Shown here piece by piece: positions 1 through 29,104 of a stretch of DNA of 29,104 bases. Position 1 is the stretch's first letter; each line of letters starts with the position of its first letter. The translations under genes were made by a program, and so were the position numbers. Origin of the DNA: a virus; the IMG/VR virus record IMGVR_UViG_3300036770_001375, positions 1-29,104 of that record. One strand, given 5' to 3'. The notes beneath the pieces are model-generated. The model did no database searches. It was given only the letters and a program-made list of their open reading frames with translations, and was not told where the DNA came from.

Positions 1-881
1 TCATACTGACCAGTTGAATGATTGAAAAAACACATTTTCGTTGAATATCTTCCCATTCTGAGACCAGTAATCAAATCAATTTCAGATCCGTAAGTTATGC
101 TTGAAATTGTAAATCTGTCATCTGCTCCATCTGATTGATTGACAATCTTTTCAACATATGGACCCCATGGTTTTCCATCATAAGAACCGGTTGGTTTCTC
201 AGAACATAACGTATCAACAGAAAAGAAGTTAAATCCTCTTCTATTTTCCCAGAAGAAATATCCAGCACTTCCAGAAACTTTTTGTTCTTGTTCTTGAGTT
301 GGTGTGTTTGAAGTATTTGATGAAGTTTTTGGTTTTGGATTTATAGCTGGAACACTCTTTGCCATTAACATTGATGCCACATCAAAAACTCTTCTTCTCG
401 CAGCAATCAATCTTGTGGAAAAAAGACATGGTTCGGAATAGAATGTCTTTTGTGTTTTCAAGATTTCTTTCAGCATCTTTGCGATGATCTCATCTGGTTT
501 TCCTTCCAGCGGTTGAACAATTCTGGCAAATTCATCATTCAATGCTTCTTCCGAAACCAATCCTAATGTATATGCTTGATCTTGGTTCTTGACATATCTA
601 TTAGCAATTTTCCAGACACGCATTGTATATTCAAGTCCATCGGGATCAGCATTTGTTTTTACCTTAGCTCTTACAATTTCTCCACCTTGAATTGGCAACT
701 TATTCAATAGACCGCCGCTATCAACGACGATCATTGATCCCATCACACAAGGATAATCCACGCTTTCAATATAAGAAAACACCTGAACAAGTTGCTTGAT
801 TTGATATCCCTTAGATCCATCACCTGGGGAAATTATGACACTTGAAAGTTGGAAGTCAGTTGTTGATTGAAATTCTGCCAT
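1..881 (-). CDS. Baseplate hub protein, gp27-like (3' end outside window)
   Basis: The frame is open from an ATG at 881 to the window edge, giving 293 residues with the C-terminus missing. It starts 2 bases after the stop of the 982-aa gene, so the two are co-transcribed. I see a beta-rich N-terminus with VVDSGGLLNKLP near residue 55, then RVWKIANRYV and a LEGKPDEIIAKML helix near residue 135. A low-complexity Ser/Thr/Pro/Gln linker follows around residues 190-210, and then a second domain with YFFWENRRGFNFFSVD. T4 gp27 has a comparable order: a beta domain, an acidic helix (ESIKEML), then a FVFVW-type strand. Position after the chaperone and tape-measure genes also fits a hub protein at the distal tail end. 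The gp27 assignment is inferred from pattern and synteny; it could be another hub or distal-tail protein. Confidence 0.55.
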   Translation of the reverse strand, partial: MAEFQSTTDFQLSSVIISPGDGSKGYQIKQLVQVFSYIESVDYPCVMGSMIVVDSGGLLNKLPIQGGEIVRAKVKTNADPDGLEYTMRVWKIANRYVKNQDQAYTLGLVSEEALNDEFARIVQPLEGKPDEIIAKMLKEILKTQKTFYSEPCLFSTRLIAARRRVFDVASMLMAKSVPAINPKPKTSSNTSNTPTQEQEQKVSGSAGYFFWENRRGFNFFSVDTLCSEKPTGSYDGKPWGPYVEKIVNQSDGADDRFTISSITYGSEIDLITGLRMGRYSTKMCFFNHSTGQY

Positions 882-883
882 GT

Positions 884-3832
884 TTATCTCCTGGCAGCCT
901 TCCAATTAAACAAAGTATTAGAAGCAGTTGCTCCAGGAGATAGAGAATTGCTCATTGGAGATGCTTGTTGACCACCAGGACCACCATAAATGTTATTAAT
1001 GATGTTGCCAGTTGGAGTGTTCATGCCCATGGCCATCATGGATACTTGTCCAGATGCTTGTGCTAAACTTGCTCCAGTATTTTGATTTGCTGGTGCTGCC
1101 TGTAAAGAACCAGGAGAAGATCCCGATCCTCTACTGCCTCCTTGTCCTCCACCTGCAGGTCGCGCTGCAGCAACATCTGGATTTTTTGATGTTGCTGACG
1201 CCAGAAAATTCAATGGATTGACAGTTCCAGAAAAACCAAATCCACCCTGTCCTTTTCGTATTTCATAATGAATTACGCCTGTATCAGTTTCTCCTTGAAC
1301 AATTGGAGTACCAGCAGAAACTTTCTGCCCCTGTTGTACTAAAACTTTTGCTCCTTCTGCTATTCGTTCAGTAACTTTTAATTGTTCATTGTAAATATCA
1401 ACATAATTTCCATATCCAGAAGGATCATATCCAATTTTAACTACAGTGCCACCAATTCTACTGTAAAATTTTTCATTACCACTTATATCAAAATCAACAC
1501 CAGCATGTTTTCTTCCCCCATCTCTGCCAGCTCCATATGCTTGCCCATGCATTGTTCCAGTTTTTGGAAGTGCTGGTAATCTTCCGGTGCTTAAAACAGA
1601 AGGAGCAGTAGAAACAGCATTTAATGACGCAGCCTTCGTTCCTTGTGCTGCTCCAAAGAAATAATTTCCACCCTGAGATCTTCTTCTTGATCCCTCTGTT
1701 TGATATCCCCTGAATGACATTGCTCCACCAACAAATTGAGCAGACGATTTTGACATTGCTCCGCTTGTCTCAAAATCAGCAAGAACTTTAGATGCTTCTG
1801 ATCCACTACCAGCACCAAATAATTTTTGAAGTTCTGCTAATCCATTTGGTTTTCCAGCAATTTCTAAAAGTTTTGCTTTTCTTTCAGCAGCATTTTTTCC
1901 TAATTTTTCTCGGATTTTTCCATATTTGGCATCTGCGGCATCATCTCCTGTTTTTCTGTCATAGATGGCAGCAGCAAATGGACTAAATTGACCTTGTGCT
2001 GTGATTTGATCAAATAAAGTAGTTCCGTATGCCTTCATGGAACCACCAGATTTTGCGTTAGCAGTTCTATTCAACATTACTTGGAAAGTGTCAGCGGCAG
2101 TTTGACCACCTCCACCTTCTAAAGTAGATAAAAATGCTGCGGCATTTCTCTCAGCAGTACTGCCTCCAATGCCACCATCCAAATAATCTGCTGGATTTCC
2201 AAAAGGAGCAGCTTGAGCAGCACCACCAAGTAAAGAAGTCAAAGTTCCGCTAAAAAGACCTCCAAGAACACCACTAATTTTACTCCAAACATTAGCAAGA
2301 CCTTTACCTAATTTTTCAGCACCACCTTCATTTTCATAATACTGTCTCAGTCCTTGTGATTGAATTTTCGCAAAATCTCTACTATTTGCTTTTTGAGCAT
2401 CAATCATTCCTTCACCAAACAACTTAAACATTTGCTTGGATTTTGCTTTGTCGCCACCAACCAAACCACCTTCAGCATATCCTTTGCCTCCAGTTGGTTT
2501 GTTAGCCCCACCACCCATTGCGTTCATTGCCAATAATGTACCTCTACCCCAGGCATTACCAGCAGAGTTGCTCATTACAACTTCGCCTTCATCAGCACGA
2601 ATGGGAACATCATCAACAACACTCTTCTTACCACCAGTAACAAGACCACCTCTAGCCATTCCAGAAGCAGCATCTTTTGCCATTAGGGCAGCATCAATAC
2701 CAAGAGACGCTGCTGTTCCAAAACCAGGAACCGTACTTGCTGCCCCCGATGCCAATTCCATTCCAGCACCAGCCCAGTCGCCTCTCATTGCTCTACCAGC
2801 AGCAAATAGTCCACCAAGACCCAATCCAAGCAATGGAACTTTTTTACCAGCGATACCAAGTGCCTTTAGACCCAATTTGCCAGCAATCTTAGATCCCATT
2901 TTGGCACCTTGTTTTCCAGCAACCTTTGCTCCATAGCGAGTTGCCATTCTACCAATACCACGTTTTGCTATGGCATTCGCTGCCACTTTGCCACCAAAAC
3001 CAAGACCAGGACCACCTCCAGCGCCACCACCCATTCCTCCTTGAGCAGCATTTCCTCCCAACTGAATGCCCCCAGATGGAGTAAGAAATCCGGAATTATC
3101 TACTGCTCCTTCTAATGATTTTTCTTCATCTCTTGCTAATGCTCTATTTGCTAAAGTATCTGCTTTTGCTGCTTCCTTATCAGAAATTTGTTTTTGTGCT
3201 GCTGTTTGTGCTTTTACAGCATCAACAAGAGATGTTACTACTTTAGTAAGATTTTCTACAGATCCTACAACCGCCTCATCGCCTTTAGTTACCAAAGAAG
3301 CACTTGAAATGCCAGAAGCTCCAGCAGATGCTACACTCGCAGTAGCATTCATCTGTGATTTTGATTTTTTCAGATAATCTTTTCTTTCTTCCGAACTTAA
3401 ATATCTGCCGGTTTCTGGATCTACACCAGTTTGTGCTGCTTTGAAAAATACTTCACTATCTAATTTTTTGGGAGCAGCAGAAATACCAGGAATATTTGTA
3501 AATGTTCCGCCTTTTGATGGAGCAGCAGGAGGTAACGCAGGTCTTCCTTGAGCAACAATATTACTTGAACCAGCACCAATCATTTTGGCAACTGGAGAAC
3601 CTTTAAGCATAGTTGCTGCTTTTGGTTCTTGTTTTTGCCCTACTTCAGTAACTCTTACTGCTTTTACTGATGGATCATAGATATCTGGTTTTGGAGTTGT
3701 TGCTAATGCGCCACCTTTTTCTTTTTCTTCTTTCTCTTCTTTCTCTTTGTTTAATTTTTTCCACAACCATTCAACGTTTCTCCAGAAGTTATCTCCTGAT
3801 ACTGGTGTAGGTGTTAGAAAACCGTGTGCCAT
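884..3832 (-). CDS. Tape-measure-like tail protein with SleB-like and M23 domains
   Basis: This is a 982-aa protein. Residues 1-40 end in a charged Lys/Glu run. Residues 270-390 are rich in Gly, Ala and Lys with hydrophobic stretches (LLGLGLGGLFAAG). Two Gly-rich ARGGLVTGG and YAEGGLVGG motifs, with VPIRADEGEVVMS between them, match a pattern common in phage tape measures. Residues about 560-660 (TLEGGGGQTAADTFQVMLNR, then QGQFSPF) resemble the cell-wall hydrolase SleB family. Residues about 765-875 are an M23 (LytM-type) fold, with Zn ligands H776 and D780 (HAGVD) and H855. The usual catalytic histidines appear replaced by E826 and V853. The start codon overlaps the stop of the gp26 extension frame as TAATG. 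Lying directly after a frameshifted chaperone pair is the classical tape-measure position. Function as tape measure with penetration domains is inferred; it would otherwise be called a virion peptidoglycan-hydrolase protein. Confidence 0.65.
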   Translation of the reverse strand: MAHGFLTPTPVSGDNFWRNVEWLWKKLNKEKEEKEEKEKGGALATTPKPDIYDPSVKAVRVTEVGQKQEPKAATMLKGSPVAKMIGAGSSNIVAQGRPALPPAAPSKGGTFTNIPGISAAPKKLDSEVFFKAAQTGVDPETGRYLSSEERKDYLKKSKSQMNATASVASAGASGISSASLVTKGDEAVVGSVENLTKVVTSLVDAVKAQTAAQKQISDKEAAKADTLANRALARDEEKSLEGAVDNSGFLTPSGGIQLGGNAAQGGMGGGAGGGPGLGFGGKVAANAIAKRGIGRMATRYGAKVAGKQGAKMGSKIAGKLGLKALGIAGKKVPLLGLGLGGLFAAGRAMRGDWAGAGMELASGAASTVPGFGTAASLGIDAALMAKDAASGMARGGLVTGGKKSVVDDVPIRADEGEVVMSNSAGNAWGRGTLLAMNAMGGGANKPTGGKGYAEGGLVGGDKAKSKQMFKLFGEGMIDAQKANSRDFAKIQSQGLRQYYENEGGAEKLGKGLANVWSKISGVLGGLFSGTLTSLLGGAAQAAPFGNPADYLDGGIGGSTAERNAAAFLSTLEGGGGQTAADTFQVMLNRTANAKSGGSMKAYGTTLFDQITAQGQFSPFAAAIYDRKTGDDAADAKYGKIREKLGKNAAERKAKLLEIAGKPNGLAELQKLFGAGSGSEASKVLADFETSGAMSKSSAQFVGGAMSFRGYQTEGSRRRSQGGNYFFGAAQGTKAASLNAVSTAPSVLSTGRLPALPKTGTMHGQAYGAGRDGGRKHAGVDFDISGNEKFYSRIGGTVVKIGYDPSGYGNYVDIYNEQLKVTERIAEGAKVLVQQGQKVSAGTPIVQGETDTGVIHYEIRKGQGGFGFSGTVNPLNFLASATSKNPDVAAARPAGGGQGGSRGSGSSPGSLQAAPANQNTGASLAQASGQVSMMAMGMNTPTGNIINNIYGGPGGQQASPMSNSLSPGATASNTLFNWKAARR

Positions 3833-4020
3833 TAGCGTTGTGCTGCTCGTTCTTGTTCTTGTTTAACTTGATCCAGATACTGCATCAGAAGAGTAGTATA
3901 AACCTGCCTCTCCCAAGGCATCATATTTTCAATGTCAGTCAAGCTATATTTATGGTGCTGCATCAAGGCAAAGTTAGTTTTATAGTACCCTTCCAAACTA
4001 TTATGGAAGAGTGCTATCCG
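3832..4020 (-). CDS. -1 frameshift extension of gp26 (gp51-like chaperone domain)
   Basis: This frame is open from the slippery site at the end of gp26 and runs 62 codons to a TAA that shares one base with the ATG of the tape-measure candidate. No good independent start exists near its beginning; the first ATG is about 20 codons in and has no clear Shine-Dalgarno sequence. The translated segment contains LMQHHKYSLTDIENMMPWER near its middle and a charged helical tail rich in Gln and Glu. Short basic helix and 'MPW' patterns of this kind are typical of the second domain of tail-assembly chaperones. Read with gp26, the fusion would be 299 residues. T4 has separate adjacent genes 26 and 51 here, so this segment may correspond to gp51. 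That equivalence is inference. Confidence 0.7.
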   Translation of the reverse strand, partial: RIALFHNSLEGYYKTNFALMQHHKYSLTDIENMMPWERQVYTTLLMQYLDQVKQEQERAAQR

Positions 4021-4730
4021 AAAAAATTTGTTAATCCTACAATTGTATATTCTGATGTTACACCTGTTTTTGGATTTTTCAGTGAGAATGTGTGCTCAAG
4101 TCTTGGTGTTTCATCAAAAAATTGTTTAACCTGTTCAAATTCTTTGTTTGTCAGACCTTCAATCCATTCAATAAATTCTTTCTTGCTGGTAGTTGAGCTA
4201 TCATAGACTTCTTCGTTATCAAATATCTGATCAACACAGGATGCCATTGCTTCAATCACACTGTCTGCTGTTGGTGAAGCACCAAGAATTGAATTTCTGA
4301 CAAAATCATCAAATGCCGGATATTTCATAATCATACCAGTTGTGTCAGAAAGCATAATTTTATTACTATGACCTTCTGGTTTTGTGACAGTAACTTTTGT
4401 GAGATCTAAGACATATTTTACAACGGTCTCTTCATCATCTCTACAAGTGATATTCATCTCAACTGTTTCTCCAACGGAAACAGCACGAATTTGTAGAAAA
4501 ATGTATTCTAAGTCAAAAGATGGCAATTCTTCAATTTTGATGCCTTTTGTAAGAATACAATTTTTAAGTAATGTCTTAAGTGCGTCTTCTACCGCTTTTT
4601 CATCATTTGTTTCCAGTGCCAACAAAAGTAGTTTTTCTTCTTTTACTACAAATGGGCGATATTTGATTTTTTTACCAGATGATGGAATTTCTAGCTCGTA
4701 AGTTGGAAGAGCGTGTTGTGGTAATGCCAT
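4014..4730 (-). CDS. 26: gp26-like baseplate hub / tail assembly chaperone
   Basis: This is a 238-aa protein starting MALPQHALPTYELEIPSSGK, which matches the T4 gp26 family (Pfam T4_baseplate). The family is characterised by a conserved PSxxKxIxYRPFxVKEEK N-terminus followed by helices. In T4, gp26 takes part in hub assembly inside the baseplate. Length is close to T4 gp26 (208 aa). The gene has a late-promoter-like CTAAATA about 25 bases upstream and lies between gp54 and the 982-aa gene. Its last codons, AAT TTT TTC GGA TAG, form a slippery run that could divert ribosomes into the -1 frame. That would make gp26 the short form of a chaperone pair. Family identification is firm; the chaperone role is inferred from the frameshift signature and gene order. 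Confidence 0.85.
   Translation of the reverse strand: MALPQHALPTYELEIPSSGKKIKYRPFVVKEEKLLLLALETNDEKAVEDALKTLLKNCILTKGIKIEELPSFDLEYIFLQIRAVSVGETVEMNITCRDDEETVVKYVLDLTKVTVTKPEGHSNKIMLSDTTGMIMKYPAFDDFVRNSILGASPTADSVIEAMASCVDQIFDNEEVYDSSTTSKKEFIEWIEGLTNKEFEQVKQFFDETPRLEHTFSLKNPKTGVTSEYTIVGLTNFFG
4020..4026 (-). promoter_or_regulatory. Programmed -1 frameshift heptamer T TTT TTC
   Basis: In the gp26 reading frame the minus strand reads A AAT TTT TTC GGA TAG. T TTT TTC is a canonical X XXY YYZ slippery heptamer. The preceding A AAT TTT (4023-4029) is a second overlapping one. A one-base slip back on TTT TTC gives TTT TTT CGG ATA and bypasses the gp26 stop two codons downstream. The -1 frame then stays open for 62 codons. 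I did not establish a downstream stimulatory pseudoknot. Confidence 0.7.
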
Positions 4731-4754
4731 TATACCTAAATCAGATCATATGTA

Positions 4755-4761
4755 TATTTAG
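4755..4761 (-). promoter_or_regulatory. Late promoter element CTAAATA upstream of gp26
   Basis: The minus strand reads ACTAAATATAC about 25 bases before the gp26 ATG. It is a one-base variant of the T4 late promoter core TATAAATA, and it recurs upstream of other genes in this window, including gp4 (5547-5553) and psbA (16368-16374). Such elements need the phage late sigma factor and the gp33 coactivator. Confidence 0.55.
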
Positions 4762-4822
4762 TGCGTCTTTTTTGACGATTTTTTGGCGGAAAAAATTTTT
4801 CGGGTTTTGAGGAATTCAGATA

Positions 4823-5545
4823 TCAATTTCGGTTTCCAGGAACCACTCGTTGCTCTACGTCTTTCTTCTGAGATGGATTATACATTCCGTTGAGTGTTCC
4901 TGCTACAGATGTAATGTCATTTGGAATTGTATAATGTCTCGCATATGAGAATTGTGCTGAGACTTTTGCTATCTGCGAATTGCCATATGATAATGGAACA
5001 GCATCAACAGCATAAGGGTATGCTTCTTCTAAAACATAGGTGAGAGGAACTCTTTGATTTGGAGCATATGGACCTTGCTCCGTTTTGCTAATCAAAATAG
5101 TTCTGGCATATTCATTTTTGTATCTCAATCTAATTGATCTATTTCTTGCTCGTGGATTTGTGGATGCTAAAGACTGAATTTGCGCGAGAGATTTATTAGT
5201 CAATTGATCACTAAATTCTTTACTTTGACCACTAAAAATAAAATCCATCCACTTGTTCAAAAATTTCAAAGCAGATAAATTAGCATCTAACATAAACCCA
5301 AATTGGATCTCGGTGTATACTCTGGTATGAGGGTACTGAACTGATCCACTACCAAGATACAAACCATTGATAGACCCCTGAGCAGTGTTTGTATTTGGTA
5401 GTTGAGCTTCATCACAAAACAAAGAAACAATCTCATTAATACCATCATAAAGAACTGGTGGATTAATGATTTTTACTTCAAAATTATTGCTAAATGACAT
5501 TCCGCCATACTTAGCTACCGTGTTGATGAAGCTATTAATAGACAC
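4823..5545 (-). CDS. 54: gp54-like baseplate tail tube initiator
   Basis: This is a 240-aa protein starting MSINSFINTVAKYGGMSFSN. The organisation is a short N-terminal helix, KYGGMSFSNNFEV, a beta-rich core with FCDEAQLPN, then PHTRVYTEIQFGFMLD and FLNKWMDFIF. This is the tube-like fold signature shared by T4 gp19 and gp54. T4 gp54 (320 aa) sits on the baseplate hub, with gp48, and starts polymerisation of the gp19 tail tube. The start codon is GTG (5545-5543), with a weak AGG upstream and no better alternative. A CATAAATA late element lies 27 bases upstream. It is divergent from gp4 and just upstream of gp26. In T4, 48 and 54 are adjacent; here they lie on opposite arms of the divergent promoter. 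A tail-tube paralogue other than gp54 is possible but less likely. Confidence 0.72.
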   Translation of the reverse strand: MSINSFINTVAKYGGMSFSNNFEVKIINPPVLYDGINEIVSLFCDEAQLPNTNTAQGSINGLYLGSGSVQYPHTRVYTEIQFGFMLDANLSALKFLNKWMDFIFSGQSKEFSDQLTNKSLAQIQSLASTNPRARNRSIRLRYKNEYARTILISKTEQGPYAPNQRVPLTYVLEEAYPYAVDAVPLSYGNSQIAKVSAQFSYARHYTIPNDITSVAGTLNGMYNPSQKKDVEQRVVPGNRN

Positions 5546-5546
5546 A

Positions 5547-5553
5547 CTAAATA
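5547..5553 (+). promoter_or_regulatory. Late promoter element CTAAATA for the gp4-gp53 operon
   Basis: ACTAAATACC lies 23 bases before the gp4 ATG on the plus strand. T4-type late start sites fall about 6-7 bases downstream of the element, which would give a leader of under 20 bases. Confidence 0.55.
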
Positions 5554-5571
5554 CCTATGTTGGTCCAACTA

Positions 5572-5578
5572 TATTTAT
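5572..5578 (-). promoter_or_regulatory. Late promoter element ATAAATA for the gp54 operon
   Basis: The minus strand reads CCATAAATATAG, 27 bases before the GTG start of gp54. It matches the NATAAATA form of the T4-like late promoter. It overlaps the start codon of the opposing gp4 gene, so the two divergent late promoters are packed into about 32 bases. Confidence 0.6.
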
Positions 5579-6008
5579 GGCATACTCTGGATTATACAAA
5601 CCCGTAAATCCCAGCAAGTATCGCGGAAACCCAACTCGTGTTATCTATAGATCTCTATGGGAACGAAAGTTCATGGTTTTCTGTGATAACAATCCCAGCA
5701 TCATTGAATGGGGTAGCGAAGAGGTAATCATTCCATATCGTGCCCCAGATGGAAAAGTGAGAAGATACTATCCAGATTTCTACATTAAGGTCCGTGAAAA
5801 GGATGGCAAGATCTCCAAGTATATCATAGAAATTAAACCTAAAAGACAGACACAACCACCGAATGAAAAAAATAGACGAACCAGTGCCTATCGTGAAGCA
5901 GTTTTAACATACGCAAAGAACCAAGCTAAATGGTCTGCTGCTCGTGAGTATTGTGAAGATAGGCAAATGAACTTCTTGATACTCACCGAAGACCATTTAG
6001 GAGTATAA
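5577..6008 (+). CDS. 4: gp4 head completion protein, TnsA-like nuclease fold
   Basis: This 143-aa protein matches T4 gp4 (50/65), the head completion protein needed before tails join filled capsids. The start MAYSGLYKPVNPSKYRGNP is chosen because the T4-family conservation begins there and it follows the late promoter. Upstream in-frame codons would overlap gp54. Conserved motifs are YRSLWERKFMVFCD (active-site-type Glu), YYPDFYIK (Asp) and YIIEIKPK (Glu-x-Lys). Together they form the PD-(D/E)XK arrangement of the TnsA N-terminal endonuclease family. Length is about that of T4 gp4 (150 aa). It is the first gene of a four-gene plus-strand operon and ends 2 bases before the next start codon. 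Confidence 0.88.
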   Translation: MAYSGLYKPVNPSKYRGNPTRVIYRSLWERKFMVFCDNNPSIIEWGSEEVIIPYRAPDGKVRRYYPDFYIKVREKDGKISKYIIEIKPKRQTQPPNEKNRRTSAYREAVLTYAKNQAKWSAAREYCEDRQMNFLILTEDHLGV

Positions 6009-6010
6009 CG

Positions 6011-6697
6011 ATGGCACAAGGATTTGGAGAAATTCAAAGAAATAAAGTCAACAAAGAACCAGGATACAAAACATTATTTGAAAGAGTAACAGCAGCAACT
6101 GGCGGAGAAAAGAAAAGTTACAGTTGGTATCTTGCTGCGGTAAAATCAGAGGCAGGAAAATACAAGAAAAATTTTAACAAATATACTTTAGATGAGAAAG
6201 GAGATAAGACAGGACTTGTAGAGGAACAAGATCAAAATCAACTTAGAAAATATGTTGTTGAAGGTCACCTTTACATGTTTGAATACAAGGCAAAGATGAA
6301 ATGGTTGCCTTACTATGATAGATTTCCTCTTGTTTATATAATTAAGTCACAAAAAGAAGAGTTCTGGGGTGCTAATTTACATTACCTTCCAATCAAAAAG
6401 CGAATAATCTGTGTCAAGAAATTGATGGAAGGAAAGATTGATATACCTAAGGTGTGTTTCCATAAATATATACACGCTCACGTTGATGGTTTGTATATTG
6501 ATCTCGCTACAATTGAATGGGACACTGCCATTCTATTGCCTACTGAAGATTTTGTGAAGGATGTTAGAGGAGTGAAGTTTCCAATCAGTAAAGAGGAAGT
6601 TTGGAAGGAAACGAGCGAAAAATATTATGACAAAATCACTGGTCACAGAATTGTAAAAGGATACGGAACAAAACAAAGTAGGGAGATGTCACAGTAA
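6011..6697 (+). CDS. Probable gp2-like DNA end protector / head assembly protein
   Basis: This is a 228-aa protein. Its central block reads GHLYMFEYKAKMKWLPYYDR, then FPLVYII and GANLHYLP, followed by a C-terminal EWDTAILLPTEDF. I know this pattern (LPYYDxFPLV, then a GxNxHYLP strand and a late EWD-A-LP motif) from a protein widely conserved in marine T4-like phages. It is often annotated as a DNA end protector (T4 gp2) or a virion protein. Position next to gp4 fits, since genes 2 and 4 adjoin in T4. It begins 2 bases after gp4, and its stop overlaps the ATG of gp48. The specific gp2 role is not proven by any motif I can see, so treat the call as a conserved assembly protein with a tentative name. 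Confidence 0.5.
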   Translation: MAQGFGEIQRNKVNKEPGYKTLFERVTAATGGEKKSYSWYLAAVKSEAGKYKKNFNKYTLDEKGDKTGLVEEQDQNQLRKYVVEGHLYMFEYKAKMKWLPYYDRFPLVYIIKSQKEEFWGANLHYLPIKKRIICVKKLMEGKIDIPKVCFHKYIHAHVDGLYIDLATIEWDTAILLPTEDFVKDVRGVKFPISKEEVWKETSEKYYDKITGHRIVKGYGTKQSREMSQ

Positions 6698-7836
6698 TGG
6701 GATATGGATATGAGATGGGTCAAGAAGGATTACCTCCTATAGGCGGAACAATCTCACCCCAGACACAATTCACAGACACTTCTGGTAGACCAGTTGTTGC
6801 TCCTTCTCAGGCAGCTGCGGATAAGGCAAAAGAGGAGCAAGATAAAGCGAAGAAAGATCAAGAAAAGTTAAAAGTTAGTGGACCAAAAAATCCAACCTTA
6901 AACAAAAAAGGATTATTGAGATATCCCAGTGATCCAGAAATTGCTGCGGACACAGATTATGTTTTGTTTCAATTTTTTAAGTATAGTCCTCCATTTCAAG
7001 CAGACAGTAATGATGTGAGTAGAAATGTAAATCCAACGGCAAGTTATAATTCTTCGGCACAAGAGTATTCTCCTTCTTCTTTGCCAAATATTCTCCTTTA
7101 CATGCCAGAAGATATTAGCACTGGATTTAAAACAAATTGGACTGGTAAAAACTTTAGCAACATTGGCGCAGGAATAATGAAAGCTGCTGGAGGAGAAACT
7201 CCGGCAGATAAATTAACACAAGGTTTAACAACACTTGATGAAGCTCTAACAAAGATCGTGCCAATAGCAGGAGCTCAATTAGTTAATGCTGCGATTGGTA
7301 AGATTACTGGAGAAAGTATTTCTTTAGATGAATTTTTTGCTGGAACAAGGGGAGTTATTCTAAACCCAAATTCTGAATTATTATTCTCTGGTTTGGACAT
7401 GCGTAATTTTTCATTAAATTATAAACTTGTGCCAAGAAGTCCAGATGAAGCAACAAATATAGAAAATATTATAAAAACATTTAAAATGGGAATGCTACCG
7501 TATGGAAACTCTGATTATAGAGATCCCGGTGGTGCCGCACTAGGAAATCTATTTACTTTAGATATTGGAGCATTATTTGGTGGAGAAAATAATTCATTAT
7601 CAGCAAACTTTATAAAAGTCCCAGATGTCTGTAGAGTATCATTTATGCGAGGTGGATCTTTAAATAAAAACGTCCCACAATATAAAACTTGTGCTCTTAC
7701 TCAGGTTGATGTGAGTTATACTCCAGACGGAACATATGCTACAACAAGAGATGGACGTATGGTTGCGTATCAACTTTCATTAAACTTCCAAGAAACAAAA
7801 CTCATCTTCAGAGAAGACGTAGACGCAGGTTACTAA
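6697..7836 (+). CDS. 48: gp48-like baseplate tail tube cap
   Basis: This is a 379-aa protein, close to T4 gp48 (364 aa). Gp48 joins the tail tube to the baseplate hub with gp54. Residues about 45-65 are an Ala/Lys/Glu/Gln coiled stretch (AADKAKEEQDKAKKDQEK). The domain start LRYPSDPEIAADTDYVLFQF is the recognisable gp48 signature, followed by LLYMPEDISTGFKTNW. An Ala/Gly helical region follows, then a C-terminal tube-like beta domain (MRNFSLNYKLVPRSP, then SYTPDGTYATTRDGRMVAYQ). The ATG shares its first base with the preceding TAA (TAATG), so translation is probably coupled. The mixed glycine-rich N-terminal leader of about 40 residues is unlike T4. Confidence 0.78.
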   Translation: MGYGYEMGQEGLPPIGGTISPQTQFTDTSGRPVVAPSQAAADKAKEEQDKAKKDQEKLKVSGPKNPTLNKKGLLRYPSDPEIAADTDYVLFQFFKYSPPFQADSNDVSRNVNPTASYNSSAQEYSPSSLPNILLYMPEDISTGFKTNWTGKNFSNIGAGIMKAAGGETPADKLTQGLTTLDEALTKIVPIAGAQLVNAAIGKITGESISLDEFFAGTRGVILNPNSELLFSGLDMRNFSLNYKLVPRSPDEATNIENIIKTFKMGMLPYGNSDYRDPGGAALGNLFTLDIGALFGGENNSLSANFIKVPDVCRVSFMRGGSLNKNVPQYKTCALTQVDVSYTPDGTYATTRDGRMVAYQLSLNFQETKLIFREDVDAGY

Positions 7837-7837
7837 A

Positions 7838-8467
7838 ATGTTCTTTTCAATCGTTCCTAACATCTCATACGACGAGAAACCAATCAGTTATCCTTTTTCA
7901 GAAGCAGACTTTATTACTGCCAAGAACTTCTTTCGTAGATATAAAGTCAATGATGAAATCTTTTCATACGTTGTATTCTTCACAAAATATACAATTGTAG
8001 ATGGTGACAGACCAGACACACTTGCTGATAGACTTTATGGTGATCCATTCTATGATTGGGTCATCCTTCTGACAAACAACCTTGTCAATTCTCAGTATGA
8101 CTGGCCAATGACAAACTATACATTGAGTAAAGTCGTTGAGAAAGAATTTGACGATCCATATGGAACCATTCATCACTATGAAACCTATAAGTATGGTCCA
8201 TATCCAGAAGGATTACATGTAGATGCTACTTTCTACAACGCAACACATAAATTAAACATAGATGGTCAGATTGTAACTAAATCTGGTAATGAATTGTCCA
8301 GACCAGTTACAATCATTGAGCACTATACAGCAGAAAATGAAAAGAAACGTGAAATCTATTTGCTAAAACCAGTATACCTACAAGCATTTGTAGATGATTT
8401 TAGAAAGCAAAACCTCTATAAGAAGTCTGGTAACTACGTCACTCAGCAGCTCAAAAAGACTGGTTGA
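7838..8467 (+). CDS. 53: gp53 baseplate wedge protein
   Basis: This 209-aa protein is the size of T4 gp53 (196 aa), the wedge subunit that links six wedges around the hub. The conserved core is visible: FFRRYKVNDEIFSYVVFF, then DRPDTLADRLYGDPFYDWVI and LLTNN, then a tyrosine-rich YDWPMTNYTL. This is the phage family motif 'LA-YG-P-YWV-LL-N'. The C-terminal third contains EKKREIYLLKPVYLQAFVDDFR, as in gp53. It starts 1 base after the gp48 stop and is the last gene of the plus-strand operon. A strong hairpin follows 20 bases after its stop, facing gp32 convergently. Confidence 0.85.
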   Translation: MFFSIVPNISYDEKPISYPFSEADFITAKNFFRRYKVNDEIFSYVVFFTKYTIVDGDRPDTLADRLYGDPFYDWVILLTNNLVNSQYDWPMTNYTLSKVVEKEFDDPYGTIHHYETYKYGPYPEGLHVDATFYNATHKLNIDGQIVTKSGNELSRPVTIIEHYTAENEKKREIYLLKPVYLQAFVDDFRKQNLYKKSGNYVTQQLKKTG

Positions 8468-8485
8468 ACTTTTTAGATAAAAAAA

Positions 8486-8511
8486 TTGGCGGAAAATTTT
8501 TTTCCCGCCAA
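8486..8511. terminator. Bidirectional rho-independent terminator between gp53 and gp32
   Basis: A perfect 7-bp stem, TTGGCGG (8486-8492) and CCGCCAA (8505-8511), encloses an A/T-only loop. Plus-strand transcripts meet a T run inside the loop, and minus-strand transcripts leave into ATTTTTTTATC. It lies between two convergent operons, so it probably serves both. Confidence 0.65.
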
Positions 8512-8536
8512 TGAAAATCATTTATTGATTTTGGTT

Positions 8537-9448
8537 TCAGTCATCTTCAGCAAGGCGAGCGAAGTAACTGAGAGCATCGTCATCATCAACGACTGCTTCT
8601 TCCTTCACTGGAGCAGGAACTGCGGTAACACGAGAACGGAATGAAGGCAGGGCAGGTTCTTCTGCCACAGGTTCAAACTCTTCCTCATCTTCATCATAGG
8701 ATTGACGAGCAGGACGGGAAGTAACACCCAGCACAAGGTTCAGACGTGCCTCAAGTTCTTCATAGGTCTTGAAACTATCAGGAGCAGTAAAAGCTGCGAG
8801 AGAGTATTCACTCTTCCAGACTTTTTCAAGTTCAGTGTCATCTGCCGACAGAGCAGACACACTATCAAACTCAGAACTATCGTAGTTCCAGTAACCAGCA
8901 ACTTTCTTGATCTTCAGTTTGAAGTTAGCACCTTCCCAAAGATCAAACACATTCACGGGTTCTTCATCTTGGAACTCAGGTTGCATCGCAGCAAGGATCT
9001 TATCATGGATCTTCTTGCCGTACTTATACAGAAACACACGACCCTCGTTCTCAGGGTTCTTAGGATCTTTCACGACGTAGATGTTGCTGTAGTAAGAGAG
9101 CTTGCGCTTCTGCTTACGAGCAGTCTCTTTATCTTCATCACTACCGCTGTTCCACAGGCGGCGGTTGATCTCACCAACAGGATCTTTCTCGTTGAGAGTA
9201 GTCAGACTATTCTCAATATACCATCCACCAGGACCTTGGAAGGCATGAGAATAGACTTTCGCCCAGGGCACCGTCTCCCCTTCAGGAGCAGGCAGGAACC
9301 GGATCACGGCATAACCGTTACCAGCAGCATCAACCTCGGGCTTCCAGAACCGCTCATCGACATTCTTGCCGCTGGCAGACTTCTCAAGTTCCTTCTGAAG
9401 AAACTCAAAGTTGTTCTGGGATTTGCGCTTTAGATCAGCAAAGGACAT
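8537..9448 (-). CDS. 32: gp32 single-stranded DNA-binding protein
   Basis: This is a 303-aa protein, similar in length to T4 gp32 (301 aa). It coats ssDNA during replication, recombination and repair. The N-terminal LKRKSQ (residues 6-11) matches the T4 LAST motif needed for cooperative binding. The OB-fold core includes AVIRFLPAPEG, WAKVYSHAFQGPGGWYIENS and KLSYYSNIYVVKDPKNPENE. The C-terminal 60 residues are acidic, ending DDDDALSYFARLAEDD, like the T4 tail that recruits partner proteins. The protein contains no cysteine, so the T4 zinc knuckle (three Cys and one His) is absent. It has its own sigma70 promoter and an SD-like GAGG before the ATG. Confidence 0.93.
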   Translation of the reverse strand: MSFADLKRKSQNNFEFLQKELEKSASGKNVDERFWKPEVDAAGNGYAVIRFLPAPEGETVPWAKVYSHAFQGPGGWYIENSLTTLNEKDPVGEINRRLWNSGSDEDKETARKQKRKLSYYSNIYVVKDPKNPENEGRVFLYKYGKKIHDKILAAMQPEFQDEEPVNVFDLWEGANFKLKIKKVAGYWNYDSSEFDSVSALSADDTELEKVWKSEYSLAAFTAPDSFKTYEELEARLNLVLGVTSRPARQSYDEDEEEFEPVAEEPALPSFRSRVTAVPAPVKEEAVVDDDDALSYFARLAEDD

Positions 9449-9504
9449 AGGATTACCTCGGATTTGTTTTGGATTTGGTCTGTGTGACGCCCAATCACTT
9501 ACTC

Positions 9505-9534
9505 ATAATATCATGGCGCAGAGGCGGGTGTCAA
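9505..9534 (-). promoter_or_regulatory. 32: Sigma70-type promoter for gp32
   Basis: On the minus strand TTGACA (9534-9529) and TATTAT (9510-9505) are 18 bases apart and 57 bases upstream of the gp32 ATG. The -35 box overlaps the stop codon of the preceding gene. This suggests early or middle expression of gp32 by host-type RNA polymerase. Confidence 0.7.
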
Positions 9535-9872
9535 TCCTCTGTGCCACTTTCCAGTTTGGATTTCATGACTTTTACTTTCTCAAGTAACTCGTCAAACATG
9601 TGTTCAATTGGAGTATTAGGAGTTGCTCCCAACATAATTACTCCTTGTTTCATTGTTTCAGCAACCGATTTAGCTTCGGGATCATCGCTCAGTTTAATAC
9701 GAGCATAGAATATTTTTTGTTTTTCAATTAGTGTTTCAAGTGCTTCAAAATATTCAAGTTTTCTATCGGCATCTAACAGAACAAAGTTCATCGCAGATCT
9801 AAAACAGAACTGTTGTAGTTCCACCATTTTTTGAATATCACCACGCACTAATTCAGATTGAAAGAAGCTCAT
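9531..9872 (-). CDS. DUF1825-family protein
   Basis: This 113-aa helical protein matches the DUF1825 family of cyanobacteria and cyanophages in length and pattern. It has an N-terminal MSFFQSELV, a central EALETLIEKQKIFYARIKLS and a C-terminal PIEHMFDELLEKVKVMKSKL. The role of the family is unknown to me. The start overlaps the gp33 stop as ATGA. In T4 the slot between genes 33 and 32 is occupied by the gp59 helicase loader; this protein is half that length and does not look like gp59. The family's presence in hosts suggests acquisition from a cyanobacterium. Family recognition is from memory of the motif pattern. Confidence 0.7.
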   Translation of the reverse strand: MSFFQSELVRGDIQKMVELQQFCFRSAMNFVLLDADRKLEYFEALETLIEKQKIFYARIKLSDDPEAKSVAETMKQGVIMLGATPNTPIEHMFDELLEKVKVMKSKLESGTED

Positions 9873-10123
9873 ACTAACATTAACTTGGCACGACTTGTTT
9901 TTTTAATAAAATTGAGTTGCTGTGCCTCATGGCGAAGTTTTTCCTTCAAAGGTTTGCTAATCAATTTATTAACACTATCTAGTTCAATTTCATTAGTTTC
10001 ACAGTAATGGATAACCGAATCAATGTAATTCATATCTGGATTGCTCAGGGCAATCTTCTCCACTTCCTGCGAAAATTTCGCAGATGTCATAAACTTATCC
10101 TCTAATAATTGTTTTTTGTCCAT
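9869..10123 (-). CDS. 33: gp33 late transcription coactivator
   Basis: This is an 84-aa protein. The segment NYIDSVIHYCETNEIELDSV followed by SKPLKEKLRHEAQQLNF aligns well with T4 gp33 (SYLEATTAFLEENSIPETQF, then GIIEKIQSEAIDENLL). In T4, gp33 binds RNA polymerase and, through a hydrophobic C-terminus, the sliding clamp, to activate late promoters. The C-terminal LMLV here could serve the same purpose. The late CTAAATA and ATAAATA elements in this window are its expected targets. The chosen ATG overlaps the exonuclease gene by 29 bases. An internal ATG at 10090 has a better Shine-Dalgarno sequence (AGAGG) and would avoid the overlap, giving 73 residues. Confidence 0.85.
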   Translation of the reverse strand: MDKKQLLEDKFMTSAKFSQEVEKIALSNPDMNYIDSVIHYCETNEIELDSVNKLISKPLKEKLRHEAQQLNFIKKTSRAKLMLV

Positions 10124-10790
10124 ATCGTTCTTGGTATTCGTCGATGTAACTCATGAGTTTAACGAAAAATTCTTTTTTAGGTGGAAGCACCTTGACTTGA
10201 GTTTCTCCATTTTCACAAGCAACGATAGTTACAAGTTGTTTTACTCGTAACCCATATAGTTCTTGAAGCATACAAGCATATGCTGTCTCTTGAACAAAAT
10301 AGTCGTAAAGATACTGTTCTTTTTTTGGTTCTGCTGCGGTCTTAAAGTCAATGATGGATAATTCGCCATCAAATTCAGCAATACAATCAACCCTTCCCGC
10401 CAACTCCAAATGTTTTGAATAAAGAGCTGCTTCTTGGAGGTATATGTTATTTATACGATCCAAAACTTCCCGACTGTGTTGAAACATTAACACAGGCAGT
10501 GGGAATTTCTGATACTTCTTGAGATCAAGGGCATTGTTGAGGTAATCTTCTACGATAGAATGATACTTTGTTCCGCGATTTGTGGAACGAGAAGAAATGT
10601 TGTTTGCTTTTTCTTCTCCAACACGCTCACGCCAGCGAGCAATGCCTGCCATCTTTTCACGATTGCTACTAATCACAGTGGTGACTGACGCATACTGACC
10701 TTCTGGTGTTGGATAAAGGCGTTTGCCATCTACCGTTACGGCATCCAATTCAATTGGCGTCAGACCACCAACATGATTAAACAATTTCAT
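10095..10790 (-). CDS. PD-(D/E)XK exonuclease (RecB/MGME1-like)
   Basis: This is a 231-aa protein with the RecB-type nuclease motifs in order: H77 (TKYHSIVEDYL), E120 (LQEAALYS), GRVD 132-135, IIDFKT with D148 and K150, and a QxxxY-like QETAYACML starting at Q167. Such enzymes are Mg-dependent exonucleases, and T4-like cyanophages often carry one. The probable role is recombination-linked replication or degradation of host DNA; the exact substrate cannot be read from sequence. Its ATG overlaps the phoH stop (ATGA), and gp33 follows, so it is co-transcribed with replication and transcription genes. It does not resemble Dda or UvsW. Confidence 0.85.
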   Translation of the reverse strand: MKLFNHVGGLTPIELDAVTVDGKRLYPTPEGQYASVTTVISSNREKMAGIARWRERVGEEKANNISSRSTNRGTKYHSIVEDYLNNALDLKKYQKFPLPVLMFQHSREVLDRINNIYLQEAALYSKHLELAGRVDCIAEFDGELSIIDFKTAAEPKKEQYLYDYFVQETAYACMLQELYGLRVKQLVTIVACENGETQVKVLPPKKEFFVKLMSYIDEYQERYGQKTIIRG

Positions 10791-11539
10791 AGACCAAGAT
10801 TGATTTTATTAATAAGATAAGACTTGACAAGACCAGAACGAACAATGTCATCAATACCAAATTCAACAAGAGAGAACTCGGGCATATTCTGTAGAATTCT
10901 CTGGAAATCTAAGATACCAGAGCGTTCATTTACTCGGATCAAATCTGTTTGAGAAGCATCTCCACAGAAAATAATCCTTGTATCTTGACCAACACGAGTA
11001 ATTATACTATCTAATTCGTGAAAATTCAAGTTTTGACATTCATCAATAATTACGATTGAGTTATCAAGTGTAGTACCACGAATAAAGCTGGTGCTCCAGA
11101 AAGAAATTGTTTCCTGTTGCTTTAGACTGGTGTAAAGCATTTCATAGGAATTATCGTCCGGCATTTCAAACATGGATTGAACCATGTTTTTGTATGGGAT
11201 CTGATAGAGAGAAGATTTATCTTCATGGTCTCCAGGAAGAAATCCAATCTCTCGTGTTGCCACAAGAGAACGGACAATATAAATCTTTTCGTATGGTGTG
11301 TATTCATTCAGAACATCTTTCAGTGCTTTGTAAAGAGCAATGAATGTTTTTCCTGTTCCTGCTACACCGTAAGCATAAAGCATCTTACCTTTATCCCACT
11401 CATCAAAAAATACTTTTTGATTGTGAGTGAGTGGTTCTACCTGAACCATGTAGTCTTCGCTGATTGGTTTACGGCGCTTTTTTTGTTTAGCACTCATACC
11501 CTGACCAGGAGTTTTTACAGTTTTCTTTCTTACTGGCAT
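10787..11539 (-). CDS. phoH: PhoH-like ATPase
   Basis: This is a 250-aa protein. It has Walker A GVAGTGKT at residues 58-65, Walker B VIIDECQN around residues 163-170 and a sensor-like IIFCGDASQTD. It also has the characteristic PhoH features LTHNQKVFF, PGDHEDK and FIRGTTLDN. The N-terminus is basic (KKTVKT, KKRRK), possibly for nucleic-acid contact. phoH genes are widespread in marine phages and were first linked to phosphate starvation. Their role in phage is unsettled, and the fold resembles helicase ATPase domains. The gene begins 1 base after the stop of the small upstream gene and overlaps the exonuclease start. No Pho box was identified upstream. Confidence 0.92.
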   Translation of the reverse strand: MPVRKKTVKTPGQGMSAKQKKRRKPISEDYMVQVEPLTHNQKVFFDEWDKGKMLYAYGVAGTGKTFIALYKALKDVLNEYTPYEKIYIVRSLVATREIGFLPGDHEDKSSLYQIPYKNMVQSMFEMPDDNSYEMLYTSLKQQETISFWSTSFIRGTTLDNSIVIIDECQNLNFHELDSIITRVGQDTRIIFCGDASQTDLIRVNERSGILDFQRILQNMPEFSLVEFGIDDIVRSGLVKSYLINKINLGL

Positions 11540-11540
11540 A

Positions 11541-11807
11541 TCAGTACTTATCAGTGATGGTTTTGTTGTTGTAACGAGCTGCTTGTGGTTTGATTTTATT
11601 TTTCATAATATCTGTCCAACCAGGATGGGTTTTTGCCATCTTGTCACGCCACTCACCAACCTCTCCAGAACTGGGGCAGGTTGATGGATCACTCCAATCT
11701 CTTTCCCATTCTGGATTATCGGTTTTCCATTGTTCCCAGTCATGAACACTAAGAACAACTTCTTTTTGCTCTCCGGTAACTCTATTGTAAACTGGATATG
11801 TTGCCAT
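11541..11807 (-). CDS. Small conserved hypothetical protein (88 aa)
   Basis: It starts MATYPVYNRVTGEQKEVVLS at an ATG that overlaps the thyX stop (TAATG). A GTG three codons upstream is less likely. The sequence has a short beta N-terminus of the type MxTYxxxNxxTGE, then many tryptophans (DWEQWKTDNPEWERDWSDP) and one cysteine. The opening resembles FmdB-like small regulatory proteins, but the zinc-ribbon CxxC pairs are absent. Its function is unknown. It sits between thyX and phoH and is probably translated with them. Confidence 0.75.
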   Translation of the reverse strand: MATYPVYNRVTGEQKEVVLSVHDWEQWKTDNPEWERDWSDPSTCPSSGEVGEWRDKMAKTHPGWTDIMKNKIKPQAARYNNKTITDKY

Positions 11808-12454
11808 TATGCCCACTCCAATGCTTCAGCACAAATAGGAAATTGACCAGCAAATATACATTGACATTCTTTAGCAATTTCCATATGTTCCTTTTGAGTT
11901 CCATTCGCAGTTCTCAATTGTATATAGTGGATCCACGAACGCACAGATCCTGTCATGTAGATGCGAGTAGGTGTTGCTAAAGGAAGAACAAAGCGAGCAC
12001 ATTCTTTCGCAATACCACCGTCAAGAAGTTCATTGTAAAGAACCATTGCCTGATTAAAGTGCTCGGCAATTTTGACTTGAAGTTGTTGCTTCGTTTCTTC
12101 AGGAATATCATCAATTGAGTTCTGTCTGTTCTTGGTATCCTGACTACGCAGATCAGGAACTGGAATACCACTCTCCAACCAATTCACATCAGCATAACGC
12201 TGCGAAAATTCTTGAAATGTAAACGAACGATGCCTCAGAATTTGAGCTGCGATACCTCTTGTGGTTTCAATCTCAAGTGTCATATGTGCTTGCTCAAATA
12301 CAGACCAATGATTATGTTTGATACAGTATTTGAGCAGACCAGCAACGTTAGGGTTCTCCTGGTTCTGTGGATTGCTCACTCTCGCTACATACCCCATCGT
12401 CTGTTCCGCTTGAGGTGTCACTGATACGAGTTTTACTGGTCCATTTTGTCGCAT
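11807..12454 (-). CDS. thyX: Flavin-dependent thymidylate synthase ThyX
   Basis: This is a 215-aa protein with the ThyX signature RHRxxxxxxxS at residues 74-84 (RHRSFTFQEFS), followed by QRY. Other conserved parts are HNHWSVFEQAHMTLEIET, AKECARFVLPL and TGSVRSWIHYIQLR. ThyX converts dUMP to dTMP using FAD, NADPH and methylene-tetrahydrofolate. It supplies dTTP for phage DNA synthesis. The length is normal for the family. Its first 107 bases overlap the end of an upstream small ORF in another frame. An AAAGG sequence lies about 10 bases before the ATG. Confidence 0.95.
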   Translation of the reverse strand: MRQNGPVKLVSVTPQAEQTMGYVARVSNPQNQENPNVAGLLKYCIKHNHWSVFEQAHMTLEIETTRGIAAQILRHRSFTFQEFSQRYADVNWLESGIPVPDLRSQDTKNRQNSIDDIPEETKQQLQVKIAEHFNQAMVLYNELLDGGIAKECARFVLPLATPTRIYMTGSVRSWIHYIQLRTANGTQKEHMEIAKECQCIFAGQFPICAEALEWA

Positions 12455-12623
12455 TTGGTTTAAATCCTTTACTCATGAGGTCTCGTGTTTCTTGAAGATC
12501 AATCTTTGCTTGTCTCAAAGATTTCTTCATGTAAATAATCTCTTCATTGCTATAAAGCATTGGGTTTTGCTCAGCGAGCTTTAATGCTTTCTTTGCTGCT
12601 CGGATGACATCCCTAATCACCAT
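12348..12623 (-). CDS. Small helical hypothetical protein overlapping thyX
   Basis: This is a 91-aa protein from the ATG at 12623, chosen for its GGAG at 8 bases; a start further upstream has no support. The first 55 residues (VIRDVIRAAKKALKLAEQNP, then EEIIYMKKSLRQAKIDLQE) form a basic amphipathic helical pair typical of small cyanophage proteins. The last 35 residues are polar, Ser/Glu-rich and lie over thyX in a different frame. That tail may therefore be dispensable or only a by-product of the thyX sequence. The upstream 74-aa gene overlaps its start by 11 bases. Its function is unknown. Confidence 0.65.
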   Translation of the reverse strand: MVIRDVIRAAKKALKLAEQNPMLYSNEEIIYMKKSLRQAKIDLQETRDLMSKGFKPNATKWTSKTRISDTSSGTDDGVCSESEQSTEPGEP

Positions 12624-12837
12624 TCTTATTCTCCATGTATAGTTTGTACTCTGTGAGTATCTGTCTGTCAACGACATCTAACGATCCTAAGTCAAACTGA
12701 TAGTTTTTGTCAATCATATAGTCACAAAAATTTCTAATATCTTTTGTGATTGATATTCTCATTCTTGTAAATCCACTTAATATAAAAGATCTCTTTTGAA
12801 AATTTGGATCTTTAGTCTGGATATCCATCGTCATCAT
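12613..12837 (-). CDS. Small hypothetical protein (74 aa)
   Basis: It reads MMTMDIQTKDPNFQKRSFIL and continues with a basic and then an acidic helix (DIRNFCDYMIDKNYQFDLG, then VVDRQILTEYKLYMENKNGD). Four possible starts (ATGATGACGATG) lie close together within the 3' end of the 52-aa upstream gene. No domain is recognised. Overlaps on both sides suggest it belongs to a tightly coupled set of three small genes before thyX. Confidence 0.6.
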   Translation of the reverse strand: MMTMDIQTKDPNFQKRSFILSGFTRMRISITKDIRNFCDYMIDKNYQFDLGSLDVVDRQILTEYKLYMENKNGD

Positions 12838-12970
12838 CCGATATGGAATAAGGTTTGTCTGAACTTATTTTGGATGTGTAAGATTGTGGGTCGGAATAGA
12901 TTTCTGCTTCTAAAGATTGAACAAGAAGTTTTAGATTTTTTACAATTAATTTAAGGCGGTCTTTGTCCAT
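12812..12970 (-). CDS. Short hypothetical protein (52 aa)
   Basis: An ATG at 12970 opens 52 codons: MDKDRLKLIVKNLKLLVQSL, then a polar tail ending in DDDDGYPD. The N-terminal half is a clear amphipathic helix (Leu/Val/Lys heptads). I have seen similar short proteins in other cyanophages, but their function is unknown. It is the first gene after the terminator at 13011-13032, and a TATAAT-like hexamer lies 25-30 bases upstream with no good -35. It probably leads the thyX-phoH-exonuclease-gp33 operon. Confidence 0.65.
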   Translation of the reverse strand: MDKDRLKLIVKNLKLLVQSLEAEIYSDPQSYTSKISSDKPYSISDDDDGYPD

Positions 12971-13003
12971 GATGGCACATTATTATTTAACAGATATTAT
13001 AGT

Positions 13004-13054
13004 ATAAAAAAAGGGAGGTGTGACCCTCCCTTGCGACTTCCTTCACACGGAAGT
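13004..13054 (-). terminator. Double-hairpin rho-independent terminator
   Basis: Reading leftward, a 6-bp hairpin ACTTCC/GGAAGT (13036-13041 with 13049-13054) is followed by an 8-bp stem, AAGGGAGG (minus strand, 13032-13025) and CCTCCCTT (13018-13011). A run of T residues on the minus strand follows at about 13012-13006. It ends the transcript carrying the 53-aa and 28-aa genes. Confidence 0.75.
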
Positions 13055-13062
13055 ATATTCTA

Positions 13063-13149
13063 TCATACTTTCATTGCCATGGCAAGCTGTGCCTGCTTTA
13101 GTTTATTCTGTTTTTGAATTTGTCTACGAATAATCACCAACCAGTTCAT
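13063..13149 (-). CDS. 28-aa basic peptide with perfect Shine-Dalgarno
   Basis: An ATG at 13149 follows an AGGAGG (13162-13157) by 7 bases and opens 28 codons. The peptide reads MNWLVIIRRQIQKQNKLKQA and ends in QLAMAMKV. It has a hydrophobic start (NWLVII) and then a basic Gln/Lys-rich helix, so it may be membrane-associated. The ATG overlaps the stop of the 53-aa gene as CAATGA. The strength of the ribosome site, the overlap and the terminator right behind it argue that it is expressed. Its function is unknown. Confidence 0.6.
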   Translation of the reverse strand: MNWLVIIRRQIQKQNKLKQAQLAMAMKV

Positions 13150-13307
13150 TGTGTTACCTCCTTGTTATTGTTACAAGGACGATAAGCAACACCACGATAA
13201 GTGTTGGCAGGATGTGCTGGTGAATGAGTTTGTGAATACCAACGCTGGTATTCTTGCTTTGGAATATCAGTATTGTACTGACAACCACGGTAAGTTGCTT
13301 GTGACAT
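13146..13307 (-). CDS. DUF4278-like small protein (53 aa)
   Basis: It starts at the ATG at 13307 with AAGGAG 7 bases upstream, and runs MSQATYRGCQYNTDIPKQEY, then QRWYSQTH and a second TYRGVAYRPCNN. The repeated YRGxxY motif is typical of the DUF4278 family of cyanobacteria and their phages. Two cysteines (residues 9 and 46) follow equivalent positions in the two repeats. The function of the family is unknown. The gene sits behind a long hairpin-rich leader and an extended -10 promoter, and it is coupled to the 28-aa peptide gene. Confidence 0.65.
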   Translation of the reverse strand: MSQATYRGCQYNTDIPKQEYQRWYSQTHSPAHPANTYRGVAYRPCNNNKEVTQ

Positions 13308-13358
13308 TAGGGTTCTCCTTAATTTTGAGGCTAAAGAGCGTTCCTTCAGTCGTTTGCG

Positions 13359-13422
13359 TTCGCTATTCGGAAATAGCGAATGAACGATCCGTTCCGCGAC
13401 TTACTTCCGTCGCATAATGCGA
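13359..13422 (-). ncRNA. Structured leader with three hairpins
   Basis: About 120 bases separate the likely start of transcription from the 53-aa gene. Three consecutive inverted repeats lie in it. Stem 13410-13414/13418-13422 is TCGCA/TGCGA, and stem 13382-13386/13390-13394 is GAACG/CGTTC. The third is a perfect 9-bp stem, TTCGCTATT/AATAGCGAA, at 13359-13367/13372-13380 with a 4-base loop. No T run follows, so these are not ordinary terminators. I infer a cis-acting RNA leader or a small RNA; the class is unknown. Confidence 0.5.
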
Positions 13423-13436
13423 TGAACGTATATCTA

Positions 13437-13445
13437 ATTATACCA
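13437..13445 (-). promoter_or_regulatory. Extended -10 promoter TGGTATAAT
   Basis: The minus strand reads TGGTATAAT, a consensus -10 with the TG extension that can compensate for a poor -35. No good TTGACA is visible at 16-18 bases. It lies upstream of the hairpin-rich leader and the 53-aa gene. Confidence 0.6.
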
Positions 13446-13471
13446 CAAATTTTGTAAAATGAGATACCGTT

Positions 13472-13738
13472 TTAATTGCCAGAGAGATAAAAAGAAGAAC
13501 CTCTTGCCAAACATACACGCTTTACTTCAGCATCATATTTTGGTTCTGGTTCTACAGTAATTAAATTTTTGGCAAACTCCCACGCATCATGATATCTCAC
13601 AAACTTAAAGACATCATCATATGTCTTTGCCGATACAAGAACTCCATCACTGCGTTGTAACTTCATTACATACCAGTTAGTTGGATCTTGTCTTTTACAA
13701 TAACGAATACACCAATTGCCGCGTGGATCTGAGTTCAT
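13472..13738 (-). CDS. Hypothetical protein (88 aa)
   Basis: The start MNSDPRGNWCIRYCKRQDP is preferred because its ATG overlaps the upstream stop as ATGA; in-frame codons further upstream lie inside the preceding gene. The protein is beta/alpha mixed, with WCIRYCKR near the start, DGVLVSAKTYDDVFKFVRYH in the middle and a C-terminal VCLARGSSFY. It has three cysteines and no family I can name. It is the last gene of the run that starts at 14414. Confidence 0.65.
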   Translation of the reverse strand: MNSDPRGNWCIRYCKRQDPTNWYVMKLQRSDGVLVSAKTYDDVFKFVRYHDAWEFAKNLITVEPEPKYDAEVKRVCLARGSSFYLSGN

Positions 13739-13986
13739 TTTCTTTTCTTTTGTTGTGGTCCCCACATTTTGGGATTTACTCTTCCTTCTGTTTGTTTGAA
13801 GGAAATTAAACCTTCTCTATACTTATCCCAATAATAATCAAAAATATCTACTTTTTTATTTGCGATGACGATATCATAATTGTATTGTTCATCATCATAA
13901 TATTTTACTATGTACGCAGTGTATGGCAGTGTTTTATCATCCGCCAAGTTTGGATCACAGTTTTGATGAATAATTCTGACACTCAA
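13735..13986 (-). CDS. Hypothetical protein with TTG start (83 aa)
   Basis: The frame opens after stop codons. The only plausible initiation codon is a TTG at 13986 that overlaps the upstream TGA (TTGA), which suggests re-initiation by terminating ribosomes. The sequence includes LPYTAYIVKYYDDEQYNYDI, VIANKKVDIFDYYWDKY and a C-terminal QTEGRVNPKMWG, and ends in a basic KKRK. Similar short proteins occur in cyanophages. No function is known. Confidence 0.65.
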   Translation of the reverse strand: MSVRIIHQNCDPNLADDKTLPYTAYIVKYYDDEQYNYDIVIANKKVDIFDYYWDKYREGLISFKQTEGRVNPKMWGPQQKKRK

Positions 13987-14414
13987 CTTCTATTACCCCA
14001 TTGAATTTGTGGAAAAGCTTCTTCAACACATTGCTTGGTAATCTTCCAACGCTTACCAAGTTTCTTGTCCTTCATAAGACAAAGAACTTCTGCTTCTCCT
14101 TTATGTAAACCCTCAAGAAGTTGAACGAACAACATCTCACGGCGGTTCTGAGAGACGTTTGCGCCGCCCCTGAAGAAGAGATAGAGCTTTCTATACTCAT
14201 GTACCAGTTTGGTGTGTTCCGTGCCTTCTGGTGCCTCATTAGGGGTGTATGGCACGTCTCCTTCTGGTAGCATCGAGATGATGCTTTCGTCAAAATTGGC
14301 AATCAAAACAGATCTAAGTGCGGGAGTGTTGTACTCCCGCAAAAGAGAGATCTTTTCTGCTTTTGTTTTTGCGTTGCTTACTTTTTGTAGCACTTCATTA
14401 ATTAATAACTGCAT
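13983..14414 (-). CDS. Conserved cyanophage protein, DUF6433-like (143 aa)
   Basis: It is a mainly helical protein. It has an N-terminal helix MQLLINEVLQKVSNAKTKAE, an IANFDESIISMLPEGDVPYT segment and an acidic-aromatic YRKLYLFFRGGANVSQNRRE. A LQGLH-like helix (FVQLLEGLHKGEAEVLCLMK) and a C-terminal VEEAFPQIQW follow. This pattern recurs in T4-like cyanophages and, as I recall, is filed under DUF6433; the role is unknown. It has a CTAAATA late element 25 bases upstream and leads a three-gene overlapping run. Confidence 0.7.
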   Translation of the reverse strand: MQLLINEVLQKVSNAKTKAEKISLLREYNTPALRSVLIANFDESIISMLPEGDVPYTPNEAPEGTEHTKLVHEYRKLYLFFRGGANVSQNRREMLFVQLLEGLHKGEAEVLCLMKDKKLGKRWKITKQCVEEAFPQIQWGNRS

Positions 14415-14438
14415 GACCTAATGTTGGTGACATATGTG

Positions 14439-14445
14439 TATTTAG
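14439..14445 (-). promoter_or_regulatory. Late promoter element CTAAATA
   Basis: The minus strand reads GACTAAATACAC 25 bases before the ATG of the 143-aa gene. The TAA inside it is also the stop codon of the 79-aa membrane protein gene. Confidence 0.5.
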
Positions 14446-14681
14446 TCTTCGTATTCTTCTTCCTCCTCATCCTCTTCGACAAATCGGACAGATAGCAATT
14501 CTTCATTAATCCACTGACCTTCTTCATCATACATTTCTGGATGTAGTCTTCCTTCTTCCTCCTGATTGGCATAAAGAAATTCGTGCATCTTCTCGTTTGC
14601 CGTCCATCCAGCTATCACACCAATACAAAGGAAAATGAACGAGACTGTTGCCGAGAAGTAAACGATTACTGATTGTGCCAT
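14442..14681 (-). CDS. Single-pass membrane protein with acidic tail (79 aa)
   Basis: Residues 5-26 (VIVYFSATVSFIFLCIGVIA) form one transmembrane helix with a short N-terminus. The remainder is hydrophilic and ends in a strongly acidic FVEEDEEEEEYED. A GGAG lies 8 bases before the ATG. Small acidic-tailed membrane proteins of this type are common in cyanophages and have no assigned role. The stop codon forms part of a late promoter element for the next gene. Confidence 0.75.
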   Translation of the reverse strand: MAQSVIVYFSATVSFIFLCIGVIAGWTANEKMHEFLYANQEEEGRLHPEMYDEEGQWINEELLSVRFVEEDEEEEEYED

Positions 14682-14695
14682 TGTTCAACTCCGAA

Positions 14696-14827
14696 CTATT
14701 TTTCTTCTTTCTCCCACCTAAGTTCAAAATTGAAATAAACTTGTTTGCTTAGGAAAGAAAACACTTTGTTGATTACTATTCCTCCTAAAGGAGGATCTTC
14801 TTTTTTTGGTCTCTCCCCCCTAAGCAT
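14696..14827 (-). CDS. Small hypothetical protein (43 aa)
   Basis: An ATG at 14827, preceded by GAGG at about 10 bases, opens 43 codons. It starts MLRGERPKKEDPPLGGIVIN, continues through a short hydrophobic segment (KVFSFLSKQVYFNFEL) and ends in RWEKEEK. It fills the otherwise empty 178-base gap between the glutaredoxin and the membrane-protein gene, and an AATAAATA late element lies just upstream. It also contains an inverted repeat, CCTCCTTTAGGAGG. No homolog is recognised. Confidence 0.5.
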   Translation of the reverse strand: MLRGERPKKEDPPLGGIVINKVFSFLSKQVYFNFELRWEKEEK

Positions 14828-14841
14828 GAGTTCGACACCTC

Positions 14842-14848
14842 TATTTAT
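14842..14848 (-). promoter_or_regulatory. Late promoter element ATAAATA
   Basis: The minus strand reads AAAATAAATAGAGG between the glutaredoxin stop and the 43-aa ORF. It matches NATAAATA, but the surrounding AT-richness makes a chance match possible. Confidence 0.45.
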
Positions 14849-14859
14849 TTTCAATTCCT

Positions 14860-15132
14860 TCATTTTTGGGGAGCAGACACCAAACCCCTTTGAAGAAATA
14901 GTTTAGCAACAGGAACAAGACCTCCAACAAATTCTCCATCAATAACAGCAAAAGGAAAACTAGAAATATCCGTATATCCTTTATCAGTAAGATCTTGAAG
15001 TAATTTTACTTGGTCATCACCACTCAACTTAGAATAAACAATTTCTTCGTATGTTTGATTTGCTCTATCCATCAGCTCTTTCATTCTAGAGCACCAGACA
15101 CATCCTTCTGTGGTGTAAATGACGATTTCCAT
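14860..15132 (-). CDS. Glutaredoxin
   Basis: This is a 90-aa thioredoxin-fold protein with the active site CVWC at residues 11-14 after the first beta strand (MEIVIYTTEG). The cis-proline region is SSFPFAV, followed by DGEFVGGLVPVAKLF. Glutaredoxins reduce disulfides with glutathione. In T4-like phages they are thought to feed ribonucleotide reductase, for which no gene is visible in this window. It follows the psbA terminator by about 20 bases; read-through or an unseen promoter would be needed for expression. Confidence 0.85.
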   Translation of the reverse strand: MEIVIYTTEGCVWCSRMKELMDRANQTYEEIVYSKLSGDDQVKLLQDLTDKGYTDISSFPFAVIDGEFVGGLVPVAKLFLQRGLVSAPQK

Positions 15133-15151
15133 AACCTTTTATTGTATGTAT

Positions 15152-15176
15152 AAAAAATGGGGAGATTTCTCTCCCC
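15152..15176 (-). terminator. psbA: Rho-independent terminator of psbA
   Basis: The minus strand has GGGGAGA, a GAAA loop and TCTCCCC (15176-15170 with 15165-15159), followed by ATTTTTTAT. It lies about 30 bases after the psbA stop. Confidence 0.85.
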
Positions 15177-15204
15177 GGTAGTTTATCAGAGTTTAACTTA
15201 TCTG

Positions 15205-16287
15205 TCAACCAATAGCAGGTGCTGTAAGAGCAACAGGTGTCATATCAGCAGCAGCAAGGTCAAGAGGGAAGTTATGAGCATTACGCTCATGCATCACTTC
15301 AAAACCGAGGTTAGCACGGTTGAGAATGTCTGCCCAAGTGTTGATCACATGACCCTTGTTGTCAAGTAGTGACTGGTTGAAGTTGAAACCATTCAGGTTG
15401 AATGCCATCGTGCTAACTCCAAGAGCAGCAAACCAAATACCAACAACAGGCCAAGCAGCCAAAAAGAAATGTAGAGAGCGAGAGTTGTTGAAGGACGCAT
15501 ATTGGAAGATCAAACGACCGAAGTATCCATGAGCAGCAACAATGTTGTAAGTCTCTTCTTCTTGTCCGAACTTGTATCCATAGTTCTGGCTTTCTACTTC
15601 CGTGGTTTCACGAACGAGGGAACTAGTGACCAGAGATCCATGCATAGCAGAGAAAAGAGAACCACCAAATACACCAGCCACCCCAAGCATATGGAAGGGG
15701 TGCATGAGAATATTATGCTCCGCCTGGAAAACAAGCATGTAGTTAAATGTACCTGAAATGCCGAGAGGCATACCATCAGAGAAGGAACCTTGTCCAAATG
15801 GATATACGAGGAACACTGCAGTAGCAGCAGCAACGGGTGCGCTGTAGGCAACACAAATCCAAGGACGCATACCAAGTCGGTAAGAAAGTTCCCATTCACG
15901 ACCCATGTAAGAGAAGACACCAATGAGGAAGTGGAAAACCACTAGCTGATAAGGACCACCATTATATAGCCACTCATCAAGTGACATCGCGTTCCAGATG
16001 GGATAGAAATGAAGTCCGATAGCGTTGCTAGAGGGAACAACAGCACCAGAGATGATGTTGTTGCCATACATCAGGGAACCAGCAACAGGTTCTCTGATCC
16101 CGTCAATGTCAACGGGTGGAGCAGCGACGAAAGCAACAATGAAACAGATCGTAGCAGCGAGAAGAGTAGGGATCATCAGCACACCAAACCAACCCACATA
16201 AAGGCGGTTGTTAGTGCTGGTTACCCACTCGCAGAACTGTTCCCATGTGTTGCTCCCATCGCGGCGTTGTGCGATAGTTGCGGTCAT
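15205..16287 (-). CDS. psbA: Photosystem II D1 protein
   Basis: This is a complete 360-aa D1. Functional residues, with host numbering one less because of an extra N-terminal residue, are Tyr162 (TyrZ) and Asp171 (Mn ligand). [15 protein letters not shown] carries the chlorophyll and iron histidines. The C-terminal processing site is after LDLAA. The position equivalent to 130 is Glu (YMGREW), as in the high-light D1:2 form, rather than Gln. Phage D1 replaces the fast-turning-over host protein so that photosynthesis continues during infection. No intron interrupts it. A sigma70 promoter and a late element overlap about 85-110 bases upstream, and a strong terminator follows. Confidence 0.99.
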
Positions 16288-16367
16288 AGAAATACTCCGA
16301 GTAATTGGGGGAATGTATGAGGAACAGAATGTAACGAATTATGAGGAATTCGTAACATTTGTTAACT

Positions 16368-16401
16368 TATTTAGTATAGCACGACACCTCAGACGGGTCA
16401 A
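16368..16401 (-). promoter_or_regulatory. psbA: Dual sigma70 and late promoter of psbA
   Basis: TTGACC (16401-16396) and TATACT (16378-16373) are spaced by exactly 17 bases on the minus strand. A CTAAATA late element (16374-16368) overlaps the -10. This arrangement allows expression first by host-type polymerase and later with the phage late factors. Confidence 0.8.
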
Positions 16402-16453
16402 GCCCCAAAGACTGGTATAAATACTCAATTGGTCCAGTTTAAAAATTGGCACA

Positions 16454-16491
16454 TAAAAAAGGGACCTTCTGTGAGTTGGCAGAGGTCCCTT
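16454..16491 (-). terminator. Rho-independent terminator of the hli operon
   Basis: On the minus strand AAGGGACCT (16491-16483) pairs with AGGTCCCTT (16467-16459), and a T run follows. It lies about 34 bases after the hli stop and before the psbA promoter, so it insulates the two units. Confidence 0.85.
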
Positions 16492-16524
16492 TGGCTTGCG
16501 CCGACGATATTCAATTACTATTTA

Positions 16525-16644
16525 TCACCAAACACCTGGGATGATTTGCCCAGTGGTCATGTAAGTGCCAACAGCAATGACGAAACCGAGCATTGCCAGA
16601 CGAGCATTGAGGATCTCTGCCTCAGGGGTAAAACCAAATTTCAT
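16525..16644 (-). CDS. hli: High-light-inducible protein (39 aa)
   Basis: An ATG at 16644 opens 39 codons. It has the chlorophyll-binding helix signature AEILNARLAMLGF followed by VIAVGTYMTTGQIIPGVW. This is the single-helix HLIP (one-helix CAB-like) type. Glu, Asn and Arg of the motif would bind chlorophyll within dimers near photosystem II. The protein probably gives photoprotection during infection. The ATG overlaps the stop of the 66-aa gene (ATGA). It is the last gene of the operon and is followed by a terminator. Confidence 0.93.
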   Translation of the reverse strand: MKFGFTPEAEILNARLAMLGFVIAVGTYMTTGQIIPGVW

Positions 16645-16841
16645 GATTGTTCTCCGTTATAAGAATGTTTTTGTTTTAAGGTCGGATCTAAATTAGATAC
16701 CAGTTTTTCTTTGATCGGTTTAATGACAATAAATTTGTCATTTTTTAAGGTGCCTGCGATCTTGACTTCGAGATGAACGTCATTATCCCACCCAATTTCT
16801 TGAAGAGCAACACTAAGTTGCCCTAACATATCAGCACTCAT
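16641..16841 (-). CDS. Hypothetical protein in hli operon (66 aa)
   Basis: It starts MSADMLGQLSVALQEIGWDN, followed by a two-strand segment (DVHLEVKIAGTLKNDKFIVI) and a basic, polar C-terminus. No transmembrane helix or known motif is present. Its ATG overlaps the 28-aa gene stop, and its stop overlaps the hli start. It is therefore translated with photosynthesis genes, but nothing in the sequence shows its role. Confidence 0.7.
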   Translation of the reverse strand: MSADMLGQLSVALQEIGWDNDVHLEVKIAGTLKNDKFIVIKPIKEKLVSNLDPTLKQKHSYNGEQS

Positions 16842-16927
16842 CAGTATGTTTCAGCGAGCTTCTCTAAAGAATAACACAAAGTTACCAAAAAAGCAACAGA
16901 GGTTACTGTCCAAATAACTTCAGTCAT
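16841..16927 (-). CDS. 28-aa single-helix membrane peptide in hli operon
   Basis: The ATG at 16927 shares its first base with the stop of the longer hli gene (TGATG), and the stop overlaps the next start (TGATG). The peptide is MTEVIWTVTSVAFLVTLCYS followed by LEKLAETY: one transmembrane helix with a short charged C-terminus. Longer readings in this frame extend over hli and are not credible. Size and topology resemble small subunits of photosystem II or cytochrome b6f, but I do not see a specific match to PetN, PsbI, PsbT or other subunits. Confidence 0.6.
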   Translation of the reverse strand: MTEVIWTVTSVAFLVTLCYSLEKLAETY

Positions 16928-17121
16928 CAGAAGACACCGAAGAAGAGTTTGCCAGTGAGAGCATAAGAAAGAGCCCCAGCAATAATGCCGAGCATAGCCC
17001 AACGTCCATTGTACTTCTCCTTTACTTGATTGGGGGTATCCATCCCGTAGTTTTCGTAGTACATAGTGGGCTCTTGTGCCCACATGTTTTGCTGACCACG
17101 ATCGTTAGTAGTAACAGTCAT
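16927..17121 (-). CDS. hli: High-light-inducible protein (64 aa)
   Basis: This is the second HLIP of the operon. A polar N-terminus of about 30 residues is followed by EKYNGRWAMLGIIAGALSYA, then LTGKLFFGVF. The ExxNGRWAMLG motif carries the chlorophyll ligands. It is the promoter-proximal gene; a consensus sigma70 promoter lies 27 bases before the ATG. The N-terminal extension is longer than in the 39-aa paralogue at the operon end, so the two probably differ in partner or location. Confidence 0.95.
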   Translation of the reverse strand: MTVTTNDRGQQNMWAQEPTMYYENYGMDTPNQVKEKYNGRWAMLGIIAGALSYALTGKLFFGVF

Positions 17122-17147
17122 TTCACATTGTAACTTTTTACAACAAT

Positions 17148-17176
17148 ATTATATAGGAAATGTAAAGGATTGTCAA
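17148..17176 (-). promoter_or_regulatory. Consensus sigma70 promoter of hli operon
   Basis: The minus strand has TTGACA (17176-17171) and TATAAT (17153-17148) separated by exactly 17 bases: a perfect consensus. It lies between the stop of the 1099-aa virion gene and the first hli gene, and should give strong early transcription with the host sigma factor. Confidence 0.88.
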
Positions 17177-17179
17177 GGA

Positions 17180-20100
17180 TCAAGCTTGAGCTTCTGTCCA
17201 AGAAAAACGAGCATCAATGTTTCTGTTGGATACATCAATATTTGTAACTCTTACAGCAAGAACTTCTGGTCCATCTGGGAAGATGCCAGTTGGGTTTGGC
17301 GGTGTTGATGTCGAATACGAAGTTCCACCTCCACCAAGAATAGAATTGGAGATTTCTTTTACAGCAGATAGATCATACGAGTTTACACCATTATCAGAAT
17401 AAAATCCGTAAATAACTTCGCCACCAATCAAATCAGTGCCTGTTGATAAGATTGAGTATTGAGCAAGAGATGTTCCCCCAACGTTTGTCCAGTTGTTGTT
17501 AGCATCTGGTCTTGGATTTAGAACTAGCTCTACAAAGAACTTACCGGTAGAAGAAATATCAACTTGACGAAGAACAAGTTGCATTCTATTAACAAGTTCT
17601 CTAGTAGCAAAGTTTCCAGGAATGCTATTATCAACTGATGGTGATACACGAAGAGCCAAAATAGCTCTAGTTGTTCCAACGCTAATTGAACGCTGAGATT
17701 TTGATCCAACCGTGTAAACATAAGCACGGTCATCATCATAACGACCTTCCATAATAACAGAAGAACCCCAGTGAGAAATAGTTGGGACTGAAGTTGCTCT
17801 CAAAAGTTCAATACCAATAGGTTGTGTTGTACTATATGTAAATGTTTGAGCAGCAGCGGCACCCAATGGAGAGAACACTACTCCAGTTGGGTTTGCTGCT
17901 GTTACTGCTTTGCTCAGAACGATATTTGTACCAGAAATAGAATGAACAAAAGTGTCATCTGGAATATTTGGACCTACTACAATCTGTCCTTTCTGAATAC
18001 CAGTACCAGAGTTTACTGTTCCAGTGGAAGATCCGGAAGAAATTGTCAGTGATCTTCCAGTTGCTCCTGCTTGTTCTCTGGTAACACCAGTGAATGATCC
18101 ACTCTCAGCAACTGCTAGTGGTGATAGAGCAGAACCAGTTGCCGTTGTAATAGATGCTGGTGTTGAACTTCCAGCAACGGTGGTGATTGTGAATGTTGTT
18201 GAACTTGGAACTGAAGCAACATAATAAGTTTTCTCAGAAACAATGTTTGAGAATGGACGATCAAATACGATTGTCTGAGTGCCACCAGGAACAAGTCCAG
18301 TTGTTGATGCTACGGTAAGAACATTACCAGAAGAGTTTGCCGAAATAATATCCTGTCTGAATTCAGTTTTACCTGTGTAATTAATATACTCAACTACACC
18401 AGCAGTAGAACTAGTTGTTTGTTTAACTCTTAGTGTGCCTGATGTTGGGAAGCTATATGGTGCCTTATTAACGAAGATTGTGGTATCACCAGAGGCAATA
18501 GATTTTGTTGATGTGACAAACGGAGGAATAGTATTCACTTCATAACGAGCAGGTAAGTTACCTGATCTCATGTATGCTTCTGTGTTGAAGTTATTGTTTG
18601 GGATCTTGTGAGCATAAATTACGTTACCGTCTGTTGCTCTAAATCCCCAACGAATAAATCCAGCACCATACCAAGAGTAGTCCATATAGAACATCTGCAT
18701 TTTGGTAAGATCTAGATCATAACCAGACTTACCAGTGCCATCACAACGATCAATATTCCATTCTGCTTGCTTCCATTCAACCTCGGTTGTCTTAGAAACT
18801 GGAACGTTAGAAGCAGAAGGACCACGATAGTCTGGGAAGATTACAATTTGTGTGTCAGAAATTACGCCATCAACACGATAAGAAACACCACGAATAACGA
18901 TATAATCACCAGGCGATAATTGTCTTCCAAATTTAGTTCCCTGACCGTTTGGTGTTGTGTAACTAGAGACCAAGGAACTACCAGCTGTTACAGTTACTTT
19001 ACCCGATAACTGGAATGTAGAAGATCTACGAACAACACTGAGATGTCCATTGGCATAACGGAAGAAGATACCGTTTTGCTGATCCATCATACCAATCTCT
19101 AGTTTTGTTCCATAGGAATTAACGGGAGAGATTGTGTAGTTGCCAGCAGCAATTGCCTCTTGTGGTGTCGATGTTGCTGTGTATTGGAAAGTATATGGAT
19201 CAGTAACGTTTGATACTTGGAACTGACCGTTGTAGTTGTTGTCATTTACACCACGAACATCAACGATTGTGTCTCTAGTAACATTATGGGCAACAGCACA
19301 GACAACAGTAACAGTATTACCAGATGCTGAGATGCTATCAATATTTTCGATGGCGGGAGCAAGAATAGAACCAGTTGAGAATGCTACACCTTTACCTGAC
19401 TGATATCGGAAGTAACGCTTTGTTTGACGAATTGCTGTTTGGTTTTTAGAGAATGTATTTGTGGAGAATTTAACGCCACCGTCAAATGCTCTGTGAATTG
19501 AGTTGCCTTGTGGTCTTGGATAAAGCTTTTTAGTACCAGAGTTAACTGAACCAGAAGGTGCCGCATCTGGAAAGTAATAAAATCTTGTTGGACTTTCAAC
19601 TCTTGCTACTACCCATGAACCATTAACATTAGTTCCAGAAGATCCAGCAACAGCAATTTCATTACCAACTTCTAAACCATGAACGTTCGTACAATCAACT
19701 TGTACTGCTCCTGCCATTGTTCCAGTAGCAGCAGCGAGAGTAATTGTACCGCCAATTTCAGATCCAGTGTAATGAATGCCAGAATAGATAGCAGTTCTAG
19801 AACTATCATAGATGCCACCATTGCCAGCAGTCCAAGGATATGATGCTGTGTAAGTGAAAGTGCTTTGTCCACTTTGAACAGCATCAACAATAAAAACGCC
19901 ATTAGCGCCAGGAAAATCCGTGTCCTGAACAAAGATAGCGGCACCAGCAGCAGGAAGAGCAGTTAGTAATGTATTGACAGAAACAGTAACAACTTTGCTG
20001 TTTGTTGTTACCTGAACATCAGTAACAGCATAACCAGTATCAGACTTATAAGCAAATGGGTTGTTATTGATTAGTGCTAATCCTTCCCATTTGGTGCTCT

Positions 20101-20479
20101 GGGTGCCATACTCAAAGTCAGTATCCATCTGAGATTGAGGAGTAGAAACCCTCATCTTGTTCACAGCATCATGATATGTTTCTGATGGTTGGATAGTCTC
20201 TTCAAAATCATCATAGACAATTTGTAGTTTGTCTGTTGATGACATAGATGTTGTATCGTATGCCAACGTTACTCTTGTCGTGGTGACGTTACGAATATCA
20301 GTAGCAATCTGATAAGCAGTGGCAGTGAGCTCTGGATCTGAGAAGTTGTAGATTACTTTGTTGTCAGTAACGTTAGTAATCAGTACAAGTTTTTCTCTTG
20401 TAATACCACCAGGGATAACAACTTGTCTTGCTGCTGGATCAAAAATGTAGTAATTGTTCAGAATAGACTTTCTCGCCAT
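17180..20479 (-). CDS. Large virion structural protein, fiber or baseplate associated (1099 aa)
   Basis: The start is MARKSILNNYYIFDPAARQV, followed by a well-ordered domain to about residue 150. Several beta-sandwich modules of a shared pattern come next: a VTV-type strand, a H-x-G or L-x-x-G segment, then NG...V and FTYTA or FYYFP. I see at least four, near residues 155-200, 250-300, 375-425 and 700-750. They look like phage Ig-like repeats. The C-terminal third includes SISVGTTRAILALRVSPSVD. I recognise this as a conserved cyanophage virion protein but not a named T4 gene; a gp10-gp12 type role is possible. It has a late promoter upstream and is followed by the hli promoter. Confidence 0.65.
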   Translation of the reverse strand: MARKSILNNYYIFDPAARQVVIPGGITREKLVLITNVTDNKVIYNFSDPELTATAYQIATDIRNVTTTRVTLAYDTTSMSSTDKLQIVYDDFEETIQPSETYHDAVNKMRVSTPQSQMDTDFEYGTQSTKWEGLALINNNPFAYKSDTGYAVTDVQVTTNSKVVTVSVNTLLTALPAAGAAIFVQDTDFPGANGVFIVDAVQSGQSTFTYTASYPWTAGNGGIYDSSRTAIYSGIHYTGSEIGGTITLAAATGTMAGAVQVDCTNVHGLEVGNEIAVAGSSGTNVNGSWVVARVESPTRFYYFPDAAPSGSVNSGTKKLYPRPQGNSIHRAFDGGVKFSTNTFSKNQTAIRQTKRYFRYQSGKGVAFSTGSILAPAIENIDSISASGNTVTVVCAVAHNVTRDTIVDVRGVNDNNYNGQFQVSNVTDPYTFQYTATSTPQEAIAAGNYTISPVNSYGTKLEIGMMDQQNGIFFRYANGHLSVVRRSSTFQLSGKVTVTAGSSLVSSYTTPNGQGTKFGRQLSPGDYIVIRGVSYRVDGVISDTQIVIFPDYRGPSASNVPVSKTTEVEWKQAEWNIDRCDGTGKSGYDLDLTKMQMFYMDYSWYGAGFIRWGFRATDGNVIYAHKIPNNNFNTEAYMRSGNLPARYEVNTIPPFVTSTKSIASGDTTIFVNKAPYSFPTSGTLRVKQTTSSTAGVVEYINYTGKTEFRQDIISANSSGNVLTVASTTGLVPGGTQTIVFDRPFSNIVSEKTYYVASVPSSTTFTITTVAGSSTPASITTATGSALSPLAVAESGSFTGVTREQAGATGRSLTISSGSSTGTVNSGTGIQKGQIVVGPNIPDDTFVHSISGTNIVLSKAVTAANPTGVVFSPLGAAAAQTFTYSTTQPIGIELLRATSVPTISHWGSSVIMEGRYDDDRAYVYTVGSKSQRSISVGTTRAILALRVSPSVDNSIPGNFATRELVNRMQLVLRQVDISSTGKFFVELVLNPRPDANNNWTNVGGTSLAQYSILSTGTDLIGGEVIYGFYSDNGVNSYDLSAVKEISNSILGGGGTSYSTSTPPNPTGIFPDGPEVLAVRVTNIDVSNRNIDARFSWTEAQA

Positions 20480-20517
20480 TACTCAGTGCCTCTGGAATAG
20501 ATAATTCTTGCTCTATC

Positions 20518-20524
20518 TATTTAT
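20518..20524 (-). promoter_or_regulatory. Late promoter element ATAAATA
   Basis: The minus strand reads TAATAAATAGAT about 40 bases upstream of the 1099-aa gene. It overlaps the TAA stop of the 862-aa gene by one base. Confidence 0.55.
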
Positions 20525-23112
20525 TACACACCATACTTGGCACGAGTGGCGTTGAAGTTTTGGGATACTTCTGCTGCTGATAGTGCTTTGTTATAGATAC
20601 GAGTTTCGCCAATTTTTCCATCAAATCTATTTGAAACGGCACCACCAGTTCTAAAACCAATTGTAGTAGCATTAGTAGCAGCACCTGTTGATCCAGTTAA
20701 TTGAATAGTTGCTGATGATCCATCAATATACACTTTCCAACTTGCTAATTGTGTTTTATCTCCACCATTATAAGTTGCTACTATATGATGCCATGTTCCT
20801 AAAGATGGTAAAGTTGTTGTCCCAACACTATTTGAAGTTCCAGCAAATGCCCATAAAATATTATATGTTGGATCACCAGCATAAGAAAGTTGCCAATGAG
20901 TTGATGTTGCTTGTGCTGTTGCTATTACTTGGAAAGTATTGGTAGTGGTGTCAGCGTTTACCCAGCTTTCAATTGTTACTGGGTTTGTGTCGGACAAAGT
21001 AAAAGAAGATCCAACAGATATATCATCATTTACTCCATCAAAATCAAAATACCCAGCACTATTGAATGTTGTTCCAGTAATTGTACCAGTATAAGAAGTG
21101 CTTGAAAGATTGTTTGTGGATGTCGGATATAAAACTGGGGAAGCATTAGTATAAACATATGTTCCTGGGATAGACGCTTGTTCTAATTGGATCCCCCAAA
21201 TATATGCTTGATTTTTATTTGCTAAACTAGATCTATTATCACCTGGATAGATATTCACTGATTGCTGTGTTGGTGTAAATGTATAAGAAACCCTTACCCA
21301 TTCTCCTGTAATAGGAACTGTTGTTCTATTATGTCCTCCATCATAAAAATTTACTCCCCAAGTTCCAGTAGTTCCATCAACCGATTTTATCCATAAACTT
21401 AATGTGTATGTTTTTCCAGTAACTAAAGTAACTCCCTGGTAAAGCATATTATTGGTGGGAGATAAAGATAAATCTAAAAGATCTGCTGTGATTGTTCCGA
21501 TTGGAGAAGCAATTATATTAGACGATACTGTTGAGGTTCCACCAAATACCCAGGAATTTAAATTTTCACTATATGATACAATATTATGATTTAAATTAAA
21601 ACAACTTTTGTTTTTAAAATCATAATTCAATAATAAACTGCTATCATAAACAATAGCATCAGGAGAAATCTTTGGATATGCTATTGTTGGTGTGGTAGTA
21701 TCCCCATATTGGAAAGTGTTTGGTTCATCAATCTGTACTTTCTTATTAGCAATCTGTGTAGCAAGATCATCAAACAAAATCTTATTAGCATTAAAAGGAT
21801 AAGTAAGTAAATCACTAGTATCTTGTCTCACAGATCCATCAGATAATTTACCAATCTTATCCTGAACATTAAGAATTTGGTAATAAATTGTTTGACCTGT
21901 ACCTTCACTATAAGTAAAGTTTCCAAAACCATTACCAGATGAACTGACTTTACCAAAGGTATATCTTTTTGGCGTTCCTGAAAGAGCATTTACAACGTCA
22001 TCAACATAAAGCACATAATAAGATGATGGATCAGCATCCAATCCTTTTGGTCCAAAAACTGTGGAGCTATTATAAGAACTATAAATCACTCTCCTGAATA
22101 AAAGATCACCATTTTTTGAGTACTTACTTAATATTCCCCCAAGTCCAAAGTATTGACTAAAAACAATTGTCTGTTCGGTTTCAGTATCAGACTTTACATG
22201 ATAATGCTGAATTGTTTCTCCCGATGGTGTCTCTCTTTGCCATAACATATTACCTTCAGGAGAATACTTAATAATAAAACTTCTAGTTTCACTAATTCCG
22301 AATAATCTTCCAACAACGTATATCTGATCGTTCCCATCAACATAAACATCCTCACAAAAAGTTGGTTCATAACCAAAAGAAATATCTACTTCATATGATC
22401 TAATAGTTCTATCCCATAAAACATCACCAGTATTGGCATTTATCTTAACAATATATCCCTTGTAAGCACTATCATCTTCAATAATTCCAACAGCAATTAC
22501 TTCTCCTCTAGAATTAACAGCACATTTAGTTAATATCACATCTCTGCCAACCATAAAAGCAGATTTTCCCCAGCTTGGATTACCAGAACTATCGAATTTT
22601 TCCACAAATGCTTGTGATGAACTACCAATAGTAGGAGTATTCCCACAAGCATATATGTTATTACTACTATCAATAGCAATTCCAGAGTATTCTAGTCCAG
22701 CAGTATTAGTTGTTAATTGCCAAGAAATAACACCACCGTTTGTATATTTGGCAACCCACGGAACCGTACCAGTTTTGCCAACGACAATCAAATTATCATT
22801 ATTATCAATTTCAAGTGCTCTTATTGTAGTATTTGTGGCATTTATAGTTGATTGTATTTTTACGCCCCAATCGGCAGATCCTGCTTGTATTCTTTTTTCA
22901 AACCATCCAAAACTTTTTGATTGACTATCAGATGCCGATCCAGCAAGAATATATTTTTGATCTGGGATATTATATTTTATTTCGTCTGGCAAATAAACTC
23001 CATCAGTTCCTGCTGACTGATCAATTGTTTTAAAAAAATTTGTAACTACTTGTGCTCCTGTTGATCCTAACAGGAATAAATTTCTGGCAGGACTATTAAA
23101 ACCGACTGGCAT
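20524..23112 (-). CDS. Tail fiber-like protein with beta-propeller and LamG domains (862 aa)
   Basis: It starts MPVGFNSPARNLFLLGSTGA. Residues about 50-430 carry repeats of the form 'W...I......GIAIDSSNNIYACGNT...KFDSSGNP' (GEVIAVG, DQIYVVGR), as in SBBP or NHL-type beta-propellers. Residues about 520-680 are a CBM-like sandwich (SYSENLNSWVF, then GKTYTLSLWIKS and GEWVRVSYTFT). Residues about 690-855 form a concanavalin/LamG domain (FDFDGVNDDISVGSSF, then WHHIVATYNGG and FDGKIGETRIYNKALS). LamG and CBM modules usually bind glycans, so this is a receptor-binding candidate. It follows the 1195-aa fiber gene by 10 bases and has SD-like GAGG. Confidence 0.75.
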   Translation of the reverse strand: MPVGFNSPARNLFLLGSTGAQVVTNFFKTIDQSAGTDGVYLPDEIKYNIPDQKYILAGSASDSQSKSFGWFEKRIQAGSADWGVKIQSTINATNTTIRALEIDNNDNLIVVGKTGTVPWVAKYTNGGVISWQLTTNTAGLEYSGIAIDSSNNIYACGNTPTIGSSSQAFVEKFDSSGNPSWGKSAFMVGRDVILTKCAVNSRGEVIAVGIIEDDSAYKGYIVKINANTGDVLWDRTIRSYEVDISFGYEPTFCEDVYVDGNDQIYVVGRLFGISETRSFIIKYSPEGNMLWQRETPSGETIQHYHVKSDTETEQTIVFSQYFGLGGILSKYSKNGDLLFRRVIYSSYNSSTVFGPKGLDADPSSYYVLYVDDVVNALSGTPKRYTFGKVSSSGNGFGNFTYSEGTGQTIYYQILNVQDKIGKLSDGSVRQDTSDLLTYPFNANKILFDDLATQIANKKVQIDEPNTFQYGDTTTPTIAYPKISPDAIVYDSSLLLNYDFKNKSCFNLNHNIVSYSENLNSWVFGGTSTVSSNIIASPIGTITADLLDLSLSPTNNMLYQGVTLVTGKTYTLSLWIKSVDGTTGTWGVNFYDGGHNRTTVPITGEWVRVSYTFTPTQQSVNIYPGDNRSSLANKNQAYIWGIQLEQASIPGTYVYTNASPVLYPTSTNNLSSTSYTGTITGTTFNSAGYFDFDGVNDDISVGSSFTLSDTNPVTIESWVNADTTTNTFQVIATAQATSTHWQLSYAGDPTYNILWAFAGTSNSVGTTTLPSLGTWHHIVATYNGGDKTQLASWKVYIDGSSATIQLTGSTGAATNATTIGFRTGGAVSNRFDGKIGETRIYNKALSAAEVSQNFNATRAKYGV

Positions 23113-23122
23113 TTATCTATCC

Positions 23123-26100
23123 TCAGCTGAAGTTTGTATTGCCTTGACCGAATACTCTAACTGTTCCAGAATTGTCTTGAATAATGATAAATGTTAGAAT
23201 GTCTGTGTTTGACGTAGAAAGTGGTGGAGAACCACCAGACCAACGAACACCATTTGATACTGCTGTTCCATCAACAGTACAGGCATCACCATATGTAGCA
23301 GCAGTATTTCCTTCTAGGATAAGAGTAATGGTTTTTGATTCTCCGTTAGCAAGACCCACACCAGTAAATGCCCAGGTATTGATAGCAGCAGTTGTTGGTT
23401 TTCCAAGAATTGTGTTAGCACCAGCAGTGCTGATTGTGAGTGTATTAGATACTGGTGTTAAAGTTGTAGTAAAGCTATTGAATACTTTTTCCGTAACGAC
23501 ACCACCAATCTTAACAAATCCATCAACTGTTAGATTGGTTAAAGTTCCAACTGATGTGAGTGATGAATTAACAACCGTAGATCCAAGTGTAGTTGTATTC
23601 AGGATGAGTTGGTTACCGATTACAAATTTCTTTCCTGGTGCTAGTTCCAGGTTCTCTGACATGACCCAATACTTATCAGTTCTGCTGTGATCATACAGAA
23701 TAGTTTTATCCGTGGCACCCTTTAGAATAATTCCACCACCATCAGCTCCAAGATCTGTTGGACCAGTTGCTTCAAATGTAGCAAATCCAGTGGAACCAGA
23801 AACAGCAGCAGAGAGAACAGCAGTGTTGTTAGTAATTGAAACGATATATGTGCCAACGGGAACACTGATGCCACCAGTCTGTGATACCAATGTCATTCCA
23901 GGAATTAATCCTGTTGTTGGAGTAATAGCAGTAATATTTGTTTGACCATTTTGAACGTTTGCTGTAAATGTTGTAGTAACTACAGCAGCAAGTTCTATAT
24001 TTTTATCATCAACAGTCATTACGTTTGAATTAACTGTTGTTGTCGTTCCATTTACGGTCAGGTTACCATCAATAATTGTAGCTCCGTTTACCCTGAAATC
24101 TTTTGGAATTGTAACATTGAAGGAACTATCTCCACGGATCCATGCCTCAGTTCCAGAAGCAATTACAAGTTGATTATTTCCAGTAGCACTTGGAGGAACA
24201 TATGTAGCATTGGTTGAATTTTCGTCAGATGCTGGTCCAATTAAAACATTACCACTTCCAGTCAATCCATATCCAGCAAAGTGTCCGATACAAACATTAT
24301 AATTACCAGAGATATTTGATTCTAAAGCACTGTTACCAATTCCTACATTACTATCTCCATCCTGTACGGATAGTTGAGCATCTTTACCAATAGCAACGTT
24401 GTTAAATCCAGTGGCACAGGATCTCAAAGTTCTATATCCATATCCAGTATTAGCAGCAGCTGCTGTAACTAATAATCCAGATTCATATCCAACTACAGTA
24501 TTTTGTGATCCAGTTGTATTATTTTCTAGAGCATTAAATCCAACTCTGGTATTAGTATTAATAGCACCTCCACCTCTACCAATTTTCATTGGTGCTATTC
24601 CACCACCACGAATAACGATATCAGCATTCGCAAAATTTGTTGTGCCATTTACTGTGAATGTATCTCCAACAACTGTATTAACAGTAAAGTTCTTAGATAC
24701 TGTTAGTGAATTATTAATAGTTGTTGTTCCAGTAGAAGCACCAACATTTAAAGTTGTAGCAGCACCAAAGGCATTTACAGTTGTTGCTGATGTATCAAAT
24801 ACAGAAAAAGTGCTGCTGTTTGTAGTAACACTGGTACTAAATTGAGGACTAGAAGAAAATACAAGAAAACCAGTTCCTGTACTATCAGAAACAATACCTC
24901 TTAACTGAGTAGAAGTTGTGGTAGCAAATGAGGCAAGAGTGTTTGAAGAATATGCTACTTGTGCTCCAGCTCCACCACCATTTCCAAAGTTAATTGTAGA
25001 ACCATCAGTTCCATTAAAAGTAAGAGAATTATTTAAAATAATTGTCTTTAAGTTTGCTACAGTAATAGTAGCACTTGCTGTACTAGTAATTGCTAATCCA
25101 TTGATAGACGTTGCTGTAGCAGCACCCAAAGCAGGAGAAGTTAATGTTGGTGATGTAAGTGTTTTATTTGTTAAAGTTTGTGTTTCGTTTTCAGTAACAA
25201 ATCTTCTAGCAACAGATCCATCATACGATCTCCAATATGCTCCAACTTCATACCATTCTAATCTATTAAAACCAGTTACAGTTCCAGAAGAGTTTGTAGT
25301 TCTATTAACCTGAATGCCAGCATCAGTTCCAGTAAGACTATTACCTCTTCTTAGTTCAACAATGTTATCGGCAACAGATAAGGTAGTTGTTTCAATAACT
25401 GTATTTGTACCAGTTACGTTTAAGTTTCCATTAATTGTTACAGTTGTTCCATCGTCAGTAATAATCGCATTTGCTAATTGTCCATTAGCATTATCCCACT
25501 TAATAATTCTGTTATCAATTAAGTTAGCAGCATTTTTAATTGAGTATTGTGTTCCACTAGTAAGTGTTAATCCTTCTCCTGCGCTAAAAGAAGCACCAGT
25601 ATCAGTATTAACTGAACTAATTTCAATAGTTGTTACTCCAGCAGCACTTGTTTGCGAAATACTAGCAGCACCAGAAGCAATAAATCTAAAGTTGCCAGCA
25701 GCAAGAACATTAGATGGACCAGATGCTATCTGAGTTACTGTATTAGTATCTGTGCTATCAATAGAAATGGTATTGCCACTTTGAGATACGGTTACATTTC
25801 CTCCAGATCCACCCTGAATTGTGATATCTCCAGATTGAAATGATCCAGATCCTCCACCTTTTAATCTCGTTACTGTATCGGATGAAGTAACTGTGATTGT
25901 TGGTTTGCTATTAACATCAACCCCTTGTGTAAGACTTACAGCAGTTCCAGCTAAAAATGTAAAATCACCTGGAGCAAATGCCTGTCCTGTTCCAGCACGA
26001 AGACGAGTAATTGTATCGTTATCTACTGTATTAATTGTAATTGTTTTTGTGCCAGCATCTTGCGATATAGTAGATGCTCCAGTAGCAGCAATAGTAATCG

Positions 26101-26710
26101 CACCAGATTGTGCTGTACCACCAGTTGCTGATTGAATTGTAGTTACAGTGTTGTTATCAACAACATATCCAGAAATTGTAAGTGTGTCGTCTGTTCTATC
26201 TAAAAATAAAGATAAAGCATTTGACCCAGTTGGAACCGTTGCTGGTGTTGCTACAGCAATAGTCACATCATCAGTAACACCAGATCCAGTTCCAGCAGAA
26301 GTTAAACGAATTCTTTTTTGTGTAGCAGATAATCCATCAGTAGCTGAAATAGAATAAGTTGTATTATTATCAGGAGTTGTTACTGATCCTCCAAGTGGTA
26401 CGGTAACACCATTAACAGTAATACCAGCATTAACTAAAGCACTATTTGGAATGTTTGTGAGTGTATTATTACTTCCAGAAATAACACAAGTTTCAAAAGT
26501 TTTATTGGTAAGAGTTTGTGCTTGTGTAAGATATACATCACCGGGAGTTCCCCAGAATACGGTGTTACCATTACTAGTGAGATATTTACCACTACCTCCA
26601 TCACCACTGACTACAATTCCATTGCCAGTGAAATCTATTCTGTCTCCAGATGCTATTTCTTCAATCTTTCTAGAAACAGCATTAACGATTAATGGAAAGC
26701 GGTCAGCCAT
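23123..26710 (-). CDS. Tail fiber-like protein with tandem repeats and a YadA-like segment (1195 aa)
   Basis: The N-terminus MADRFPLIVNAVSRKIEEIA, then DRIDFTGNGI, is a common cyanophage fiber attachment motif. Residues about 187-368 hold four copies of a ~45-residue unit (TVTRL..G.G....GD.TI......SQ....TI). Residues about 722-830 have repeats of the type NVAIGKDAQL, NVGIGNSALE, NVCIGHFAG and NVLIGPASDE, resembling the left-handed beta-roll of YadA/Hep_Hag trimeric adhesins. This suggests a trimeric fiber. A C-terminal beta domain follows TNLTVDGFVKIGGVVTEK. A CATAAATA late element lies 34 bases upstream of the ATG. Confidence 0.78.
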   Translation of the reverse strand: MADRFPLIVNAVSRKIEEIASGDRIDFTGNGIVVSGDGGSGKYLTSNGNTVFWGTPGDVYLTQAQTLTNKTFETCVISGSNNTLTNIPNSALVNAGITVNGVTVPLGGSVTTPDNNTTYSISATDGLSATQKRIRLTSAGTGSGVTDDVTIAVATPATVPTGSNALSLFLDRTDDTLTISGYVVDNNTVTTIQSATGGTAQSGAITIAATGASTISQDAGTKTITINTVDNDTITRLRAGTGQAFAPGDFTFLAGTAVSLTQGVDVNSKPTITVTSSDTVTRLKGGGSGSFQSGDITIQGGSGGNVTVSQSGNTISIDSTDTNTVTQIASGPSNVLAAGNFRFIASGAASISQTSAAGVTTIEISSVNTDTGASFSAGEGLTLTSGTQYSIKNAANLIDNRIIKWDNANGQLANAIITDDGTTVTINGNLNVTGTNTVIETTTLSVADNIVELRRGNSLTGTDAGIQVNRTTNSSGTVTGFNRLEWYEVGAYWRSYDGSVARRFVTENETQTLTNKTLTSPTLTSPALGAATATSINGLAITSTASATITVANLKTIILNNSLTFNGTDGSTINFGNGGGAGAQVAYSSNTLASFATTTSTQLRGIVSDSTGTGFLVFSSSPQFSTSVTTNSSTFSVFDTSATTVNAFGAATTLNVGASTGTTTINNSLTVSKNFTVNTVVGDTFTVNGTTNFANADIVIRGGGIAPMKIGRGGGAINTNTRVGFNALENNTTGSQNTVVGYESGLLVTAAAANTGYGYRTLRSCATGFNNVAIGKDAQLSVQDGDSNVGIGNSALESNISGNYNVCIGHFAGYGLTGSGNVLIGPASDENSTNATYVPPSATGNNQLVIASGTEAWIRGDSSFNVTIPKDFRVNGATIIDGNLTVNGTTTTVNSNVMTVDDKNIELAAVVTTTFTANVQNGQTNITAITPTTGLIPGMTLVSQTGGISVPVGTYIVSITNNTAVLSAAVSGSTGFATFEATGPTDLGADGGGIILKGATDKTILYDHSRTDKYWVMSENLELAPGKKFVIGNQLILNTTTLGSTVVNSSLTSVGTLTNLTVDGFVKIGGVVTEKVFNSFTTTLTPVSNTLTISTAGANTILGKPTTAAINTWAFTGVGLANGESKTITLILEGNTAATYGDACTVDGTAVSNGVRWSGGSPPLSTSNTDILTFIIIQDNSGTVRVFGQGNTNFS
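25605..26165 (-). repeat. Four tandem ~45-residue repeats in the 1195-aa fiber gene
   Basis: Four units begin TTIQSATGG, TITRLRAGTG, TVTRLKGGG and TVTQIASGP, each ending near a TI(T/S)x(T/D)xxD motif. They are diverged at the DNA level. They read as protein repeats, not as a DNA satellite, and probably lengthen the fiber shaft. Confidence 0.7.
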
Positions 26711-26743
26711 TTATACTTACCAAAGGATACTAGTTCTCTGGTT

Positions 26744-26751
26744 TATTTATG
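26744..26751 (-). promoter_or_regulatory. Late promoter element CATAAATA for fiber genes
   Basis: The minus strand reads GGCATAAATAAACC 34 bases before the 1195-aa ATG. It probably drives the three large virion genes. Confidence 0.65.
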
Positions 26752-26763
26752 CCTATGAAAAAA

Positions 26764-26834
26764 GCGGACAATCGGATTCGAACCGACGACATCTAACTTG
26801 GAAGGATAGCGTTCTACCACTGAACTATGTCCGC
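26764..26834 (-). tRNA. tRNA-Gly(UCC)
   Basis: This is a 71-nt cloverleaf. It has acceptor GCGGACA/TGTCCGC, D arm GTTC/GAAC, anticodon loop CTTCCAA (anticodon TCC) and T arm with TTCGAAT. The anticodon stem has one T-T mismatch. CCA is not encoded. It reads GGA and GGG codons, which may be more frequent in the phage than in a GC-richer host. Confidence 0.95.
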
Positions 26835-26835
26835 G

Positions 26836-26922
26836 AGGTGGGGGGTGTCACTCCCCCGTGCTAGGCTCGCCACCTAGTTTTGACTGAACTAGGAAACAGG
26901 CGGAGAAAAATTCCCCATCCGC
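26836..26922 (-). other. Structured spacer between HNH gene and tRNA-Gly
   Basis: About 100 bases without a gene contain several inverted repeats. A GGGGG/CCCCC hairpin (26841-26845, 26853-26857) sits inside a long-range AGGTGG/CCACCT pairing (26836-26841, 26870-26875). CTAGG (26861-26865) and AACTAGG (26887-26893) can each pair with the single CCTAG copy at 26873-26877. GCGGA/TCCGC pair at 26900-26904 and 26918-26922. No T run is seen, so it is not a plain terminator. It may be a tRNA precursor leader or a switch-like RNA. Confidence 0.4.
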
Positions 26923-26936
26923 ACCAGCAAGAATTT

Positions 26937-27371
26937 TTATTGTCCCTTATCTTGCGGGGACCAAGAAGGCAAATTAGAACCTTTCTCTTTAAACTGCTTC
27001 ATTATTTTATTTTGCTCTTCCAAAGGAAGATTTTTGAAATAAAACCACGAAGCATCTTTTTGTAACTGAGACCTTTCATGATGACAGGCAGTACAGAGAA
27101 GTTGGAGATTATCCATTTCACTTTTGATTCTGTCCCACGAACAGACATAGAGACATCTTCTATCTTTTTTTAGTCCAGGATTGATATGATCTATTTCTAG
27201 ACATTCAGTGGTCTCACACTCACAACATTTAGATCCAAGAGATTCTATGATAAAGTTTTTCTTTTCATATCTCAATCTAGTATTAAGTTCTCTTGATTCT
27301 GCGTTTAATTTATTTTTATTTTTTTGATAGTAGCGTCTTTTTGCTTCTAATTTTTGCTCTCTAGTTGTCAT
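26937..27371 (-). CDS. HNH endonuclease
   Basis: This is a 144-aa protein with a basic N-terminal coil (KRRYYQKNKNKLNAESREL). The HNH core has a CCEC zinc pair at residues 49-52, LEIDHINPG with Asp61-His62, NLQLLC with Asn88, and a second zinc pair CTACHHE at 93-98. Free-standing HNH enzymes in T4-like phages are often homing endonucleases that insert in spacers near tRNA or structural genes. Position beside tRNA-Gly fits. All catalytic and zinc residues are present, so it is probably active. A TATAAATA late element lies just upstream. Confidence 0.9.
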   Translation of the reverse strand: MTTREQKLEAKRRYYQKNKNKLNAESRELNTRLRYEKKNFIIESLGSKCCECETTECLEIDHINPGLKKDRRCLYVCSWDRIKSEMDNLQLLCTACHHERSQLQKDASWFYFKNLPLEEQNKIMKQFKEKGSNLPSWSPQDKGQ

Positions 27372-27392
27372 TTTATCCCATATAATTATATT

Positions 27393-27400
27393 TATTTATA
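27393..27400 (-). promoter_or_regulatory. Late promoter TATAAATA before HNH gene
   Basis: The minus strand reads CCTATATAAATAAATAT, an exact match to the T4 late consensus TATAAATA, 22 bases upstream of the HNH ATG. The region is AT-rich. Confidence 0.6.
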
Positions 27401-27434
27401 TAGGATACCCCAATTTTTTAAGGAAATTGGAAAC

Positions 27435-27644
27435 CTACTTTGTCTCGGAAACAAAGTTGTTGATGACTTCTGCTTGTTGAAGTACATCTTCCAAGGAAGG
27501 ATATTTCTCAGCAAAATCTGCCGAGATCAAACCATCTGGATTTTGTCGTTGTGCTACTTCAAACTCCATGGCGTAGTTATCTTGTAGCATATTGTATGCT
27601 TGCTTGAAGATTTCAAAGCGAAGCTCGTAAGGTGTTTTGGACAT
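27435..27644 (-). CDS. Short conserved hypothetical protein (69 aa)
   Basis: It starts MSKTPYELRFEIFKQAYNML with an AGGAG about 8 bases before the ATG. It is entirely helical and acidic: YAMEFEVAQRQNPDG, then PSLEDVLQQAEVINNFVSETK. Proteins opening with TPYELRFEI are common in T4-like cyanophages, and their function is unknown. The ~125 bases upstream contain no ORF of note and no promoter I trust. Confidence 0.7.
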   Translation of the reverse strand: MSKTPYELRFEIFKQAYNMLQDNYAMEFEVAQRQNPDGLISADFAEKYPSLEDVLQQAEVINNFVSETK

Positions 27645-27773
27645 AATAATCTCCTGTGTGTATGTGTGTGTTATCGAGGGGGTCCCGACCAGGGTTTTTT
27701 ACGTGTCTCCATCACGGGCATAATAGGGATTGACTCCACCAGGGTAAGTTTTAAGTCATTCCAGGACTATGTA

Positions 27774-28088
27774 TCAAAGTTTCAGAACATCATCTGACAT
27801 GCCACCACGAAGTCCACCAAAACTAATTACATTATCATATGGTTGTTCATCAAGACCACTCATCGTGTAGTTTACATATCCGTTATGAAGATATTCAGAG
27901 GTCAGTTTGAATTTATAATCGTTAGTGTTATCAGTAAAGCGAATAGGATAAGCATTCAAAATACTCTTCACTTTACCAAGAGCATCAAACAGTTCAGACA
28001 GTTGAGCATCTTGCTTTTCAGCGAGAGAATTGATCAGTGCTTGACGCAGTGCTTCTTCAGCAGTTTCAATGTGAGAACGAACAGTCAT
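27774..28088 (-). CDS. Hypothetical protein (104 aa)
   Basis: The ATG at 28088 is chosen because the longer reading begins with TTG. The sequence is a helical N-terminal half (MTVRSHIETAEEALRQALIN, then LSELFDALGKVKSIL) followed by a beta half with TYR-rich segments (DYKFKLTSEYLHNGYVNYTM). It ends in a GGLRGGMSDD turn. No family is recognised. It follows the 79-aa gene by 5 bases. Confidence 0.65.
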   Translation of the reverse strand: MTVRSHIETAEEALRQALINSLAEKQDAQLSELFDALGKVKSILNAYPIRFTDNTNDYKFKLTSEYLHNGYVNYTMSGLDEQPYDNVISFGGLRGGMSDDVLKL

Positions 28089-28093
28089 AGTAA

Positions 28094-28333
28094 TCAATCA
28101 AATTTACGATAGGCACCCACTTCAGGGTCGGGATCTAACCACTTAGTATATTCAAAGTCCTCAATAGCAAGGAACATCTGAGCTTCATTATCACAATAAT
28201 ACATATCAGAATAACGCTTAGTCCAATCATTGAACTTTTGAATACGGCAATCTGGTTTGCCGTTGATTTCTAATTCACCACAAGTAACATAACGATAGGG
28301 GTGGCGTTCAAGAACTACATTGGGTTTGGTCAT
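28094..28333 (-). CDS. Hypothetical protein (79 aa), possible partner of Phd-like protein
   Basis: It starts MTKPNVVLERHPYRYVTCGE, contains INGKPDCRIQKFNDWTKRYS and ends in an acidic, aromatic WLDPDPEVGAYRKFD. It is rich in Tyr, Asp and Arg, with three cysteines. No toxin family (Doc, YoeB, RelE) can be recognised in it. The ATG overlaps the stop of the Phd/YefM-like gene (TAATG), so the two are translationally coupled. That arrangement would fit a toxin-antitoxin pair, but I cannot support toxin activity from the sequence. Confidence 0.65.
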   Translation of the reverse strand: MTKPNVVLERHPYRYVTCGELEINGKPDCRIQKFNDWTKRYSDMYYCDNEAQMFLAIEDFEYTKWLDPDPEVGAYRKFD

Positions 28334-28581
28334 TAAGAAGCATCGTCGTGATCATACATATTATCCCACAGTTCATCGTCGTTGTCAATAGGTTGTGCCA
28401 CTTTTGAAAGTGTCTTGAGATCAACTCCAGCTTCTTCAACTATGGATGCTGGGACCATGGCAACGGCAGATCCATCTTCTCTACGAATGATGAATGTTTC
28501 TCCCTGTTCTACACGCTCAACGATTTCATCAAAATTTTTTTCAAGTTCAAGTTCAGTGATTTCAATAGTTTCTTCAGACAT
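28333..28581 (-). CDS. Phd/YefM-like antitoxin-type protein (82 aa)
   Basis: The ATG at 28581 (MSEETIEITELELEKNFDEI) is preferred; an upstream in-frame start would lie deep in the glutaredoxin gene. The sequence ITELELEKNFDEIVERVEQG, then ETFIIRREDGSAVAMVPA, follows the Phd/YefM pattern (strand, LRxNLsevLdxVexG helix, VIIxRxGKPVAVLVP hairpin). This is the DNA-binding fold of type II antitoxins. The acidic C-terminus (IDNDDELWDNMYDHDDAS) is where antitoxins contact toxins. It overlaps the glutaredoxin end by 8 bases and the 79-aa start by one. It could be an orphan antitoxin that counters host toxins or a transcription regulator. Confidence 0.65.
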   Translation of the reverse strand: MSEETIEITELELEKNFDEIVERVEQGETFIIRREDGSAVAMVPASIVEEAGVDLKTLSKVAQPIDNDDELWDNMYDHDDAS

Positions 28582-28819
28582 TACAGCAGATATCATTTTT
28601 TTGTAGATATTTAACAGTTTCTTGGCATCCACCAAGTTGAATACCATCTAAGGTAATTTGTGGAAATGTAGATCCTTCACCAAATTCAGCATAGAATTCA
28701 TCAATGGTAAAATCTTTATCTAATTCATAAACAACATGGGTAAAACCTTCATGTTCCATTACAGCAATACATTTTTCGCAGAATGGACAACCTTGTTTTG
28801 AATAGATTGTAAAAGACAT
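28574..28819 (-). CDS. Glutaredoxin (second copy)
   Basis: From MSFTIYSKQG the active site is CPFC at residues 11-14, followed by a third cysteine. STFPQITLDG is the cis-Pro segment, and GGCQETVKYL the C-terminal helix. The ATG at 28819 with AGGTG upstream is preferred to a GTG two codons before. It is a typical dithiol glutaredoxin, more canonical than the CVWC one at 14860-15132, so the phage carries two types. It is the first gene downstream of tRNA-Pro in the direction of transcription. Confidence 0.88.
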   Translation of the reverse strand: MSFTIYSKQGCPFCEKCIAVMEHEGFTHVVYELDKDFTIDEFYAEFGEGSTFPQITLDGIQLGGCQETVKYLQKNDICCNV

Positions 28820-28847
28820 TGGCACCTAAAAAATTATATAGTAAAGA

Positions 28848-28921
28848 TCGGGGTGATAGGATTTGAACCTACGGCATCTCGCTCCCAAAGCGAGTGCTCT
28901 ACCAAACTGAGCTACACCCCG
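28848..28921 (-). tRNA. tRNA-Pro(UGG)
   Basis: It has acceptor CGGGGTG/CACCCCG with discriminator A, a D arm GAGCTC-type region and the anticodon arm CTCGC/GCGAG with loop TTTGGGA (anticodon TGG). The T arm has TTCAAAT. CCA is not encoded. It reads CCA and other CCN codons by wobble. Confidence 0.95.
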
Positions 28922-28924
28922 ATG

Positions 28925-28943
28925 AAAGGGAGGTTTCCCTCCC
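28925..28943 (-). terminator. Rho-independent terminator of the right-edge gene
   Basis: On the minus strand GGGAGG (28943-28938), a GAAA tetraloop and CCTCCC (28933-28928) are followed by TTTC. It is 8 bases after the stop of the right-edge gene and 4 bases before tRNA-Pro. The T run is short, so read-through into the tRNA is possible. Confidence 0.65.
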
Positions 28944-28951
28944 AGTATATA

Positions 28952-29104
28952 TCAGAACTTGATACCGAGACCAGTGGTGAACACAGGCGAATAGGTTCCG
29001 TTAGTAGCACCGTAACTGTTAGCAGCATTGGTGGTGGGGAACTTCAGATCAGCAAAACCAACCAGTGAGTTGGTGATACGACCTTCAATGCCAAGAGCAA
29101 GAAC
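28952..29104 (-). CDS. C-terminus of a possible outer-membrane beta-barrel protein (5' end outside window)
   Basis: Only the last 50 codons are present. The end VFTTGLGIKF, with terminal Phe and alternating hydrophobic residues, looks like the last strand and beta-signal of an outer-membrane barrel. An earlier strand, VLALGIEGRITNSLVGFADL, fits the same pattern, with a Thr/Asn-rich loop between. An OprB-like or opacity-type porin is possible, and a virion protein with a beta C-terminus cannot be excluded. A terminator follows its stop. It lies in the same direction as tRNA-Pro and the glutaredoxin operon. Confidence 0.4.
   Translation of the reverse strand, partial: VLALGIEGRITNSLVGFADLKFPTTNAANSYGATNGTYSPVFTTGLGIKF

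Follow-up and report, generated by a model that had tools for sequence, protein, structure and literature searches.

A predicted −1 ribosomal frameshift at the end of gp26 in an ocean cyanophage and its T4-like relatives

Phage T4 carries separate genes 26 and 51, whose products are both listed as hub assembly chaperones; gp51 is required, yet absent from the particle (PMC3004832). A 2010 report described cyanophage gp51 proteins without the first ~200 residues, and the phage Aeh1 without gp51 (PMC3037559). How, then, might a cyanophage make a gp51-like protein? Here, we consider a gp26 locus in viral DNA of 29,104 nt (IMG/VR record IMGVR_UViG_3300036770_001375), the whole of which we refer to as “the window”. 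The initial annotation of this DNA proposed that a programmed −1 frameshift joins gp26 to a downstream frame. Sequence comparison supports this proposal through the slippery heptamer, selection on the −1 frame, a hairpin, homology to T4 proteins, and the modeled fold of gp26, and those checks suggested in the initial annotation that lent themselves to computation all favored it. A one-base backward slip of the ribosome as it finishes gp26 very probably gives a rare, longer chaperone, and this applies to the ocean cyanophage considered here as well as to most of the distant T4 relatives that we examined.

The shift site and its surroundings

All features described here are on the minus strand of the window. 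The gp26 gene (4014..4730) encodes 238 aa, predicted to be the short, zero-frame form of a tail-assembly chaperone (TAC-N). Its final codons are AAT TTT TTC GGA TAG, with the stop codon at 4014..4016. As noted in the initial annotation, they include a slippery heptamer, T_TTT_TTC (4020..4026), that is in frame with gp26 (AAT, 4028-4026; TTT, 4025-4023; TTC, 4022-4020); a single codon, GGA, lies between the end of the heptamer and the TAG. The −1 frame is visibly open for 62 codons (4020-3835) and ends in a TAA (3834-3832) that shares bases with the ATG of the next ORF (3832), in the configuration TAATG. This −1 frame extension (3832..4020, including the TAA) would be the C-terminal part of a fused product, TAC-NC (3832..4730), with the predicted junction peptide TGVTSEYTIVGLTNFFR, then IALFHNSLEGYYK. 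The computed translation has the 299 residues originally given for it, and a mass of 34.46 kDa.

The neighboring genes are a tail-tube-type ORF upstream (4823..5545; gp54/tail tube-like; PF23849 Phage_TTP_2, 4.8e-78) and a 982-aa ORF with an M23 peptidase domain downstream (884..3832; PF01551, 1.6e-9). The latter is a tape-measure candidate by position only, with no homology to T4 gp29 found.

In the mechanism we propose, most ribosomes would terminate at the TAG (4016-4014) and release the 238-aa short form known as “gp26”. A hairpin 7 nt past the slippery site would pause a minority of them; these would slip by −1 on the heptamer (4026-4020), bypass the stop codon, and translate the 62 further codons to give the 299-aa TAC-NC. 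If the pair resembles lambda G/GT, the bulk of the chaperone would be the short form, and the long form would use its C-terminal helices to bring in tail components.

Conservation of the heptamer, the −1 frame, and the hairpin

The heptamer is present in 84/84 loci of a first set and in 131 of 133 distinct homologous junctions (111 TTTTTTC and 20 TTTTTTA), and it is in frame each time. The TTTTTTA variant changes the zero-frame F to L but retains the X_XXY_YYZ pattern, and the codon preceding the heptamer has T at its third position in all intact junctions except one. The two exceptions are phiM7, which has TTTTTTT one codon earlier, and L189, in which one T is deleted, leaving five in a manner that resembles a homopolymer error. 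Given this conservation in both sets, even though TTT-TTC encodes merely 10/132 Phe-Phe pairs elsewhere in the same genes, the heptamer at the end of gp26, judged from these alignments, is not there by chance.

Purifying selection acts on the −1 frame, with pN/pS of 0.08–0.28 in three clades, codons 3–8 included. For the other two frames, pN/pS is mostly >1, the lowest value being 0.79 (zero-frame codons 20–50 in clade C). The selection begins just past the heptamer, 5′ of any conserved start codon. At many loci, a TAA closes the −1 frame shortly upstream of the heptamer, meaning that entry there must be at the heptamer itself. The initial annotation described the −1 frame as having no usable start; this holds for the conserved first part but not beyond it, since codons 9 and 19 of the window's −1 frame are TTG and codon 20 is ATG. 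The ATG at codon 20 is found in 56/57 sequences of the window's clade and is the start from which gp51 is called in the S-RSM4 annotation, clade B has ATG at codon 10 in 34/40 sequences, and no start codon common to the three clades compared was found. For the window's clade, initiation at the in-frame ATG of codon 20, and for others at an ATG elsewhere, could give rise to a separate small protein.

Frameshift sites of the −1 type usually, though not obligatorily, have a stimulatory structure 5–9 nt downstream. In the window, a putative stimulatory hairpin (3987..4012) has a core 9-bp stem, ACTCTTCCA/TGGAAGGGT, that begins 7 nt past the heptamer; with the outer AUAG/CUAU pairs, the hairpin extends over 3982-4017. 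The 7 nt spacing in the window's clade falls within the usual range, with stimulation itself being a prediction. The window's hairpin has a minimum free energy of −16.2 kcal/mol (z, −4.31; matched in 0/200 shuffles) and exceeds the stability of 300 synonymous recodings. In this synonymous-codon control, 35/57, 30/39, and 13/32 sequences in the three clades reached p≤0.05; the hairpin was not significant in ValKK3, A65, or YB07, and it is absent from part of clade C and from Aeromonas 65. Some pairs are compensatory. Covariation is uninformative in the window's clade because most of the hairpin pairs hardly vary there. In clade C, 13 cells have both sides changed, versus 5.4 in shuffles, and only three pairs carry them. 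A search of Rfam gave no credible family at the junction.

Relation to T4 gp26 and gp51 and to tail chaperones

The window's gp26 matches PF12322 over nearly the whole profile (2.6e-68, positions 2–218 of 219) and phrog_150 (1.4e-74), and the extension matches phrog_634, annotated as baseplate hub assembly catalyst (3.4e-27). In hhalign comparisons, the 299-aa fusion aligns end to end with T4-type gp51, through the extension (probability 99.5%, E 1.8e-22, columns 12–287), unshifted gp26 aligns with T4-type gp26 (99.4%), and T4 gp26 aligns with T4 gp51 (99.0%). PF12322 spans the whole of T4 gp26 and residues 1–201 of the 249 in gp51. On these profile alignments, T4 gp51 corresponds to more than the extension: it is a complete gp26-type domain with the extension attached, which suggests that T4 has one gene for the short form and another, divergent one for the long form. 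The end-to-end alignments likewise identify T4 gp26 and gp51 as short and long paralogs that stand in place of a single frameshifting gene. T4 has two separate genes, as stated in the initial annotation, where the window has one locus with a −1 frameshift signal. In a tree, T4 gp26, T4 gp51, and the frameshift group form separate groups; the tree is unrooted and supports the frameshift group weakly, and it does not give the order of events.

The same comparison accounts for the odd gp51 reports. What is annotated as gp51 in S-PM2, S-RSM4, P-HM2, and other cyanophages (PMC3037559, Fig. S3), a short separate gene missing ~200 residues, is the phrog_634 extension, i.e., the second half of the predicted frameshift product. 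Aeh1 carries TTTTTTC, together with a −1 extension that is missing from its annotation. The cyanophage “stub” and the Aeh1 “absence” would thus have arisen because the frameshift was missed in annotation, as the initial annotation had supposed for overlooked gp51-like genes. A 15-year-old oddity (PMC3037559) would then be an annotation effect, one that matters for the many public cyanophage records in which gp51 is truncated or missing. Cyanophages, with frameshifting, and T4, with duplicated genes, would also offer a natural comparison of two solutions for making two chaperone forms, and T4 amber mutants in 26 and 51 could be used to test the roles of the short and long chaperones.

The assignment of gp26 as a tail chaperone draws on a predicted structure (pLDDT 90). 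Among 720 chains compared by VIA-align with its N-terminal ~90 aa, the best three are the HK97 TAC (2ob9, Z 6.9) and two small phage/prophage-type proteins of similar fold (YqbN, 3klu, Z 7.1; 3fgx, Z 6.5), followed by 5ir0 (Z 4.2) and unrelated chains (Z 2.8 or less). The TAC match rests on VIA-align: Foldseek gave no convincing match in the PDB (E > 1), and gp26 and gp51 profiles run against the sequences of solved structures returned no meaningful hit. A model of T4-type gp51 matched mostly phage baseplate-hub relatives in a viral library. Because a Z of about 7 is moderate, the modeled fold is supportive of a TAC domain, as the initial annotation would have it, but is not proof. The precedents cited there, lambda G/GT and P2 E/E′, are apt in their architecture. 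Like HK97 gp13/gp14, they are short and long forms with a common N-terminal domain, produced by slipping −1 shortly before the first frame ends, beside tail genes, as predicted here. These systems differ in their slippery sequence (GGGAAAG in lambda), and the PDB sequence search found no sequence similarity to them.

Alternative readings and distribution

We are confident that the gp26 locus makes two tail-chaperone forms by a −1 frameshift with a hairpin, where T4 uses two genes, although the same sequences could be read in other ways. The extension might be expressed by itself as a small gene (gp51), through reinitiation or an internal start (ATG or TTG), with no fusion. The near-universal ATGs at codon 20 or codon 10 within individual clades, the genes called from such starts in public annotations, and the TAATG/TGATG overlaps of some relatives all fit this reading. 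We nevertheless consider it very unlikely: codons 3–8, 5′ of these starts, are under purifying selection, the clades have no start in common, the heptamer stays in frame although alternative codons exist, the homologous T4 gp51 has both parts in one chain, and the genes called range from 30 to 57 aa across cyanophages, as expected of an artefact. Still less credence attaches to RNA polymerase slippage on the run of six Ts, suggested by the homopolymer and by the L189 assembly with five Ts. Transcriptional slippage in bacteria usually involves nine or more, so six is short, and it needs neither a strict X_XXY_YYZ frame nor a C or A ending nor a spaced hairpin.

A different doubt concerns function. 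The frameshift product could help assemble the baseplate hub in some other capacity instead of acting as a lambda G/GT-type chaperone, given that T4 genes 26 and 51 are hub assembly chaperones, with gp51 classed as catalytic (PMC3004832), and that the 982-aa ORF is a tape-measure candidate by position only. The likely TAC fold of the N-terminal domain, the tail-tube-type gene upstream, a short/long pair through a −1 frameshift like those of lambda and HK97, and a TAC assignment for T4-like phages that is cited as already published make this improbable.

The frameshift arrangement is not universal. The initial annotation had named homologues with a separate start or without the heptamer as evidence against a frameshift. 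An overlapping ATG (TAATG/TGATG) accompanies the heptamer in ValKK3, K575, YB07, and phiM7, and occurs without it in Vibrio K413; the Ackermannviridae retain the extension, with neither a canonical heptamer nor a nearby start found. We raise only tentatively, as a doubtful extrapolation, that T4-like phages (Kyanoviridae, Schizotequatrovirus, Emmerichvirinae, Cinqassovirus, Chrysonvirus, and others) in general, and probably ancestrally, obtain the chaperone pair by −1 frameshifting, in most cases with a hairpin, that a gene duplication separating the short and long forms took its place in the T-even lineage, that the Ackermannviridae join or express the extension in a third way, and that the cyanophage part was not recognized before.

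Novelty is limited, as much of the idea appears to be already published for T4-like phages. Vladimirov, Gautam and Davidson (2022, Virology 566:9-15), as cited in PMC10885494 and PMC12846349, described T4-like chaperone genes with a split short/long arrangement and poly-T slippery sites. The TAC gene of phage Adele (Pakpunavirus/Vandenendeviridae), also a myovirus, carries a poly-T motif, GTTTTT, at which a −1 frameshift is conserved (PMC12846349). Adele belongs to a different phage family from the window, and its motif differs; the available text of that paper describes no downstream hairpin. As in the cyanophages, the Adele extension is reported there to be usually annotated as a separate hypothetical gene.

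The gp26 junction and its slippery heptamer

In the window, a complete IMG/VR record of 29,104 bases, gp26 (4730-4014, − strand) encodes 238 aa and ends with the codons AAT TTT TTC GGA TAG. These include a slippery heptamer in the zero frame, T_TTT_TTC (4026-4020, − strand), that ends one codon before the gp26 stop. A one-base backward shift at the heptamer opens 62 more sense codons (CGG ATA GCA ...), the “extension”, up to a TAA (3834-3832, − strand) that overlaps the ATG of the next ORF; the predicted “fusion” has 299 aa (34.46 kDa). Reading the frames and computing the fusion reproduced what the initial annotation had described: the junction coordinates, the 62 open codons ending at TAATG, and the 299-residue product. 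A functional −1 frameshift giving short and long tail-assembly chaperones (TACs) is predicted from sequence comparison; it is by far the best explanation, and we consider it very likely.

A viral-contig scan with gp26 yielded 80 relatives, which, together with S-PM2, S-RSM4, ACG-2014j, and the window, gave 84 loci; T_TTT_TTC is at the identical place in all 84. Further scans, one with the Prochlorococcus phage P-HM2 gene and smaller ones with other relatives, enlarged this set, and 133 distinct junctions were counted, with Ackermannviridae and Vibrio phage K413 set aside. The heptamer codons are TTT-TTC in 111 and TTT-TTA in 20, and in every such junction the preceding codon ends in T, bearing out the conservation anticipated for cyanomyoviruses. 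Elsewhere in the same genes, TTTTTC is used for 10 of 132 Phe-Phe pairs. TTTTTTA alters the zero-frame amino acid and yet retains the slippery pattern, as predicted by selection for slippage rather than for the protein. Two junctions have neither form: in phiM7, T TTT TTT stands one codon earlier, and one assembly has five T in place of six. The latter, from a Stenotrophomonas phage (L189 2230-2260), has a broken gp26 in that record, and its T5 is probably a homopolymer error.

Coding in the −1 frame and the downstream hairpin

We compared three groups of homologous junctions: the window clade, clade B, and clade C (marine; L152-L185). In all three, pN/pS in the −1 frame is 0.08–0.28, with changes gathered at its third positions, i.e., the frame is under the expected constraint; in the remaining two frames, most values exceed 1, with a minimum of 0.79 (zero frame, codons 20–50, clade C). 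Low −1 frame pN/pS extends to codons 3–8, a stretch that in most sequences precedes any start codon, and the −1 frame is predicted to be translated from the heptamer onward. In many loci (e.g., L011, L037, L039), a TAA closes the −1 frame directly before the heptamer, which is therefore the only ribosome entry point there. The earlier claim that the extension lacks a usable start holds for its beginning in most sequences; further in, there are TTG codons at 9 and 19 and ATG at 20 in the window clade, and ATG at 10 in clade B. No −1 frame start codon is common to the three clades compared, and public annotations use differing internal ATGs (S-RSM4, P-HM2, S-PM2) or none (ACG-2014j, S-CAM1, S-CAM4).

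A hairpin lies seven bases downstream of the heptamer in the window RNA; it has stem ACUCUUCCA/UGGAAGGGU and a loop of 8 bases (−16.2 kcal/mol, z −4.31, 0/200 shuffles equally stable). Because the hairpin sits in coding sequence, the control was a set of 300 synonymous recodings of the −1 frame for each sequence. The window hairpin is stabler than 300/300 recodings; greater stability than the recodings at p ≤ 0.05 holds for 35/57 sequences in the window clade, 30/39 in clade B, and 13/32 in clade C, counts that are not independent tests because the sequences are related. Stem sequence and register vary from clade to clade. The clade C stem has compensatory pairs, and at least 7 of its 8 pairs are present in 13/21 TTTTTTA and 0/11 TTTTTTC junctions. 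With the same control, no significant hairpin was found in Aeromonas phage 65, ValKK3, or YB07; thus, the hairpin is common, not universal.

Junctions in other phages and the relation to T4 gp26 and gp51

TTTTTTC placed one codon ahead of the stop and followed by an open −1 extension recurs in Aeromonas phages 65, Aeh1, CC2, and phiAS5, Citrobacter Ci1, Vibrio ValKK3 and K575, Stenotrophomonas YB07, Desulfovibrio phage 7757, and Synechococcus Bellamy; in Vibrio VmeM-32, the sequence is TTTTTTT. An ATG overlaps the gp26 stop in ValKK3, K575, YB07, and phiM7, where either route, frameshift or overlapping ATG, could be used. The initial annotation held that a separate start or the lack of a slippery site would count against frameshifting. 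K413 (L093 2040-2110) has both: its extension ATG overlaps the gp26 stop (TAATG) with no heptamer, and the extension is possibly a separate gene expressed by reinitiation. Ackermannviridae (L086 2190-2290, L094, L190-L204) have a homologous −1 frame extension, and their junctions have neither a canonical heptamer nor a nearby ATG; ~30 bases (GA.ATTTTCATTTAATTTTTGAAATTGATTTA) are nearly invariant there although gp26 is only ~70% identical. Among the other 133 junctions, 131 have TTTTTTC or TTTTTTA.

Window gp26 matches PF12322 across its full length, and also phrog_150; the extension matches phrog_634, “baseplate hub assembly catalyst”, the name of T4 gp51. PF12322 spans all of T4 gp26 and residues 1–201 of 249 in T4-type gp51. 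In profile-profile alignments, the fusion matches T4-type gp51 end-to-end, on through the extension as had been proposed (probability 99.5, E 1.8e-22). The match between the unshifted form and T4-type gp26 reaches the last residues (99.4), and a third alignment pairs T4-type gp26 with T4-type gp51 (99.0). These alignments identify T4 gp26 as the short form and T4 gp51 as the long form, made from separate genes (26 and 51, divergent neighbors) in T4, whereas the window has gp26 and a predicted −1 fusion. AlphaFold2 models of window gp26 (pLDDT 90) and T4-type gp51 (pLDDT 87) have much the same element order, with three extra C-terminal helices in gp51 past the point corresponding to the frameshift. 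The first ~90 residues of gp26 have moderate structural matches to YqbN (3klu, Z 7.1), the HK97 TAC (2ob9, Z 6.9), and RBSTP2171 (3fgx, Z 6.5), followed by a small phage-island protein (Z 4.2) and a next chain at 2.8.

Cyanophage gp51 was described in 2010 as only ~20% as long as other gp51, with the first ~200 residues absent in cyanophage and marine vibriophage copies, and gp51 as missing from Aeh1 (PMC3037559). A frameshift would account for these observations, since gp26 would supply the absent residues, and Aeh1 carries both the heptamer and an extension that is not annotated; the suggestion that frameshifting caused gp51 to be overlooked fits this, as well as the annotators' varying choice of ATG. 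Gp26 and gp51 are both listed as hub assembly chaperones, gp51 being needed yet absent from the particle (PMC3004832). Vladimirov et al. 2022 is cited for T4-like phages that do not frameshift and have two copies, one short and the other long and fused (PMC10885494), and for slippery poly-T sequences in T4-like phage TAC genes (PMC12846349). Going by these citations, the short/long reading of T4 gp26/gp51 was already published, and the same probably goes for frameshifting in other T4-like phages. No description of this frameshift in cyanophages was found in the literature searched. The new elements here seem to be the evidence from comparing marine cyanophages, the hairpin, the heptamer's alternation between C and A, and an account of why gp51 is short or missing; the frameshift reading also usefully tidies up annotation and history.

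Other features of the window

Genes for tRNA-Gly (tcc, 26763-26834) and tRNA-Pro (tgg, 28846-28922) lie on the − strand; the + strand ORFs listed across them are spurious. From its translation only, we take the ORF at 15205-16287 (− strand) to be the photosystem II D1 protein (psbA), which is usual in cyanomyoviruses. A 104-aa ORF at 28333-28647 (− strand) is, judged by eye, similar to a Phd/YefM-type antitoxin.
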